NCBI RefSeq assembly: GCF_002269345.1
Contig: NZ_CP022889.1
Span: 2,584,501-2,648,500 of the forward strand
Source of the DNA: Tsuneonella mangrovi
GTDB lineage: Bacteria > Pseudomonadota > Alphaproteobacteria > Sphingomonadales > Sphingomonadaceae
Length of the DNA: 64,000 bases
Direction of reading: 5' to 3'
In this document: in pieces, positions 1 through 64,000 of the stretch
Layout: the number at the start of each line of letters is the position of its first letter
Position numbering within the stretch: the first letter of the stretch is position 1
Position numbers and translations under genes: made by a program
The notes under the pieces: model-generated
The model's database searches: none
Told to the model about the DNA's origin: nothing
The model's input: the letters and a program-made list of their open reading frames with translations, nothing else

Positions 1-405
1 GAAGTCGGGATGACGATCCTGCTGCTCACGGTGCTACGGATCGTGTGGCGCCTGATCCATCGCCCGCCGCCGATTGGCCCGCACCTCCAGCCATGGGAGC
101 GAATGCTGGCGCGCACTCTCCATTCGCTGTTTTACGTCCTGCTGATCGGCCTGCCGCTGTTCGGCTGGATCGGCGTTTCCGGGTACGGGACTCACATCTC
201 GTTCTGGGGCTTGTTCACGATCAACCCGCTTCCAGTCGGTTTCGGACCCGATGAAGCCAAGTCGATTATCGATATGCACGAGACGATAGCAGACACATTT
301 CTGATCCTGATCGTCCTGCATACCCTCGGTGCGCTCAAGCACACGTTCTACGACAAGGATGGCAACCTCTGGCGGATGCTGCCGTTCGGCACCCCGCGCG
401 GCTGA
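1..405 (+). CDS. Cytochrome b561 family protein, 5'-truncated by window edge
   Basis: Di-haem b-type cytochrome of the inner membrane that passes electrons between quinol and a periplasmic partner, by family knowledge. The frame is open from base 1 (E-V-G before the first Met), so the N-terminus and probably the first helix lie outside the window. Visible are a hydrophobic stretch ending in VLRIVWRL, the family loop HRPPPIGPHLQPWER, a second membrane helix (LFYVLLIGLPLFGWIGV) and a last helix with possible haem-ligand His residues in MHET and LIVLHTLGALKH. It ends with a normal stop, and a strong hairpin follows. No obvious link to the sulfur genes further right. Confidence 0.85.
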   Translation, partial: EVGMTILLLTVLRIVWRLIHRPPPIGPHLQPWERMLARTLHSLFYVLLIGLPLFGWIGVSGYGTHISFWGLFTINPLPVGFGPDEAKSIIDMHETIADTFLILIVLHTLGALKHTFYDKDGNLWRMLPFGTPRG

Positions 406-421
406 CTTCACGACCTGCATG

Positions 422-458
422 AAAAAGCCCCCGCCGGCCGGCCAGGCTGGCGGGGGCT
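422..458 (-). terminator. Rho-independent terminator of the rcnB-like gene
   Basis: A perfect 10-bp stem (AGCCCCCGCC at 426–435 pairs with GGCGGGGGCT at 449–458) has a 13-nt loop. On the minus strand the stem is followed by five T (the A-tract 422–426), so it mainly serves the minus-strand gene ending at 497. It may also stop plus-strand transcription from the b561 gene. Confidence 0.8.
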
Positions 459-496
459 CTTGCTGTCGACGGACCCTTTCCTTCCCGTCGACGCGG

Positions 497-1384
497 CTAC
501 CAGAAGAAGTCGTAGATCACGTCGACGACTTCGCCGGTGTAGGTGTTCACCAGCAGCACGTCGTCGTAATAGCGGACCCAGCGATAGGGGCCGTAGGCCG
601 GCGGCAAGCGGTAGTAGTACGGATCGCTGATCCAGTAGCGGCTGCTGAAGAACAGGTTGTCGAGGTAGAATCCGATCCCGATCCGGCTGTAACTATAGCT
701 TCGGTACGGCGCGTAGTAGCGTCCGATCCGGAAGATGTTGCGGTTGTAGCTGCGATAGCGATGCCAGTCGTAGCGCGAATTGTCCCGCCATCCGCGGTTC
801 CAGTTGCGATAATCGCGATCCCGATGCCACTCGCGATGGCGGTCGTTCCTGTAGCGATCGTTGCGGTCACCCCGCCAGTCGCGCTGGCGCGCATCGCGAT
901 AGCCATCGCGATAGGTTTGGCGATTGGTTGCGCGATCCTGCCGCCAATCGGTGCGCTGCCCGTCGCGGTACCCGTCGCGATATGTGCGGTTGCGCCCTGG
1001 GTCAGAGTAAGTCCGGTTGGGCTCGGCGCGGACTTCGACCTGGCGCTGGTCGCTGCGGTTCCATTCGCGAGTGCTGCGCTGCTGGGCAGTCTCGCTGCGA
1101 TTTTGGCTGCGGTTCCATGCGCGCTGGTCGCGCTGCTGCGAACGCTGGACCTGGCGATAGGGCTGCTGCTGCGGTCGCGCCTGTGCTTGCTGTGCCTGCT
1201 GCGGTGCCTGCCGCATCATCGGCCGGGCAGCAGGACGCGGGCGCTCGGCGCGGGCCTGTGCGCGGTCGCGTTCGATCCGTGAACCGGCCTCGACCGCATT
1301 GGCCTGCGCGGGAATCAGGGCGAGTCCAAGCGCAGCGGCAACGATGCCAGCGGTGCCGGTCTGCAACAGGGTCTTCAATGTCAT
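497..1384 (-). CDS. RcnB-family periplasmic protein, very Arg/Asp/Tyr-rich
   Basis: RcnB-like proteins are periplasmic; the E. coli member affects Ni/Co homeostasis, but in alphaproteobacteria the role is unknown. The chosen ATG at 1384 (295 aa) has GGAGAG just upstream and gives a signal peptide (MTLKTLLQTGTAGIVAAALG, cleaved after AQANA). A longer 311-aa reading is unlikely. After the signal comes a Gln/Arg-rich stretch, then repeated DGYRD, RDW and RNWNRGW units, and a C-terminal Tyr-rich domain (PPAYGPYRWVRYYDD … GEVVDVIYDFFW) typical of the family. The gene stands alone between two plus-strand genes and has its own terminator. Confidence 0.75.
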   Translation of the reverse strand: MTLKTLLQTGTAGIVAAALGLALIPAQANAVEAGSRIERDRAQARAERPRPAARPMMRQAPQQAQQAQARPQQQPYRQVQRSQQRDQRAWNRSQNRSETAQQRSTREWNRSDQRQVEVRAEPNRTYSDPGRNRTYRDGYRDGQRTDWRQDRATNRQTYRDGYRDARQRDWRGDRNDRYRNDRHREWHRDRDYRNWNRGWRDNSRYDWHRYRSYNRNIFRIGRYYAPYRSYSYSRIGIGFYLDNLFFSSRYWISDPYYYRLPPAYGPYRWVRYYDDVLLVNTYTGEVVDVIYDFFW

Positions 1385-1542
1385 GGTGGCTCTCCAATCC
1401 ATGCCGCCCCACAACCTGCGGCCTGTGTCCATGAGAGTCGATCTAGTTCATCTTGGATGTCCTCAATCTGAACGGAATGGAATGGTTACCGTTCATGCTC
1501 TCAACGCTCGACACGAGAGACCAAGCGGCATAAGCGATCCCC

Positions 1543-2925
1543 ATGCGATTCCCCGTTTTATCGAGCCGGCGCCTGCGTGAGAGCATGCCGGAAGAGTTCG
1601 TCAATCCGGAAGACTGGGGCCGCAGGATATCCACGCTCGTTGCGGCGGTTTTGATCGGCCTGACCGCGCTCGGGTTTGCCTGGGCGGGCGATCGTTCGAC
1701 CGCGATATTCGACAATTTGCAGCGTGCCTATCCATGGGTCCATTTCGTGCTCACGCCGCTATTGTTCACCGGCATTGTCTGGGCGACCGTCCGGTTTGCG
1801 CCCGGATCGCGCGGGTCGGGCATCCCGCAGGTGATCGCGGCGAGCCATATGCCGCAAGGCCGGGCAGCGGATGCGCTGGTGTCGATCCGAGTGGCGCTGT
1901 TCAAGGTCGTGGCGACGTTCTCCGCATTGCTCGGCGGGGCTTCGGTCGGACGCGAAGGACCGACGGTGCAGCTGGCTGCCGCACTGATGGTCAAGGTGCA
2001 CGAGATCTTCCGGGTGCGGGTGACCTCGGGCGTGGTCATCGCGGGCGGCGCGGCGGGTGTCGCGGCGGCGTTCAACACGCCGCTCGCCGGTATCGCATTC
2101 GCGATCGAGGAACTCGCGGTCGCTTACGAGCAGCGCGTGGCGGTGCTGGTGATGGGCGCGGTGATGATCGCCGGTCTGACCGCACAGGGCCTCGCGGGAA
2201 ACTACACCTATTTCGGGCTGATCCACGGCAGCTTGCCGATCACCGTCGTGCTGGTCGCCGCGCCGCTGGCCGGGATCATCGGCGGTGCGTGCGGCGGCCT
2301 GTTCGCACGTCTCCTGCTTGCCTTGCGCGGGCCAAAGGGACGATGGGCGGACAAAGTACGTGCGCGCCCGGTGCTCGCTGCGCTGATCTGCGGACTGATC
2401 GTTGGCGCGATCGGGTTCCTTACCACAGGGGCAACTTCGGGCACGGGCTATGCACCGACCAAGCTGCTGCTGGAGATGAAGATCCACGGCGATTACTGGT
2501 TCGGTCCGGCCAAGTTCGTCACCGCGCTGGTCACCAGTGTCAGCGGAATTCCCGGCGGCATCTTCGCTCCGTCGCTGTCGGTCGGCGCGGGTATCGGCAA
2601 CCTGCTGACCCCGTTGTTCAATTCGCAGTATTCCGGAATGATTGTGCTGCTGGGGATGGCGGGCTATTTCACCGGCGTGGTTCGCGCGCCGTTGACCGCC
2701 GTGATCATTCTCAGCGAAGCGACTGGCAACAGCGCGGCGATCCTGCCGCTGTTTGCCACGGCGCTGATCGGCGATTGGGCCGGTTCGATGGTCTGCCGCG
2801 ACCGCCTGTATCACGCGCTGGCGGAAAACTTCATTCCCAAGCATCCGGTTGGCGACGAGCTGGAGAAGGCCAGCGAAGGAGTAAACATCGCCACGCAAGA
2901 CGATTCGCCCGAACCAAAGGTATAA
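1543..2925 (+). CDS. ClC-family chloride channel / H+-Cl- exchanger
   Basis: Inner-membrane anion transporter of 460 aa, the size of bacterial ClC proteins without CBS domains. All three anion-binding signatures are present: GSGIPQ (91–96), GREGP (136–140) with the gating Glu138, and GGIFAP (338–343). A glutamate pair at IEE (188–190) matches the internal proton-glutamate region of exchangers, so coupled exchange rather than a channel is likely. About ten or more hydrophobic segments are visible. The start is uncertain: ATG 1543 or ATG 1588 (MPEEFVNPEDW), which has a GTGAGAG stretch upstream. It converges on the DsrE gene at 2953. F- versus Cl- selectivity cannot be told from sequence. Confidence 0.9.
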   Translation: MRFPVLSSRRLRESMPEEFVNPEDWGRRISTLVAAVLIGLTALGFAWAGDRSTAIFDNLQRAYPWVHFVLTPLLFTGIVWATVRFAPGSRGSGIPQVIAASHMPQGRAADALVSIRVALFKVVATFSALLGGASVGREGPTVQLAAALMVKVHEIFRVRVTSGVVIAGGAAGVAAAFNTPLAGIAFAIEELAVAYEQRVAVLVMGAVMIAGLTAQGLAGNYTYFGLIHGSLPITVVLVAAPLAGIIGGACGGLFARLLLALRGPKGRWADKVRARPVLAALICGLIVGAIGFLTTGATSGTGYAPTKLLLEMKIHGDYWFGPAKFVTALVTSVSGIPGGIFAPSLSVGAGIGNLLTPLFNSQYSGMIVLLGMAGYFTGVVRAPLTAVIILSEATGNSAAILPLFATALIGDWAGSMVCRDRLYHALAENFIPKHPVGDELEKASEGVNIATQDDSPEPKV

Positions 2926-2952
2926 TCTGGTTCTCGCCGGCCGGTAACGGTC

Positions 2953-3327
2953 CTACCAGGTCAGAACTTTACCGGCCGACGCCAGCGAAGGTAGCGCGGT
3001 GCTCGGCGTCATCATGGGGATGTCTGCCGGTACGTCGTCGCGGGTCAGGCCGTTGAGTTCCAGTGACTGCAGGCAGCCGATGATCTGGACGTCGTTGTCG
3101 GTCGCGAGCTTCATGAAGCCGGCCATGCTCTTGCCGCCCTCCATCGGCACGATTTGCTCCGCACGGCCTTTGGCGAGCAGCTCGGTCGCGGGGCCGGTGA
3201 AGTACATTACCACTTTCATGTCGGATGCGGCCGCGGTGGATGCGAGGAAGAACGCGGAAGGCAGGCGCTTGGGGCTCTCAGGGCCGGAGATCAGGATGAT
3301 CACCAGGTTGGCAGGGGTCTCGTCCAT
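2953..3327 (-). CDS. DsrE/DsrF-family protein (third paralog, outside the sHdr locus)
   Basis: Small cytoplasmic DsrE-fold protein of 124 aa. Family members bind or carry sulfane sulfur on a cysteine. The single cysteine, Cys85 in DVQIIGCLQSL, falls where DsrE2 (ACQMTLDLF) and DsrE3 (CCSPNLDLF) in this window have theirs, so a persulfide-carrying role is plausible. The segment MKVVMYFTGPATELL (37–51) is the usual second strand of the fold. It stands alone, 10 kb from the sulfur genes, between convergent clC and the FKBP gene. Substrate and partner are unknown. Confidence 0.75.
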   Translation of the reverse strand: MDETPANLVIILISGPESPKRLPSAFFLASTAAASDMKVVMYFTGPATELLAKGRAEQIVPMEGGKSMAGFMKLATDNDVQIIGCLQSLELNGLTRDDVPADIPMMTPSTALPSLASAGKVLTW

Positions 3328-3415
3328 CGGGAGTTCTCCAATCGTGATCGGGGCTGGGACGCGCGCAATCTAGTGCAGACGGGGTGCCTTGCGCCATCGC
3401 TGAATCAGGTGCCCC

Positions 3416-3853
3416 TTAGCCGGGCTGCCCGATCGCGCGCAGGGTAAGATCGAAGGTCAGGTCTTCACCCGCGAGCGGGTGGTTGCCGTCGACCTTGACC
3501 GACTGTTCGCCCACTTCGAGGATGTAGAGCGTCAGCGGGGTGCCGTCGGGCTGTTGCCCCTGCAGGATCATGCCCGGCTGCGGCGCCTGCTCGGGTGGCA
3601 GGTTCTCGCGCGGGATGTCGATCACCAATTCCTCGCTCCGAGGGCCGAACGCATCCGCGCACGCAATCGCGACCGTCTGCTGCTCGCCCACTTCCATTTC
3701 GCTGAGCGCCGCTTCGATCTGCGGGAATATTTGCCCGGTGCCGAGCTGGATTTCCTGCGGCCCGACCTCTGCGGTGTTGCCGACGATCTCGCCGTCGCCG
3801 CGCTTCAGGACGTAGTCGATGGTCACGGTGTCGCCGCTGCTGGGAGTGGTCAT
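3416..3853 (-). CDS. FKBP-type (SlyD-like) peptidyl-prolyl isomerase
   Basis: Peptidyl-prolyl cis-trans isomerase/chaperone of the short SlyD-like FKBP group, 145 aa, cytoplasmic (no signal peptide). It shows the N-terminal strand DTVTIDYVLKRGDGEIVGNT, the LGTGQIFPQIEAALSEMEVGE core and the AFGPRSEELV turn that begins the inserted flap domain. A His-rich metal-binding tail like that of E. coli SlyD is absent. The ATG at 3853 is chosen because AAGGA lies 6 nt upstream and the longer 172-aa reading adds a non-family N-terminus. Its neighbours look unrelated. Confidence 0.88.
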   Translation of the reverse strand: MTTPSSGDTVTIDYVLKRGDGEIVGNTAEVGPQEIQLGTGQIFPQIEAALSEMEVGEQQTVAIACADAFGPRSEELVIDIPRENLPPEQAPQPGMILQGQQPDGTPLTLYILEVGEQSVKVDGNHPLAGEDLTFDLTLRAIGQPG

Positions 3854-4105
3854 GGAAGTCCTTCGGAAGTTCGTGCTCGCGGTGTGATGGGCTTCGCCGC
3901 CAGGTAGCGCGCCCGGATGTCGAGCGCCTTGCAAGCGAGTCTCGCAAGTCAGGCGGCGCTAGTCAAACGAAGTCGGCAATCCGTCGCAGATGCCTCGAAT
4001 AGGGTGGAAAGCGCACGTCAATCGACCGCTATCCAATCTTCTGATAACCCTATCGCAATTGACCCTGTTTGCCTGCGTGGGGTCGTATGCCGGAGAGGGC
4101 TTCGC

Positions 4106-5737
4106 TTGTCCGAGATTTTCCTGTCATATGCACGCGCCGATCGCGAACGCATCGCAAGCCTCGCAGCAGCGCTCGAAGCTCAAGGCTCGTCGGTGTGGTG
4201 GGACCGCTTGATCGAAGGTGGAAGCGAGTTTGCCGCGGTAATCGAAGAGCAGTTGGAAGCAGCAAGCTATATTATCGTGGCCTGGTCACAGCATAGCCTG
4301 CATTCGCACTGGGTTCGCGACGAAGCCGAATATGCCCGAACGCAAGGCAAGCTGGTGCCTATTTCCCTTGATGGCGTGCTGCCGCCAATGGGGTTTCGCC
4401 AAATGCATGCGCTCGACTTCTCCGGCTGGCGAGGTGGCACCGACAAGACCGAATTTATCGAACTTGCTCGCGCAGTGGGCGCACAGTCTGCCGGGGGTGT
4501 TTCGGAGAAGGCGCTCGCCGAGCAGGCGGCGCGTTCATCTATCGAAGTGCGCCAGCCTGCCATCGAGGTCCTGCCGTTCGAAAATCATTCGACAGACGAG
4601 GAGCTCGGCTTTCTCGCTGAGGGATTGGCTGAGGATGTATCCTCGATCATCGCATCGGATCGACACTTCTGTCTTGTCACTGCCAACGGACAAACTCGGG
4701 CAGAATATCGTGTCGAAGGCTCGCTTAGGCGGATGGGGTCGAAGACAAGGATCAATGTCCGGCTTGTCGATCCGGTTGGGGGCAAACTGCTGTGGTCCGA
4801 CAAGTTCGATGCCGACGCCGATGCAATCTTCGAGAACTCGGACGAGATGGCTGGCCGCATATCGGCGGGCAGCGTGGCTGAAGTCAAGCTGGCCGAAGCC
4901 CATCGGGCCGAACGGCTACCCCCGGAAATGCAAGGCCCGTGGGAAACGGCAATACGCACATGGGTTAGCGTTTTCGCGAACGCGGGGCGGTCACATATGG
5001 AACGCACGGTCAATGATCTTCAGAAGTCGCTTCAGGCCTTTCCTGACTTTGCCATCAATCATGCACTGCTGAGCTGGTATGCCGGCGCGTTTGCGATCAA
5101 CGGGATGTATGAGGACGAAGAACTAGGCAAGTATCTCGAACTGGCTCAACGGCATCTCGATGAGGCTCGGAGGCTCGCCGGCAACGACATCGCAACGCTG
5201 ATATTTATCGGCGCAGCGGAAAGCTATAGTGGCTTGCACGCGCGTTCAATCGCAACGCTCGAAGCGGTGTTGGCCCGCGATCCTTTCAATGCAGAAGCAA
5301 TGCTGATGATAAGCATTCCATATGCATATGAAGGTCGATGGGATGATGCTTGGACCACCATCGAACGCGTTGCAGAGCTAGCGCCGAACGCGCATTTCAC
5401 TGCTGGCCAGCGCTGGTACCAGTCAATACTATTCTATCTTGCAGGAGATTATGCTGCGGCACTTCCGGGAATGACCGCATTTCGAGAGGCCAATCCTAGT
5501 TATGGCTATGTGGGCCTCTTGCTGGCGATAATGCATTACACGCGTGACGAGTCGGACGAAGCAAAACGGAATGTTCTGCTGGTCAAGCAAACCAACCCTC
5601 AGTTGCGTCCTGAAAAGATCAGAGACATGATGCTGAACCAGCCGGACTCGAAGAAAGGTGAACGCGACTACGCGCTGGTCGAGCAACTGTGGAACGAGGT
5701 TTCTGATCCAGCCGAAGCGGCCGAAGTCCGGGCATGA
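4106..5737 (+). CDS. TIR-domain protein with C-terminal TPR region, TTG start
   Basis: Protein of about 543 aa starting with a TIR domain (SEIFLSYARADRERI; residues 1–130). Glu73 in the SHWVRDE motif is at the position of the catalytic glutamate of TIR NADases. A middle part (about 155–270, IEVLPFENHS … GKLLWSDKFDAD) resembles the TolB/FlgO-like region found between sensory and TPR domains in adenylate-cyclase-like proteins. The rest looks like TPR helices. The TTG at 4106 is preferred: GGAGAGG precedes it by 6 nt and it begins the protein exactly at the TIR domain. An upstream ATG at 3917 would add 63 unrelated residues. GC is visibly lower than in the neighbours, which suggests transfer. 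Signalling or defence role unproven. Confidence 0.75.
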   Translation: MSEIFLSYARADRERIASLAAALEAQGSSVWWDRLIEGGSEFAAVIEEQLEAASYIIVAWSQHSLHSHWVRDEAEYARTQGKLVPISLDGVLPPMGFRQMHALDFSGWRGGTDKTEFIELARAVGAQSAGGVSEKALAEQAARSSIEVRQPAIEVLPFENHSTDEELGFLAEGLAEDVSSIIASDRHFCLVTANGQTRAEYRVEGSLRRMGSKTRINVRLVDPVGGKLLWSDKFDADADAIFENSDEMAGRISAGSVAEVKLAEAHRAERLPPEMQGPWETAIRTWVSVFANAGRSHMERTVNDLQKSLQAFPDFAINHALLSWYAGAFAINGMYEDEELGKYLELAQRHLDEARRLAGNDIATLIFIGAAESYSGLHARSIATLEAVLARDPFNAEAMLMISIPYAYEGRWDDAWTTIERVAELAPNAHFTAGQRWYQSILFYLAGDYAAALPGMTAFREANPSYGYVGLLLAIMHYTRDESDEAKRNVLLVKQTNPQLRPEKIRDMMLNQPDSKKGERDYALVEQLWNEVSDPAEAAEVRA

Positions 5738-5752
5738 TTCGATGTCCGCAAT

Positions 5753-5785
5753 CGGGTCGTTAGCAGACAGTCTGCGTACGACCCG
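5753..5785. terminator. Large hairpin between convergent genes
   Basis: CGGGTCGTTAGCAGAC and GTCTGCGTACGACCCG form a 16-bp near-perfect stem (two mismatches) around a single A. It lies between the ends of the TIR gene and ettA and probably stops transcription from both sides, although no T-tract follows. It could also be one copy of a dispersed repeat. Confidence 0.6.
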
Positions 5786-5797
5786 ACACGCAGCCAA

Positions 5798-7471
<1,674 letters not shown>

Positions 7472-7580
7472 TTTCGTCCTTGGGAATCTCGGGTTTTCGG
7501 AGTTGCGCGGCAGATAGGGGCTGGGGAGCGCGCGGGCAAGCCGCTTGGCAAGTCTTGTGTCGCCGATTAGCAAGCGAGCG

Positions 7581-8084
7581 ATGAACGGACAGGCACCCAA
7601 CGTCTACACCATCGGCGTGATGCTGCTGGTGATCGCAATCGCGCTGGCATTTCGCGCCCGGCGGATGGCACGGCCGATGCCGCTTTCAACTAGGTCGCTG
7701 GTGATCGTTCCGCTGCTGTTTGCCGCGATCACGGCGGCCACGCTGGCGCAGTTCCCGCCGCAGGGGATGGGCTGGCTGTGGGTCGGCCTGTCATTCGCGG
7801 CGGGCGCGGCGCTCGGCTGGCAGCGCGGCAAGCTGATGAAGATCTGGATCGAAAAGGATACCGGCAAAGCGATGGCGCAAGGATCGATGTGGGCGCTGAT
7901 CTTCCTCGGGGTGCTGATCGTCGGGCGGGGCGCGCTGCGGATGGGCCTCGACTACGAAGCACAATCGGGTGCAGTCGATGCAGGGCTGGTCAGCGACGCG
8001 TTCGTGGTGTTCGCGCTCGGGCTGTTCGGGGTCCAGCGGATCGAAATGGCGATCCGCGCCAAGCGGCTGCGCGAGGAAGGCTAG
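7581..8084 (+). CDS. CcdC/DUF1453-like membrane protein
   Basis: Integral membrane protein of 167 aa with about four to five hydrophobic helices (YTIGVMLLVIAIALAFRARR, SLVIVPLLFAAITAATLA, GWLWVGLSFAAGAALGW, SMWALIFLGVLIVGRGAL, DAFVVFALGLFGVQRIEMAI). The pattern, including GWQRGKLMKIW in the middle, resembles the CcdC/DUF1453 family, whose role is unknown. The ATG at 7581 is chosen over 7545 because it starts just before the first helix and has AGCGAG upstream. Its last bases overlap the end of the convergent mrp gene by 4 nt. Confidence 0.6.
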   Translation: MNGQAPNVYTIGVMLLVIAIALAFRARRMARPMPLSTRSLVIVPLLFAAITAATLAQFPPQGMGWLWVGLSFAAGAALGWQRGKLMKIWIEKDTGKAMAQGSMWALIFLGVLIVGRGALRMGLDYEAQSGAVDAGLVSDAFVVFALGLFGVQRIEMAIRAKRLREEG

Positions 8085-9175
8085 GCCGCTTCCACCGCTT
8101 CGCTGACGCTCTTCGCTATCGCCCGGTAGCGCGCCGCAACATCAGAGCCGGGGGCCGCAAGTACGATCGGGGTGCCGTCTTCGGCCTGCTGCATGATCGC
8201 CGGATCGAGCGGGATCTGGCCTAGCACCGTGATGCCCGCCTTTTCCGCTGCCGCGATCGCCCCGCCGTGGCCGAACACGTCGGTCGTGCCGCCGCAATGC
8301 GGACAGATGAACTGGCTCATGTTCTCGATCATCCCGAACACCGGAATGTCCATCTGGGCGAACATGTCGTTGGCTTTCTTTGCGTCGATCAGCGCGATGT
8401 CCTGCGGGGTGGAGACCAGCACTGCGCCATTAACGGGCACAGTTTGCACCAGGCTCAGCTGCGCGTCGCCGGTGCCGGGCGGCAGGTCGACCACCAGCAC
8501 GTCGATATCGCCGTCCTCATCCCACTCGACGCCTTTGAAGAGCTGCTGGATCGCGCCGATCACCATCGGCCCGCGCCAGATCGTCGCGCGGTCTTCGGGC
8601 ACCAGCTGGCCCATCGAGATCGTGGCGATGCCGTGCGCCATCACCGGGCGGATCCTGTCGCCAGGCGTGAACCCGGGTCGCGACTGCGCGCCGAGCATTC
8701 GCGGAACGCTGGGGCCGTAGATATCGGCATCGAGCAGGGCAACCTTGAGCCCTTGTTGTTGGAGGGCGCAGGCGAGGTTTGCCGCGGTGGTCGACTTGCC
8801 GACCCCGCCTTTGCCGCTTGCGACCGCGACGATGCGCTTCACGCCTCGCAATGCTTCAGGGGGCGGTGGCTTGGGTGGGGCCATCGGAGTCCGCGGCATC
8901 GAGGGTTCCTTCGCCGGAGCTTCGCGGTGAGCGGTCAACGCGATCCGGACTTCCTTCACGCCCGACAGCTTCGACACGGCGGCTTCGCATTGCTTGCCCG
9001 CAACTTCCATCGCATCGAGCGTCTTGGGGTCGATCGAAAGGATGACGGTGACGGTGCCGTCCTTGATCGAGATGCCTTCGACAACGCCCGACGCGACGAT
9101 ATCGTTGCCGGTCACCGGATTGGTGACGGTGCCGAGCGCGTCGCGAACGCGCTTTTCATTGAGCGGACGGAGCAT
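8081..9175 (-). CDS. mrp: Mrp/ApbC-type Fe-S cluster carrier P-loop ATPase
   Basis: Cytoplasmic ATPase of 364 aa that binds a 4Fe-4S cluster at a dimer interface and delivers it to target proteins (known for ApbC/Nbp35). An N-terminal MIP18/DUF59-like domain (1–85) is followed by a Pro-rich linker, the deviant Walker A SGKGGVGKST, and the cluster motif CPHCGG near the C-terminus. It starts one base after the end of soeC and reads the same way, so it probably forms the last gene of soeA–soeB–soeC–mrp. SoeA and SoeB together need about five Fe-S clusters, so a dedicated loading role is a reasonable inference. Confidence 0.9.
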   Translation of the reverse strand: MLRPLNEKRVRDALGTVTNPVTGNDIVASGVVEGISIKDGTVTVILSIDPKTLDAMEVAGKQCEAAVSKLSGVKEVRIALTAHREAPAKEPSMPRTPMAPPKPPPPEALRGVKRIVAVASGKGGVGKSTTAANLACALQQQGLKVALLDADIYGPSVPRMLGAQSRPGFTPGDRIRPVMAHGIATISMGQLVPEDRATIWRGPMVIGAIQQLFKGVEWDEDGDIDVLVVDLPPGTGDAQLSLVQTVPVNGAVLVSTPQDIALIDAKKANDMFAQMDIPVFGMIENMSQFICPHCGGTTDVFGHGGAIAAAEKAGITVLGQIPLDPAIMQQAEDGTPIVLAAPGSDVAARYRAIAKSVSEAVEAA

Positions 9176-9176
9176 A

Positions 9177-10133
9177 TCAGACCGCCGCTTCGCCGTAGTA
9201 GAGCGTGACTGCGTGCTTGGCTTCGGCGAAGAACAGCCAGCGTTCGGTGGTCACGCCGATCTGGCACGAGAGCCACGCGAGCGCGGCCAATACGGTGGCA
9301 ATCGCCGACTGCTCGATCGAAATCGCGCCGAGCAGGCACAAACTGGGGACAACGAACGCCAGCACGATCGCGATCCAGCGCAGCTTGAAGGCGTGCTTGC
9401 GGGCGATGCGGAAACCCATTTCGCGCAGCAGGTAGTTGTCGCTGTCGTGCGGGCTGGCGGTCAGTTCGACCTTGCCGAGATGGCCGAGCCCGGTGGCCGA
9501 TCCGGCAGTGCTGACGGCGGGCGCGGCGTGGATCTGTTGCCAGTACAGCAGCTTTACCGCGAAGCCGAGCACCAGCATTCCAACCGCAGCCACCTGCATC
9601 ACGGCGGATGCATCGTCATAGCCGAACGCATGGGTCAGGAAGGCGAGGATCACCGCGCCGTTCATCGGGCCGAGCACGAGGTATCCCGCTACCGTGCCGC
9701 CATTGTGCCACGCCGGGATCGGCTTCAGCGAAGCATAGATCATCGAAGTGGTGTAGAGCGTCAGCAGGCTCATCGCTGCACCCGCGATGCCGAACCACGC
9801 GGCAAGGCCGGTGTTTTCGCCGTAGTACACCCAGCAGATCGCGAACAGGCCGAGCGGGACGAACGCAGTGATCGAAGCGACGCCTTCGCGCGACAGCCAG
9901 CTCGATCGCCACTGCGACAGTGCGCGCCATGCACGCTCGGGATGGCCGAGGTGGAATGTGGAAGAGAGCAGCCCGGCGGTCACCAGACCAAGGCCGAAGC
10001 CGAGCGCGACCAGGCCAAACACCAGAGAAGCGGGCAGCAACCCGTAGGCCGAGAGCACCGCAAGCCAGATCAGCAGACCGTAACCTGCGCCCGAAGCAGT
10101 AGTGAAGAAAATGACGGATTTGGCTGGATGCAT
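9177..10133 (-). CDS. soeC: Sulfite dehydrogenase membrane anchor SoeC (DmsC/NrfD-like)
   Basis: Integral membrane subunit of 318 aa with about eight helices, of the DmsC type, which passes electrons from the iron-sulfur subunit to quinone. Helices include GYGLLIWLAVLSAYGLLPAS, FGLVALGFGLGLVTAGLLSS and ITAFVPLGLFAICWVYYGE. The motif FHLGHPERAWRAL is typical of DmsC-family anchors. It lies 10 bp after soeB in the soeABC order and is followed directly by mrp. A DMSO or polysulfide reductase anchor would look alike; the surrounding sHdr genes favour sulfite oxidation. Confidence 0.85.
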   Translation of the reverse strand: MHPAKSVIFFTTASGAGYGLLIWLAVLSAYGLLPASLVFGLVALGFGLGLVTAGLLSSTFHLGHPERAWRALSQWRSSWLSREGVASITAFVPLGLFAICWVYYGENTGLAAWFGIAGAAMSLLTLYTTSMIYASLKPIPAWHNGGTVAGYLVLGPMNGAVILAFLTHAFGYDDASAVMQVAAVGMLVLGFAVKLLYWQQIHAAPAVSTAGSATGLGHLGKVELTASPHDSDNYLLREMGFRIARKHAFKLRWIAIVLAFVVPSLCLLGAISIEQSAIATVLAALAWLSCQIGVTTERWLFFAEAKHAVTLYYGEAAV

Positions 10134-10143
10134 CGGCTGGCTC

Positions 10144-10893
10144 TCAGGACAGGATCTTGTCGACCCAGCGCGCGATCACGCCCGCGCCGTCGGTATTCTG
10201 GTCGCCGTGGCTAAGCATACGCGGCGCTTTCTCTTCGCGCCCGTCCTGTTTGGGGCGGGGCGGCAGGTAGCGGTTGACCGGCTTGGTCTGCTGCTCGGGC
10301 ATCAGCGCATAGCCTTCGCGCGCGGCGACCAGTTTGGACACTTCGCTTTCAGGATCGCCGAGGTCGCCGAAGCTGCGCGCGCCGGCCGGGCAGGTCGAAA
10401 CGCAAGCCGGCACCCGGCTCTCCGCTGGCAGGTTCTCGTTGTAGATCTTGTCAACGCACAGGGTGCATTTCTTCATCACCCCTTCGGCTTCGTCGTACTC
10501 GCGCGCGCCGTAGGGGCAGGCCCAGCTGCACAGCTTGCAGCCGATGCAGATATCCTCGTTGACGAGGACAATGCCGTCCTCCTCACGCTTGAAGCTGGCT
10601 CCGGTGGGGCACACCGTGACGCACGGCGCATCTTCGCAGTGGAGGCACGAACGCGGAAAATGGACAGTCTGCCCGCGGCCCTGGTCGTCGGTCGTCTCGA
10701 AAGTATGGATACGGTTGAACCACACCCCGTCGGGCTTCTTGCCGTAGGGGTCGTAGTCGGTCAGCGGAGCGGACTTGCCGCTGGTGTTCCATTCCTTGCA
10801 GTTGACCGCGCAGGCATGGCAGCCGACGCAAATGTCGAGATCGATGACGAGGCCGAGCTTCTTGCCGGTCGGATTTTTCGGCAGGCTGGTCAT
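10144..10893 (-). CDS. soeB: Sulfite dehydrogenase iron-sulfur subunit SoeB
   Basis: Ferredoxin-like electron-transfer subunit of 249 aa with the four-cluster cysteine pattern of DmsB/PsrB/SoeB proteins: CVGCHACAVNC near residue 22, CLHCEDAPCVTVCP, CIGCKLCSWACPYG, and the later CTLCVDK … CVSTCPAGA. It has no TAT or Sec signal, so it works on the cytoplasmic side, as expected for SoeABC, unlike DmsB/PsrB complexes that face the periplasm. The start overlaps the end of soeA by 4 nt (ATGA type), implying translational coupling. Confidence 0.9.
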   Translation of the reverse strand: MTSLPKNPTGKKLGLVIDLDICVGCHACAVNCKEWNTSGKSAPLTDYDPYGKKPDGVWFNRIHTFETTDDQGRGQTVHFPRSCLHCEDAPCVTVCPTGASFKREEDGIVLVNEDICIGCKLCSWACPYGAREYDEAEGVMKKCTLCVDKIYNENLPAESRVPACVSTCPAGARSFGDLGDPESEVSKLVAAREGYALMPEQQTKPVNRYLPPRPKQDGREEKAPRMLSHGDQNTDGAGVIARWVDKILS

Positions 10894-13865
10894 GCGTCGT
10901 CTTTCACCCTGTTGCCGCGCCCGTCACGGATGCCGGGGATTGCGGAATGGTTGGCATGGCGCTGGCCGATGAAGTCGCGCAGCGGCTCCTTGCCGCCGGT
11001 GTCCGCGCCCTTGAGGTTCGCGCCGAATTCCATCGGTCCTTCCTGACCCTTGAAGCGCTGGTCGACCGCCTCGAACACCGGATAACTTTCGTCGGATTCC
11101 TCGGCCGAGCATTTCTTCAGCCGCACCCGCAGGTCGTACCACGCGGCCTGGCCGGTAACCGGGTCGGAGTTCGAATAGGCTTTCGAGCCTTTCTCGGGCA
11201 GCAGCTTCTCGGTGATGATGTGGTTGAGCAGGAAACCCTTGGTCATTTCCGGGCTGTCATTGTCGAGACCCCAAGCACCCTTGCGCTTGCCGATCGCGTT
11301 CCACGTCCACACGACGTTCGGGTTGACCCCGGTGACCAGCCGGACCTGCGCCTTGACCCGTCCGCGACCGTTTTCGATCCACACCCAGTCGTCGTCCTCA
11401 AGCGCGTGCTTGGCGGCCAGATTGCGGTGCATATGCAGCTTGTTGGCCGACGTAATCTGCCGAAGCCACGCGTTCTGGCTGCCCCAGCTGTGATACATGT
11501 GCATCGGCCGCTGCGACAGCGCGTGGACCGGGAACTCGTCGCCGCCTTCGGTGGCTTCGAGGAATGGCTGGTACCAGATCGGCAACGGATCGAAGTAGGT
11601 TTCGATCCGCTCGCGGTGCTGCTCTGGCGGATGGATATCGCCCGCGCCGCGCGCCGCGTTGCGGAATTTCTGCAAGTCTTCGTTGTAGAGCTGGAACACG
11701 ATCGGCTTGGCCGCGCCGATCCACTGGTTCTTCGCTGCGTGATCGAGATAGCGGCGGTTGGCGTGCTTCATGAACTGCGCGGTCAGCGGCAGGTGCTCTT
11801 CCCAGAAGCAGCCGTTCTCGATGTAGCGATCGAGCTGGTTCGGATTGACTTCGCCGACGCCCGACTTTTCGCCGTCCTTGCCGCGCCAGCCGGAAAGCGG
11901 GCCGATGCCCGGCGAGCGCTCGTGGTTGACGATATAGTCGGGATAGCCGCCGGGGAATTTGGGCGACCCGTCCTCGTTGACCATGCCGGGCAGGCCAAGC
12001 CGTGCGCCAAGGTCGAGCAACACGGTCTGGAACGGACGCACGTCGCGGTCGAGCTGGACGACCGGCTGGCGGATCGAATCCCCCGCGCCTTGAGCCGACG
12101 AGATCGGCCGGTCGAGCATCGAGATGCAGTCGTACCGCTCGAGATAGGTCGTGTCGGGCAGGATCAGGTCGCAGTAGGGGACTGTCTCGGAGTAGAACGC
12201 GTCCGAATAGATGATCTTCGGGATCACGTATTCGCCGTTCTCGTCTTTCTTGGTGAAATACCCCAGCGTCTCGGGGATATTCATTGAGGAGTTCCACGCC
12301 ATGTTGGCCATGAACATGAACAAAACGTCGATGCCGTAAGGATCCTGCGTCGCGGCGTTGTGCAGCACCATGTGCATCAGCCCGTGGAGCGCCAGTGGGT
12401 GCTCCCAGCTGTATGCCTTGTCGATTCGCAGCGGGTCGCCGTACTGGTCGACGATCAGATCTTTGGGCGAGCGCGGAAAGCCCAGCGGTGGGCCGTCGAG
12501 CGGGGTTGCCGCGGTATCCTTGGGCCAGGCCGGCTTTGCTCCCGGCGGAATCGGCTTGGGGAAGGGGGCCTTGTAGCGCCACCCGCCCGGGCAATCGACC
12601 GAACCGAGCAGCGCCTGCAGGATGTGGATCGCGCGGCAGGTGTGGAACCCGTTCGAGTGTGCCGAAATGCCGCGCATCGCGTGGAACGAGACCGGGCGGC
12701 CGACGAACTTGTCGTGGTGGCGGCCCCAGGCGTCGACCCACGGTTCATCGATCACGATCTCCTTTTCGAACGCGACTTCGGCCAGTTCGGCGGCAAGGCG
12801 CCGGATCGTATCAGCGGCAACGCCAGTGGTTTCAGCCACCGCGTCAGGCGAGAATTCGTCGCTGAGGTAGCGTTCGGCGAGGATCTGGAACGAAGGGACC
12901 ACGGTGCGCCCGTTGACGGTGCGCTCCCCGGCAAACGCGGGCTTGATGTGGACCGCGTTGGCGGGGATCGCCTTGCCCTGTTCGGGGCACCAGGCGAGCG
13001 GTTCGCCGTCCCCGTCTCGCAGGAACAGCCCGTCGTCGTCGGCACCCGGCTCGCGGATCACCAGCCACGGTGCGTTCGAATACCGCGCGAGCGAGGGGAA
13101 ATCGATCTTCTCCGCTTTCAGCAGTTCGTGGATCAGAGCGAAAATGAACAACCCGTCGGTTCCGGGGCGGATGCCGACCCATTCGTCGGCAATCGCGGAA
13201 TAGCCGGTGCGGACCGGGTTGACCGAAACGAACTTGGTCCCCTCGCGGGTCTTGAGGTTGCCGAGGCCGAGCTTGATCGGGTTCGAATCGTGGTCGTCTG
13301 CCACCCCGAACATCATATGGTAGAGCGTGCGCTCGTAATCCGGCTCGCCGAATTCCCAGAACGCACCGCCCAATGTGTAGAGCCCACCGGCGGCCATGTT
13401 GACCGAGCAGAACCCGCCGTGTGCGGCGAAGTTGTGGGTGCCGAACTTGGTTGCCCACCAGCCGGTGAGCGATTGGCTCTGGTCACGCCCGGTGAAGAAC
13501 GCCAGCTTGCCGGGATCGCGATTGCGCACTTCGCCGAGCCATTCGGTCGCGAGCTCGAGTGCTTCGTCCCACTCGATTTCCTTGAACTCGCCCGATCCGC
13601 GCTCGCCAGTGCGCAGCAGCGGCTTGGTCAGCTTTGCCGGGGCATACTGGTGCATGATCCCGGCCGAACCCTTGGCGCACAGCACGCCCTTGTTCACCGG
13701 GTGGTCCGGGTTGCCTTCGATGTAGCGGATCGTGCCGTTCTTGAGGTGGACCTTGATGCCGCAGCGGCAGGCGCACATGTAGCAGGTGCTGGTCTTGACC
13801 TCGTCTGACACGAGCGGCGACAGCGCGGTGTCTTCCTTGACCGTTGCGAACGGATTCAATGGCAT
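10890..13865 (-). CDS. soeA: Sulfite dehydrogenase molybdopterin subunit SoeA
   Basis: Catalytic subunit of 991 aa, of the Mo-bis-MGD (DMSO reductase) superfamily. In SoeABC it oxidizes sulfite, the end product of the sHdr pathway, to sulfate and passes electrons to the quinone pool. The N-terminal cluster motif C28-x2-C31-x3-C35-x27-C63 is intact, with an extra Cys33. There is no twin-arginine signal, which fits a cytoplasmic enzyme and separates it from periplasmic PsrA/PhsA/DmsA. Downstream molybdopterin-binding regions include LAFFTGRDQS and LILPDTTYLERYD. A half-site related to the sHdr operators lies about 45 bp upstream. Its position beside the sHdr locus supports SoeA. Confidence 0.88.
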   Translation of the reverse strand: MPLNPFATVKEDTALSPLVSDEVKTSTCYMCACRCGIKVHLKNGTIRYIEGNPDHPVNKGVLCAKGSAGIMHQYAPAKLTKPLLRTGERGSGEFKEIEWDEALELATEWLGEVRNRDPGKLAFFTGRDQSQSLTGWWATKFGTHNFAAHGGFCSVNMAAGGLYTLGGAFWEFGEPDYERTLYHMMFGVADDHDSNPIKLGLGNLKTREGTKFVSVNPVRTGYSAIADEWVGIRPGTDGLFIFALIHELLKAEKIDFPSLARYSNAPWLVIREPGADDDGLFLRDGDGEPLAWCPEQGKAIPANAVHIKPAFAGERTVNGRTVVPSFQILAERYLSDEFSPDAVAETTGVAADTIRRLAAELAEVAFEKEIVIDEPWVDAWGRHHDKFVGRPVSFHAMRGISAHSNGFHTCRAIHILQALLGSVDCPGGWRYKAPFPKPIPPGAKPAWPKDTAATPLDGPPLGFPRSPKDLIVDQYGDPLRIDKAYSWEHPLALHGLMHMVLHNAATQDPYGIDVLFMFMANMAWNSSMNIPETLGYFTKKDENGEYVIPKIIYSDAFYSETVPYCDLILPDTTYLERYDCISMLDRPISSAQGAGDSIRQPVVQLDRDVRPFQTVLLDLGARLGLPGMVNEDGSPKFPGGYPDYIVNHERSPGIGPLSGWRGKDGEKSGVGEVNPNQLDRYIENGCFWEEHLPLTAQFMKHANRRYLDHAAKNQWIGAAKPIVFQLYNEDLQKFRNAARGAGDIHPPEQHRERIETYFDPLPIWYQPFLEATEGGDEFPVHALSQRPMHMYHSWGSQNAWLRQITSANKLHMHRNLAAKHALEDDDWVWIENGRGRVKAQVRLVTGVNPNVVWTWNAIGKRKGAWGLDNDSPEMTKGFLLNHIITEKLLPEKGSKAYSNSDPVTGQAAWYDLRVRLKKCSAEESDESYPVFEAVDQRFKGQEGPMEFGANLKGADTGGKEPLRDFIGQRHANHSAIPGIRDGRGNRVKDDA

Positions 13866-13907
13866 AGGTCCTCACCGGCGGTCATGAGCACGATACTTCA
13901 CGATTCT

Positions 13908-13915
13908 CTAATATA
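13908..13915 (-). promoter_or_regulatory. Half-site of the putative sHdr-type operator upstream of soeA
   Basis: TATATTAG on the minus strand, 43–50 bp before the soeA start, repeats the half-site seen at 16209–16216. It resembles the arm TATACATTAG of the perfect palindrome at 17460. The opposite arm is not recognisable here, so this is a weak call. Confidence 0.35.
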
Positions 13916-14022
13916 CCTATTGCAGGCGATTGACGTTGCTGCAACCGGAGGCTGCCATTTGCCGGCCCGTAAACCGGCCGCCGATGCTGCCTTGGCAAGC
14001 GATCGGCGACCGGGAGGGAGGG

Positions 14023-15315
14023 TCAGAGCTTGAGCTTCCAGCCGAGCGTGAACTCGAACTGGTTCATCTGGATTTCGATTGTGCGCCCGGGGTTGGGGCC
14101 CATCGGCGTGACTTCGATCCCGCTGACCTTGGCGGTGGGCGCATACATCGCCGCGACCTCGAACGAGCTGCGGCTGCCCACCGGGATGCTGCCGCCCGCG
14201 GTGAAGTGATCCTGGATCACGCCCGGCGCAAGCACGTTGAGTGTTACGTCCGAACCCGAGATCGGCTGGGTGTTATGTGCGTAACCGACGCGCACCGCGC
14301 CGCCCCCTCTCATGCGGTATTCCGCGCCGAACTTCCATGCCTCGACATCCTTCCAGCCGAAGCCGGGACCGTCAGTCGAGCCGAAGGGCAGCATCACCGA
14401 GGACGGATTGCCGACCGAAGGCACCTCGGAATAGTTGATCCGGCGATAATCGGCCATCAGCGTGAATTGCGGAGTCACGTCAGCCGCGACACCGACCTGC
14501 CAGGTCGAGGGGATGTCGAACCCGCCCTGGTCGGCGAACAGGCCGGCGTACTTCTTGAACTGGCCCATGCTCATCTTGGTCTGGTAGGCGCCGCCAATAC
14601 GGAAGCCGGGCGTCGGCGCAAGTTCGACGCCGAATCGCGCGCCGAAGCCGGTCGAGCTGTCATAGCCGTTGTCCGAAAGTGCTGTCGGATCGCTCGATAC
14701 CCCGCCGAAGGCGAGTACGCCGCGTGCGGTGAACCGCTGGTAGGCGAGGATCGGCGAGATGCCGATCTTGAGCGGACCGAAATCGTGCGCGTAGGCGGCG
14801 CTCACGAACATCTGCATCATGTTCACGCCTGCAGGTCCACCGCAATAGGTGCCATCCGGAGCAGGGAACGGTGCCGTGCCGCACGCCGGGTTCGTCACCG
14901 GACCGTAGTTGGTGTTGAGACCGCCATTGCCCGAGATCGAAAGCCCCACGACATCGGTTGGGCTTACACGATAAGCCAGCGCGAAGTTAGGGATCGGGAA
15001 CACTTTGCTGCCGCTGTTGGTCGTGCCGGCAGGCAGGAAGCCCGGGCCACCGGTGACGGTGTAGCTGCGGTTGGGGTTGAACAGCGAAACCGAGATATCG
15101 ATTTCGGAGTCCTTGAGATCGGCAAGCCCGGCGGGGTTCACCACGATCGCGGTGGCATCGCGGGCATCGGCTGCGCCCGCTCCGGCGAGTGCCTTTGCAC
15201 GGGCACCGGCCCCGTTGGCGAAATAGCCTTCGGTCGCCATTGCATTGTTTGCCCCCAGGCTCAATGCTCCAATTGCCACGCAGACCTTGAGCTGCGTCAA
15301 CAGTACCTTCTTCAT
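14023..15315 (-). CDS. FadL/OmpP1-family outer membrane transporter
   Basis: Outer membrane beta-barrel of 430 aa; the family imports hydrophobic compounds such as long-chain fatty acids and aromatics by lateral diffusion. A signal peptide (MKKVLLTQLKVCVAIGALSL … cut after AMA) is followed by the family's N-terminal hatch TEGYFANGAGARAKALAGAG and the NPAGLADL motif. The protein ends with an aromatic-rich strand (FEFTLGWKLKL) suited to BAM recognition. It lies 85 bp downstream of tusA and 157 bp upstream of soeA, on the same strand between sulfur genes. A role in uptake of a hydrophobic sulfur compound is inferred from context only. Confidence 0.85.
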   Translation of the reverse strand: MKKVLLTQLKVCVAIGALSLGANNAMATEGYFANGAGARAKALAGAGAADARDATAIVVNPAGLADLKDSEIDISVSLFNPNRSYTVTGGPGFLPAGTTNSGSKVFPIPNFALAYRVSPTDVVGLSISGNGGLNTNYGPVTNPACGTAPFPAPDGTYCGGPAGVNMMQMFVSAAYAHDFGPLKIGISPILAYQRFTARGVLAFGGVSSDPTALSDNGYDSSTGFGARFGVELAPTPGFRIGGAYQTKMSMGQFKKYAGLFADQGGFDIPSTWQVGVAADVTPQFTLMADYRRINYSEVPSVGNPSSVMLPFGSTDGPGFGWKDVEAWKFGAEYRMRGGGAVRVGYAHNTQPISGSDVTLNVLAPGVIQDHFTAGGSIPVGSRSSFEVAAMYAPTAKVSGIEVTPMGPNPGRTIEIQMNQFEFTLGWKLKL

Positions 15316-15400
15316 ATCCTACTCCCTCCGAACCGGTCCCACCGTGTCATCGGGCGTTCTACCCGTGCCGGAGGGATCCGAAACTTGCGTGCAGTGCCGG

Positions 15401-15628
15401 TCAGGCGACCCGTTCGATCACGAACCGATAGAGGCCATCGCCTTCTTCGGTTTCGACCATCTTGTTGCCTGTGGTGCGGCAAAAAGCTTCGAAATCCTTC
15501 ACCGAGCCGGGATCGGTCGCGAGGATTTCCAGCGTCTGGCCGCTATCAAGTTCCTTGAGCGCCTTTTTCGCCTTCAGGATCGGCAACGGGCAATTGAGCC
15601 CCTTCGCGTCGAGTGTTTCATCGGCCAT
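15401..15628 (-). CDS. tusA: TusA-family sulfurtransferase
   Basis: Sulfur carrier of 75 aa. Its TusA motif CPLP, with Cys13, carries persulfide sulfur between partners in the cytoplasm. In sulfur oxidizers TusA works with DsrE-type proteins and feeds Dsr or sHdr. The ATG at 15628 is used, with GGAG about 10 nt upstream; a 6-residue longer form starts at 15646, next to the dsrE2 stop. A second cysteine, in EAFCRTTGNKM, is common in the family. It follows dsrE2 with 18 bp between, the familiar dsrE2–tusA pairing, and is followed by the fadL-like gene. Confidence 0.92.
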   Translation of the reverse strand: MADETLDAKGLNCPLPILKAKKALKELDSGQTLEILATDPGSVKDFEAFCRTTGNKMVETEEGDGLYRFVIERVA

Positions 15629-15646
15629 TTCTGCGTTTCTCCCCAA

Positions 15647-16147
15647 TTACATATACAGATTGATGTCGGACTTGAGCGCGGACTCCATCCAGGTTGCCGC
15701 GCCACCGATTTCGATGCCGTCGATCATGTCCTCTTTCTTCTTTTCGAACAGGTCGAGGGTCATCTGGCAGGCGATCATCCGCACATCGGACAGGACCGCC
15801 GCTTCGCGCAGTTCTTCGATCGAGGCGACGCCTTTCTTCTTGATCATGTTCTTCATCATCGCGGTGGCTCCGCCGGTCACGCCCGGGAGCATCCCGACGA
15901 GGTTGGGCATGCCCATGTGCATTCCCATCATCGGCATTTCCATCGCCGGGTTGCCGAGCGGGGAAACCTTGAGGTCGAGGTCCTTTTCCAGCAGGCCAAG
16001 CCCGTAGAACGTGAAGAACATCGTCACTTCGACGTCCATCGCCGCTGCGGTGGTGCCGAGGATGAAGGGGGGATAGGCCCAGTCTAGCGTGCCCTTGGTG
16101 CAGATAATCGTCATCCGCTTGGCGTTGTTCAGGTCGGCCTCGGCCAT
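15647..16147 (-). CDS. dsrE2: DsrE2-type sulfurtransferase
   Basis: DsrE2 group protein of 166 aa, longer than DsrE/DsrE3, with the Met/Gly-rich central insertion (MEMPMMGMHMGMPNLVGM, 69–86) typical of DsrE2. It has Cys16 in TIICTKG and the active-site Cys127 in MIACQMTLDLF. DsrE2 is thought to move sulfane sulfur to TusA, possibly at the membrane. It is the first gene of the leftward set dsrE2–tusA–fadL-like and shares a 160-bp divergent promoter region with the deacetylase gene, where a putative operator sits. Confidence 0.88.
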   Translation of the reverse strand: MAEADLNNAKRMTIICTKGTLDWAYPPFILGTTAAAMDVEVTMFFTFYGLGLLEKDLDLKVSPLGNPAMEMPMMGMHMGMPNLVGMLPGVTGGATAMMKNMIKKKGVASIEELREAAVLSDVRMIACQMTLDLFEKKKEDMIDGIEIGGAATWMESALKSDINLYM

Positions 16148-16196
16148 AATTCCATCTCCCGCTGGTCAGCTGCGTACCCGTATTCTTATCACTGTC

Positions 16197-16212
16197 ATTA
16201 GCGATTGCTATA
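16197..16212. promoter_or_regulatory. Putative operator B (ATTAG-N6-CTATA) in the dsrE2/HDAC divergent promoter
   Basis: ATTAG (16197–16201), six bases, then CTATA (16208–16212) matches the ATTAG-N6-CTAAT plan of the sites at 17460 and 21659 with two mismatches in the right arm. A second TATATTAG half-site overlaps it at 16209–16216. A weak promoter toward the plus strand (TTGCTA 16205, TATACC 16229) overlaps the site. Confidence 0.5.
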
Positions 16213-16311
16213 TTAGAATGAGCGAAACTATACCAAGCCGATTGGCTTGTCCATCGGGCCGCAAAAAGGCACCACGGCCTGTGTGGAAACCGGGAATGCG
16301 GGAGGGGATCC

Positions 16312-17469
16312 ATCGCTGACTTCGCTTCGACCGGTCGGCCGGCGATCTATGTCGGGGGGGAGATCTATACCCGCCCGTCGTTCGGAACGAATCATCCGCT
16401 GTCCTACACCCGACAAGGTGCTGTCGAGGCGCTCTGCCGCGCGCTCGGATGGTTGCCGCCCCAGGTTTGCCGCACCGCGCCGCAAGCCACGCCCGAAACG
16501 CTCAGGCGGCTGCATGCGGCACCCTATGTCGGTGCGTTGAAGGCGGCGAGCGAGCGAGGCAGCGTCACCCGTCACGAGCGCGAAACCTACCGTTTCGGGA
16601 CGATGGAAAATCCGATCTTCGCCGGGTTGTTCGAGCGCGCCGCGTCGACCGTCGGCGGTTCGATGCTTGCGGCGCAATTGGCGCTCGAAGGCAAGGTGGC
16701 GTTCCACCCCGCAGGCGGCACCCACCACGGCCGACCCGACCGGGCGAGCGGGTTCTGCTATTTCAACGATCCGGCATTTGCGATCCTCGCGTTCCTCGAC
16801 GCGGGGCTCGAGCGGGTGCTCTATGTCGATGTCGATGCACACCACGGCGACGGGGTGTTCGATGCCTTTGTCGGTGATGCGCGGGTCGCCTGCGTCTCGA
16901 TCCACGAGGAAGATCGCTGGCCTAATACGGGCACGCTGGGCGAACAGGGCGAACGAGCGCTCAATGTGCCGGTGCCGGAGCGCGTCACCGACAGCGAATA
17001 CGCCGCCGCAATGCGCCAACTCGTGATGCCGTTCGCCGAGCGATTCGACCCGAAAGCGATCGTCATCACCTGCGGGGCGGACGCGCTCCACGGCGATCCG
17101 CTGTCGCATATGGAGCTGAGCAACCGGGCGCTGTGGAGCGCTGTGCTCGATCTCTGCGCGCTCGACCTGCCGACCGTCGTGCTGGGCGGGGGCGGCTACA
17201 ACCCGTGGACCACGGTGCGCTGCTGGGCGGGCCTGTGGGGAGTGCTGTCCGGTCGCGAATTTCCCGAAACATTGCCCGACGAGGCGCTTACGCTGCTGGC
17301 AGGTTTCGAGTCGGACCTGGTCGATGAGGACGAGCTCGAACCGTACTGGCTCGACCGGCTGGCCGACCCGCCGCATGTCTCATCGGTCAGGCCCGAGGTT
17401 GCGGAACGCCTTGCTGCGTTGGCAAGTGTGCATTTCGCGGTCGAAGATGCAGCCGGGCCTATACATTAG
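16312..17469 (+). CDS. Histone deacetylase (AcuC/HDAC) family hydrolase, apparent non-canonical start
   Basis: Zinc-dependent deacylase of about 385 aa. Family catalytic features are intact: THH (His138/139), VDVDAHHGDGV with zinc ligands Asp175 and His177, CGADAL with Asp257, and GGGGYN with Tyr296. The conserved N-terminus (AIYVGGEIYTRPSFGTNHPL) is coded from about 16342, yet no ATG, GTG or TTG lies in frame between the stop at 16219 and TTG 16453, which is too far inside. ATC at 16312 stands 6 nt after a perfect GGAGG and would give xADFASTGRPAIY, so it is the best start candidate (or a mutated ATG). The last codons and stop form the left arm of the palindrome before the lipS genes. Its substrate is unknown; lipoyl or acyl-lysine is possible here. 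Confidence 0.75.
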   Translation: MADFASTGRPAIYVGGEIYTRPSFGTNHPLSYTRQGAVEALCRALGWLPPQVCRTAPQATPETLRRLHAAPYVGALKAASERGSVTRHERETYRFGTMENPIFAGLFERAASTVGGSMLAAQLALEGKVAFHPAGGTHHGRPDRASGFCYFNDPAFAILAFLDAGLERVLYVDVDAHHGDGVFDAFVGDARVACVSIHEEDRWPNTGTLGEQGERALNVPVPERVTDSEYAAAMRQLVMPFAERFDPKAIVITCGADALHGDPLSHMELSNRALWSAVLDLCALDLPTVVLGGGGYNPWTTVRCWAGLWGVLSGREFPETLPDEALTLLAGFESDLVDEDELEPYWLDRLADPPHVSSVRPEVAERLAALASVHFAVEDAAGPIH

Positions 17470-17485
17470 GGAAAGCTAATGTATA
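17460..17485. promoter_or_regulatory. Putative operator C, perfect palindrome before the lipoate-assembly genes
   Basis: TATACATTAG (17460–17469) and CTAATGTATA (17476–17485) are exact reverse complements with the 6-nt spacer GGAAAG. The left arm includes the stop codon of the deacetylase gene. The AT-rich arms look like a -10 region, so a bound regulator would block transcription of the lipS genes. This is the best-formed of the ATTAG-N6-CTAAT sites. Confidence 0.7.
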
Positions 17486-17522
17486 ACCGACCGAACGCCT
17501 GAAGAGCGAAAGGGAGAGATCG

Positions 17523-18563
17523 TTGCGCTGGATGGAACGACTGCAAGCGATCGAACCGCTGGAAGATGCGGTGTTCGATGCCGGGTTGGTCGCGGCGATG
17601 GAACATCGCGCGGGCGCAACGCTCGACCGGTCGATCCGCTTTTCCACCCCGACCTTCAAGGAATACCAGAGCGACGAGTTGCAGGGGTGCGGCAAGAATT
17701 CATTCCCCGCGTTTTCGATCACGGCAGGCGGTTGCGCGCTCAATTGCGACCATTGCCAGAAGAAGATCCTCGAGCCGATGATCCCGGCGACCAGCCCGGA
17801 CATGCTCGAACAGAAGGTTCGCGACCTGATCATGCTGCAGAACCTGCAGGGGTTCCTGCTGTCGGGCGGGTCGAACAAGCGCAACGAGATCCGCTACGAG
17901 CGGTTCCTGCCGGTGGTCGAGCGGCTCAAGAACGAGTTCCCGCACCTCAAGGTCGCGATCCATACCGCGCTGCTCGACGAGACGCTGGCCAAGAGCATGG
18001 AAAGCGCCGGGGTCGATACCGCGATGATGGACGTGATCGGCGCGCAGGAGACGATCAACGAGGTCTACAAGCTCGATCGCCCGGTGGAGGATTTCGAGGC
18101 CACGCTGGCGGCGCTGACATCGACCAGCATGGAAGTGACTCCGCATATTGTCGTCGGGCTGCACTATGGCGAGATTCGCGGAGAAGCGAACGCGCTCGAC
18201 ATCATCTCGCGCTATGACGTGACCGCGCTGGTGCTGGTAGTGATCATGCCGTTTTACGCCAAACCGGGCACCTTCAAGACACCTTCGACCAGCGATGTCG
18301 GCAGGATTTTCCTCGAATCGCGCACCCGGTTGGCGGACAAGAAAGTCCTGCTCGGCTGCGCCCGCCCGCCGGGGATGCACAAGCGCGTGACCGATGCCTA
18401 CGCCGTGATGGCAGGGCTCGACGGGATCGCTTTCCCGGCCGACGGTGCCGTTGCGGTCGCCAGCGCGATCGGGCGCCCGTTCGAGCAGGAGCACGCCTGC
18501 TGTTCGATCAAGCTTGGCCAGACCGGGGCCGATACCACCAGCCGCGTCGCCTGTGCGGCGTGA
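17523..18563 (+). CDS. Radical SAM protein of the LipS1/LipS2 lipoate synthase type (first)
   Basis: Radical SAM enzyme of 346 aa with the cluster motif C71-x3-C75-x2-C78 (CALNCDHCQ) and a nearby Cys56 in LQGCGKN. Two such enzymes, LipS1 and LipS2, together insert the two sulfur atoms into octanoylated protein in a pathway separate from LipA, often encoded beside sHdr genes. Which of the two this is cannot be settled by eye. TTG at 17523 is preferred (GGGAGAG 6 nt upstream); ATG 17532 is an alternative. It follows operator C and leads the set lipS–lipS–ligase–amidotransferase-like. Confidence 0.8.
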   Translation: MRWMERLQAIEPLEDAVFDAGLVAAMEHRAGATLDRSIRFSTPTFKEYQSDELQGCGKNSFPAFSITAGGCALNCDHCQKKILEPMIPATSPDMLEQKVRDLIMLQNLQGFLLSGGSNKRNEIRYERFLPVVERLKNEFPHLKVAIHTALLDETLAKSMESAGVDTAMMDVIGAQETINEVYKLDRPVEDFEATLAALTSTSMEVTPHIVVGLHYGEIRGEANALDIISRYDVTALVLVVIMPFYAKPGTFKTPSTSDVGRIFLESRTRLADKKVLLGCARPPGMHKRVTDAYAVMAGLDGIAFPADGAVAVASAIGRPFEQEHACCSIKLGQTGADTTSRVACAA

Positions 18564-18593
18564 CACGACGATGACTTTGGGAGACATCCGCCA

Positions 18594-19886
18594 ATGAGCT
18601 GCCTCAAGAACGAAACCGCCCAGCCTTCCTCTTCGGGCGCCAATGGTGCGGATTTCAACGCGGCGGTGGCGATGCAGCCGCGCGTGCCGGACTTTATCTC
18701 GCCCGAGCTGCGCAACGGCGGGCGGGTAAAGACGGCCAATGCCGCTCCGCAGGGTGTCTACCTGCCCAACAACAATATCCAGACCCCCAACATGACCTCG
18801 CCCGAATACGTGCAGATCAGCACGGCCGCGGCGATGACGCTGGGTTTGATGCCGGGATCGATGCACGGCTGTTCGTGCACCCGCTGCCTGAACCTGTTGC
18901 TGACCTATCCGGAAGGCTGCCGCGCCAACTGCGCCTACTGCGGGCTGGCGCGCCACCGCGAGGCCGACCGCGACTATGCCGACCGCAACTTCATTCGCGT
19001 CGATTGGCCGGCGGTACCGATGGCGCAGATCGCCGAGATTGTCGGGCGTGACGGGGCGAAGAGTCCGTTCCACCGGATGTGCATCTCGATGATTACGCAC
19101 CCGAAGTCGGACGAGGACACGTTTACCGTGCTCAAGACCTGGACCGACCACGTCTCGCCCGACGATATTCCGGTCTCGATCCTCTCCAACCCCACCACGA
19201 TGCAGCGCGCGGACGTGCAGAAGCTCAGGGACATGGGCTCGGACATCTTCACCGTCGCGCTCGATGCGGCGACCCCGGAAATCTTCGACCGGACCCGCGG
19301 CAAGGGTGTGCAGAGCCCGCACAACTGGAACAAGTACTGGGAAATCCTCAATGCCGCGCGCGACATCTTCGGGCCGAAGAAGTTCGGGGCGCATATCATC
19401 GTCGGGATGGGTGAAACCGAGTTCGAGTCGCTGACTCTCGTTCAGCAGCTGGTCGACATGGGCGGGCACAGCCACATGTTCTGCTTCTATCCCGAGAAGG
19501 GCAGCCTGATGGACCACCTGCCGGCAACCCCGCGCGACCAGTGGCGGCGGGTCCAGCTGGCGCGTTACATGATCGACTATTGCGGCGTGCGGGTCGACCA
19601 GATGAAGTTCGACGGCGAAGGCCGGGTGGTCGATTTCGGCCTGCCCTCGGGCGAAGTCGACGCGATCATCGATGCCGGTATCGCATTCCGCACCAGCGGC
19701 TGTCCCGGCAAGTTCCAGGAAGATATTTCGGCGTGCGACCGGCCTTATGGCGACAGCCCGGTGTCCGACATCGCCAGTTATCCGTTCCAGCCCGAGGGTG
19801 CGCACCTGAAGAAGATTCGCACCCAGCTCGGCCGGGTTCGTCCGGGTGAGGAATATACCCCGGGCGAGGAATTCGAGAGCCTCTGA
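18594..19886 (+). CDS. Radical SAM protein of the LipS1/LipS2 lipoate synthase type (second)
   Basis: Second lipoate-synthase-type radical SAM enzyme, 430 aa. The SAM-cluster motif is C109-x3-C113-x2-C116 (CRANCAYCG). An upstream cysteine group C93/C95/C98 (CSCTRC) may hold the auxiliary cluster that donates sulfur, as in other sulfur-inserting radical SAM enzymes. The C-terminal SGCPGKFQEDISACDRPYG adds two more cysteines. The first 60 residues are poorly conserved-looking. It lies 30 bp after the first lipS gene, and its stop overlaps the start of the ligase gene (TGATG). Confidence 0.8.
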   Translation: MSCLKNETAQPSSSGANGADFNAAVAMQPRVPDFISPELRNGGRVKTANAAPQGVYLPNNNIQTPNMTSPEYVQISTAAAMTLGLMPGSMHGCSCTRCLNLLLTYPEGCRANCAYCGLARHREADRDYADRNFIRVDWPAVPMAQIAEIVGRDGAKSPFHRMCISMITHPKSDEDTFTVLKTWTDHVSPDDIPVSILSNPTTMQRADVQKLRDMGSDIFTVALDAATPEIFDRTRGKGVQSPHNWNKYWEILNAARDIFGPKKFGAHIIVGMGETEFESLTLVQQLVDMGGHSHMFCFYPEKGSLMDHLPATPRDQWRRVQLARYMIDYCGVRVDQMKFDGEGRVVDFGLPSGEVDAIIDAGIAFRTSGCPGKFQEDISACDRPYGDSPVSDIASYPFQPEGAHLKKIRTQLGRVRPGEEYTPGEEFESL

Positions 19887-20947
19887 TGGCGGCGCGTTTC
19901 CGGGTCGTCGATACCGGGGTTCGTACGGGCCGGGAGAACATTGCGCTCGACAGTGCAATGATCGAAGCGCGGCTGGCAGGCGAGATCGAAGATACGATCC
20001 GCTTTATCCAGTTCGAGCCGTGCGCGCTGGTCGGGCGGCACCAGGACCTTGCGCAGGAGCTCAACCTCGATGCCTGTGCCGCACGCGGAGTGCAGACCGT
20101 GCGGCGAATGACCGGCGGCGGGGCGATTTTCATGGATGGCGGCCAGCTGGGCTGGGCGCTGGTGTGCGACAAGCGCGCGTTCGGGCAGGTTACGCTCGCC
20201 GATGTTACCGAGAAAATCTGCACCGGGATCGCTGCGGGGCTTTCCAAGTTGGGCGTCGATGCCCGGTTCCGCCCGCGCAACGATATCGAGATCGAGGGGC
20301 GCAAGGTCTCGGGTACCGGCGGATTCTTCGACGGCAATATCCTGATTTTCCAGGGCACCGTGATCCTGGACCTCGATCCGGCGGCGATGATGGCGGTTCT
20401 CAATGTTCCGCAAGCCAAGTTGGCGAAGCGCCAGCTGGCCGATGCCGGTGCGCGGGTGACCTCGCTCAAGGCGGAGCTCGGCACGATGCCGTCGCTCGAC
20501 CGGGTGAAGCAGGTGCTGATCGAAGGTCTCACCGAAACACTCGGCATCGATACGGTCGACGGTACCCTGACCGCGCACGAACAGGAACTGGCCGACAAAG
20601 CCTATACCGAGGAAATCGGCACGGAGGAATTTGTCACCGAGATATGCGATCCTGCGCGCGAAGCGGGCGTGCTGACCGGCCAGAACGCTGGCCGCAATCT
20701 GACCGCCTACGTCAGGGTTGACGGCAAGCAGGATGCGCGCATCCGCGAAGTGCTGTTCGTGGGCGACGTGTTTGTGACCCCGCCGCGCGCAGTGCTCGAT
20801 CTTGAATCGCACCTGCGCGGCAGCCAGCTGGCCGATATCGAGCGCAAGACCGCCGAATTCTTCGAAAGCGCCGGGGCGTCGATGCTTGGCGTTTCCGCAG
20901 CGGATTTCTCTGCCGCTGTGCTCGACGCCGCCTGCCTTCCGGCGTGA
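19886..20947 (+). CDS. Two-domain lipoate–protein ligase sLpl(AB)
   Basis: Ligase of 353 aa that activates lipoate or octanoate with ATP and attaches it to a lysine, here presumably of LbpA. The N-terminal LplA domain shows RRMTGGGAIF (substrate loop), RPRNDIEI and the catalytic-lysine motif GRKVSGTGGFF. The C-terminal part (about 255–353, starting EFVTEICDPAREAG) is the accessory LplB-like domain, fused rather than separate, as in the sLpl(AB) group of sulfur oxidizers. The ATG overlaps the preceding stop by 1 nt, and the end overlaps the next start by 4 nt, so the four genes are tightly coupled. Confidence 0.88.
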   Translation: MAARFRVVDTGVRTGRENIALDSAMIEARLAGEIEDTIRFIQFEPCALVGRHQDLAQELNLDACAARGVQTVRRMTGGGAIFMDGGQLGWALVCDKRAFGQVTLADVTEKICTGIAAGLSKLGVDARFRPRNDIEIEGRKVSGTGGFFDGNILIFQGTVILDLDPAAMMAVLNVPQAKLAKRQLADAGARVTSLKAELGTMPSLDRVKQVLIEGLTETLGIDTVDGTLTAHEQELADKAYTEEIGTEEFVTEICDPAREAGVLTGQNAGRNLTAYVRVDGKQDARIREVLFVGDVFVTPPRAVLDLESHLRGSQLADIERKTAEFFESAGASMLGVSAADFSAAVLDAACLPA

Positions 20948-21645
20948 AGCAACTCACTGTCATCCAGCACACCTCGGCCGACTACCTCGGGCTGATCGAG
21001 GATCATCTCGAAGGGAGGCGGATTCGCTTCCACTACCACCGCCCGTTCACCGAGGCGGGCAAGATACCTCCGTTCGATCATGTCGGCGACGGGCTGATCC
21101 TGCTCGGCGGCGGCCCGTGGGGCAGTGCAGGCGGGCGCGACGTGCCAACGCTGGCGGAAGAAGTGGCGCTCGCGCGGGCGTGCTTCATGAGCGGGATCCC
21201 CACGATCGGTATCGGTCTCGGTGCCCAGATCGTTGCTTTGGCGTGCGACGGATCGGTCGAGGCGGCGCCGCTCGCATTCACCGTCGAGCCAGCGAATCGG
21301 GTGCGTGAAGACGCACTCGCCGGGTTCATGCCCGAAAGCTGGATCAATCCCGTCTATATGCGCGATCGCCCCGTCCCGCCTGATTTCGCGACCATCCTGG
21401 CTCAGGACAGCGCCGGTCGTCCGGCGGCATTCCAGATCGGCGAAACGGTGTTCGGGTTCACCGGGCACCCCGGCTTCAAGCGCGCGATGGCCGAAGACCT
21501 GATCATGGAGTTCGAGGAAGTACCTGAAAACTCAGGACCTTCGCTCGACCGGTTGGGATTGGAAAAGAATTCCATCGGCGACGCGCTGGTGCCGATCATG
21601 ACCGGGATCGTGAAACTGACAGGATGGATGCGCGAAGAGGGCTGA
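20944..21645 (+). CDS. Class I glutamine-amidotransferase-like protein lacking the catalytic residues
   Basis: Protein of 233 aa with the class I glutamine amidotransferase fold: LILLGGGPWG (51–60) and a nucleophile-elbow sequence IPTIGIGLGAQIVAL. The elbow should read G-x-C-x-G but carries Gly91 in place of the nucleophile Cys. The C-terminal catalytic His-x-Glu is GHPGF, so His is kept and Glu is not. It cannot act as a normal glutaminase and may be a binding or scaffold subunit. GTG at 20944 overlaps the ligase stop. Its coupling to lipS, lipS and sLpl suggests a part in lipoate assembly. The next gene begins after an operator-bearing gap. Confidence 0.8.
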   Translation: MKQLTVIQHTSADYLGLIEDHLEGRRIRFHYHRPFTEAGKIPPFDHVGDGLILLGGGPWGSAGGRDVPTLAEEVALARACFMSGIPTIGIGLGAQIVALACDGSVEAAPLAFTVEPANRVREDALAGFMPESWINPVYMRDRPVPPDFATILAQDSAGRPAAFQIGETVFGFTGHPGFKRAMAEDLIMEFEEVPENSGPSLDRLGLEKNSIGDALVPIMTGIVKLTGWMREEG

Positions 21646-21658
21646 CCTCTCTTGCTTA

Positions 21659-21674
21659 ATTAGAATATCCTAAT
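21659..21674. promoter_or_regulatory. Putative operator D upstream of dsrE3–shdr
   Basis: ATTAG (21659–21663), spacer AATATC, CTAAT (21670–21674): the same arms and spacing as operator C. It lies in the only sizeable gap (79 bp) between the lipoate genes and dsrE3, 51 bp before the dsrE3 ATG, and a TTGCTT hexamer (21652) overlaps its left edge. It probably controls the sHdr operon. Confidence 0.65.
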
Positions 21675-21724
21675 ATGATGCCCGTCAGGAACCCGAAAAC
21701 GGGCCACCAACAGGAGAGAGCCGA

Positions 21725-22105
21725 ATGGCCGACAAGCTGCTAATCATCATGGCCAATACCGACCCGTCAAACGGGGAGGAACTCGGTGCGCCGATCTTCC
21801 AGGCGACTGTCGCCGCGGCGATGGAATACGAAGTCGAGGTCATCTGCACGGCGACTTCGGGCAAGTTGATGAAGAAGGGCGTGGCTGAAAGCCTCGTGGT
21901 CAAGCCAGGATCGGACAAGACCGTCTATGACTTTATCAAGGACGCGCACGATGCCGGGGTCAAGTTCCTCTGCTGCTCGCCGAACCTCGACCTGTTCGAC
22001 ATGGGCAAGGACGACCTGATCCCCGAGTGCAGCGAAATCGTCGGCGGTGCCTACCTGATCGAGCAGGTGATGGAAGAAGACGACGTCAAGGTGCTGAGCT
22101 ACTGA
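21725..22105 (+). CDS. dsrE3: DsrE3-type sulfurtransferase
   Basis: Cytoplasmic DsrE-fold protein of 126 aa and first gene of the sHdr operon. Adjacent Cys83-Cys84 in KFLCCSPNLDLF occupy the DsrE active-site position, and Cys41 lies in VICTATSG. DsrE3 proteins, often called DsrE3C when beside shdr, exchange sulfane sulfur with TusA on its way to sHdr. The ribosome-binding site CAGGAGAGAG is strong. The stop is 10 bp from the shdrC1 ATG. Paralogs in the window are dsrE2 at 15647 and the single gene at 2953. Confidence 0.88.
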   Translation: MADKLLIIMANTDPSNGEELGAPIFQATVAAAMEYEVEVICTATSGKLMKKGVAESLVVKPGSDKTVYDFIKDAHDAGVKFLCCSPNLDLFDMGKDDLIPECSEIVGGAYLIEQVMEEDDVKVLSY

Positions 22106-22115
22106 GGGCGGGGCG

Positions 22116-22877
22116 ATGGGCGCGGTTCACACTTCCACCCGGGTCGAAAAGTACATCGGCGATCCCGTCGAGGGGATCGAGGAAATCGACCGCGACACGC
22201 TGCAGGAGATTTTCGACGATATCCAGGCGGACCTGCGCTTCGATCACGAGCTCAACGGTTGCCTGAACTGCGGCATCTGCACTGCCACCTGCCCTGCTGC
22301 GCATTACTACGACTTCAGCCCGCGCGAGATCGTCCAGCTGCTGTGGACCGAGAATCTCGAAGGCATCTACGATGCGATGCAGGAGAAGATCTGGTCCTGC
22401 GCGCAATGCTATACCTGTGCGGCGCGGTGCCCGTTCGGCAATTCGCCGGGCGGTCTTGTGATGCTGATGCGCGAAACTGCGATCAAGCACGGGATGGAAA
22501 GCGCCAAGAGCGTGCTGCGCCCGTTCAGCCGGGTGATGCTCAAGCTGATTTCGACCGGCAACCAGCTGTCGCCGGACATGATCAACCCCGATCACTTCGG
22601 CGACTGGGGCCCCAACATTTCCAAGATCGACGCGCCGCTCCAGGTGCTGCGCAAAGCGATCCCGATGCCCACGCTCAACACCATCAAGACGGCGTGGGAA
22701 ACCAACCTCAAGACCTCGGTCGAACTCTATACCATCTGGGAAGAATCGGGCGTGCTCGACCAGCTGGAGACGATCGACGAGAACCTGTTCGACGTGATCG
22801 AAGACATCATGGACGAGAAACGGGACGAATGGGACGACTTCCTCGAAGACCAGGAAGATGAGGACGACGAGGATTAA
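22116..22877 (+). CDS. shdrC1: sHdrC1, HdrC-like iron-sulfur subunit
   Basis: Electron-transfer subunit of 253 aa with two 4Fe-4S ferredoxin motifs, C49/C52/C55/C59 (CLNCGICTATCP) and C95/C98/C101/C105 (CAQCYTCAARCP). In the sHdr complex of sulfur oxidizers it links sHdrA with the sHdrB subunits. The C-terminal tail is very acidic (EDQEDEDDED), which may aid contact with partners. The gene order C1-B1-A-hyp-C2-B2 identifies it as C1 of the sHdr type rather than methanogen HdrC. Confidence 0.92.
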   Translation: MGAVHTSTRVEKYIGDPVEGIEEIDRDTLQEIFDDIQADLRFDHELNGCLNCGICTATCPAAHYYDFSPREIVQLLWTENLEGIYDAMQEKIWSCAQCYTCAARCPFGNSPGGLVMLMRETAIKHGMESAKSVLRPFSRVMLKLISTGNQLSPDMINPDHFGDWGPNISKIDAPLQVLRKAIPMPTLNTIKTAWETNLKTSVELYTIWEESGVLDQLETIDENLFDVIEDIMDEKRDEWDDFLEDQEDEDDED

Positions 22878-22888
22878 GGAGACAGGTG

Positions 22889-24277
22889 ATGTCCACCCCC
22901 ACGGGAAATGACGGAGAGCGCTTCACCGGCCACGGGTCGGAATGGCGCGATTCGAACCTCTCCGCCGCCGATGCGGCGCAGGCGACAAGCTGGGTCGAAG
23001 CGAAGATCGACAAGCGCTCGATGCTGACCAACAAGGATCGCGTCCACGATATCCGCGACGTGATGTGGCAGCTGGAGAAAGAGGGCGAGATCAAGGTCCA
23101 CCGGATCGAGGACCAGCACGCGCCGCGCATCGCCAAGACGCTGTATGGATGGGACAAGAAGATCCCTACCCGCCAGCTGTGGCATCACAAATCGTGCGGC
23201 CAGTGCGGTAACATCCCGGGCTATCCCACGGCGCTGCTGTGGATGATGAACGAGATGGACATCCCCTATCTCGACGAGACCGACCAGACCAGCTGCACCG
23301 CGTGGAACTATCACGGTTCGGGCATCGGCAACGTCGTCAGCCTCGCGGCGGTGTTCCTGCGCAATTTCCACCAGGCCTATGTCTCGGCCAAGGCGGAAGG
23401 GCTGCCCGAAGGATACTACTATCCGCTGGTCCACTGCGGCACGTCGTTCGGCAACTACAAGGAAATCCGCGAGTACCTGCTGCTGAGCGCGACCTTGCGC
23501 GAGAAGGTGACCGAGATCCTCGGCAAGCTCGACCGGCTGGTTGACGGCAAGTTGCTGATTCCCGAAGAGATCGTCCACTATTCGGAGTGGGTCCACGCGA
23601 TGCGCAAGGACATCGCGGCACGGCAGGTGTTCGACGTGTCGAACGTGCGCGCAACGATCCACCCGGCGTGCCACGTCTACAAGATGATCCCGCAGGACGT
23701 GATCTACGATGACGAAGTGCTCGACGGCAATCGTGTCGCCGTTTCCACTGGCATCGTGCAGGACCTTGGTGCGCAGGTGATCGACTATTCGACGTGGTAC
23801 GATTGCTGCGGCTTCGGCTTCCGCCACATCATTTCGGAGCGCGAGTTCACCCGCAGCTTCGCGATCGACCGCAAGATCAAGGTGGCGGTCGACGAGGCGC
23901 ATTCCGACGTAATGATCGGCCACGACACCGGCTGCATCACCACGCTCGACAAGAACCAGTGGATCGCCAAGGCCGACGAACGCAATGCCGGTAGGGACTA
24001 TTCGCTGCCGGTTATCGCAGACATCCAGTTCGCGGCGCTCGCCTGCGGCGCGCACCCCTACAAGATCGTCCAATCGCATTGGCACGCATCGCCGATGGAG
24101 CGGCTGTTCGAGAAGATGGGGATCGACTGGCAGGCCCGGAAGGCCGAGTTCGAGGACTACCTCAAGCTCGTCGAGAAGGGCCAGCAGGACAACCTTTACG
24201 ATCCGCGCCGCCGCATCACCGGTGGCCCGGGCTACATTCCGCCAGAAAAACGCACAGCAATTGAGGCGCAGCCGTGA
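22889..24277 (+). CDS. shdrB1: sHdrB1, CCG-domain subunit with extended N-terminus
   Basis: HdrB-like subunit of 462 aa, much longer than the methanogen protein (about 300 aa). It has a 60-residue N-terminal lead and the cysteine motif KSCGQCGNIPGYPT. The C-terminal CCG region holds HPACHVYK, the double cysteine WYDCCGFGFRH and GHDTGCITT, which would bind an active-site cluster like the noncubane clusters of HdrB. In the hypothesised reaction, sHdrB subunits act on the sulfur substrate or LbpA-bound lipoamide. ATG 22889 follows AAGGAGACAG; GTG 22886 is also possible. The end overlaps shdrA by 4 nt. Confidence 0.92.
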   Translation: MSTPTGNDGERFTGHGSEWRDSNLSAADAAQATSWVEAKIDKRSMLTNKDRVHDIRDVMWQLEKEGEIKVHRIEDQHAPRIAKTLYGWDKKIPTRQLWHHKSCGQCGNIPGYPTALLWMMNEMDIPYLDETDQTSCTAWNYHGSGIGNVVSLAAVFLRNFHQAYVSAKAEGLPEGYYYPLVHCGTSFGNYKEIREYLLLSATLREKVTEILGKLDRLVDGKLLIPEEIVHYSEWVHAMRKDIAARQVFDVSNVRATIHPACHVYKMIPQDVIYDDEVLDGNRVAVSTGIVQDLGAQVIDYSTWYDCCGFGFRHIISEREFTRSFAIDRKIKVAVDEAHSDVMIGHDTGCITTLDKNQWIAKADERNAGRDYSLPVIADIQFAALACGAHPYKIVQSHWHASPMERLFEKMGIDWQARKAEFEDYLKLVEKGQQDNLYDPRRRITGGPGYIPPEKRTAIEAQP

Positions 24278-25320
24278 GCAAATCCATTCTCGTTGTCGGC
24301 GGCGGTCCCGCCGGCCTGGCCGCCGCGCATTCGCTGGCGATCGCCGGGCAACAAGTAACCCTGGTCGACAAGGCCGACCGGCTGGGCGGCGCGCCGATCC
24401 TCTCGGGCTATGCCAAGCTGGCCCCGAGCTTCGAGTGGGCAAAGGACGCGATCGGGCCGATGGTCGACCGCGTCGTGAATAGCCCCAACGTCAAGGTCGT
24501 GACCGAAGCGACCGTGACCGAATTTTCCGGCGAACCGGGCAATTTCACCGCCAAGCTTTCGACCGGCGACACGGTGGAAGCCGCGGCGGCGATCCTTGCC
24601 ACCGGTTTCACCCACTTCGACAGCGTCAATAAGCCCGAATGGGGTTTCGGCCTCTTCCCCGATGTCGTCACCACGACCCAGGTCGAGCAGATGATCTCGA
24701 GCGGCAAGGGCATCCGCCGTCCCTCGAACGGCGAGCCGCCAAAGCGCGTCGCTATCCTGCTGTGCGTGGGTAGCCGCGATCGCCAGATCGGGCGCGAATG
24801 GTGCTCCAAGATTTGCTGCACCGTTTCGGCCAAGATGGGCATGGAAATCCGCGAGGAACTGCCGGATTGCCACGTCTACATCTACTACATGGATATCCGC
24901 ACCTTCGGGCTCTACGAAGAAATCTACTGGCGCAGCCAGGAAGAACACAAGGTCAAGTACATCAAGGCGCGTATCGCCGAAGTGACCAGCGACGGTGACA
25001 AGGTGATCGTCAAGGGCGAGGACACCCTCGTCAAGCGCCCGATCACGATCCCGTTCGATATGGTGGTGCACGCGATCGGGATGGACCCGAACGTCGACAA
25101 CATGCTGCTGTCGAGCGTGTTCGGGGTCGACCTCCACCATTGGGGCTTCATCAAGCGCGAGAACACCTACGGCGTGATGGGCGCGACCAACCGCGAAGGC
25201 GTGTTCGTTGCCGGCGCTGCGACGGGCCCGGAAACGATCGACGATTCGATCGCGCAGGGCACCGCAGCGGCAATGTCGGTGCTTGGCTCGCTCGCTCCGC
25301 CGGCCGTAGCGGCCGAATAG
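24274..25320 (+). CDS. shdrA: sHdrA, FAD subunit
   Basis: Flavoprotein of 348 aa, the compact sHdrA form without the extra ferredoxin domains of methanogen HdrA. It has the FAD motif VVGGGPAGLAAA (7–18) and the HdrA cluster signature LLCVGSRDRQIGREWCSKICC (C164, C177, C181, C182). The C-terminal AAATGPETIDDSIAQGTAAA matches the FAD-capping motif of the family. It starts with GTG overlapping the shdrB1 stop. It is the core of the complex, where electrons from sulfur oxidation would reach FAD and then NAD+ or another acceptor (inference). Confidence 0.93.
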   Translation: MSKSILVVGGGPAGLAAAHSLAIAGQQVTLVDKADRLGGAPILSGYAKLAPSFEWAKDAIGPMVDRVVNSPNVKVVTEATVTEFSGEPGNFTAKLSTGDTVEAAAAILATGFTHFDSVNKPEWGFGLFPDVVTTTQVEQMISSGKGIRRPSNGEPPKRVAILLCVGSRDRQIGREWCSKICCTVSAKMGMEIREELPDCHVYIYYMDIRTFGLYEEIYWRSQEEHKVKYIKARIAEVTSDGDKVIVKGEDTLVKRPITIPFDMVVHAIGMDPNVDNMLLSSVFGVDLHHWGFIKRENTYGVMGATNREGVFVAGAATGPETIDDSIAQGTAAAMSVLGSLAPPAVAAE

Positions 25321-25324
25321 GATC

Positions 25325-26191
25325 GTGGCGGCGCGCGCACATCTGTCGGGCTACCATCCGGGGGAAGAAGACCTCGCGATCCGGCTCGACCTCGATGGCG
25401 AGGCGCTGTCGGGTGCGCTTTCGGGGCTGCTTGCCGCGTCGGAGCGGCACGGCGGGATCGAGAAGATCGTCGAGGCGATCAACCTCAAGGTCTCGCTGTT
25501 CGGCGACGCGCTTGAAAATGGCGGCAAGGACCTGACCCCCGAGCGGTTTATCAAGCTGCTGATGTTCCTGCCGACCGTTCGTCGCCGCGCGGCCAACTAC
25601 ACCGAAGGTTCGGACTTCCTCGCGCTGAAGGCGGCGGTTTGCGAGCTGCTCGAAGAAGGCGATGCCGATGCACGCATTGCACGCTTCCAGACCCATTTCC
25701 CGAGCGGCAAACGCTATCGCTGGGTCCGCGACCTGGCGTGCGAAATCCTCCACAACACCAACCGCGAACTCTACCCGCTGATGACCCGCTGGCTGTGGGA
25801 CCACAAGGCGAACTCGGGCGTGCTGCGTGAGATCTGGTTTGCCGAAGACGTCGACAACATGATGATCGACGTGCCCGACACTTACGCAACCTTCCTCAAG
25901 CTGCGCGAGGAGCTGTCGGGCTACCTGACCGACAACGGCGTGTTCCGCGACGTGCCGTGCTACGTCGACCTGCTCTGCGCGCAGGTCTACGCCGGCTACA
26001 TCGCTTCGCAGGGCGGTGCTTTCCTCAAGGCCGACTTCGCTTCCGAGCAGGACAGTTTCCTGTTCGTGCTGCGGCTGCTCGGGCTCGACGGCGGCAAGCC
26101 CAAGACCGCCTCCGATGACGAAGATCGCGACAGCGACGATATCGACCTGTCCGACATCATGACCACCTCGCGCCTGCTCGGGAACGCATAA
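25325..26191 (+). CDS. sHdr-cluster conserved protein (hyp) between shdrA and shdrC2
   Basis: Protein of 288 aa with no domain recognised by eye, at the place of the hyp gene conserved in shdrC1B1A-hyp-C2B2 loci. It looks fully helical and cytoplasmic, with no signal or membrane segment. Residues with possible roles are the cysteines in KAAVCELLEE, RDLACEIL and VPCYVDLLC. The tail (PKTASDDEDRDSDDIDLSD) is strongly acidic. GTG at 25325 is 4 nt after the shdrA stop, and the stop is 1 nt from shdrC2, so it is coupled to both. It may be a structural subunit of the complex; no catalytic motif is seen. Confidence 0.8.
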   Translation: MAARAHLSGYHPGEEDLAIRLDLDGEALSGALSGLLAASERHGGIEKIVEAINLKVSLFGDALENGGKDLTPERFIKLLMFLPTVRRRAANYTEGSDFLALKAAVCELLEEGDADARIARFQTHFPSGKRYRWVRDLACEILHNTNRELYPLMTRWLWDHKANSGVLREIWFAEDVDNMMIDVPDTYATFLKLREELSGYLTDNGVFRDVPCYVDLLCAQVYAGYIASQGGAFLKADFASEQDSFLFVLRLLGLDGGKPKTASDDEDRDSDDIDLSDIMTTSRLLGNA

Positions 26192-26192
26192 C

Positions 26193-26933
26193 ATGCCCAT
26201 TCACGAAAAGAGCCTGATCCGCCCGGAAAACCTCGAGACGCACGAAAACCTCGTGATCGACGGGATCGACGTTTCAGGTGACTGGTCGACCTTCATCCGC
26301 AGCCGCGTGGTGACCGACTACAACGAAGACCTGCAGGACGAAATCGCGGCGCTGCCCGGCGGGGAGTACATCCACCGTTGCTGGCAATGCGGATCGTGCA
26401 CCAACAGCTGCACGGTCAACGCCGAAAACCCCGACTTCAACCCGCGTTACTGGATCTACCTGATCCGCATGGGGATGGAGAGCGAGTTGGTCCGCGACAA
26501 GGACATCATCTGGCAGTGCGTCAGCTGCAACAAGTGCACCAGCGCCTGTCCGCGCGACGTCGTGCCCGAAGGGGTGATGAAGGCGACCGCGCACTGGCTG
26601 GAAATGAAGGGTTATACCGAGAAGACGAACTCTACCGTGTTCGACGAGATCTTCACCGGCCAGGTGGTCGAGCGCGGCAAGATCGAAGACGGCGAAGTGC
26701 TGATGGAGTTCCTCAAGGAAACCAAGCAGCCGCTGATGCAGGATTGGCTGGTTCAGCTGGTCAAGCAGATGGTTGCCGGCTTCCCGGTGTTTGCGCTCCT
26801 CAAGATGGGGATGGCCACGGTGTTCAAGCCCAAGACCAGCGACTGGTCGAAAGCGCGCGACGCTATCAAGAGCCATATCGAAGAAGAAAAGGCCGATGCG
26901 CGCAAGGCGCTGGGCCTCGAACCGGCAGAGTAA
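26193..26933 (+). CDS. shdrC2: sHdrC2, HdrC-like iron-sulfur subunit
   Basis: Second HdrC-like subunit, 246 aa, with two 4Fe-4S motifs, C63/C66/C69/C73 (CWQCGSCTNSC) and C109/C112/C115/C119 (CVSCNKCTSACP). Unlike sHdrC1 its C-terminal half has a hydrophobic stretch (WLVQLVKQMVAGFPVFALLK, about 185–204), common in HdrC proteins, followed by a charged tail. It pairs with sHdrB2, 9 bp downstream. Two distinct C/B pairs in one complex are a hallmark of sHdr. Confidence 0.92.
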   Translation: MPIHEKSLIRPENLETHENLVIDGIDVSGDWSTFIRSRVVTDYNEDLQDEIAALPGGEYIHRCWQCGSCTNSCTVNAENPDFNPRYWIYLIRMGMESELVRDKDIIWQCVSCNKCTSACPRDVVPEGVMKATAHWLEMKGYTEKTNSTVFDEIFTGQVVERGKIEDGEVLMEFLKETKQPLMQDWLVQLVKQMVAGFPVFALLKMGMATVFKPKTSDWSKARDAIKSHIEEEKADARKALGLEPAE

Positions 26934-26942
26934 GGACGGGCG

Positions 26943-27881
26943 ATGCACGATACCCGCAAGGAACGGTACAAGAAGGTCGCCTACTACCCCGGCTGCGCGC
27001 TGGAGGGGTCGGGCCAGCCGTACGATATTTCCACCCGCGCGGTGGGCAAGAAGCTCGGCCTCGAACTGGTCGACGTGAAGGACTGGAACTGTTGCGGTGC
27101 GATGGAGGTCAAGAACATCGATCCCGAAGTGCAGACCTATCTCTCTTCGCGGGTGATGAGCCAGGCCAAGCACAAGAACAAGGCCGACGTGGTGATGGCA
27201 CCGTGCAACGGCTGCTACCACAACCTCAAGAAGGCCGAACACGACATCGCGCAGAAGCCGAAGTCGAAGGAAGTGGTGGAGAAAATCTCCGCCAAGGCCG
27301 GGCACGAAGCCTACCAGCCGGGCGAGATCGAGACGATCCACGCGCTTGACTGGATCAAGTGGGGCTTTGGCGAGGAAGAGCTCAAGGCCAAGATCAAGGG
27401 CGGGCTCAAGGGCCTGAAGATCGCCAACTACTACGGCTGCATGTACACCCGGCCGCGCCACATCTTTCCGGAGAAGGGCAAGGGCGGCGACAGCGAGAGC
27501 CTGACGAAGCCGCACTACATGGACGACCTGCTGGCGGTTGCCGGGGCGGAGAACGTCGATTTCCCGCTCAAGACCGCGTGCTGCGGCGGGGCGCACACGC
27601 TGTCGGATTCGGACATGTCGACCAAGCTGGTGCTCAATATCCTCGAGGCGGCGGAAGCGGCGGGTGCGGAAGTGATTGCAACCGAATGCCCGACTTGCCA
27701 CTCGGGGCTGGAGATGCACCAGATCCGTGCGCTCAAGCGGCTGTCGAAGGATACCAACGTCAAGGTGATCTACTTCACCCAGCTGCTCGGCCTCGCGATG
27801 GGGCTTTCACCGCGAAAGGTCGGGCTCAACGCCAACGTTTCGCAGTCGATCCCGCTGTTGAAAGCGAAGGGGATCGTCTGA
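26943..27881 (+). CDS. shdrB2: sHdrB2, CCG-domain subunit
   Basis: HdrB-like subunit of 312 aa with two CCG domains. The first holds YYPGCALEG (C18), DWNCCGAME (C50/C51) and APCNGCYHN (C88/C91). The second holds YYGCMYTRP, KTACCGGAHT and TECPTCHSG. These are the ligands of the two noncubane 4Fe-4S clusters that cleave disulfides in methanogen HdrB, so the full set is preserved here. That makes sHdrB2 the best candidate for the site that handles lipoamide-bound sulfur. The start is 9 bp after shdrC2. Confidence 0.92.
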   Translation: MHDTRKERYKKVAYYPGCALEGSGQPYDISTRAVGKKLGLELVDVKDWNCCGAMEVKNIDPEVQTYLSSRVMSQAKHKNKADVVMAPCNGCYHNLKKAEHDIAQKPKSKEVVEKISAKAGHEAYQPGEIETIHALDWIKWGFGEEELKAKIKGGLKGLKIANYYGCMYTRPRHIFPEKGKGGDSESLTKPHYMDDLLAVAGAENVDFPLKTACCGGAHTLSDSDMSTKLVLNILEAAEAAGAEVIATECPTCHSGLEMHQIRALKRLSKDTNVKVIYFTQLLGLAMGLSPRKVGLNANVSQSIPLLKAKGIV

Positions 27882-27883
27882 CG

Positions 27884-28333
27884 ATGCGCAGCATCACCGA
27901 AATCGAGCAGTGGCTCAATTCGGGTGAACGCGTGCCGACAGCGCTCGGTCATGCCGAGCAGCTGCTCGTCGCGGGCGAGGAAGTGCTGGAGAACTGGATC
28001 TTGGCGCACGGCGGGAAGCCGACCCGCGACACGCGCGAAGGGTTCCGCCTGCTCGCGCTGCATCGACAGGGCGCAAAGGGCGATCCCAGTTTCAATGCCT
28101 GCCGCGAAACCTGCCGCGAACTGGCGTATCATTACAATCTCATTCGCTACGCCGAAAATGCGGACAACGATGCCACCACGATCGCGATGATGCGCCTCGT
28201 GACAAAGCATCTCGTGCTGTTTATCGGCGGAAAGCTGCAGGAAGCGGGGTTGGGGGATTTTTGCTGTTCGTCCCGCCCGCGCCGAATGACACCTGACGAC
28301 ACCGTCGAACCCTTGGGAGCCGATCATGCCTAA
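27884..28333 (+). CDS. Small cysteine-containing protein between shdrB2 and lbpA, unknown
   Basis: Protein of 149 aa, helical and soluble, not recognised. It carries C73-x3-C77 (FNACRETCREL) and a vicinal pair Cys127-Cys128 (DFCCSSRPRR). The disordered-looking tail is coded in the stretch that overlaps the next ATG. The start is 2 nt after the shdrB2 stop, and the stop is 8 nt inside lbpA, so translation is linked to both. The position suggests work on LbpA or between LbpA and sHdrB2. The cysteines could carry sulfur or bind a metal; neither can be shown from sequence. Confidence 0.75.
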   Translation: MRSITEIEQWLNSGERVPTALGHAEQLLVAGEEVLENWILAHGGKPTRDTREGFRLLALHRQGAKGDPSFNACRETCRELAYHYNLIRYAENADNDATTIAMMRLVTKHLVLFIGGKLQEAGLGDFCCSSRPRRMTPDDTVEPLGADHA

Positions 28334-28766
28334 CGTACGCGGATGCAACCTGCCCGACGACCTGCTCTACGATGTGGAAAACCACATCTGGATCAAGGAA
28401 GAAGGCGACGGCAACATCAAGCTCGGGATGACCGCGGTCGCGACCGCGCTGGCGGGCGAACTCGTCGCATTCACGCCCAAGAAAGTCGGTAAGGAAATCA
28501 AACCGGGCAAGTCCTGCGCGATCGTCGAAAGCGGCAAGTGGGTCGGCCCTGCGAAGACAATGGCAGGTGGTGAGATCGTGGCGGTAAACGAGGCATTGGT
28601 CGCCCAGCCGAACCTTGCCAACGCCGATCCTTACGCAAACTGGATGGTGATCCTTGCGCCGGACGACTGGGATGGCGTAAAGGGCCAGCTCACTCCCGGC
28701 AGCGAGGTTGCCGGGCCATACGAGGCAAAGATGGCCGCCGACGGTTTCGAAGGCTGCGGTGGCTGA
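28326..28766 (+). CDS. lbpA: LbpA, lipoate-binding protein of the sHdr pathway
   Basis: GcvH-like protein of 146 aa whose lipoylated lysine, Lys71 in VESGKWVGP, replaces the ESVK motif of glycine-cleavage H protein. LbpA is essential for sHdr-based thiosulfate oxidation in Hyphomicrobium and is lipoylated by the sLpl/LipS pathway encoded 5 kb upstream. The fold signatures LGMTAVATALAGELVAF and ANADPYANWMVILAP are clear. Cys7, Cys64 and Cys144 are present. The start overlaps the previous ORF by 8 nt and the end overlaps the arsR-type gene by 8 nt. Confidence 0.93.
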   Translation: MPNVRGCNLPDDLLYDVENHIWIKEEGDGNIKLGMTAVATALAGELVAFTPKKVGKEIKPGKSCAIVESGKWVGPAKTMAGGEIVAVNEALVAQPNLANADPYANWMVILAPDDWDGVKGQLTPGSEVAGPYEAKMAADGFEGCGG

Positions 28767-29100
28767 CGGACGGGACAAGTCGAAAGTGGAACTACCGCTC
28801 GAGCGGATGCAGGAGAATGCCACGCAGGCTACCGGCCTGCTCAAGTCGATGGCCAACGAGTCGCGGCTGATGATCCTGTGCCTGCTGTCACAGCAGGAAA
28901 TGTCGGTCGGTGAGCTAGCGCAGCGGATCGAGCTCTCGCAGTCGGCGCTGTCGCAGCATCTCAGCATCCTGCGACGTGAGAAGCTGGTGAAGACCCGGCG
29001 CGAATCGCAGTTCGTGTGGTACTCGCTCGCCAGTGAAGAGGCCGAGCGCGTGGTCCACACGCTCTACGACATTTACTGCGCGGACTGCGAAATCGACTGA
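28759..29100 (+). CDS. shdrR: ArsR-family sulfane-sulfur regulator, sHdrR/SqrR-like
   Basis: Winged-helix repressor of 113 aa, last gene of the operon. GTG at 28759 overlaps the lbpA end and gives MADGRDKSKVELP. Cys41 (LMILCLLSQ) and Cys107 (YDIYCADC) sit at the numbers of the cysteine pair that forms a tetrasulfide bridge in SqrR; Cys110 is extra. The DNA helix reads ELSQSALSQHLSILRREKLV. Regulators of this group (SqrR, BigR, sHdrR) release DNA when sulfane sulfur appears. It is the natural candidate to bind the ATTAG-N6-CTAAT sites. Confidence 0.85.
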   Translation: MADGRDKSKVELPLERMQENATQATGLLKSMANESRLMILCLLSQQEMSVGELAQRIELSQSALSQHLSILRREKLVKTRRESQFVWYSLASEEAERVVHTLYDIYCADCEID

Positions 29101-29110
29101 CGCGCGCCTC

Positions 29111-29491
29111 CTAGAGGCAATGGATCAGCACCTTGATCCGCGCTTCGTGAAACACCTTCCACGCATCGAGCAGCGCAGCATCGGCTGACTCGGCTTCACT
29201 CGCCTGCGCGCGGACCGCTGCGTGCATCGCTGCGATCAGCGGCAACAATTGCTCTTTCAGCTCCCCGGTGCGCAGGTCTCCGGGTGTCCACCCGATGTAG
29301 AGTGCATCGTGCTGCAATTGGGCGAGATCGTCGCTTTCGATCGCCATGCCTTTCAGGCGTTGGACTTTGGCGAGATCTTCCTTTGCCAGGTGGCTCTGAA
29401 AATAGCTCTCCGCATTGTCGGCGATCGCTTCGAGATAGGTCTCGAGCGCGAGCGTGCGGTCCATTTCGGCCGATTGGCGATCCTGCGTCAC
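29111..29491 (-). CDS. Unrecognised soluble protein following tolC
   Basis: Protein of 126 aa, mostly helical and charged (MDRTLALETYLEAIADNAES … VFHEARIKVLIHCL), without signal peptide or known motif. One cysteine stands next to the C-terminus. The ATG overlaps the stop of the tolC gene by 4 nt, so it belongs to the leftward sqr–DUF2892–tolC unit. It converges with the shdrR-like gene 11 bp away. Function unknown. Confidence 0.6.
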   Translation of the reverse strand: MTQDRQSAEMDRTLALETYLEAIADNAESYFQSHLAKEDLAKVQRLKGMAIESDDLAQLQHDALYIGWTPGDLRTGELKEQLLPLIAAMHAAVRAQASEAESADAALLDAWKVFHEARIKVLIHCL

Positions 29492-30762
29492 GAGCCTGCC
29501 TTGCTGTCCATCCCGGTCACGCTACGCAGCGTGTAGGCGGCGGACAACAGGTTTCCTTCCGCACGGATGCGGGCGGTTTGTGCAGACAATGCCTCGCGCG
29601 ATGCGTCGAGCAGGGCGAGCTGCGGCTTGGCCCCGGCCTTTACTTCGAACTGCGTGCTGCGCAGTGCGTTCTGGGTCGCGGCGGCGCGCTTCTCGGTGGC
29701 GACGACCATTGCCCGCGCAGCCTGCACGGCTTCGTAGCTTTGCACTGCTTGCACTTTCACGTTTTGCTCGGCGAGCCGGGCATCGGCAGCTGCGGCGCGG
29801 GCATCGGCTTCGGCCTTGGACACTTTCGCGCCAACCCGGCCACCGGTGAAGAATTTCCATTGCCCGCGCAGGCCAACACTGGCGCTGTCGGCCTTGTACC
29901 CGGGGAAGAACTGGTCGCGTACGGTCGATGCCTCGGCATAGGCGCCGATCGTCGGCATGCGGTCCGCCTTGGCCGAGCGGACCCCCGCGTCGGCCATTTC
30001 CGCTGCCTTGCGGGCCTGCGCCAGCTGTGGGTTGCTCGCGACCGCCATCTGCGCGGCCTGGTCGGACGAGGCCGGAACCGGCGGGGCAGGGGGCAAGGCA
30101 TCGTCAGGGGAGACTGGCTGCCCTGCCAGCCCCTCCAGCTGCGTTTCTGCCGCCTTGAGGTTGCCGCTCGCTCCGGCGAGGCCCGCCTGTGCCTCTGCCA
30201 ACCGCGCTTCGGCCTGGGCTACATCGGTCGAAGTGGCCGAGCCGACCTTGTACATCAACCTGGCGTTGCGGAGCACTTCCTGCAGCATCTCGGCCATCGC
30301 GCTGTAGCTGGCGACTTCGCGCTTCGCGGCAACGGCCTGCGTATAGGCAGCGATCACTTGCAGCCGCAGGTCTAGCATTGCGGCATCGACCCCGATGGCG
30401 GCGATCTGCTGGCCGACCTTTGCCTGGTCGATCGCCGCGTTCACGCGTCCGCCGGTATAGAGCGGTAGCTCGATCCCGACCTGTGCCGCGCGCGGCTCGA
30501 CGTTGTCGGCGGGCAAGGCAAAAAAGCCCTGCGGATCGATCCGCCCCCACCCGATCTGTCCTTGCACGCTGGCGGAAGGGGCGCGTTCCGCGCGCGCCTG
30601 GGCGACGGTGGCGTCGGCAGCGTCCTCCCGCGCACGCGCGGCCTCAAGTGCCGGTGAATGCGCGATGGCGGCTGCCAGCGTCTCGTCGAGCGACTGCGCG
30701 GACGCGGGTTGCGCGAGTGCAATCGCCGAGAGCGCGGCAAGGGAAATCAGCGGTCTGTGCAT
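29488..30762 (-). CDS. TolC-family outer membrane efflux protein
   Basis: Outer membrane channel of 424 aa for a tripartite RND pump. The signal peptide MHRPLISLAALSAIALAQPASA is followed by two similar Ala/Gln-rich helical repeats typical of TolC (ARAREDAADATVAQARAERA; VQAVQSYEAVQAARAMVVAT). The adaptor and pump that it would complete are coded divergently at 32.7–37.0 kb. It lies 7 bp after the DUF2892 gene in a leftward unit headed by the SQR-like gene. Confidence 0.88.
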   Translation of the reverse strand: MHRPLISLAALSAIALAQPASAQSLDETLAAAIAHSPALEAARAREDAADATVAQARAERAPSASVQGQIGWGRIDPQGFFALPADNVEPRAAQVGIELPLYTGGRVNAAIDQAKVGQQIAAIGVDAAMLDLRLQVIAAYTQAVAAKREVASYSAMAEMLQEVLRNARLMYKVGSATSTDVAQAEARLAEAQAGLAGASGNLKAAETQLEGLAGQPVSPDDALPPAPPVPASSDQAAQMAVASNPQLAQARKAAEMADAGVRSAKADRMPTIGAYAEASTVRDQFFPGYKADSASVGLRGQWKFFTGGRVGAKVSKAEADARAAAADARLAEQNVKVQAVQSYEAVQAARAMVVATEKRAAATQNALRSTQFEVKAGAKPQLALLDASREALSAQTARIRAEGNLLSAAYTLRSVTGMDSKAGS

Positions 30763-30769
30763 CGAATTC

Positions 30770-30973
30770 TCAGCGGAAAGCGCAGCCTTCCTTCACGCCA
30801 AACTTTGCGAAGATCATCGCCGCCGGGCAAAACCCGGTGAAGCTTGCCTGGAGCATATTGAGCCCGGCGAAGATCGTCAGCGCGATCCACCACGGATTGA
30901 CGGTAACCGACAGCACGGCACCCACGAGCACCACGATACCGGCAAAGGCGAGTACGGCACGATCGAGATTCAT
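30770..30973 (-). CDS. DUF2892 (YgaP-like) small membrane protein
   Basis: Protein of 67 aa with two membrane segments (LDRAVLAFAGIVVLVGAVLS; WWIALTIFAGLNMLQASFTG) and the family ending FTGFCPAAMIFAKFGVKEGC. DUF2892 is fused to rhodanese in YgaP and often stands next to sulfide-oxidation genes; a part in sulfur or thiocyanate movement across the membrane has been proposed for the family. Cysteines at CPAA and GCAFR are conserved features. It lies between sqr and tolC, 17 and 7 bp away. Confidence 0.85.
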   Translation of the reverse strand: MNLDRAVLAFAGIVVLVGAVLSVTVNPWWIALTIFAGLNMLQASFTGFCPAAMIFAKFGVKEGCAFR

Positions 30974-30989
30974 TTCCTGGTCTCCTTTT

Positions 30990-32270
30990 TCAGTTCATTT
31001 CCAGCTTCTTGATGCCCATTGCGTGCATCGCGAGCTTTTCGAAGAACGGTTCGCTCTGGCCTTTGCGCACCTTGCGCAGGAAGTACTTTTCGAAGCCGAT
31101 CTTAGCCAAGTGGACCCACTTGCCTTCAGACGCCCAGTTGGTGTTGCGCGGGGGAATTTGCGGCTTGGCAATGAAGGCCACGCCGCCGTCACCGAAGTCG
31201 GCGAGGCACACCGCATTCCACGTCGCTTCGTGGGTCGTCTCCTGTCCTGCGTGGAGCTCTTTCAGGTTTTCCGCGACCGCAGTGACCATGCTTTCGATCA
31301 TGAACCCGGTCTTGGGTACGCCCACCGGCAGCGGGGTCGGCCCGGTCGGCGGGATCGCGATGCACACGCCGAGCCCGAACACGTTCTGGTACTTGGGATT
31401 GCGCTGGTGCTTGTCGACGATCACGAAGCCGCGCGGGTTGACGAGTCCTTCGAGCCCCATCAGTGCGGGCACGCCGCGGAACGGCGGCATCAGCATGCAC
31501 CAGCCGAAATCGAGGTCGTGGGTCTTTTTCTCACTACCGTCTTCGTTGACCTCGACCATGTGGATCGTGCCTTCATCGACGCTGGCGACCTTGGCGTTGG
31601 TGATCCACTTGATGTGGCGATCACGCATTTCGCTTTCGAGCATGCCTTTGGTGTCGCCCACCCCGTCCAGGCCGAGGTGGCCGATATAGGGTTCGGGCGT
31701 GACGAAGGTCATCGGCACCTTGTGGCGGATGCCGCGCCGCTTGAGCGCGGTGTCGAGCGTCATCGCCATCTCGTATGCCGGACCGTAGCAACTGGCACCT
31801 TGCGCCGCACCGACCACGATCGGGCGCGGATTGGCGCATAGTTCTTCGAACTTGGCGTGGGCTTGTGCGGCGCTGGCGGTCTCGCAGATCGAGACGGTGT
31901 TGCGTTCGGGGCCGAAGCCTTCGATCTCATCCCATGCGAGGTCGGGACCCGTTGCAATTACAAGATAATCGTAATCGATCGAGGTGCCGTCGCCGAGGTC
32001 CATGCGGTTCTCGTCCGGGTGGACTCGCGTCGCGCCAGAGCCATTGAAGCCGATACCCTGCTTGGCCATGATCGGGGGCAGGTTGACCCGGATCGCCTCG
32101 GGCTCGCGCCAGCCGACCGCGACCCACGGGTTCGAAGGGACGAACCAGTAGTCATCCCCCTTGTTGACCACGGTAACGCGCGCCTTCCCCTTCAGTGCAG
32201 CGCGAATTTCGTAAGCGGCGATGGTCCCCCCAAGGCCTGCTCCGAGCACGACGACGTGCGACTCAGCCAT
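30990..32270 (-). CDS. sqr: Sulfide:quinone oxidoreductase-like flavoprotein
   Basis: FAD enzyme of 426 aa, peripheral on the inner membrane, that would oxidize sulfide to sulfane sulfur and reduce quinone. It shows the FAD motif VVLGAGLGGTIAAYE (7–21), YDYLVIATG, and the cysteines Cys129, Cys161 and Cys355. These repeat the 32 and 194 residue spacing of the catalytic triad of Rhodobacter SQR (127, 159, 353). The C-terminal amphipathic stretch (WVHLAKIGFEKYFLRKVRKG) suits membrane binding. It heads a leftward unit and shares a divergent promoter with the rhodanese gene. A flavocytochrome-c-like subunit is the alternative, but no signal peptide or cytochrome partner is present. Confidence 0.82.
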   Translation of the reverse strand: MAESHVVVLGAGLGGTIAAYEIRAALKGKARVTVVNKGDDYWFVPSNPWVAVGWREPEAIRVNLPPIMAKQGIGFNGSGATRVHPDENRMDLGDGTSIDYDYLVIATGPDLAWDEIEGFGPERNTVSICETASAAQAHAKFEELCANPRPIVVGAAQGASCYGPAYEMAMTLDTALKRRGIRHKVPMTFVTPEPYIGHLGLDGVGDTKGMLESEMRDRHIKWITNAKVASVDEGTIHMVEVNEDGSEKKTHDLDFGWCMLMPPFRGVPALMGLEGLVNPRGFVIVDKHQRNPKYQNVFGLGVCIAIPPTGPTPLPVGVPKTGFMIESMVTAVAENLKELHAGQETTHEATWNAVCLADFGDGGVAFIAKPQIPPRNTNWASEGKWVHLAKIGFEKYFLRKVRKGQSEPFFEKLAMHAMGIKKLEMN

Positions 32271-32295
32271 GACATCTCTCCTCGCGATTTGAAGC

Positions 32296-32324
32296 TTGAC
32301 TGCTAAAACATATACACGATATGG
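32296..32324. promoter_or_regulatory. sqr/rhodanese divergent promoter with ACATATACA element
   Basis: TTGACT at 32296 can serve as a -35 for the rhodanese side. ACATATACA (32308–32316) lies in the spacer, and CATAT-N5-ATATG (32309–32323) forms an inverted repeat. The same nine bases occur after a TTGACG at 38478, which suggests one regulator for both sites. The gap between the divergent starts is 80 bp. Confidence 0.5.
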
Positions 32325-32350
32325 GCAAGTAAATAATCGAAAGGTTCAAA

Positions 32351-32680
32351 ATGTTCGGATTCGGAAAGTCCAAGGCCATCCGCGATATCGCCCCGGGCGT
32401 GCTCCACGACATGGTGCTCGACAAGCGGGCGGTGGTCGTGGACGTGCGCGAACCGGGCGAATACGCCGCTGGCCATATTCCCGGAGCGATCAACCTGCCG
32501 CTCTCACGGTTCGACCCTTCCCAGTTGCCCGATGCGAAGGGCAGGACCATAGTGCTCAACTGTGCGGGGGGAGTCCGCTCGGCCAAAGCCCTTAAGATGT
32601 GCCCCGACGAGGTCGCAGATGCGCACCTGCAAGGGGGGATGGGTGCGTGGAACCGCGCAGGTCTCCCGATCGAGCGATAG
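32351..32680 (+). CDS. Single-domain rhodanese (sulfurtransferase)
   Basis: Cytoplasmic rhodanese-like protein of 109 aa. VVVDVREPGEYAAGHIPGAI is the family core, and the active-site loop is Cys71-AGGVRS, a normal six-residue loop for sulfur substrates. It would move sulfane sulfur made by the divergently coded SQR to a thiol acceptor. It is the first gene of the rightward unit rhodanese–adaptor–pump–thioredoxin, with 7 bp to the adaptor gene. The start follows AAAGG. Confidence 0.9.
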   Translation: MFGFGKSKAIRDIAPGVLHDMVLDKRAVVVDVREPGEYAAGHIPGAINLPLSRFDPSQLPDAKGRTIVLNCAGGVRSAKALKMCPDEVADAHLQGGMGAWNRAGLPIER

Positions 32681-32687
32681 GTTCGCG

Positions 32688-33716
32688 ATGCACAAGTCTT
32701 TTACCCTGATTGCACTGGCTGCCGGACTTGCGCTGGCATCGTGCGGCGGCGCGGACGAGAGAGCCACGCCAATTGGAAATGCGACCCAGCGCCCGTCGCT
32801 GGTCCTGCGCCAGCTCGATGTGCCGAACTGGACCTCGGTGAGTGCGGAAGTCTCGACTGTCGACCAGGCCAAGGCGCTGGCGCGCATTCAGGGCGTTTTG
32901 ACCTCGCTTTCGGTGACCGACGGCGACTACGTCAAGAAGGGTCAGGTGATCGGCCGCATCGTCGATAGCCAGCTGGGCTACCAGGCCGGAGCCTACGGCG
33001 CGCAAGCCGCGGCCGCACAGGCACAAGCGGCGCAGGCGCAGGCGGAGCTCGAACGCTCCAAGTATCTCTACGACAACGAGGTTTATGCCAAGGCGCGGCT
33101 CGAACAGGCGCAGGCCGCTGCCAGCGCTGCGCAGGCGCAAGTCAACGCTGCGCGCCAGCAGCAAAAGGCTGTCGGTGCAGTTGCGGGGCAGGGCGCAGTG
33201 CTTGCCCCGGCGACCGGCCGGGTGCTGGCTGCAGATATTCCGGCAGGCTCCCCGGTCGCGCCGGGGATGGTGATCGCCATCGTCACTTCGGGCCCGGTCG
33301 TGTTGCGGCTCGATATTCCCGAATCGCTTGCGACCAAGATCCATCCGGGCAGCGCGGTGCGCGTGACCGGCGAGGATGGGCAAGTGCTTACCGGCGCAAT
33401 TGCCAAGGTCTATCCTGCCGTCAGCGGCGGGCAGGTTCGGGCCGATGCCAATGTGGCGGGCATTGATGCGAAGCTAATCGGACGGCGGCTTGCGGCGGAG
33501 GTCGACAGCGGCGCACAGAAGGCGCTGGTCGTACCCGCCGACTACATCGCGACGCGCTTCGGGGTCGACTACGTAACCGTGAAGCCCAAGAGCGGCGAGC
33601 CCGCGACCGTGCCAGTGCAGACCGCGCCTTCGGGCGAGGCCGGCAAGGTCGAAATCCTGTCCGGGGTCGCCGCAGGCGAAACGTTGCTCAAGCCGCTCCC
33701 CGGGGACGCCGGGTGA
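32688..33716 (+). CDS. RND efflux periplasmic adaptor lipoprotein
   Basis: Membrane fusion protein of 342 aa that joins the RND pump to TolC. The ATG at 32688 gives a lipoprotein signal with lipobox LASC (residues 16–19), so it is anchored in the membrane. It contains a lipoyl/barrel-sandwich part (VLTSLSVTDGDYVKKGQVIG), a coiled-coil hairpin rich in Ala/Gln (GAYGAQAAAAQAQAAQAQAE) and the returning half (VLAPATGRVLAADIPAGSPV). The stop overlaps the GTG start of the pump gene by 4 nt. Substrate unknown; the sulfur-gene setting is the only clue. Confidence 0.9.
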   Translation: MHKSFTLIALAAGLALASCGGADERATPIGNATQRPSLVLRQLDVPNWTSVSAEVSTVDQAKALARIQGVLTSLSVTDGDYVKKGQVIGRIVDSQLGYQAGAYGAQAAAAQAQAAQAQAELERSKYLYDNEVYAKARLEQAQAAASAAQAQVNAARQQQKAVGAVAGQGAVLAPATGRVLAADIPAGSPVAPGMVIAIVTSGPVVLRLDIPESLATKIHPGSAVRVTGEDGQVLTGAIAKVYPAVSGGQVRADANVAGIDAKLIGRRLAAEVDSGAQKALVVPADYIATRFGVDYVTVKPKSGEPATVPVQTAPSGEAGKVEILSGVAAGETLLKPLPGDAG

Positions 33717-36700
33717 GCGATCTGGGCATCTCCGGCCGGCTGACCCGGGCGACGATCAATTCCCCGCTGACACCGCTGTTCCTGCTCACGGCGATCCTCG
33801 TCGGGATCATCGCAACGATGACGATCCCACGCGAGGAAGAACCGCAGATTAGCGTGCCGATGGTCGACATTCGTGTCGCTGCGCCGGGCCTTTCGGCGAG
33901 CGACGCGGTCGAACTGGTGGCCAAGCCGCTGGAAACGATCGTCAAGTCGATCGACGGGGTCGAACACGTATACACCCAGGCCGAGGACAACGGCGTGATG
34001 GTCACCGCGCGGTTCAAGGTCGGCTCCGATGCCGACGATGCTTCGACCCGTGTCCAGGAGAAGATCCAGGCCAATATCGACCGGATTCCGGTCGGCATAC
34101 CGCCACCGCAAGTGACCGTCCGCGGGATCAACGACGTGCCGATCGTGGTGCTCACGCTCAGCCCCAAGCCCGGCGCTCCGGGCAAGTGGAACGACCAGGC
34201 GCTCTATGAACTCGCCGAGCGGTTGAAGACCGAAGTCGCCAAAGTCGAAAATGTCGGGCTGACGTTCATTGTCGGCGGGCAGCAGCAAGCGATCCGCATC
34301 GTTCCCGATCCGGCGAAACTTGCCGCCAACCGCGTGCCGCTCGGTAGCGTGATCGAGGCGGCGAGCCAGGCCAATCGCAGCTTCCCTGTCGGCACCGTGC
34401 GGGAGAATGGGGAAGCGGCTACGGTGATGGCGGGGCAAACGCTCAAAACCGCGAAAGAAGTCGGCGACCTGCAGGTCCGCTCGATCACCGGCGCGCCGGT
34501 ATACCTGAAAGACGTGGCGACAGTCGTCGAAGGGCAGACGCAGTACCAGCACCGCGTGTGGCAATGGGCGCGCGACGGCAAGGACGACGCGTGGAATTCC
34601 GCCCCGGCGGTGAGCCTCGCGATCGCCAAGCGCACCGGCTCGAACGCGGTCAACGTGTCTGATGCAGTGGTTGAGCGGATCCACGAGCTCGAAGGGCCGC
34701 TGATCCCGAGCAGCGTGAAGGTCAGCATCACCCGCAACTACGGCGAGACTGCGAACGAGAAGGCCAACGAGCTTCTGTTCCACCTCGCGCTGGCGACGAT
34801 CTCGATCGTCATCCTGATCGGGTTTGCCATCGGCTGGCGCGAAGCGGGTGTGACCGCGATCGTCATCCCCACCACGATCCTGCTGACGATGTTCGCCAGC
34901 AACGTGATGGGCTTCACGATCAACCGCGTCAGCCTGTTCGCGCTGATCTTCTCGATCGGCATCCTCGTGGACGATGCGATCGTGATGATCGAGAACATCG
35001 CGCGGCACTGGGCGATGAATGATGGCCGTGACCGCAGGCAGGCGGCGATCGAAGCGGTGGCCGAAGTCGGGAACCCGACGATCATCGCTACGTTGACGGT
35101 GGTCGCCGCGCTTGTGCCGATGCTGTTCGTGTCTGGCCTGATGGGCCCCTACATGGCACCGATACCGATCAACGCCAGCGCGGCGATGGTGTTCAGCTTC
35201 TTTGTCGCGGTGATCATCGCGCCGTGGCTGATGATCCGTTTTGCGCGCACCGCGCTTTCGAGCCACGAGCACGAGGATTCGCATGGCGGCAAGATTGGCG
35301 CGCTCTACGGGCGGGTCGCTGCCAAGGTCATCCGCGACCGCAATACCGCTCGCCGGTTCCTGATCGGGGTAGGGGTGGCGACGCTTGTCGCGTGCTCGAT
35401 GTTCTACTTCAAGGCGGTGACGGTGAAGCTGCTGCCGTTCGACAACAAGTCCGAAGTCCAACTCGTGGTCGACATGCCCGAAGGGACCAGCCTCGAGACG
35501 ACCAGCGGCGTGCTTGAGCGCGCGGGATCGGTCACCCGTAGCTTCCCCGAGGTTGAATCGCTCGAAGCCTATGCCGGGACCAGCGCGCCGTTCAATTTTA
35601 ACGGGCTGGTGCGGCACTATTTCCTGCGCGACAAGCCGTGGATGGGTGATCTGATGGTGACGCTCTATCCCAAGGGCGACCGGTCGCAGTCGAGCCACGA
35701 GATCGCGGTCGCGCTGCGCAAGAAGCTTGCCGAAGCGATCCCGCTGCCGCCGGGTGCCTCGATCAAGGTCGTCGAAACGCCGCCCGGTCCACCGGTGCTG
35801 GCGACGCTGCTGGCGGAAATCTATGGCCCCAACGAAGCGGTGCGCAGGGCGACCGCGCTGCAAGTCGAGAAGATTTTCAAGTCGATCCCGTTCATCGTCG
35901 ATGTCGACAACAGTTTCGGGCAGGCGGTGCCCCAACTCAGGATCAATCCCGACCGCAGCAAGCTCGACTACTACGGCCTGTCGCAGCGGCAGGTGTATGA
36001 CAGCATCGGCGCGCTGATGGGCAACCAGACGGTCGGATACGCGCCGCAAGGGATGGGCCGGATGCCGCTGCCGATCCAGATCGGGCTAGACCAGTCACAG
36101 CGTAGCTGGAGCCAGGGCTTGGGCGCGACCCCGGTGGCGGCGATGCAGGGGCCGGGCGGACCGCAACTGATCCGCCTCGACCAGGTGGTGGACGTGACCA
36201 ACGCCAAGGGCGGTGAGTCGATCTATCGCCGAGACGGGCGCGGCGCGACGATGGTCATGGCTGACCTTGCCGGACGCTACGAAGCGCCGATTTACGGAAT
36301 GCTCGCGGTCGACAAGGCGATCGACAATTTCGACTGGACGAAGCACGGCCTGGAAAAGCCGGAAATCAGCTTGCATGGCCAGCCGACCAACGAGCAGCAC
36401 ACCACGCTGCTGTGGGACGGTGAATGGGAGATCACCTGGGTCACTTTCCGCGACATGGGCGCGGCGTTCATGGTCGCGCTGCTGGCGATCTACGTGCTGG
36501 TCGTCGGCCAGTTCAAGAACTTCAAGATCCCGCTGGTGATCCTCACGCCGATCCCGCTCACACTGGTCGGGATCGTGCTCGGCCATATGCTGTTCGGGGC
36601 ACCGTTCACCGCTACCAGCATGATCGGCTTCATTGCGCTTGCGGGGATTATCGTGCGCAATTCGATCCTGCTGGTCGATTTCATTCGCCACGCGCGAACG

Positions 36701-36958
36701 CCTGAGAAATCACTGCGCGACACGCTGCTCGAAGCCGGCATGATCCGCTTCAAGCCGATCGTGCTGACCGCGGCGGCGGCGATGATCGGCGCGGCGGTAA
36801 TCCTGACGGACCCGATTTTCCAGGGGCTGGCGATCTCGCTATTGTTCGGCCTTGCCAGTTCGACCATCCTGACGGTGCTGGTGATCCCGGCGATCTACGT
36901 CGTCCTGCGCGACGATGGCCGCCCGCTGACGCTGTTCCCCGAGGAGGCGAGCGAATGA
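33713..36958 (+). CDS. RND-family efflux pump, inner membrane
   Basis: Proton-driven pump of 1081 aa with the usual two halves, each with a periplasmic porter loop and six helices. ILVDDAIVMIEN contains the Asp pair of the proton relay, and GFIALAGIIVRNSILLVDF marks the second-half repeat. The porter region has GINDVPIVVLTLSPKPG. It starts with GTG inside the adaptor stop and overlaps the thioredoxin start by 4 nt. The sequence type is closer to the AcrB-like (HAE) group than to heavy-metal pumps, judged by motif only. Being locked between rhodanese and thioredoxin genes, it may export a sulfur-containing or thiol-reactive compound. Confidence 0.9.
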   Translation: MSDLGISGRLTRATINSPLTPLFLLTAILVGIIATMTIPREEEPQISVPMVDIRVAAPGLSASDAVELVAKPLETIVKSIDGVEHVYTQAEDNGVMVTARFKVGSDADDASTRVQEKIQANIDRIPVGIPPPQVTVRGINDVPIVVLTLSPKPGAPGKWNDQALYELAERLKTEVAKVENVGLTFIVGGQQQAIRIVPDPAKLAANRVPLGSVIEAASQANRSFPVGTVRENGEAATVMAGQTLKTAKEVGDLQVRSITGAPVYLKDVATVVEGQTQYQHRVWQWARDGKDDAWNSAPAVSLAIAKRTGSNAVNVSDAVVERIHELEGPLIPSSVKVSITRNYGETANEKANELLFHLALATISIVILIGFAIGWREAGVTAIVIPTTILLTMFASNVMGFTINRVSLFALIFSIGILVDDAIVMIENIARHWAMNDGRDRRQAAIEAVAEVGNPTIIATLTVVAALVPMLFVSGLMGPYMAPIPINASAAMVFSFFVAVIIAPWLMIRFARTALSSHEHEDSHGGKIGALYGRVAAKVIRDRNTARRFLIGVGVATLVACSMFYFKAVTVKLLPFDNKSEVQLVVDMPEGTSLETTSGVLERAGSVTRSFPEVESLEAYAGTSAPFNFNGLVRHYFLRDKPWMGDLMVTLYPKGDRSQSSHEIAVALRKKLAEAIPLPPGASIKVVETPPGPPVLATLLAEIYGPNEAVRRATALQVEKIFKSIPFIVDVDNSFGQAVPQLRINPDRSKLDYYGLSQRQVYDSIGALMGNQTVGYAPQGMGRMPLPIQIGLDQSQRSWSQGLGATPVAAMQGPGGPQLIRLDQVVDVTNAKGGESIYRRDGRGATMVMADLAGRYEAPIYGMLAVDKAIDNFDWTKHGLEKPEISLHGQPTNEQHTTLLWDGEWEITWVTFRDMGAAFMVALLAIYVLVVGQFKNFKIPLVILTPIPLTLVGIVLGHMLFGAPFTATSMIGFIALAGIIVRNSILLVDFIRHARTPEKSLRDTLLEAGMIRFKPIVLTAAAAMIGAAVILTDPIFQGLAISLLFGLASSTILTVLVIPAIYVVLRDDGRPLTLFPEEASE

Positions 36959-37395
36959 GCGCGAAAATCCTGATTTGCCCTTCGTGTGGTGCAGCAAACC
37001 GCGTGCCATCCACGCGGCTGGGCGAAGGCCCGGTTTGCGGAAAGTGCAAGGCGGCCTTGACGCCGCGCGATCCGCCGTCGGTCGGCGGAGCGGTCCTGGC
37101 GAAGATGATCGCCCGGTCGGACGTGCCGGTCGTGGTCGACTTCTGGGCTCCGTGGTGCGGGCCGTGCCGTGCGATGGCACCTGCCTATGCCGCTGCGGCC
37201 GCGCAATTGGGTGGGCAAGCGGTCTGCGTCAAATGCGATACCGAGGCCGAACAGGCGGCAGGGGCGCAGCATGCGATCCGCTCGATCCCGACGCTGGCCG
37301 TGTTTTCCGGGGGCAGGGAGGTCGCGCGGCAAGCGGGCGCGATGCCGCAAAACGTGATCGTGCAGTGGATCCGGCAGGCCCTGCCCGCCGGTTGA
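36955..37395 (+). CDS. trxC: Thioredoxin 2 (zinc-ribbon thioredoxin)
   Basis: Thioredoxin of 146 aa with the N-terminal zinc ribbon of TrxC (C8/C11 and C28/C31) and the active site WCGPC (Cys68, Cys71) in DFWAPWCGPCRAMAP. The cis-Pro is in IRSIPTLAVF. It reduces disulfides and persulfides in the cytoplasm. Translational coupling to the RND pump (ATGA overlap) is unusual for trxC and ties it to the sulfur block. It converges with the arsR gene 13 bp away. Confidence 0.93.
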   Translation: MSAKILICPSCGAANRVPSTRLGEGPVCGKCKAALTPRDPPSVGGAVLAKMIARSDVPVVVDFWAPWCGPCRAMAPAYAAAAAQLGGQAVCVKCDTEAEQAAGAQHAIRSIPTLAVFSGGREVARQAGAMPQNVIVQWIRQALPAG

Positions 37396-37407
37396 CCGAA
37401 ATCGCTT

Positions 37408-37785
37408 TCAGTTCCGGCTGAGGATGCGGGCGAAAGTCGCGGCGCTGCCGCTGCTCGCCGGGCGTCCCGACGGACGCTCGCGGTGGGCGTCGAACGCAGT
37501 ACCGGCCAGCGCATCGAGCAGGTCGCTCGCGCCGAGCATCTGGTCGCGGTCGACCCGGTAGTAGATCTTCTTCCCGTCGCGCCGGGTAATCACCAGCGAG
37601 GCCTTGCGCAGGATTGCCAGCTGTTGCGAAAGCCCGGGCTGGGCGATCCCGGTGGCTTCCTCGATTTCGCTGACCGAGTGCGGCTCGTCCTTGATCGCAC
37701 ACAGGATCTGCAGGCGCACCGGGTGGGCCACCGCGCGCAGCACTTCGGCGCTGCCGTCGAAATCGCGATCGATCGGTTCAGCCAT
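37408..37785 (-). CDS. ArsR-family regulator, BigR-like, with one cysteine
   Basis: Winged-helix regulator of 125 aa. ATG 37785 is used: the longer frame adds 26 unrelated residues, and this start overlaps the peroxiredoxin stop by 8 nt. The family core AEVLRAVAHPVRLQILCAIKD and the DNA helix GIAQPGLSQQLAILRKASLV are clear. Only Cys29 is present, next to the ILC position of the first SqrR/BigR cysteine; the second cysteine near the C-terminal helix is missing, so sensing must differ or work between subunits. It is coded with the peroxiredoxin and may bind the ACATATACA elements. Confidence 0.85.
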   Translation of the reverse strand: MAEPIDRDFDGSAEVLRAVAHPVRLQILCAIKDEPHSVSEIEEATGIAQPGLSQQLAILRKASLVITRRDGKKIYYRVDRDQMLGASDLLDALAGTAFDAHRERPSGRPASSGSAATFARILSRN

Positions 37786-38437
37786 TGGCGTTTCCCGGCT
37801 TTGCTGGCTTGTAAAACCATTCGCTCGCGGTCGAACTCGCGAACAAACCATCGGTGGTCTCACCGGGCACTTGCAAAAGATTGCCGCCGGGCTGCCAGTC
37901 CGCCGGGACCAGCGCGTCGTCGCGATCGGCCAGCTGCAGCGCTTTCAGCAATCGCAGCATTTCGGGAATCGAGCGTCCGACGTTCGAAGGATAACAGATC
38001 GAAGCCCGCAGGACCCCGCCCGGGGAAATGAAGTAGGTTGTTCTCACGCCGGTCGCATCGGCCGCATCGCCGCCGACCATCCCGTAGGCGCGGGCGATCT
38101 CGACCGTCGGGTCTTCCACGATCGGGAAAGTCACTTCGAATCCGGTCATGTCGTAGATCGAGCGAACCCACGCCAAGTGGGAAAACAGGCTGTCGACCGA
38201 CAGCCCTATCAGGGTGCAGCCAAGCGCCTCGAACTCCGCCTGGGCCTTCGCAAGCGCGACGAATTCACTGGTGCATACCGGAGTAAAATCGGCCGGGTGG
38301 GCGAACAGCACGACCCACCGGTCGTCGTAGTCGCCAAGGTCGATCGGACCTTGCGTGCTGCGCGCGGTGAAGCGCGGTACGACATCGCCGATCCGAAGGG
38401 GTGGCGCAGGAGTAGTCTGGCTGGCAAATTCGTTCAT
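37778..38437 (-). CDS. 1-Cys peroxiredoxin (Prx6 type)
   Basis: Peroxiredoxin of 219 aa with the peroxidatic Cys55 in FAHPADFTPVCTSEF and the long C-terminal domain of the Prx6 group. Cys83 (EALGCTLIG) and Cys136 (RASICYPSN) are not at the usual resolving place. It would reduce peroxides or take part in persulfide handling. ATG 38437 begins MNEFASQTTP; a 13-residue longer frame is less likely. It is the first gene of a two-gene leftward unit with arsR and is divergent from the persulfide dioxygenase gene. Confidence 0.9.
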   Translation of the reverse strand: MNEFASQTTPAPPLRIGDVVPRFTARSTQGPIDLGDYDDRWVVLFAHPADFTPVCTSEFVALAKAQAEFEALGCTLIGLSVDSLFSHLAWVRSIYDMTGFEVTFPIVEDPTVEIARAYGMVGGDAADATGVRTTYFISPGGVLRASICYPSNVGRSIPEMLRLLKALQLADRDDALVPADWQPGGNLLQVPGETTDGLFASSTASEWFYKPAKPGNANG

Positions 38438-38467
38438 GATCGTCCGCAGGTTAAGCCAGCCGTTCGC

Positions 38468-38496
38468 TTGACGCAAGACATATACATTATTACTTA
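38468..38496. promoter_or_regulatory. peroxiredoxin/dioxygenase divergent promoter with ACATATACA element
   Basis: TTGACG at 38468 is followed at 38478 by ACATATACA, identical to the element at 32308, in an AT-rich 86-bp gap between the divergent starts. The TTGAC-to-element distance is 10 here and 12 at the other site, so the regulator would sit between the -35 and -10 regions. The -10 hexamer itself is not clear. Confidence 0.5.
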
Positions 38497-38523
38497 CAAT
38501 TTTTAATTAGGAATGGGAATGCG

Positions 38524-39465
38524 ATGATGGCCGACAAGGCTCGAGATACTGCTCTCGAACGGGCTTCCGAGGTAACCCGCAGCGCACTTGCAGGCGCTGC
38601 GGCAGCACCCGTTGTCGCAACCTTCTTCGACGAAGCGACGTTTACTGCCACCCACGTCGTGCACGATCCCGCGACCTTCACGGCGGCGATAATCGACTCC
38701 GTGCTCGACTACGATCCCGCGGCGGGCGCGGTTTCCCACGCTTCGGCTGATCAAGTGATCGCCTATGTGCGGGAAAACGGCCTGACTGTCGCATGGTTGC
38801 TCGAAACGCACGCCCATGCCGATCACTTGTCTGCTGCACCTTACCTGCAAGACCAGCTCGGCGGCACGATTGCGATCGGCCAGGACATCACCGAGGTCCA
38901 GCGCACCTTCGGCGTCACTTTCAACGAGGGCCAAGCATTTGCGCGCGATGGATCGCAGTTCGACCGGCTGTTTGGTGATGGCGACACCTTCCGTATCGGC
39001 GAGCTCGAGGCGGTGGTGCTGCACGTCCCCGGCCATACCCCGGCGGATGTCGCATATGTGATCGGCGATGCAGTGTTCACCGGCGACACGATGTTCATGC
39101 CCGATTATGGCACCGCGCGGGCGGATTTCCCGGGCGGCGATGCGCGCGAGCTCTATCGTTCGATCCGGCGTCTGTTGTCGCTTCCCGGCGAGAGCCGGCT
39201 GTTTCTCTGCCACGACTACAAGGCACCCGGCCGCGACCACTATGCGTGGGAGACTACCGTCGCAGGGGAGCGCAAGGGCAATGTCCACGCGGCCGACGGA
39301 GTGAGCGAGGACGATTTTGTCGAGATGCGCGAGACGCGCGACAAGGGATTGGGGATGCCGCGACTGATCCTGCCTTCGATCCAGGTCAATATGCGTGCGG
39401 GGCATTTCCCGGAGCCGGAAGACAACGGCACGCGCTACCTCAAGATCCCGCTCACAGGCGCCTGA
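38524..39465 (+). CDS. Metallo-beta-lactamase-fold persulfide dioxygenase (ETHE1/Blh-like)
   Basis: Non-haem iron enzyme of 313 aa that would oxidize glutathione persulfide to sulfite and glutathione. It has the metal motif THAHADHLSAA (95–105), VLHVPGHTPADVAYV, FTGDTMFMPDYGTARADFP and LFLCHDYKAPGR, all in the order of ETHE1-like dioxygenases. The C-terminal IQVNMRAGHFPEPEDNGTRYL is typical of the Blh group linked with BigR. Either ATG 38524 or 38527 could start it. The sulfite made would be handled by SoeABC. It is separated from the peroxiredoxin gene by the ACATATACA promoter. Confidence 0.88.
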   Translation: MMADKARDTALERASEVTRSALAGAAAAPVVATFFDEATFTATHVVHDPATFTAAIIDSVLDYDPAAGAVSHASADQVIAYVRENGLTVAWLLETHAHADHLSAAPYLQDQLGGTIAIGQDITEVQRTFGVTFNEGQAFARDGSQFDRLFGDGDTFRIGELEAVVLHVPGHTPADVAYVIGDAVFTGDTMFMPDYGTARADFPGGDARELYRSIRRLLSLPGESRLFLCHDYKAPGRDHYAWETTVAGERKGNVHAADGVSEDDFVEMRETRDKGLGMPRLILPSIQVNMRAGHFPEPEDNGTRYLKIPLTGA

Positions 39466-39548
39466 ACGCCGTAGCCGCGCTATCCGGCGCTCCGTCGATA
39501 GATCGGAGTCCCGGCAGATTGAGAAATGGGTTGCAAACCACGGCGGAT

Positions 39549-39625
<77 letters not shown>

Positions 39626-39646
39626 ACCGTGTGCCGTCCGGCCCGA

Positions 39647-39722
39647 TGGTGGGCCCGGCAGGATTCGAACCCGCGACCTAGCCGTTATGAGCGGCCAGCT
39701 CTAACCGCTGAGCTACAGGCCC
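39647..39722 (-). tRNA. tRNA with CAU anticodon, most like tRNA-Ile2 (lysidine type)
   Basis: Cloverleaf of 76 nt with encoded CCA. The acceptor GGGCCTG pairs with CGGGCCC through one G-U pair. The loop CTCATAA gives CAU. The CTCATAACGGCTAGGTCGC stretch and the 5'-GGGCCTGTAGCTCAG match tRNA-Ile(CAU), whose C34 is changed to lysidine to read AUA, better than initiator or elongator Met. The Met reading cannot be fully excluded by eye. Confidence 0.9.
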
Positions 39723-39762
39723 TTCGCCGGTGCCGGAGCGCGCGCGGTAGCCTGCGCGGGTG

Positions 39763-40836
39763 CTACTGGCAAGCGTCTCTGAGGCCCGCCGCTGCGGCAA
39801 TCTCGGCGACGGTCGTCGGTGCGACCGCGCGCATCTCCAGGTAGGTGTAGATCCGCTCGAACCAGTCGTAGAATCGTTCAAGGTCGGCTTCGCTCCGCAC
39901 GTAGGGGGTGTGGCCGACCGCGAGCGAGGGCGAATGGAAGCTCAGCACCAGCAACGGCAGCCCGTCGTCGAGCGCCATGTCGATCCCGCGCAGCGCCTCT
40001 TCGGCGGTCACCCCTTCGGGCGTCAGAGCAATCCGCTCGAGCAGCCCGAGCCGCGAGAACACGCCGCGTCCGCGCGGGATTCGGTCTAACAGCGGGTTGA
40101 GCAACCGCCCTTGTCGCCGCAGCAGGCCCCAGTAAACCGTCGTCAGCGGCAGCTCGAGCAGGTCTCGCTCTCCACCTTCGACCCAGTAAGGGACCAGCGG
40201 GTGATCGGCGTAGTTCGGCCCGTACCCGCCGCGATAGTCAAAGTTGGCGCGCACCGAGCTGTCGACCGACACCCCCGCATCGCGCATCAGCCGCGCGGTT
40301 TCGGGGCCGAGGCCATAGCGGCCCGCGCGGTAGATCAGCGGCTGAGTACCGAAGTTCTCGGCAATCGCGTCGCGCAGGCGCAGGAACTTGTCGCGTTCGA
40401 GCGCGGGCGGCAGGTTGCCGACATATGAATTGCGCTCGTTGACCTCTTCTTCGAACGGCGGGTTGACCCACGGGTGCAGCTGGATGCCGACTTCAGCCTT
40501 CCCGGCCTTTACCGCTCCGCCGAGCAGCTCAATCGCTGCCGGTGCTTGCACGATCGGCCAGTCGACGAGGTAGGTGGGGACCACGCCCATCGCTTCGCAC
40601 ATCTGCTGGAACCGGGCGATATGCGGGACATGTTCGACACCGTGCCGATCGCGCGTGAACGGGCCGTTCCAGTCGAATTCTTCCTCCGTATCGACCGTCA
40701 GCAGCGAGCGTTGGCCGAAGTCCTTGCCGAGATCGGCTTTGCGCCCTGCGCCGGGCGGTTGTGTGATCGGACGCTCGCTCAAGCGCTGGCCCCGCTGCCG
40801 CGATTGCCCTTCAGCCGGACACCGCTTCGTCGGCAA
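39763..40836 (-). CDS. Polysaccharide deacetylase family protein
   Basis: NodB-like carbohydrate esterase of up to 357 aa. LLTVDTEEEFDW gives the first Asp motif, VGIQLHPWVNPPF the His motif, and IYRAGRYGLGPET the conserved Arg region. It would deacetylate an N-acetylated sugar in a cell-surface glycan. The first 40 residues are coded over the end of the histidine kinase gene (26-nt overlap) and look non-conserved, so a start nearer LSERPITQP is possible. No signal peptide is visible. It is probably in one unit with the kinase gene. Confidence 0.8.
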   Translation of the reverse strand: MPTKRCPAEGQSRQRGQRLSERPITQPPGAGRKADLGKDFGQRSLLTVDTEEEFDWNGPFTRDRHGVEHVPHIARFQQMCEAMGVVPTYLVDWPIVQAPAAIELLGGAVKAGKAEVGIQLHPWVNPPFEEEVNERNSYVGNLPPALERDKFLRLRDAIAENFGTQPLIYRAGRYGLGPETARLMRDAGVSVDSSVRANFDYRGGYGPNYADHPLVPYWVEGGERDLLELPLTTVYWGLLRRQGRLLNPLLDRIPRGRGVFSRLGLLERIALTPEGVTAEEALRGIDMALDDGLPLLVLSFHSPSLAVGHTPYVRSEADLERFYDWFERIYTYLEMRAVAPTTVAEIAAAAGLRDACQ

Positions 40837-42493
40837 TGTCGCTAGGGGCGGGCTTGGTCTTGGTCAAGCACGGGAGCCGGAGCAGTAGCTGGCCGCGCTC
40901 GCTCACAAGATCGCCACCAGCCGCGCGCGCTTCGGCCCGCGCCAAACGCAACGCAAAGCCGACACCGAACATACCGGCGCTGACTGCGCCCGATGCCCGG
41001 GTCCCGTCGGCGAACACGTCGTCGCGCGCGGCAAGTGCTGCGGGCAGGGCGCAATCGAGCGTGGCGGTGCCGTTGGAGCATTCGAGCGACAGCGCGATCT
41101 GTTCGCCTGCGCCGATCGATCCGGTGAGTGTCGCCAGCAGCCGCCATGCGAGCGCTTCTGCCTCGGTGGGTGCAATCGGCACCTTCACGCCGCCGGTTTC
41201 GGGCAGGGTCAGCACGAAGCCTGCGTTGCGGGCCCTCAGCACTTCCTGCAGCTGCGCGGCGAGGCGCGAGAGGATCGCCGCGAAGTCGCTCTCACCATCT
41301 TCGAGCGCAAGCGCACCGCTCTCGAGTTTGGCCAGCCGGTCGAGTTCGTCGAACCCGGCAAGCATCCGTGCGGCATCGCCGGCAATCGCTGCCGCCAGCG
41401 CGCGGTATTCGTGCGGAGTCGGCCCGAACAGCTGTTGCTGGATCACTTCGGCAAATCCCTGGATCGCATTGACCGGGGTCTTCAGCTCGTGGAGGAGCTG
41501 GCGCATCAGGTCCGCGCTGCGATCTCCCTGTCGAGGGTGCGATACCGTCGGTGTTTCGGGCGGGCGGCGGAAGCGCCCCGCGTAACCGTAGAAATGGCCG
41601 CCCGGATCGGTGAATCGCGGCGTCGCATCGACGATCCATTGGCCCGCGACTTGCGGCGCGCCGTCCCAGCTCAGCGCGAAGTGGCGCAGCGGTTGGCGAT
41701 CTCGGCGGGCGGCGTCGCGTGCCGGCGGCAGGGTCGCCCCGACGACCATCGGCGCAACACCGGCTTCCGCCCAATCGATCCGCCCTTCGGCATCGGTGGT
41801 GAAGGCGAATCCGGCGAGCGGGGCGCGGATCGGTTCGCTCCGATCGCCGAGCGGCAAGCGCGGCGAGTCCCCGCTCGGCTGGCGGGTCGGGCGGCTCTTG
41901 CGGAAGCTCTCGATGCGGCGGACCAGTGCGCCGATCTCGCTGTCCTCTGCCTCTGCTTCGGGTTCCGCAGCACGTTCGTCGATTAGGTCGTTCGCTGCGA
42001 TCGGGCGCGCGGGGCCATGATCGAGTTCGACCTCGGGTTCGACCGGCAGGTCGGGGCTCGGCAGGCCACGGTCGCGCACCCCGAGCCGTTCGAGCAGCTC
42101 CATCGTCGGCGCGGGCAAATCGCGGCGCAGGCGCAGGAAGCCGCGGGCACGAACCGGAAGGCGGGGGATCACCGCCTCCCAGTCGTCTGCTGAAAGTTGG
42201 GCCACGCCGAGCGCGGCAGCGGCAATCTCCGGCTCGTCGTCGGCCAGGTGCATCACCAGTTCGGGATTGCGGAAGCGCAGGCCCGGTTCGCGGATCATCG
42301 TCGCGCGGTCGGACACTGCGATCGTTTCACCGAGTGCCGCCAGCCGCAGCCAGGCGGCGGCCAGCAGGCTCTCGTCTCCGGTCGTGCGACGCGCGCCGAG
42401 CAAGTCGAGCAGCTGGCGATACTGTGTTCGCGCCGCACGCTCGCCCGCGGCGCGGTGGCGCAACACGGTGGCAAGGCGGTCGTCGATCTGCAT
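40811..42493 (-). CDS. Sensor histidine kinase-like protein with degenerate ATPase domain
   Basis: Cytoplasmic protein of 560 aa. The N-terminal 200 residues are helical and unknown, and a PAS-like middle (DPGGHFYGYAGRFRRP) precedes the H-box LLHELKTPVNAIQGFAEVI, which contains the phospho-accepting His. The ATP-binding part is odd: the N-box Asn is not seen (LAWRLLATLTGSIG), the DxGxG motif is missing (TATLDCALPAALAARDD), and only a G2-like VGFALRLARAEARAAGG remains. It may be a weak kinase or a phosphotransfer/docking protein. No response regulator is next to it. Confidence 0.75.
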   Translation of the reverse strand: MQIDDRLATVLRHRAAGERAARTQYRQLLDLLGARRTTGDESLLAAAWLRLAALGETIAVSDRATMIREPGLRFRNPELVMHLADDEPEIAAAALGVAQLSADDWEAVIPRLPVRARGFLRLRRDLPAPTMELLERLGVRDRGLPSPDLPVEPEVELDHGPARPIAANDLIDERAAEPEAEAEDSEIGALVRRIESFRKSRPTRQPSGDSPRLPLGDRSEPIRAPLAGFAFTTDAEGRIDWAEAGVAPMVVGATLPPARDAARRDRQPLRHFALSWDGAPQVAGQWIVDATPRFTDPGGHFYGYAGRFRRPPETPTVSHPRQGDRSADLMRQLLHELKTPVNAIQGFAEVIQQQLFGPTPHEYRALAAAIAGDAARMLAGFDELDRLAKLESGALALEDGESDFAAILSRLAAQLQEVLRARNAGFVLTLPETGGVKVPIAPTEAEALAWRLLATLTGSIGAGEQIALSLECSNGTATLDCALPAALAARDDVFADGTRASGAVSAGMFGVGFALRLARAEARAAGGDLVSERGQLLLRLPCLTKTKPAPSDIADEAVSG

Positions 42494-42746
42494 CGGCTTG
42501 CTTAAAACTCTCCAAATGGGCCCACGGGCCCTGCGCTGAATCGGCGGCGGCGCTCGCGCGCCTTCGCACGGGTGCTTCTAACAGGCCCACGAACCTGCGG
42601 AATCGGCAGTGCGGGCTGCGTTGCAAAGCGGGACAATTGCTGGCAGAAACAATAATATTAGCCGCAAGGGCGATTCTGCGCGGCAATCGTTGCTTTGCTG
42701 GGTGCAGGCCGCAAAGCTGGATAGGGTTTCCTGCGGGGGCACGGCA

Positions 42747-43211
42747 ATGGCCAACCTGGACGATATCGACCGCAAATTGCTCTCCGAACTGCAGAGCGAA
42801 GGGCGGGTGACCAATGTCGAGCTCGCTACCCGCGTCGGCCTGACTGCTCCGCCATGCCTGCGCCGAGTGCGCGCGCTGGAGGAAGACGGGGTCATCCGCG
42901 GGTATCACGCCGATCTCGACGCGTCGAAGCTGGGTTTTGCGATCACGGTGTTCGCGATGGTCAGCCTCAAGAGCCAGGCAGAAAATTCACTGCGCGAATT
43001 CGAGGCCGCGATGCGCGACTTGCCCGAAGTGCGTGAAGTGCACATGCTCAACGGCGAAATCGACTTCATCCTCAAGGTCGTCAGCCGCGACCTGCAGAGC
43101 TTCCAGGAATTCCTCACCAGCAAGCTGACGCCCGCGCCCAACGTGGAAAGCGTCAAAACTTCGCTGACGATCCGCACGGCGAAGCACGAACCGGGCGTGC
43201 CGCTGGAATAG
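42747..43211 (+). CDS. Lrp/AsnC-family transcription regulator
   Basis: Regulator of 154 aa. An N-terminal helix-turn-helix (DIDRKLLSELQSEGRVTNVE … RVGLTAPPCLRRVRALEEDG) is followed by the RAM ligand domain (YHADLDASKLGFAITVF … VEHM-like VREVHMLNGEIDF). ATG 42747, preceded by GGGGG, is chosen over the upstream frame start at 42609. The 250-bp gap upstream holds only its promoter region, in which no operator is recognised. The effector is probably an amino acid, identity unknown. Confidence 0.92.
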   Translation: MANLDDIDRKLLSELQSEGRVTNVELATRVGLTAPPCLRRVRALEEDGVIRGYHADLDASKLGFAITVFAMVSLKSQAENSLREFEAAMRDLPEVREVHMLNGEIDFILKVVSRDLQSFQEFLTSKLTPAPNVESVKTSLTIRTAKHEPGVPLE

Positions 43212-43250
43212 GTAATCGCGCGGGAATCCGCGGCCGAAGCGATCCCCAAA

Positions 43251-43487
43251 TCAGCCGAATAGCCGCTTCAGCATTCCGCGATCTCCGCGATCGGGTCGGC
43301 TCTCGCCGGACAATCCGAGCAGGAAATCGCCGAGCACTGCTGCCTGCTTCTTGGTCATCAGGACGCGGGTGACGTCGGGCGAGTGGTTCTTCGCGTCTTC
43401 GGGTGTCCGCACGCTTTCGACGCACAGCAGCACCCTGTTGCCGAGGTCCTGGTGCGTCCAGCCGACCAGCGCTCCGTGGTTTTCCAT
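43251..43487 (-). CDS. Small conserved-looking hypothetical protein
   Basis: Protein of 78 aa starting MENHGALVGWTHQDLGNRVL, with one cysteine (LLCVESV) and the phrase RVLMTKKQAAVLGDFLLGL that suggests a small alpha/beta fold. ATG 43487 is preferred because GAGGGGG lies upstream; ATG 43496 has no space for a ribosome site. It resembles short uncharacterised sphingomonad proteins, but no function is known to me. Confidence 0.55.
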   Translation of the reverse strand: MENHGALVGWTHQDLGNRVLLCVESVRTPEDAKNHSPDVTRVLMTKKQAAVLGDFLLGLSGESRPDRGDRGMLKRLFG

Positions 43488-43570
43488 GATTCGCATCCCC
43501 CTCAAGCGGGGAATTGTGCGCCGAGTATGACAAGAGTGCAATTGGAGCGTCAGGGGTACCCCTTAACCGA

Positions 43571-44917
43571 TCAACCCCGCTCCTTGAGCCACTCTTCGAG
43601 CCACTTGATCGAATAGTCGCCGCTCAACACATCAGGCTGCCGGAGCAGTTCCTGGTGCAAAGGAATCGAGGTCTTCACCCCTTGTACCACCATCTCCTCC
43701 AGCGCGCGCTTGAGGCGCATGATGCACCCTTCGCGCGTGCGGCCGTAAACGATCAGCTTGGCGATCATCGAATCGTAATAGGGAGGTATGCGGTAGCCTG
43801 CGTAAAGCCCTGAATCGACGCGCACATGCATCCCGCCCGGGGCATGGTAGTAATCCACCAGGCCGGGGCTAGGGGCGAAGGTGAACGGGTCTTCGGCGTT
43901 GATCCGGCACTCGATCGCGTGGCCGGTGAAGCGCAGTTCGTCCTGTTCGACCGACAGCGGCTTGCCGTCGGCGACGCGGATCTGCTCGCGCACCAGGTCG
44001 ACCCCGGTGATCGCTTCGGTCACCGGGTGTTCCACCTGCAGGCGGGTGTTCATTTCGATGAAGTAGAACCCGCCGTCTTCCCACAGGAACTCGATCGTGC
44101 CTGCCCCGCGATAACCCATGTCGGCCATCGCCTTGGCGCAGATGCCCCCCATCCGCGCGCGCTCTTCGGGTGTGATGACGGGGGAGGGGGCTTCCTCGAG
44201 CACCTTCTGGTGGCGGCGCTGGAGCGAACAGTCGCGCTCGCCCAGATGAATCGCGTTGCCTTCGCCGTCGCCGAACACCTGGAATTCGATGTGGCGCGGG
44301 TTGCCAAGGTACTTTTCGATATAGACCGTGGCATCGCCGAACGCGGCCTTGGCCTCGCTGCCCGCCTGCTTCATCAGCGTTTCGAGCGTATCCTCGCTCT
44401 CGCATACCTTCATCCCTCGGCCACCGCCACCGCTGGCAGCCTTGATGATCACCGGATAGCCGATTTCGGCGGCGATTTTCTTCGCTTCCTCGACATCAGA
44501 TACAGCGCCATCGCTGCCAGGCACGAGCGGCAGGCCCAGCGCGCCAGCGGTGCGCTTGGCTTCCACCTTGTCGCCCATCGTGCGGATGTGTTCGGGCTTG
44601 GGTCCGATCCACTTGAGCCCGTGCGCCTCGACGATTTCGGCGAACTTGGCGTTTTCGGACAGGAAACCGTAGCCCGGGTGGACCGCATCGGCATCGGAGA
44701 TTTCCGCAGCTGATATGATCGCCGCGACGTTGAGATAGCTGTCGGCGGCGGGCGGCGGGCCGATGCACACCGCGTGGTCTGCCAGCCGCACGTGCATCGC
44801 ATCGGCATCGGCGGTGGAATGGACCGCGACCGTCTCGATCCCCATTTCGTGCGCCGCGCGGTGGATGCGCAGCGCAATTTCGCCGCGATTGGCAATCAGG
44901 ATACGCGAAATAGCCAT
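43571..44917 (-). CDS. accC: Biotin carboxylase subunit of acetyl-CoA carboxylase
   Basis: ATP-grasp enzyme of 448 aa that carboxylates the biotin of AccB in the first step of fatty acid synthesis. Family features are [13 protein letters not shown] at the N-terminus, [13 protein letters not shown] (ATP loop), [23 protein letters not shown] and [16 protein letters not shown]. The length is standard. It lies 16 bp after accB, the usual accB–accC unit. Confidence 0.97.
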
Positions 44918-44933
44918 GTGAGCGCCTGGCCCC

Positions 44934-45431
44934 TCAGCCGATGACGACGAGCGGCTGGTCGAATTCGACCGGCTGCGCGTTCTCGACCAGGATCGCCTGG
45001 ATCGTGCCGGCCTTGTCGGCGGTGATCGGATTCATCACTTTCATCGCTTCGACGATCAGCACGGTATCGCCTTGCTTAACGCTGTCACCGACCGTCACGA
45101 ACGGTGCGGCGCCCGGTTCGGCCGAGAGATAGACCGTGCCGACCATCGGCGACTTGAGCGCGCCAACCACTTCGGCCGGTGCCGCCGCAGCCGGTTCGGG
45201 CGCGGCGGGAGCGGTAGTCGCCGGGGCGGGAGCCGCTGCCGGTGCCGGCATTGCGACAGGGGCAGCCATAGCCGCCACGCCGCCGCGCGCCACACGCACC
45301 TTGCGGTCGCCGTCTTCGACTTCGATTTCGGTGAGTCCGGTCTCGGCGAGCAGCTCTGCCAGCTCGCGCACCAGCTTGGTATCGACGTTCATGCCCCGCG
45401 TACGCGAAGGCGAGCCCTTGGTTTCGGCCAT
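44934..45431 (-). CDS. accB: Biotin carboxyl carrier protein
   Basis: Carrier subunit of acetyl-CoA carboxylase, 165 aa. The biotinylated Lys131 lies in [10 protein letters not shown]. An Ala/Pro-rich linker (about 52–88) joins the N-terminal region to the biotinyl domain. ATG 45431 has AGAGGC upstream; an inner ATG at 45392 ([11 protein letters not shown]), where similarity to other AccB proteins begins, is possible. It is cotranscribed with accC. Confidence 0.96.
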
Positions 45432-45527
45432 TGTGTGCCTCTTGTTGCGTCCGCCGCCCGCCTATTCGCAAGCGCGCGGGCTGGCAAGGGGTGGCCGTCG
45501 ATTGCGGCCAGAGTGGGGCAGGCCCCT

Positions 45528-45962
45528 CTAGAGCGCGGCTGCCTTCTCGAGAGCGACGATATAGCTCCGCGCGCCGAGACCCTTCACCTCATCGACTGCC
45601 GCCATTCCGACATAGGAAATATGCCGGAATTTCTCGCGCGTCGCCGGATCCGACAGGTGGACCTCGATCACCGGGGTCTTGATCGATCGGATCGCATCGA
45701 GCAGTGCGATCGAGGTGTGGGTATAGGCCCCGGCGTTGAGCAGCACTGCCTTCGCGCCTTCTGCCTGCGCTTCATGCAGCCAGTCGACCAGGTGCCCTTC
45801 GTGGTTGGACTGGCGCACGTCGACCTCCAGCCCCAGCTCGCGCGCCCGGTCCTCGAGCATCCCGGCGATATCGTCGAACGTATCGGAACCATAGATTTCC
45901 GGCTCGCGCAGCCCGAGCAGGTTGAGGTTGGGCCCGTTGAGGACATAGACAGTGTCGGTCAT
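45528..45962 (-). CDS. aroQ: Type II 3-dehydroquinate dehydratase
   Basis: Shikimate-pathway enzyme of 144 aa, a dodecameric type II dehydratase. LNGPNLNLLGLREPEIYG contains the catalytic Arg and Tyr region, followed by NAGAYTHTSIALLDA and EVHLSDPATREKFR. It lies 96 bp upstream of accB on the same strand, a common aroQ–accB–accC arrangement. Confidence 0.96.
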   Translation of the reverse strand: MTDTVYVLNGPNLNLLGLREPEIYGSDTFDDIAGMLEDRARELGLEVDVRQSNHEGHLVDWLHEAQAEGAKAVLLNAGAYTHTSIALLDAIRSIKTPVIEVHLSDPATREKFRHISYVGMAAVDEVKGLGARSYIVALEKAAAL

Positions 45963-46057
45963 ACGGCGGGATTAGCGGGAAGGGCGGGATGGGGGAAGTG
46001 GCTGGGCAGCTGACGGTCAGCTTACGGCCCGATTGCGGACTTTGTGCTGCTAACGTC

Positions 46058-46082
46058 CGTCATCCCAGCGAAAGCTGGGATC
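46058..46082. repeat. Palindromic repeat, left copy
   Basis: A 25-nt unit with an internal hairpin (ATCCCAGC-GAAA-GCTGGGAT). Its exact reverse complement occurs at 46404–46428, so the two units flank the GIY-YIG gene as inverted repeats. Confidence 0.85.
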
Positions 46083-46110
46083 ACTATCGTCCCCGTGCTA
46101 GCTGGCTGGA

Positions 46111-46395
46111 ATGGGTGGCTGGGTTTACATTATGACAAACAGACGCGGCGGGGTGCTCTATATCGGCGTGACGGCAGATTTGCCTGCCCGCGTAATGCAG
46201 CATCGGACAGGTAAGGGGTCTGCTTTCTGCCGCCGTTATGGGCTGGATCGACTGGTCTGCGCCGAATCCCACACCAACATCGTTGAGGCGATCAGCCGGG
46301 AAAAGGCCATGAAGGCGTGGAAGCGAGCATGGAAGATCGAACTCATCGAAAAAGCCAATCCGGGCTGGGGTGATCTCTTCGGGCATCTGCTCTAA
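46111..46395 (+). CDS. GIY-YIG nuclease-domain protein
   Basis: Single GIY-YIG domain of 94 aa: WVYIMTNRRGGVLYIGVTAD gives the two strands with the catalytic Tyr, then the Arg in RVMQHRTG and the metal-binding Glu in IVEAISREKAMK. Such small proteins resemble the UvrC N-terminal domain and homing endonucleases; their role in sphingomonads is unclear. The gene sits exactly between two inverted 25-nt repeats, which suggests a mobile or repeat-associated unit. Confidence 0.88.
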   Translation: MGGWVYIMTNRRGGVLYIGVTADLPARVMQHRTGKGSAFCRRYGLDRLVCAESHTNIVEAISREKAMKAWKRAWKIELIEKANPGWGDLFGHLL

Positions 46396-46403
46396 CGGAC
46401 AGC

Positions 46404-46428
46404 GATCCCAGCTTTCGCTGGGATGACG
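46404..46428. repeat. Palindromic repeat, right copy (inverted)
   Basis: Exact reverse complement of the unit at 46058–46082, starting 9 bp after the GIY-YIG stop. As RNA the hairpin could also end transcription. Confidence 0.85.
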
Positions 46429-46538
46429 GGTGGGGCTAGCGTCCGCTTTCCACCCCATTCCAGACATTCGACCAAAAATCTCTTTAGGACCAACATCAGA
46501 CCTCCCAAACCAGGTGACGGCCCCGCGATTCTCAATCC

Positions 46539-47279
46539 TTACGGATAGCGCGCCGCCATGAAGTAGAGCCCGTGCGGCGGGGCGTTGAGGCCGAGGGCTT
46601 GCCGGTTCTTGGCTGCGAGCGCTTCGGCCACGCGTTCGACTTTCCACCGGCCGAGCCCGACCAGCACGAGGCAACCGACCATCGAGCGGACCTGGTGGTG
46701 GAGGAAGCTGCGCGCGGCGGCCTCGACGATCACCTGCTCGCCTTCGCGCCGCACGGTGAGCCGGTCGAGCGTCTTGACCGGGCTTTTCGCCTGGCACTGG
46801 ACCGAACGGAAAGTCGTGAAATCGTGCTGGCCGACGAGCGCCTGTGCAGCATCGTGCATGGCGTCTGCATCGAGCGGGCGCGCCACTTGCCACGCCCGGT
46901 TCAGATCAAGCGTCAGCGGCGCGCGGCGGTTGGCGATGCGGTATTCGTACTCCCGCCCGATACACGAAAACCGCGCATGCCAGTCGTCCGGAACCACGTC
47001 GCACGCGAGCACTGCGATCGGGTCGGGCCGCAAGTGTGCGTTCAGTGCCTCCATCAGGCGGAAAGCGTCGATCTCCTTGGCGATATCGACATGGGCACGC
47101 ATCGCCCGCGCGTGGACCCCGGTGTCGGTTCGCCCTGCCGCGGCGAGCGTCGCCTCCTCGCTTGTCACCGCCTGCACCGCGCGCTCGACAGATTCCTGCA
47201 CGCTCGGCCCGTGCGGCTGGCGCTGCAGCCCCATGAACGGCGTGCCGTCGAATTCGAGGGTCAGAGCGAAACGGGTCAC
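46539..47279 (-). CDS. truA: tRNA pseudouridine(38–40) synthase TruA
   Basis: Modifies uridines in the anticodon arm of tRNA; 246 aa. The catalytic Asp is in [15 protein letters not shown]. Other family motifs are [14 protein letters not shown] and [19 protein letters not shown]. The start is GTG 47279 ([12 protein letters not shown]); the 32 upstream residues of the longer frame come from a repeat and are not part of the family. It follows fmt on the same strand with the repeat pair between them. Confidence 0.95.
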
Positions 47280-47292
47280 GCCACGCCCCCAA

Positions 47293-47358
47293 CCGTTCGT
47301 GTCGAGCGTAGTCGAGACACCTCGCTCGACGGTTCTCGACTGCGCTCGAACCGAACGG
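47293..47358. repeat. Imperfect inverted repeat between fmt and truA
   Basis: CCGTTCGTGTCGAGCGTAGT (from 47293) and the reverse-complement-like GTTCTCGACTGCGCTCGAAC (from 47332), continuing to CCGAACGG, form a long hairpin. The TCGAGCGxAGTCGAGA core has the look of a dispersed sphingomonad palindrome. Confidence 0.65.
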
Positions 47359-47361
47359 GGA

Positions 47362-48267
47362 TCATCCGACGACAACTCCGGCAGGGACCGGCTTGCCGCG
47401 CAGGAAAGCCTCGGTATCCATCGCCGGCTTGCCCGCGCGCTGGATGCGGACCGGGCGCAGCGCGGCGTTGCCGCACGCGATCGTGATTTGGTCGTCGAGC
47501 GTGGTGCCGCGCTTGCCCTCGCGCGCGATGACCTGCGCCTTCAGCACCTTGATCCGCTCGCCATCCAATTCGAACCACGCACCGGGGAACGGGGCGAAGG
47601 CGCGCACCTGACGCTCGATCGCTTCGGCGCTGGCGGTCCAGTCGATCTTCGCTTCGGCTTTGTCGATCTTGGGCGCGTAGCTCGCTTCGGCGTCATCCTG
47701 CGGAACCGCATGGAGCATGGCTAGGTCTTCGAGCGTGCCGACCATCAGCTGCGCGCCGATCTCGGCCAGTTCTTCGGTCAGTTCGCCGGCGGTCTTGTCT
47801 TCCACCGGGGTGCGGGCGGTGGCGAGCATCGGCCCGGTATCGAGCCCGGCCTCCATCTGCATGATCGTCACCCCGGTCACCGTGTCACCTGCAAGGATCG
47901 AACGCTGGATCGGTGCCGCGCCGCGCCAGTGCGGCAACAGGCTGGCGTGGACATTGAGGCAGCCGTGCCTGGGTGCATCGAGCACCGCTTGCGGCAGGAT
48001 CAGGCCGTAAGCGGCCACTACTGCCACGTCTGCCTCGTGCGACGCGAATTCCGCCTGCGCTTCGGCAGACTTGAGCGAGGCGGGCGAGAACACCGGGATA
48101 TGGCGGATCTCCGCCGCGCGCTGGACGGGGCTGGGTTGCAGCTTCTTGCCGCGCCCGGCGCGCCGCGGCGGCTGGGTATAGACGGCCACCAGCGTATGCC
48201 CCGCCTCGTGCAGCGCGGCGAGCGTCGGCACCGCGAAGTCCGGCGTTCCCATGAAGACTATTCGCAT
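47362..48267 (-). CDS. fmt: Methionyl-tRNA formyltransferase
   Basis: Formylates initiator Met-tRNA; 301 aa. [20 protein letters not shown] is the family start, and [20 protein letters not shown] contains the catalytic Asn/His and the SLLP loop, followed by [15 protein letters not shown]. The def gene is nearby at 49003 but on the other strand, with recR between. Confidence 0.96.
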
Positions 48268-48330
48268 TTTGGGCGCATAAGCCGTGCGGCTACCTTTCGT
48301 TCAAGCGGGGCAGGCCCTATCTCCGCGCTT

Positions 48331-48927
48331 ATGGCATCGCAAGAGATCGAGACGCTGGCATCCGCATTGGCGCGCCTGCCCGGCCTCGGCCCGCGTTCGG
48401 CACGGCGGGCGGTGCTGTGGCTGGTCAAACGGCGCGAGACCGCGCTGCGCCAGATCGTCAGCGCCTTGCTGGAGGTGCAGGACAAGCTCGTCGAATGCGG
48501 AACCTGCGGCAATGTCGATACGCAGGACCCGTGTGGCGTATGCGCCGATCCGCGCCGCGACCAGCGCAGCCTGTGCGTGGTGGAGGACGTGGCCGACCTT
48601 TGGGCGCTCGACCGTGCGAAGCTGTTCACCGGGCGCTACCACGTGCTCGGCGGCAAGCTCTCCGCGCTCGACGGGGTGCGGCCCGAGGATCTCAACATCG
48701 CCTCGCTGCTCGCGCGGGTCGAGGGGGGCGGGATCGACGAGGTGGTGCTGGCGATGAACGCCACGCTGGAAGGGCAGACCACCGCGCACTACATCGCCGA
48801 GCGGCTGGAGGCCTTCCCGGTGCGCATCACCCAGCTGGCGCACGGGCTGCCGGTGGGCGGCGAGCTCGACTACCTCGACGAAGGCACTTTGGCCCAGGCG
48901 CTCAGGGCGCGTCGGCCGGTGGGGTGA
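48331..48927 (+). CDS. recR: Recombination protein RecR
   Basis: Part of the RecFOR pathway that loads RecA at gaps; 198 aa. It has a helix-hairpin-helix ([20 protein letters not shown]), a zinc finger [16 protein letters not shown], and a TOPRIM domain ([15 protein letters not shown]). ATG 48331 gives the family N-terminus; the long upstream extension of the frame lies over fmt and is not coding. Confidence 0.96.
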
Positions 48928-49002
48928 GCCGATCACGCGTATCCGAATGGGCATAGCGCCAATCGCGTTGAACATTCTCCCTGCTGCGACTATCTGACAA
49001 GC

Positions 49003-49569
49003 ATGGCTATCCGCGAAATCCTCGAAGTGCCGGACCCCCGGCTCAAGACTGTATCGACCCCCGTCACCGCGTTCGACGACGAGTTGCGCGAGCTCGTGTC
49101 CGACATGTTCGAGACGATGTACGATGCGCCCGGCATCGGCCTTGCCGCGATCCAGGTCGGCGTACCCAAGCGGGTGCTGGTGATCGACCTCCAGCCCGAA
49201 GACCCCGATGCCGAACCCGAAGTGTGCAACCACGGCGGGCACCAGCACACCCACCAGCCGACCAAGCGCGAGCCGCGGGTGTTCGTGAATCCCGAAATCC
49301 TCGATCCGGCGGAAGAGCTGGCGACCTACCAGGAAGGCTGCCTCTCGGTCCCCGAGATCTATGCCGACGTCGATCGCCCGGCGACTTGCCGCGTGCGCTA
49401 TCAGGACCTCGAAGGGGAAACCCACGAAGAGGACATGGAAGGCCTGATGGCCACCTGCATCCAGCACGAGATGGACCACCTCGAGGGCATCCTGTTCATC
49501 GACCACTTGAGCCGCCTCAAACGCAACATGGCGCTCAAGAAGCTCAAGAAACTGCGTGAAGCGGCGTAA
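49003..49569 (+). CDS. def: Peptide deformylase with His-rich insertion
   Basis: Metalloenzyme of 188 aa that removes the formyl group from new proteins. The three motifs are [10 protein letters not shown] (45–54), EGCLSVPE and HEMDHLEG, with the metal ligands Cys and two His. An insertion (about 67–90) with C75[10 protein letters not shown] is rich in possible metal ligands and absent from E. coli Def. Formylation partner fmt is 0.7 kb away. Confidence 0.96.
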
Positions 49570-49638
49570 TTTTTGCTGACGGTTGAAATCGCGCCTGCGA
49601 GGCTGGCGTTCCCTCTCCGTTCCGCCTAGGGTGGCCAA

Positions 49639-50973
49639 ATGGACACTACGGCAATTTTCCTGATCTTCCTCGTTCTGATTGCCGGACTGGCACTCGGCTG
49701 GTTCGTTGGCTCGCGGCCCGCTGCTGCCCTCAAGGCTTCGCTCACCGAGCGCGAGGGCGAGTTCAAGGCTGCGATCAAGGATCTGGGCGATGCGCAGATC
49801 GAGCTCGCGACACTCAAGGCCAACGCCGAGAATTTCGACAAGCAGATCGCGGCGATGAAGGAAGCGCGCGAGGAGATGCTGGCGCAGTTCAAGCTCGCGG
49901 GCGACGAAGTGCTGACCAAAGCGCAGGAGCGGCTCGCGCGCGAAGCGAACGAGCGGCTGGGCCACGCCGAGAAGACCAACAAGGAAGCGATCAAGGCGCT
50001 GCTCGAGCCGGTCGGTGCGCGGCTCAAGGCGTACGAGGAGCAGGTCGGCGCGCTGGAAGCGAAACGCGTCGATGCGTTCGGCCAGCTCTCCGGCGTGATC
50101 GAACAGATGCGGCAGGGGCAGGAAGCCGTGCGGCGCGAGGCGCAGCGGCTGGGCAATTCGCTCACCAACGCACCCAAGGCGCGCGGACGGTGGGGCGAGC
50201 GGGCGCTGCAGAACCTGCTCGAGCAATGCGGTCTCGCCGAACATACCGACTTCATGATGGAGCACTCGATCGAAACCGAGGACGGCCGTTTGCGCCCCGA
50301 TGCGATCGTGCGCATTCCCGGCGGCAAGATGCTGGTGATCGATTCCAAGGTTTCGCTCAATGCCTACCAGGAAGCCTTCGAAGCCGACAACGAAGAGACG
50401 CGGGCGCGGGCGATGAGCGATCACGTGCGTTCGATGCGCAACCATGTGCAGACGCTGGGTGCCAAGAGCTACCAAAGCCAGTTCGAGGAAGCGCCGGACT
50501 ACGTAGTGATGTTTGTTCCGGGCGAACATTTCGTCGCTGCCGCGCTCGAACACGATCCCGAGTTGTGGAACTTTGCCTTTGACAAGAGGGTGTTGCTGGC
50601 GACTCCTACCAACCTGGTAGCGATCGCGCGCACCGTCGCGCAGGTCTGGCGGCAGGATGGGTTGGCGCGCGAAGCGCAGGAGATCGGCAAGATGGGAGCT
50701 GAGCTTTACGACCGGCTGCGGGTGGCTGCGGATCACCTGAAGCGCGTTGGAGGAGGGCTGGAAACCGCGGTCAACAATTACAACAAGTTCGTCGGCAGCT
50801 TCGAGCGCAACGTGCTGTCATCGGGCAAGCGGTTGGCGGAAAAGGGTATCGAGATCGGCAAGGCAGAGATCGACGAAGTGCCGCTCGTCGAAGCCGCGCC
50901 GCGCTATACCGCAAGCGACGATGCCGTAGCGGAACCGGACGGCGAAGAATTGGTTGAATCGCGGGGCGATTGA
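49639..50973 (+). CDS. rmuC: RmuC-family protein
   Basis: Protein of 444 aa with an N-terminal membrane anchor (TAIFLIFLVLIAGLALGWFV), a long coiled coil (about 40–170) and the RmuC nuclease-like domain (RGRWGERALQNLLEQCGL … MLVIDSKVSLNAY … YVVMFVPGEHFVAAA). Loss of RmuC in E. coli raises inversion between repeats, and a restriction-like fold is predicted. It lies 70 bp after def on the same strand. Confidence 0.93.
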   Translation: MDTTAIFLIFLVLIAGLALGWFVGSRPAAALKASLTEREGEFKAAIKDLGDAQIELATLKANAENFDKQIAAMKEAREEMLAQFKLAGDEVLTKAQERLAREANERLGHAEKTNKEAIKALLEPVGARLKAYEEQVGALEAKRVDAFGQLSGVIEQMRQGQEAVRREAQRLGNSLTNAPKARGRWGERALQNLLEQCGLAEHTDFMMEHSIETEDGRLRPDAIVRIPGGKMLVIDSKVSLNAYQEAFEADNEETRARAMSDHVRSMRNHVQTLGAKSYQSQFEEAPDYVVMFVPGEHFVAAALEHDPELWNFAFDKRVLLATPTNLVAIARTVAQVWRQDGLAREAQEIGKMGAELYDRLRVAADHLKRVGGGLETAVNNYNKFVGSFERNVLSSGKRLAEKGIEIGKAEIDEVPLVEAAPRYTASDDAVAEPDGEELVESRGD

Positions 50974-50989
50974 ACGCTAGGGACCGCGC

Positions 50990-51745
50990 ATGAGGATTGC
51001 ACTCGACAAGGTCGCCACCATCGTTGCCGCATCCGCCCTTGCCGCGGCGCTTGCAGGGTGCAGCCAGCAGAATGCCCCTTCGGACAAGATCAAGCAGGCC
51101 GCCGACAGCATCGTCAGCAAGGTCGACGGATCGAGCCCGACCCCGGCGCCCAAGCTGGCCGAAGGCGCCTATGCTCCGCGCGACGAGTGCCAGAACACGC
51201 CCGGTGCAGAGGCCTTCCTGACCCAGCTGCGCGCAGCGGTGAAGGCGCGCAACACCGATATGCTGGCCGCGCTGGCAGCGTCCGACGTGCAGCTCAACTT
51301 CGGCGGCGGCAGCGGGACAGGCCAACTGCGCGCCGAGCTTTCCAAGCACGACTGGAGCCTGTGGGACGAGTTCGACAAGCTGATGGCGCTCGGCTGCGGG
51401 GTCAACGCGCAGGGCGGTATCACGTTGCCGTGGTTCGAAACGCAGGACCTGTCATCGGTTGATGCGACCACCGCGATGATGGTGGTGGGCGAAAAGGTGC
51501 CGATCCATTCCGACGCGGAGGCGAAGTCCAAGGATACCGAGGATATTTCGTGGGATATCGTCACGCTCGACGGTAGCCTGCAGCCCGAGGACAAGTACCA
51601 GAAGATCACCACCAGCGACGGCACCACTGGGTTCATCGCTACCGACAAGCTGCGCAGCCTCAACGACTACCGGCTGGTCGCTTCGAGCCGCAACGGCAAG
51701 TGGAGCTTCACCAGCCTGAGCGCGGGCAACGATCCGAATTCGTGA
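50990..51745 (+). CDS. Lipoprotein with C-terminal SH3-like region
   Basis: Secreted lipoprotein of 251 aa: lipobox LAGC after a normal signal (ATIVAASALAAALAGC). The middle contains ECQNTPGAEAFLTQLRAAV and a KHDWSLWDEFDKLM helix. The end (YQKITTSDGTTGFIATDKLR … KWSFTSLSAGN) resembles a bacterial SH3 domain. Function unknown; it follows rmuC by 16 bp and may be cotranscribed. Confidence 0.75.
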   Translation: MRIALDKVATIVAASALAAALAGCSQQNAPSDKIKQAADSIVSKVDGSSPTPAPKLAEGAYAPRDECQNTPGAEAFLTQLRAAVKARNTDMLAALAASDVQLNFGGGSGTGQLRAELSKHDWSLWDEFDKLMALGCGVNAQGGITLPWFETQDLSSVDATTAMMVVGEKVPIHSDAEAKSKDTEDISWDIVTLDGSLQPEDKYQKITTSDGTTGFIATDKLRSLNDYRLVASSRNGKWSFTSLSAGNDPNS

Positions 51746-51831
51746 CGGCGCTTGCCCGATTTGGGGTGTTCGGTTCTGGTAGATTTACCTCCGCAAAGGG
51801 AGGGCGGACGCTCGACTAAGATCGGCCTCAG

Positions 51832-52929
51832 TTACTCCACTCCGCGATCTGGAGGAGCGAACTGGTGGACGAAACGAAGTGAGAAGCCGGTCTCTCCCGC
51901 GGCACGTCGCTTCTCATTGTGGATACTCTGCGCGAAGAAGAGCAGGCTTTCCGAACCTTTATCGGCAAGTGTCCGCTGCTCGCCAACGGCGTGAATGTGA
52001 ATGTCACCTTGGTCGGCATCCAGCGGGTCAGTCGGATAGAATCCGCCGAGCGCATCTTCGTAATTTGAAGCGATAGTTCGGTATGAGCTAAGATCCCCGA
52101 TCTGCGGCGCATTCCAGCGGACGGAACATGCATGATAGGGAGGAAATTCAAGCCAGACAGTCGTCGTTCCGTCTTGCAGCTTCCAACCACGGGCTGGATC
52201 GTCGCGCATCGTGATTTTCACCTGTTCCGGGGTGAGTTCCTGTGCATTCTTCGTTGACAAGAGGGCTTCGACCGCTTTGTCATCCGGAAAGGCACCAAGG
52301 CAGAGCTCCTTATACAGGGCTGCCATGCGCGATAATTTCTCATCCGCACTATTCGAGCTCGCGGCGGTTCCCTGTGATCTTATCGTGAGATCGGTGAACA
52401 GGAATTCTCCGGTCGAACACACAATCCGCACAACCGGTTCAACAGCTTTCAAGCGGAAGCTCTTTGTGTCCTTGCCGAGGCTCACGGTTACATTTTTGCT
52501 GTCATAGGAAAGTGTGAAAGGCTGAACGGTGCCCGGCTTTGTCATCATCGAAAGCGGGATTATCTCGTCGTCCTTGCCGTTGACGTTGTAGCTGAGCATT
52601 TGAATTGCCGGCAATCCAGACGGCGTTTTCTTTGGATCTGCGGGCAGTGCCGAGATCGAAAACCCTGCAAAAACGTCTGGAGAATGCCCCGGCGCAGCGG
52701 ATGAAGTGATTTGAAGGCGAGCCACTGCCGCATATTTCTTGCTTCCAGCGAGCGCGTTTAGCTGGACGTTCCCGGAGACAGTGAACGGAACGCCGACAGT
52801 GGGCAGGTTCAGTTCAGAAAAATGATCCGCAGCTGTGTCGCAATCGTAAGTTATACCTGCCGCTGTTGCTGCCGAATGAAATACGAAGAGGCCAAGTATC
52901 GTAACGCATACACCGACAAATGCCTTCAT
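51832..52929 (-). CDS. Secreted protein of unknown function, low-GC
   Basis: Protein of 365 aa with a signal peptide (MKAFVGVCVTILGLFVFHSA … TAAG). ATG 52929 follows GGAGGGGAGA. No domain is recognised; it looks beta-rich, with four cysteines in the second half. GC and codon use are clearly below its neighbours, and the flanking gaps are AT-richer, so it may have come by transfer. No operon partner. Confidence 0.6.
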   Translation of the reverse strand: MKAFVGVCVTILGLFVFHSAATAAGITYDCDTAADHFSELNLPTVGVPFTVSGNVQLNALAGSKKYAAVARLQITSSAAPGHSPDVFAGFSISALPADPKKTPSGLPAIQMLSYNVNGKDDEIIPLSMMTKPGTVQPFTLSYDSKNVTVSLGKDTKSFRLKAVEPVVRIVCSTGEFLFTDLTIRSQGTAASSNSADEKLSRMAALYKELCLGAFPDDKAVEALLSTKNAQELTPEQVKITMRDDPARGWKLQDGTTTVWLEFPPYHACSVRWNAPQIGDLSSYRTIASNYEDALGGFYPTDPLDADQGDIHIHAVGEQRTLADKGSESLLFFAQSIHNEKRRAAGETGFSLRFVHQFAPPDRGVE

Positions 52930-53083
52930 TCTCCCCTCCAATCAGCCCAGTCATCTCGTAGGTCCACCTGGGTATTCTGGCAATCCCATTTGGTCTGGAT
53001 CGGATGGTCGCCTGAACACCCACAACCGGTTCGTCAGCAGACTGGCAGTTTCTTGCCCTCGCATTGCGGCCGGCGACAATCGA

Positions 53084-53905
53084 TCAACCCGGGTATCGCT
53101 CCAGACACGCCAGCACTTCATATGCCAGCACTGCGCTCGCGACGGCTGCGTTGAGGCTGTCCGCCCGACCGCGCATCGGCATCGTTACCCGCAGGTCGCA
53201 GGCAGCTTCGTATTCCTCGGGCAGACCACGCGATTCGTTGCCGACGAGAATGAAGCACGGCGCGGCGTAGGGTGCGCCGCGATAGGGCACCGCGTCGCGC
53301 AGGGAAGCGGCGACGAGCTGGCCTTTGCCGCGCCGTAACCATGCGATGAAATCGTCCCACCGGGCTTGCGCGATCGCTTGGGTGAACACCGCCCCCATGC
53401 TCGCGCGCACCGCCTCGACCGAGAACGGGTCGGCGCAATCGTCGATCAGGATCAGCCCGCCGGCACCCACCGCGTCGCCGGTGCGCAGCATCGTGCCGAG
53501 GTTTCCGGGATCGCGCAGCGCCTGCGCCACCAGCCAGATCGGCGATACCGAGCGGTCGAGCGCGTCGAGCGAAGTATCGAATTCGGCGAATACCCCGGCC
53601 ACCGCTTGCGGATTGTCCTTCCCGGTAATCTTGGCGAGGATCTCGCTGCCGGTCTCGATCACTTCACCTCCCGCGGACAGCACGTCCGCCTCCAGCGCAT
53701 CGAGCAACGGGTGCGGTTCGCGCCCGGTCGCCATTACCAGCGTTTCGGGCAGGCGGCCGCATTCGCGCGCGTCGGTCAGCAAGCGCAAGCCTTCAGTCAG
53801 GAACCTGCCTTCGCGCTTGCGGTGCTTCTTGTCGCGCAGGCTACGCAGCGCTTTGACGGTGGGATTGGAAAAGCCGGTGATCGTGCGGCGCGTGCCGGGG
53901 GCCAT
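53084..53905 (-). CDS. SpoU/TrmH-family rRNA/tRNA 2'-O-methyltransferase
   Basis: SPOUT methyltransferase of 273 aa. An N-terminal substrate-binding part (ITGFSNPTVKALRSLRDKKH) is followed by the catalytic SPOUT motifs RDPGNLGTMLRTGDAVGAGG, FILVGNESRGLP and VTMPMRGRADSLNAAVASAV. ATG 53905 overlaps the end of the HPr gene by one base. The exact RNA target is not known; the RlmB/TsnR group is likely. Confidence 0.9.
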   Translation of the reverse strand: MAPGTRRTITGFSNPTVKALRSLRDKKHRKREGRFLTEGLRLLTDARECGRLPETLVMATGREPHPLLDALEADVLSAGGEVIETGSEILAKITGKDNPQAVAGVFAEFDTSLDALDRSVSPIWLVAQALRDPGNLGTMLRTGDAVGAGGLILIDDCADPFSVEAVRASMGAVFTQAIAQARWDDFIAWLRRGKGQLVAASLRDAVPYRGAPYAAPCFILVGNESRGLPEEYEAACDLRVTMPMRGRADSLNAAVASAVLAYEVLACLERYPG

Positions 53906-54183
53906 CAGTCCTCGCCGAACCCGCTGCAGACCAGCTCGCACAGCTGCTCCAGCACGGCCTCCGATTGATCGCCAGCTACGATCAGTTCGATCGTGTCGCC
54001 CTTGGCCGCGCCGAGCATCATCAAACCGAGGATCGATCCTCCGGCGGTCTCGTTGCCGTCCTTCGCTACTTTCACAATGCAGCCTTCGGGCACTTCGCTC
54101 ACCGCATTGACGAACTTGGCACTCGCACGGGCGTGGAGGCCCCGCTGGTTGATGATCGTGCAGCTACGCCGCACCTCGCTCAT
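53905..54183 (-). CDS. ptsH: HPr phosphocarrier protein
   Basis: Phosphocarrier of the regulatory phosphotransferase system, 92 aa. His17 in RGLHARASAKF accepts phosphate from Enzyme I, and the serine in GGSILGLMML is the HprK site. Start ATG 54183 lies inside the 3' end of the EIIA gene (4-nt overlap). With EIIA, RapZ and HprK it forms the alphaproteobacterial PTS-Ntr-like regulatory block; no sugar permease is present. Confidence 0.95.
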   Translation of the reverse strand: MSEVRRSCTIINQRGLHARASAKFVNAVSEVPEGCIVKVAKDGNETAGGSILGLMMLGAAKGDTIELIVAGDQSEAVLEQLCELVCSGFGED

Positions 54184-54611
54184 CGAGACGCCTTCCGGGC
54201 AGCGCCCTTGCAATTGTCGCCCAGAAACTCGGAAGCGATAGTGATGTAGCTCTTGCCCGCATCGCGCGCGGCGGAGACGGCATCGATCACGCCCATTTCC
54301 TTGCGTGCACCGGCGAGCCGAATCAGCATCGGCAGGTTGATCCCCGCGACGACTTCCACACGGCCCGCGTCGAGCAGCGAGATGGCGAGGTTCGACGGCG
54401 TGCCGCCGAACAAATCGGTGAGGATGATCGCCCCCTGGCCGCTGTCGACCTGTTTGATCGCGTCGGCGATCTCGCGGCGGCGTTGCTCCATATCGTCGTG
54501 CGGTCCGATGCAGATCGTCGCGACCGCTTCCTGCGGGCCGACGACGTGCTCCATTGCACTGACGAACTCCTCGGCCAGGTGGCCATGGGTTACCAGGATC
54601 ATTCCGATCAT
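54180..54611 (-). CDS. PTS EIIA component, mannose-family (regulatory)
   Basis: EIIA domain of 143 aa with the phosphorylated His9 in ILVTHGHLAEEF and the family motif GAIILTDLFGGTPSNLAI. In alphaproteobacteria without mannose permease it ends a phosphate chain that signals carbon/nitrogen state. It is located between rapZ and HPr. Confidence 0.92.
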   Translation of the reverse strand: MIGMILVTHGHLAEEFVSAMEHVVGPQEAVATICIGPHDDMEQRRREIADAIKQVDSGQGAIILTDLFGGTPSNLAISLLDAGRVEVVAGINLPMLIRLAGARKEMGVIDAVSAARDAGKSYITIASEFLGDNCKGAARKASR

Positions 54612-54687
54612 GCGTGTGGCCTGGGTTGCTTCGGTGCTGTCCGTTGGGGCTCACCGAAGTGCGCCCGGTTGGTGCCGATGGGGACCG

Positions 54688-55623
54688 TCACGGTTGCGGC
54701 GTGCCTTCGAGCATGTCGGCCGCGCGCGATCCCAGGTTGCGGTGGATGACAGTGGGCGAAAATCCGTTTTCGCGCAAGGCCTGCGCGATGGCCTCTGCAG
54801 TATGGACCGATCGGTGCCGTCCGCCGGTGCAGCCGAACGCGAGGTTGACGTAGGCCTTGCCCTGCGCGGCGTAGAGCGGGAGCAACAGCAGTACGAGATC
54901 GCGAATCTTCGTAAATGCCTCTCCCCACGCGGGATCGGCGGCGATGTGCGCGGAAACCTCGGGATCGAGCCCGGTCTTCTCGCGCAGTTCGTCGATCCAG
55001 TGCGGATTGTCGAGGAACCGCATATCGAACACCAGGTCCGACAATGGTGGCATCCCGCGGGCGAAACCGAAGCTCGAAATCGTAACCGACAGGTCGGCCG
55101 TCGGAGCCTTGGCGAACCGATCGCGCACTGCCTGTTGCAGGTCGTTGCTGGTCAGCGCCGAGGTATCGATCACCATGTCGGCCCAGCGCCTGAGCGGCGC
55201 GAGCAACTCGCGTTCGGCCCGGATCGCTTCGATTACCGGGCGGCCCTGCGCCATCGGGTGCCGCCGCCGGGTCTCGTTGTACCGTCGCTCGAGCTCCGCT
55301 CCGCTGCAATCGAGGAACAGCGTGCTGAGCGCGAGGTCGCTGCGTGCATCGAGCTCCTTCACCCGCTCGATGATGTCGGATGGGACGAACCCTCGCGTAC
55401 GCGAATCGAACCCGATCGCCAGTTTCGCGTGGCCCTGCTCCTCCGATTCCCCGCCGATCAGGCGGTCGAGCATTCGGATCGGGAAGTTGTCGATCGCTTC
55501 CCATCCCAAGTCCTCGAGCACGCGCAGTGCGGTCGTCTTGCCGGCCCCGGACAGGCCGGTGACCAGCATGACCTCCTGGCGAGGTGCTTCGAGTGTCGAA
55601 TCGGTTCCCATCCCAGGCGGCAT
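54688..55623 (-). CDS. rapZ: RNase adapter RapZ
   Basis: P-loop protein of 311 aa: VTGLSGAGKTTALRVLEDLG at the N-terminus, DRLIGGE, and the C-terminal FGCTGGRHRSVHTAEAIA typical of RapZ/YvcJ. In E. coli it directs RNase E to a small RNA controlling amino-sugar synthesis; in other bacteria it binds nucleotides and senses metabolites. It lies within the HprK–EIIA–HPr block. Confidence 0.94.
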   Translation of the reverse strand: MPPGMGTDSTLEAPRQEVMLVTGLSGAGKTTALRVLEDLGWEAIDNFPIRMLDRLIGGESEEQGHAKLAIGFDSRTRGFVPSDIIERVKELDARSDLALSTLFLDCSGAELERRYNETRRRHPMAQGRPVIEAIRAERELLAPLRRWADMVIDTSALTSNDLQQAVRDRFAKAPTADLSVTISSFGFARGMPPLSDLVFDMRFLDNPHWIDELREKTGLDPEVSAHIAADPAWGEAFTKIRDLVLLLLPLYAAQGKAYVNLAFGCTGGRHRSVHTAEAIAQALRENGFSPTVIHRNLGSRAADMLEGTPQP

Positions 55624-55660
55624 TCTGATCCAACCCGCTCGGCTTGGGAAGTCGCGCCGC

Positions 55661-56098
55661 TCAGGCCCGTATACTTAAGGGCAGGCCGTGGAGCGCGAGG
55701 GCGTATTCGGCGCGGGCCGCACTGGCGGGGCCGCGCGGATCGAACGCGAGGCAGGGGATCGCAAGTCCTGCCCGGTCGACCAGATCGGCCTGTTCGACAT
55801 AGCGCGGTGCATCTTCGGTGAGGTCCAACACCAGCGAGACCTGGCCCGATGTCGCGGGCAAGGTCACGATCCCGACATTGCGCAGTTCGATCAGTCCGGC
55901 GGTGTTCTGTGGAGGGGATGCGATCAGCGCCGCACCGTCTCGCGACAATGCCACCCCGTCGTCACCCACCAGCTTCGCCCCGCGATCGATCAGCGCGAGC
56001 GCGAGGCTCGACTTGCCCGCACCGGGCGGGCCCTCGATCAGCAGCACTCGGCCGTCGATTGCGACGCCGGTAGCTTGATGAAGGATCGGCGTGCTCAT
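55661..56098 (-). CDS. hprK: HPr kinase/phosphorylase, short alphaproteobacterial form
   Basis: Protein of 145 aa, half the size of the Bacillus enzyme because the N-terminal domain is absent, as usual in alphaproteobacteria. It has the P-loop GPPGAGKSSLALALI and LVGDDGVAL with the Asp pair. It phosphorylates the serine of HPr. ATG 56098 overlaps the end of chvG by 4 nt, linking the PTS block to the two-component system. Confidence 0.92.
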   Translation of the reverse strand: MSTPILHQATGVAIDGRVLLIEGPPGAGKSSLALALIDRGAKLVGDDGVALSRDGAALIASPPQNTAGLIELRNVGIVTLPATSGQVSLVLDLTEDAPRYVEQADLVDRAGLAIPCLAFDPRGPASAARAEYALALHGLPLSIRA

Positions 56099-57675
56099 CG
56101 CTTGCGTGGGGCCGACGGCAAGTCGAGCACAAGGCATGCGCCTTCGGCCCCGTCCGCGCGTCCGTGCGCAGAAAGCGTGCCGTCGTGCGCTTCGGCTATG
56201 GTCCGCGCGATTGCCAGTCCAAGCCCCGAATGCTGGCCGAAATCTTCCGCTTCGGGCCGCACCGAATGGAAGCGCCGGAATACTTTCTCGCGCGCTTCCT
56301 GGGAGATCCCGGGGCCATGATCGCACACCGTCAGGCGCACCCCGCCTTCGTCGAAGCGGGTGATCGCCAACTCGATCGGGCTGCCGGGCGGCGAGAACGA
56401 GACTGCGTTGTCGAGCAGGTTTTCGATGACCCGTTCGAGGCGCACCGGCTCGCCCATCACCGAGGCAGGCGATGCGGGCGCTGTGAAGTCGATCGGCCTC
56501 CCGGCATTCTGGTCGCGCGCTTCGCGGCTGCCGATGATGTTGCGGGTCAGATCGACAAGGTCGATCGGGACGAAAGTCGCACGGCTCAGTTCGGCATCGA
56601 TCCGGCTCGCTTCGGAGATGTCGGTCACCAGGCGGTCGATCCGACGCACGTCATGCGCGGCAACCTCCTGGAGCTGCTTGCGCAGTGCAGGGTCTTCGAC
56701 GGACGGAAGCGATTCCATGGCGCTGCGCAGCGACGCGAGCGGGTTCTTGATCTCATGCGCGACGTCGGCGGCGAAATGCTCGACCGCGTCGATCCGCTGC
56801 CGCAACGTCCCGGTCATGTCGGCGATCGAGCGCGCAAGTTCGCCGATTTCGTCGTGGCGCGTGGGCATCCGGGGCACATCGACATCGCGTTCGCGGCCTT
56901 GCCGCACGCGCCGGGTTGCGCGTGCGAGCAACCGCAATGGAGTCACGATAGTTCGTGCGAGGTAGAGCGAGAGAAGGATGGAGATAATGAGCGCCATTCC
57001 CACCGCACTGCTGAGCGTCGAGCGCGCTTCACGCACTTCCTGGGTAATGTCGACCGCGTTGCGGGTTGTAAGCAGGGTCGCGCCGAGCAGGCCGACCGGG
57101 GCTGCTGTGTTGATTACCGGGGTTCCGTCGGGCGCTTCGCGCAGCTCGATCTGGGTGAGGTTTTCCTCTCGTGCCCGCTTCAGCTCGGGCCACGAATCGG
57201 CGTTAGGCGTGTCGGGCTCGACATATTCGGGCACCGCCGGGGCACCGACGATGGTATCGACCACGCGGTCGAGCCAGCGGGCGAAGCGTTCCTGCCAGGT
57301 CTCGTCGGTGGTTTTTTCGAACGCGAACGAAGGCACGTCGAGCGCGAAGCTGTCGGCCCACAATCGTCCGCGTGCATTGTAAAGCCGCAGCCGCATATGC
57401 TGTTCCTTGCCGATCTGGATCAGCAGCGCTTCCTGCCGCTCCCGCGAAGCGCCGGCGAGCGCTTCGGCGGTGATCTGCGCTTCGATGCGGGCGAGCTTGT
57501 AGCGTTCGGCCAGCAGCTGCTTGCGGTACGAATCGAGATAGAAGACCCCGCCACCAAGCAGCAGCAGCGGCAACAGGTTGATGATCAGGATGCGCGGAGT
57601 AAGCGACAGCCGCCGCCCCGGCGTGAACCGGGCGAGGCGCGGTTCGGCCGGGGCATTGGTGTTGTCGTCAGCCAT
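56095..57675 (-). CDS. chvG: Sensor histidine kinase ChvG/ExoS-like
   Basis: Membrane sensor kinase of 526 aa. TM1 is at about 30–50 ([19 protein letters not shown]), then a periplasmic domain, TM2 ([18 protein letters not shown]), a HAMP domain, the H-box [16 protein letters not shown] and full ATP-binding boxes ([33 protein letters not shown]). ChvG senses acid/periplasmic stress in rhizobia. ATG 57675 overlaps chvI by 8 nt. Confidence 0.93.
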
Positions 57676-58426
57676 CGGTGAAGCTGTAGCCCGCGCCGTA
57701 AAGCGTCTCGATCCCGGCGAATTGCGGGTCGACGACACGGAACTTGCGCCGCATGCGCTTGATGTGGCTGTCGACCGTGCGGTCGTCGACGAACACGTCG
57801 TCGGGGTAGGCGGCATCCATCAACTGGTTGCGGCTCTTGATGACTCCGGGGCGCGCAGCGAGCGCCTCCAGGATCAGGAACTCCGTGACAGTGAGCGAGA
57901 CCACCTGGCCATCCCACTTCACCCGGTGCCGCGCCGGATCCATCGACAACCTGCCGCGCTCGATTACCGGACCGGGCTCGTCCAGTTCGCCGGTCGTGCC
58001 GCCATCGCTCGCGCCGTCACCGCGCCGCCGCAGGATCGCGCGGATGCGGGCGACCAGTAGCCGCAGGCTGAACGGCTTGGCGATATAGTCGTCCGCGCCC
58101 ATTTCGAGCCCGGCTTCCTCGTCTTCTTCGTCGTCCTTGCTGGTCAGGAAGATCACCGGAAGCTCGGAGGATTCGCGCACCCTGCGCAGCAGCTCCATGC
58201 CGTCCATGCGCGGCATCTTGATGTCGAAAACCGCGAGGTCGGGCGGGTTCTCGATCAGTGCGTGCAGCGCGGCCTCGCCGTCCGAATAGACGCGGGTGGC
58301 GAACCCTTCGGCCTGGAGCGCGATCGACACGGTGGTGAGGATATTGCGATCGTCGTCGACCAGCGCGATCGTCTGGCGACCGTCGGTACGGGCCGCTTGC
58401 TCTTCAGGCAGTTGATCAGCGTGCAT
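57668..58426 (-). CDS. chvI: Response regulator ChvI-like (OmpR family)
   Basis: Response regulator of 252 aa with phospho-acceptor Asp68 ([13 protein letters not shown]) and a C-terminal winged helix ([17 protein letters not shown] … [17 protein letters not shown]). In Agrobacterium and Sinorhizobium ChvI controls pckA among others; here pckA is coded divergently right next to it. ATG 58426 is chosen over a 37-residue longer frame. Confidence 0.94.
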
Positions 58427-58548
58427 CGTGGCGGTCCTTCGAAAGCGGCTGGCCTTCCAGCGGAACGGGTTAGCCAAATCCCGCACCCGAGACAACGCGC
58501 CGAGTGTCGCGGCAAAGTCTCGCTTGGGGACTATCAAGCCGCATCGGT

Positions 58549-58577
58549 TTGACGGGAATCACTTGCACGACTAATGG
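58549..58577 (+). promoter_or_regulatory. Predicted pckA promoter
   Basis: TTGACG (58549–58554), 17-nt spacer, TAATGG (58572–58577). It lies 92 bp before the pckA start and would begin the transcript near 58584, just ahead of the palindrome at 58593. Confidence 0.5.
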
Positions 58578-58592
58578 GCCGGTCGAACGGCT

Positions 58593-58610
58593 TGTGCATT
58601 CGTATGCACA
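58593..58610. promoter_or_regulatory. 18-bp palindrome downstream of the pckA promoter
   Basis: TGTGCAT-TCGT-ATGCACA is a perfect inverted repeat with 7-bp arms. Its place just behind the predicted start of transcription suits a repressor such as a LacI-type PckR, but it could also be an RNA hairpin. Confidence 0.55.
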
Positions 58611-58620
58611 GGCGTAAGTT

Positions 58621-58646
58621 GGGCGCGCCGCGAGCGCCGCCCTTTT
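58621..58646 (+). promoter_or_regulatory. Terminator-like hairpin in the pckA leader
   Basis: GGGCG (58621–58625) pairs with CGCCC (58638–58642), followed directly by TTTT. It stands 24 nt before the TTG start. It could weaken readthrough into pckA (attenuation) or only mask the start region. Confidence 0.35.
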
Positions 58647-58669
58647 GGTTGAGACCTTCGGAGAAGAAA

Positions 58670-60274
58670 TTGACGACTTCGCTTGCCATGCCGCTTGCCG
58701 CCCAGGGCATCGAGACGACCGCCACGATCAAGGCGAACCTGGGAACCGACGCACTGATCGACCAGGCGCTCGCCAATGGCGAGGGACGACTCGCGAAACA
58801 CGGCGCATTGGTGGTCGAGACCGGCCAGCACACTGGACGAAGCGCGAAGGACAAGTTCATCGTGCGCGATGCGACGACCGAGGACACGGTCCACTGGGGC
58901 AAGGTCAACGTCGAAATGTCGCCCGAGCATTTCGCCAACCTGAAGGCGGACTTCTTCGCCGCGCTGGCCGACAAGGACGAACTCTATGTCGCCGACCTGT
59001 TCGGCGGTTCGCAGCCCGAATACCGGGTCAACGTGCGGGTGATCAACGAACTGGCGTGGCATAACCTGTTCGTCCGCACGCTGCTGGTTCGCCCGACAGT
59101 GGCCGAACTGGCCGATTTCGTGCCCGAATACACGATCATCGACCTGCCGAGCTTCCGCGCCGATCCCGCGCGCCATGGCTGCCGCAGCGAGACGGTGATC
59201 GCGGTCAATTTCAGCGAGAAGCTGATCCTGATCGGCGGCACCAAGTATGCCGGCGAGATGAAAAAGAGCGTGTTCGGCATTCTCAATTACCTGTTGCCGC
59301 CGCAGGGCGTGATGCCGATGCACTGCAGCGCCAATATCGGCGCGGACGGAAAGACCGCAGTGTTCTTCGGATTGTCCGGCACCGGCAAGACCACGCTCTC
59401 GGCCGATGCCAGCCGCACGCTGATCGGCGACGACGAGCACGGCTGGTCGGATACCGCGGTGTTCAACTTCGAGGGCGGTTGCTACGCCAAGATGATCCGC
59501 TTGTCGGAAGAAGCCGAGCCGGAAATCTACGCCACGAGCCGGATGCGCGGCACAGTGCTCGAGAACGTAGTGATGGACAAGAACGGCGAACTCGATTTCG
59601 ATGACGCCTCGCTGGCGGAGAACTCGCGCGGCGCTTACCCGATCGAATTCATCCCCAATTCGAGCGCGGACAACCTCGGTCCGGTCCCGTCGAACGTCAT
59701 CATGCTCACCGCGGACGCGTTCGGCGTGCTGCCGCCCGTCTCGCGGCTGACGCCGGACCAGGCGATGTATCACTTCCTGTCGGGCTACACCGCGAAGGTT
59801 GCCGGCACCGAGATCGGCGTGACCGAGCCCGAAGCGACCTTCAGCACTTGCTTCGGCGCGCCGTTCATGCCGCGCCACCCGAGCGTCTACGGGAACCTGC
59901 TCAAGGAACGCATCGCCAAGGGCGGTGTGCAGTGCTGGTTGCTCAACACCGGCTGGACCGGCGGCAAATATGGCGTCGGCAGCCGTATGCCGATCAAGGC
60001 GACCCGCGCGCTGCTCAACGCCGCGCTCGACGGCAGCCTCAACGATGTCGAATTCCGCAAGGATCCCAATTTCGGGTTCGAAGTGCCGGTCAGCGTTCCC
60101 GGTGTCGACAGCGCGATCCTCGATCCGCGTTCGACCTGGGCCGATGCCGAAGAATACGATCGCACTGCGCAGAAGCTGGTGCAGCTGTTCGTGGACAACT
60201 TCCGGCAGTTTGCCGACCATGTCGACCAGGGCGTCCGCGACGCCGCCCCGACGGGAGCCGTTGAAACAGCGTGA
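58670..60274 (+). CDS. pckA: Phosphoenolpyruvate carboxykinase (ATP)
   Basis: Gluconeogenic enzyme that makes PEP from oxaloacetate with ATP; 534 aa. Key motifs are [20 protein letters not shown] (P-loop), [15 protein letters not shown] and GGRYGVG-like [20 protein letters not shown]. The TTG at 58670 (GGAGAAG 5–6 nt upstream, protein [17 protein letters not shown]) is preferred; ATG 58688 is possible. It diverges from chvI and ends at a good terminator. Confidence 0.95.
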
Positions 60275-60313
60275 TAGACGCTTGGGTTTCCCGGGCGTAG
60301 AGTTGGAGAGGAG

Positions 60314-60350
60314 GTCCCCGCCCGGGAAACCGGAGCGGGGACTTTAGTTT
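60314..60350 (+). terminator. Rho-independent terminator of pckA
   Basis: GTCCCCGC (60314–60321) and GCGGGGAC (60335–60342) form the outer stem and CCGG/CCGG an inner one. TTTAGTTT follows. Confidence 0.8.
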
Positions 60351-60407
60351 GGTGGGAATGAAGGGGCGGCAAGCCTGTCGCGCCACTTGCAGCTGGAGAA
60401 ACATGCA

Positions 60408-60728
60408 ATGGATATTTTCGAATCGATCCTGGGCCAGGTGACCGATCATCCCACAGTAACCAACATGGCCACCAAGCTCGGCATCGATCCGGCGCTGGCG
60501 GCCAAGGCTGTCGCAGCTCTGGGCGAAGCGCACCAAATGGAAGGCGATACAGTCGAGCTGGCATCGGCCAAGACCGGCCTCGACGCCAACATTGTGAACC
60601 AGATCGTGCAAGCGATCGGTGGCGAAGGGTCGCTCAGCCAGTTTGCCTCGATGCTGGACCAGGACGGCGACGGCAACCCGCTCAACGATATCGCCGGTTT
60701 TGCGAGCAAGCTGTTCGGCAAGAGCTGA
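60408..60728 (+). CDS. DUF937-like small protein
   Basis: Helical protein of 106 aa (MDIFESILGQVTDHPTVTNM …) with the DUF937/YidB-like ending SLSQFASMLDQDGDGNPLND then IAGFASKLFGKS. DQDGDGNPLND looks like a calcium-binding-type loop often seen in this family. ATG 60408 is chosen with GGAG 8 nt upstream. Role unknown. Confidence 0.75.
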   Translation: MDIFESILGQVTDHPTVTNMATKLGIDPALAAKAVAALGEAHQMEGDTVELASAKTGLDANIVNQIVQAIGGEGSLSQFASMLDQDGDGNPLNDIAGFASKLFGKS

Positions 60729-60786
60729 CCGATCGCGCGCCTCGACCCGGTTTCGCGGGTCTGGCGGCCAAGCTGGTAACGCGTCA

Positions 60787-60990
60787 ATGATGGCAACCGC
60801 ACTCTCGCTGGCGATGCTGGCCGCGATCGCGCTGGTCGGCGGAGCGATCTTCCTGTGGAACCGGCCCGGTTATCGCAAGCAGGCGATCCTGATGCTGGTC
60901 GCGGCGGCGGTCGCGCTGGTCAATGTCGCAATCTGGACGCTGCCCGACAGGGAGGGACACTCGCCTGTCGGGCAGCTTGCCGACCGGTAG
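60787..60990 (+). CDS. Small two-helix membrane protein
   Basis: Protein of 67 aa with two membrane helices (ALSLAMLAAIALVGGAIFLW; AILMLVAAAVALVNVAIWTL) joined by NRPGYRKQ. No signal or domain beyond that. ATG 60787 or 60790. The high quality of the helices and the isolated reading frame support a real gene; function unknown. Confidence 0.6.
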   Translation: MMATALSLAMLAAIALVGGAIFLWNRPGYRKQAILMLVAAAVALVNVAIWTLPDREGHSPVGQLADR

Positions 60991-61027
60991 CTTTCGGGCG
61001 CCACCGGGCGGCAGTTTCGGGATTCTA

Positions 61028-61690
61028 TCAGTCGGGCAATTGCCACAGCACCGCGCTGGAATAGGTGCCGCTTACTGGCTTGCCATCGCTATCCCTGGCC
61101 GGATCGAACCGCGCGCGGCGGGTGACCAGCCCGCAGGTTGCCGCATCGAGTTCAGCGTATCCGCTCGAGCGGGTGATCGTGCAGTCGGTCACCGAACCGT
61201 CGGCCGCAATGTCGAGGCGGAAGCGGGCGACGCCGCTCATGTCGCGGCGGATCCAGTTGCCGCGATAGTCGGCATTGGTGACCCATTTGGTGGAATCGTT
61301 GCGCGGTCGGGCGGCGACCGGTTCGAACGGCGATTGCTTTGGCCCGATCACCGGCCCCAAACCGTCGAGCGGTATCGGCGGCAAAGTTACATTGGTTGAA
61401 TCGATCGGCGATGTTTTCGCTCCGAGATCGAGCGGCGGGATCGGCGGTTGCGGCACCGGCGTTTCGATCAGCTGCTCGATCGGGTGTTCCACCTTGGGGC
61501 TGGGGGTCGGCTTGGGCGGATCGGTCGGCAAGTCGATGACCGTCTCGCCCTCAAGCCTGGGGGGCACGGTGAATGTCGTCACGAACGAAAGACCGGTGAT
61601 CAGCGCATATCCGATCGCTGCGTGCACTGCGACCACGGCGATTGCCACGCCGGGGCGATCCTTCCAGTTCGCCTGGTTGAGATAGGCCAT
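61028..61690 (-). CDS. TonB-family energy transducer
   Basis: Inner-membrane protein of 220 aa: one helix (GVAIAVVAVHAAIGYALITG), a Pro-rich periplasmic linker (PTDPPKPTPSPKVEHPIEQL …) and a C-terminal TonB domain (WIRRDMSGVARFRLDIAADG … VTDCTITRSSGYAELDAATC). It powers outer membrane receptors with ExbBD coded elsewhere. ATG 61690 follows AAGGAGAGGAG. A possible Zur-type palindrome lies 91 bp upstream. Confidence 0.88.
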   Translation of the reverse strand: MAYLNQANWKDRPGVAIAVVAVHAAIGYALITGLSFVTTFTVPPRLEGETVIDLPTDPPKPTPSPKVEHPIEQLIETPVPQPPIPPLDLGAKTSPIDSTNVTLPPIPLDGLGPVIGPKQSPFEPVAARPRNDSTKWVTNADYRGNWIRRDMSGVARFRLDIAADGSVTDCTITRSSGYAELDAATCGLVTRRARFDPARDSDGKPVSGTYSSAVLWQLPD

Positions 61691-61780
61691 GTCCTGCTCC
61701 TCTCCTTGCTGCCTCCCGGTGCGAGGCATCCCGGCGAGCGAGGCGGGCCGGGACGCCAGTCAGGGCGGCTCCCAACGAAG

Positions 61781-61799
61781 AATGTTACATCATAACATT
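61781..61799. promoter_or_regulatory. Palindrome upstream of tonB, Zur/Fur-box-like
   Basis: AATGTTA-CATCA-TAACATT has perfect 7-bp arms. It resembles the Zur consensus TGTTATnnnATAACA in its TGTTA…TAACA frame. It lies in the gap between tonB and the hydrolase gene. A metal-dependent control of tonB would fit, but is not shown. Confidence 0.45.
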
Positions 61800-61864
61800 G
61801 TCGGTGCAAGCACAATCGCGTTGCGCCGTGCAACGTAAGTCGTTGCCGACGTAACGTTATCCGA

Positions 61865-62521
61865 TCAGCGAATCGGGCAGTCGGGCGAAAGGCGGAAGTC
61901 GAGGTAGTTGTCGACTGCGGCCATCAGCTCTTCGTTTTCGTTCTCGAAGAAGTGGTTCGCCCGGGGGATCTCGTCGTGGTGGATCGTGATGTGCTTCTGC
62001 GTGCGCAGCTTCTCGACCAGCTTGGTGACGGCAACCGGCTGGACCACGGTGTCGGCTGCGCCGTGCACGAAGATCCCGCTCGCCGGGCAGGGCGCGAGAA
62101 ACGAGAAGTCATACATGCTCGCCGGAGCAGAGACCGAGATGAACCCGCGCACTTCGGGGCGGCGCATCAGCAGCTGCATGCCGATCAGCGCGCCGAAGCT
62201 GACACCCGCAACCCACGTCACTTGCGCTTCGGGGTGGATCGACTGGACCCAGTCGAGTGCGCTGGCAGCGTCGCTCAGCTCGCCGATACCGTTGTCGAAG
62301 CTGCCCTGGCTGCGCCCGACGCCGCGGAAATTGAACCGCAGCGTGGCGAACCCGCGGTCGACGAAAGTCTTGTAGAGCCGCTGGACGATCCGGTCGTTCA
62401 TCGTGCCGCCGCCCTGCGGATGCGGGTGGAGGATCATCGCGACGGGCGCGCGCGGGCGCGGACCGGGGCTGAAGCGACCTTCGAGGCGGCCTTCGGGGCC
62501 GGGGAAAATGACTGTAGGCAT
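61865..62521 (-). CDS. Alpha/beta hydrolase
   Basis: Cytoplasmic hydrolase of 218 aa, COG2945-like. The nucleophile elbow is GVSFGALIGM (Ser), FRGVGRSQGSFDNGIGE is the typical oxyanion region, and the acid/His are in HGAADTVV and RANHFFEN. ATG 62521 gives MPTVIFPGPEGRLEGRF; the upstream part of the longer frame is not family-like. Its substrate is unknown. It is coded divergently from the cysteine desulfurase gene, as in other sphingomonads near suf genes (from memory). Confidence 0.85.
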   Translation of the reverse strand: MPTVIFPGPEGRLEGRFSPGPRPRAPVAMILHPHPQGGGTMNDRIVQRLYKTFVDRGFATLRFNFRGVGRSQGSFDNGIGELSDAASALDWVQSIHPEAQVTWVAGVSFGALIGMQLLMRRPEVRGFISVSAPASMYDFSFLAPCPASGIFVHGAADTVVQPVAVTKLVEKLRTQKHITIHHDEIPRANHFFENENEELMAAVDNYLDFRLSPDCPIR

Positions 62522-62614
62522 GGCTGGACCTGCTCGAATTGGATACGCGCGGCCACGCGGGTGGCGCGGCGCGGGGTTGCGGCTATATAGTGTGCCACAG
62601 CGAAATCGCAATTG

Positions 62615-63673
62615 ATGTCCACGCCCCGTATCTATCTGGATCATGCTGCCACCACACCGCTGCGCCCCGAGGCCCGCGAAGTGATGCTGCGTGGCTTCGA
62701 CATATGGGCCAATCCGAGCAGCCCTCACGCCGAGGGCCGCAAGGCGAGGGCCGCGCTGGAAGATGCTCGCGAACGGGTGAAGGCGGCGCTCGGGTGGGAC
62801 GGCGAGGTGATCTTCACCAGCGGCGCGAGCGAGGCTCTGGCGATCGCCTTGCAGCGCGCCAGGGTGGAACGCCGTATCGTGAGCGCGGTGGAGCACGACG
62901 CGGTATTCCGGGCAGCGCCCGATGCGGAGGTCGCTGCAATGGACGGCTCGCTGGTTTCCGCGGACAGCCTACAAGAACTGCTATCGACTGGCAGGCCTGC
63001 CGTCGTCGCAATTCAGCACGTCAATTCGGAGACGGGAATAATCCAATTGCCCGGCCGTTATGCGCAAATGGTCCACGATGCCGGAGGTTTGTTGCTGTCC
63101 GATTGTTCGCAATCTGCAGGAAAGCATCATCTGCCAGCTTGCGACTTGGCTGTTGTCTCGGCGCACAAACTTGGCGGGCCGATAGGGATCGGGGCCTTGC
63201 TGGTGCGCGATTTCGCGATGCTGCAACCATCCGGTGGACATGAACGCGGATACCGGCAGGGGACGGAGAACCTGCCCGCTGCGCTCGGCTTTGCCGCTGC
63301 ATTGGAAAATTGTGAAACGGGATATGTCAGGGACAATGCCGCGATATCCGACATTCTTTGTGAGTTTGCCGAGGCAGTATGGGATGCAGGCGGCGCAATA
63401 GTTGACGGTGATGGAACGACTTCGATGTTCATTCGCGCAATCGCACACCCGGAAATGAGCGCACAGGCCCAGCTTATCCGTTTGGACGCGATGGGGTTTG
63501 CCGTCTCGGCCGGCAGCGCATGTTCATCCGGTACGTTAAAAAGGAGCCGCGCTCTCGATGCTTTTGGCGTTGCCGATGATGTAGCATCTCGCACGATCCG
63601 GGTAAGCGTCGGATGGAATACGACACCTGCCGAACTCAATTCGTTTGCTGAAGCCTGGCGCAGTCTTTCCTGA
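62615..63673 (+). CDS. Cysteine desulfurase-like aminotransferase (first of two)
   Basis: PLP enzyme of 352 aa in the NifS/IscS family, which takes sulfur from cysteine. IYLDHAATTPLRPEAREVM starts the family, the PLP-lysine is in VVSAHKLGGPIGIGALLV, and the catalytic Cys is in SAGSACSSGTLKRS. The upstream ATG is preferred to TTG 62612. From about 62950 to the end the DNA has visibly lower GC and different codon use than the first 340 bp, as if recombined. A second desulfurase gene follows 110 bp later. Confidence 0.88.
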   Translation: MSTPRIYLDHAATTPLRPEAREVMLRGFDIWANPSSPHAEGRKARAALEDARERVKAALGWDGEVIFTSGASEALAIALQRARVERRIVSAVEHDAVFRAAPDAEVAAMDGSLVSADSLQELLSTGRPAVVAIQHVNSETGIIQLPGRYAQMVHDAGGLLLSDCSQSAGKHHLPACDLAVVSAHKLGGPIGIGALLVRDFAMLQPSGGHERGYRQGTENLPAALGFAAALENCETGYVRDNAAISDILCEFAEAVWDAGGAIVDGDGTTSMFIRAIAHPEMSAQAQLIRLDAMGFAVSAGSACSSGTLKRSRALDAFGVADDVASRTIRVSVGWNTTPAELNSFAEAWRSLS

Positions 63674-63674
63674 T

Positions 63675-63767
63675 CCGTTCGCCCTGAGCTTGTCGAAGGG
63701 CCGTCTTAACTTCGGCCGTCGTCTCAAAAAGTGAAAGGCAGGGCTTCGACAAGCTCAGCCCAAACGG
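63675..63767. repeat. Inverted repeat pair between the two desulfurase genes
   Basis: TGAGCTTGTCGAAG (63685–63698) and CTTCGACAAGCTCA (63744–63757) are exact reverse complements within longer imperfect copies (63675–63701 and 63738–63767). The GAGCTTGTCGAAGG core looks like a dispersed sphingomonad palindrome. Confidence 0.75.
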
Positions 63768-63783
63768 GTAGGTGGCAAGCGGC

Positions 63784-64000
63784 ATGAACTACCTCGACTA
63801 CCAGGCGACCACTCCGCTCGCGCCCGAGGCGCGCGAGGCGATGTTACGGTGGCTCGGCGGGCCGGACAGCGACAGCTTCGGCAATCCGCACAGCGCGCAC
63901 CGGATGGGTCGCATGGCGAAAGCGGCGATCGAATTGGCGCGCGAGCAGGTCGCTGCGCTGATGCCGCAGGGCGGGCGGGTGATCTTTACCGGCGGGGCGA
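63784..64000 (+). CDS. Cysteine desulfurase (second), 3'-truncated by window edge
   Basis: The first 72 residues of a NifS-like enzyme are visible: MNYLDYQATTPLAPEAREAM, then FGNPHSAHRMGRMAKAAIE. The rest, including the PLP-lysine and catalytic Cys, lies beyond the window. It is a paralog of the gene at 62615, and the pair may lead a suf Fe-S assembly operon. Confidence 0.85.
   Translation, partial: MNYLDYQATTPLAPEAREAMLRWLGGPDSDSFGNPHSAHRMGRMAKAAIELAREQVAALMPQGGRVIFTGGA

Follow-up and report, generated by a model that had tools for sequence, protein, structure and literature searches.

The 64,000-nucleotide stretch of the Tsuneonella mangrovi genome that was analysed here (the window) carries the gene order lipS1-lipS2-slpl-lipX-dsrE3C-shdrC1B1AHC2B2-lbpA. 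The lipX gene shows the arrangement that marks members of its family: it lies directly 3' of slpl(AB), its start overlaps the slpl stop, and dsrE3C comes next. The best NCBIfam models for lipS1, lipS2, and sLpl are LipS1, LipS2, and lipoate ligase, all under their curated cut-offs and in agreement with the Pfam domains, and no lipT is present between lipS1 and lipS2. The features are the following.

17466..17479, no strand: operator-like palindrome TTAG-N6-CTAA, 5' of lipS1 (pattern count in the window)
17523..18563, + strand: lipS1 (NF053742 at 194 bits, under the cut-off of 230; 63-89% identity to the copies of related loci)
18594..19886, + strand: lipS2 (NF053743 at 180 bits, under the cut-off of 270)
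19886..20947, + strand: slpl(AB), lipoate:protein ligase (NCBIfam lipoate ligase model, under its cut-off, and Pfam domains)
20944..21645, + strand: lipX, 233 aa, GTG start, predicted pseudoenzyme with a class I glutamine amidotransferase (GATase) fold (ORF list, alignment, AlphaFold model, structural match, tree)
20944..20947, + strand: GTGA, the 4 nt shared by the sLpl stop TGA and the lipX start GTG (sequence)
21214..21216, + strand: codon 91 of lipX, Gly at the nucleophile Cys position (sequence, alignments)
21466..21474, + strand: codons 175-177 of lipX, His-Pro-Gly, with Gly at the catalytic Glu position (sequence, alignments)
21660..21673, no strand: operator-like palindrome TTAG-N6-CTAA in the lipX/dsrE3C gap (pattern count in the window)
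21725..22105, + strand: dsrE3C, DsrE-family sulfur carrier, the most constant downstream neighbour of lipX (Pfam, survey of 91 loci)
22116..27881, + strand: shdrC1-B1-A-H-C2-B2 gene set (ORF list, NCBIfam, related loci)
28326..28766, + strand: lbpA, GcvH-like lipoate-binding protein, acceptor of the lip pathway (PF01597 at 99 bits)

Directly 5' of lipS1, a histone-deacetylase-family gene (16453-17469, + strand; PF00850, 224 bits) is kept in most LipX loci. It is absent from the lip set in the parts of the published descriptions covered here, and its product is a candidate deacylase for the acyl- or lipoyl-lysine of LbpA.

The AlphaFold model of LipX, built from 53 relatives, has a pLDDT of 93.8 and a pTM of 0.92. 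Its best VIA match is DnfC (8khs; Z 26.7, rmsd 2.4 over 222 residues), which indicates a class I GATase fold, and further structural matches (Foldseek/VIA) include 3l7n (Z 25.8), 3m3p (25.3), TM1158 (24.1), and GGP1 (20-21). Among sequence models, Pfam PF00117 reaches 21.5 bits, under its gathering score of 22.8, the best NCBIfam model, PRK07053 (NF005458), scores 58.7 bits where 250 are required, and a PHROGs search gave no significant match. LipX thus has the fold of class I GATases and lacks both the nucleophile Cys of the GxCxGxQ elbow and the His-x-Glu pair: its elbow reads I-G-I-G91-L-G-A-Q and its C-terminal motif G-H175-P-G177. The aligned columns read ICLGAQ and H-x-E in those GATases from related genomes that bear the Cys. 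Gly91 in place of Cys and HPG in place of His-x-Glu, from which the original prediction started, are therefore both present in the ORF. Since Cys and Glu are missing, the LipX sequence makes standard glutamine hydrolysis impossible by the known mechanism.

A genome-wide scan returned 221 LipX relatives from Alpha-, Beta-, and Gammaproteobacteria, of which the best 80 were kept; as the scan was seeded with Cys-less sequences, distant Cys-bearing relatives could escape this selection. Together with the window LipX and 12 sequences from a class sample, these make up an alignment of 93 rows, which includes at least three pairs apparently from the same contig. All 93 rows have Gly at position 91. 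At position 177, 92 rows have Gly and one has Ala, the catalytic Glu being absent throughout, and at position 175 the residue is His in 85 rows and Asn in 8. In a profile search of selected genomes, the next group after the Gly-type LipX has Glu at position 91. These basal members, in loci L124, L125, and L126, show VELGAV or LELGAV (G748, G775) and IELGGQ with HPQ (G449), and beyond them the search gives ordinary Cys GATases at E values of about 1e-12. An extra search for gammaproteobacterial relatives covered a single genome in that family. Among 32 aligned PRK07053-type and related GATases, Cys is found in all 32 and Glu in 31.

In the tree, every LipX-family row falls on a single branch (support 100/99), apart from 31 Cys-bearing GATases, and the Gly-type LipX form one group (94/89) with the Glu-type members outside it. 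The simplest reading of these sequences is that LipX arose from a class I glutamine amidotransferase and that its Cys, lost once, and its Glu disappeared at the base of the family. Seven LipX pairs with usable dS give dN/dS values of 0.05-0.14, which are approximate because several pairs are close to saturation at synonymous sites; the range is similar to that of slpl and lipS2 and argues that the protein is maintained. Decay of LipX is ruled out by these values together with the invariant replacement residue, and the loss of catalytic residues is, as judged from the alignments, a family trait under purifying selection. The proposal that LipX is a pseudoenzyme is well supported by Gly91 in all rows and by the Cys-free family clade. 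As to whether the Cys is always lost in homologues, it is replaced by Gly throughout the alignment and by Glu in the three basal members, and an intact Cys-His-Glu triad was found in none of the homologues examined, including those in the same setting.

What is conserved instead lies largely around the former catalytic site. At least 95% conservation is seen at 63 LipX positions, which comprise 20 of the 31 positions in the loops at the edge of the former active site versus 43 of 202 elsewhere (p 3e-6, an indicative value because we chose these loops from the fold topology and not from measured distances). LipX-specific features are an extra Gly in the oxyanion loop, added relative to GATases, the invariant Trp59 of the same loop, Gly91, Arg140, Gly177, Lys179, and helix 180-194. 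Conservation within the family reaches 99-100% for His9, Arg140, and Asp141, and true GATases share His9 (84%) and Asp141 (59%). No Cys is invariant among the 93 rows, 11 of which have no Cys whatever, and the commonest Cys column, position 80, is filled in 53. This rules out LipX as a persulfide carrier acting through a conserved Cys, and a covalent sulfur-donor role for LipX is unlikely, given that no Cys is conserved.

The gene neighbourhood ties lipX to two partners. The immediate upstream same-strand neighbour is sLpl in 72 of 91 loci, with an exact 4-nt overlap in 40 of these 72, and in 75 of the 91 dsrE3C follows no more than 1.5 kb downstream. In eleven loci (L055, L061, L077, L080, L085, L090, L098-L100, L124, L125), dsrE3C is kept and the tie to the lip operon is broken, the lip genes having the opposite orientation or lying on different contigs. 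The distance between lipX and dsrE3C is greater in six loci, in five of which sLpl is still adjacent, and in L089 and L091 LipX stands alone, with sHdrB1 and LipS1 elsewhere in the genome. The claim that lipX is locked into the lipoate operon thus holds for most loci, including the window with its GTGA overlap, but not for several lineages in which LipX stays by dsrE3C.

The palindrome TTAG-N6-CTAA occurs twice in the whole window, where 0.05 copies are expected, once before lipS1 and once between lipX and dsrE3C, and loose patterns find similar inverted repeats in the lipX-dsrE3C gap of 50 out of 68 loci. The two copies are likely operators for the ArsR-type regulator encoded at 28708-29100. 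As they flank the genes from lipS1 to lipX, in the window lipX probably closes the lip unit and does not open a dsrE3C unit.

In a class sample of 385 genomes, a close LipX (E below 1e-60) is found in 10, which are identical to the 10 carrying sHdrB1. LipS1 is present in nine of them and in one further genome, G290, which has lipS1-lipS2-slpl and in which sHdrB1 and LipX were not found. Conversely, G339 has sHdrB1 and LipX, and LipS1/LipS2 were not found in it. Each exception is one draft genome, and an assembly gap is possible in G339, whose congener G806 has LipX and carries LipS1. Both exceptions suggest that LipX has the sHdr-LbpA system, and not LipS chemistry, for its constant companion, and they leave LipX as an obligate companion of LipS1/S2 unsupported. 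In G339, a lipoate-ligase-like gene (L100:14034-14966, 26% to sLpl) is divergent from LipX and is possibly an alternative ligase.

More distant relatives occur in other sulfur-related settings. G253 and G345 have a 39% relative with Gly at the Cys position beside a sox cluster (L102:9356-10102, L103:9116-9811), with dsrE2 about 5 kb away; in L102, the one locus whose sox genes were typed, it is head to head with soxXYAB and near a TsuA/SoxT-like transporter. Searches for LipS1/S2 and sHdrB1 in these two genomes gave no match. In G449, a 28% relative and a DsrE2-like gene form a head-to-head pair at a separate place from the shdr-lip cluster of that genome. LipX was not found in the plasmid records searched. 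A job specific to LipS-type lipoate synthesis, as initially suggested, is weakened by these results, as LipX follows sHdr, G290 has the LipS genes without it, and the sox-linked relatives occur without LipS or sHdr.

The shdr-lip island (window 15401-28766) has a patchy distribution. LipX is present in 0 of 10 same-genus genomes, in which the lone weak match is a Cys-bearing GATase, and the sHdr-bearing G672 has a congener without sHdrB1, suggesting that the island was gained horizontally or lost repeatedly.

A binding role is favoured by the cleft, which is both retained and elaborated, and by the tight gene linkage. We tentatively prefer, at somewhat less than even confidence, the reading that LipX has no catalytic role and serves as a binding adaptor when LbpA is matured or loaded with sulfur in the LbpA/DsrE3C/sHdr system. 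The former active-site cleft and the family-specific helix (180-194) would recognise a partner protein, or the thiol-bearing arm of that partner. The best candidate is LbpA, because it is the sole protein linking the lip operon, where it is matured, to dsrE3C-shdr, where it is used, and we infer that LipX binds it rather than catalysing a reaction. LipX might offer LbpA to sLpl or LipS1/S2, or else protect or load the lipoyl arm of LbpA. The data fit DsrE3C, or a small ligand with a thiol, almost equally well, and LbpA need not be the partner of every member, since the two sox-linked relatives lack LipS1/S2 and sHdrB1. In the published reconstitution, E. coli with lipS1-slpl-lipT-lipS2 of Thioalkalivibrio and without lipX modified LbpA, which carried a mercaptooctanoyl group, the second sulfur being inserted inefficiently (PMC10332631). 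That LbpA is modified without lipX speaks against the adaptor, though largely one sulfur was introduced (PMC10332631); a one-sulfur product leaves room for a missing helper, which is only a hint, since the gene set taken from the donor species had no lipX.

A possible but clearly less probable reading is that LipX docks DsrE3C (or DsrE2) and aids the handover of sulfane sulfur to LbpA/sHdr, the lip neighbourhood being secondary. The eleven loci in which LipX stays by dsrE3C, the DsrE2-like neighbour of the distant relative in G449, and the dsrE2 near the LipS-free sox-linked relatives are consistent with such a relay, but the translational coupling to sLpl is strong in most loci, an operator-like palindrome parts lipX from dsrE3C, five of the six loci with a farther dsrE3C keep sLpl adjacent, and LipX has no conserved Cys for carrying sulfur. 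We consider it unlikely that LipX uses the old gamma-glutamyl/glutamine cleft to bind a small molecule without cutting it, for example glutathione persulfide or octanoate, which would then be passed on or sensed. The cleft loops are the most conserved region, the oxyanion loop has acquired a Gly and the invariant Trp59, and the gamma-glutamyl peptidase GGP1 is among the structural relatives; nevertheless, identity to GGP1 is low, and conserved cleft loops would suit protein docking equally.

An enzyme with a changed mechanism, such as water activation by His9/Asp141/Arg140 in an amidase or acyl transferase of lipoate assembly, seems improbable. These three residues are nearly invariant, and the published descriptions, in the parts covered, imply an enzyme (PMC10332631, PMC11582611). 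Nevertheless, the nucleophile position is Gly or Glu, the Glu partner is gone, His175 is dispensable in 8 rows, and the occurrence of His9 and Asp141 in true GATases argues against a new catalytic set. That LipX is a decayed relic carried along by the operon, as the missing catalytic residues alone might suggest, is very hard to reconcile with the identical loss across three proteobacterial classes in one clade, the low dN/dS, the full-length open frames, and the retention of lipX after it left the operon.

A broader hypothesis, which we regard as rather unlikely in this full form, would place LipX, as the best-known branch, within a family of pseudo-amidotransferases whose members serve DsrE-type sulfur carriers, in Sox as well as in sHdr oxidation, and use a disarmed gamma-glutamyl cleft to bind either the lipoyl arm of LbpA or a ligand that is a thiol or a persulfide. 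If true, LipX would be a part of dissimilatory sulfur oxidation that has gone unrecognised and has no catalytic role. The name "putative glutamine amidotransferase" implies a function that the family probably does not have, as it appears unable to perform the standard reaction of its class. LipX is also amenable to genetic analysis, as part of a sulfur-oxidation pathway in which lipoate assembly, reconstituted in E. coli, largely stopped at one sulfur, and the published Hyphomicrobium denitrificans assay makes its role directly testable.

The lipX gene and its setting are already known. The portions of the literature covered here name Hden_0687 of H. denitrificans lipX, label it a "putative glutamine amidotransferase", let its start and the stop of slpl overlap (PMC10332631; PMC10451225) by ATGA (PMC10332631), draw hdr-like clusters with a GATase1 gene as early as 2018 (PMC6067878), and count lipX among the genes for enzymes assembling the lipoate cofactor (PMC11582611). 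The parts of the LipX descriptions consulted do not comment on the missing catalytic residues (PMC6067878, PMC10332631). The sections of the LipX literature searched contained no statement that LipX is a conserved pseudoenzyme, no mention of basal Glu-type members or of sox-linked relatives, and no experiments on lipX. The window and H. denitrificans share the order lipS1-(lipT)-lipS2-slpl-lipX-dsrE3C and the 4-nt slpl overlap, whereas lipT is present in H. denitrificans and missing between lipS1 and lipS2 in the window. A Hyphomicrobiaceae MAG (L043) shows the same gene order, with a FAD-oxidoreductase-like gene at the place of lipT, and its LipX has Gly91 and is 62% identical to that of the window.

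Among proteins of known structure or class, the PRK07053-type GATases (NF005458) and DnfC (8khs) share the LipX fold over the full length, but LipX differs from them: it has neither the Cys nor the His-x-Glu, its oxyanion loop carries Trp59 and one Gly more, and its helix at 180-194 is another one. GGP1 (9k7i-l), an active Cys peptidase that acts, by its entry titles, on gamma-glutamyl compounds, also shares the fold (Z 20-21), but with 14-15% identity in the structural alignment. Pseudo-GATases are already known, an example being the GATase domain of human CPS1 (5dou, 6uel), which matches the LipX fold at a Z of about 17 and in which the Cys is missing and the domain is retained for structural and allosteric reasons. 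That domain is fused to its synthetase, whereas LipX is a stand-alone protein with no synthetase partner in its operon.
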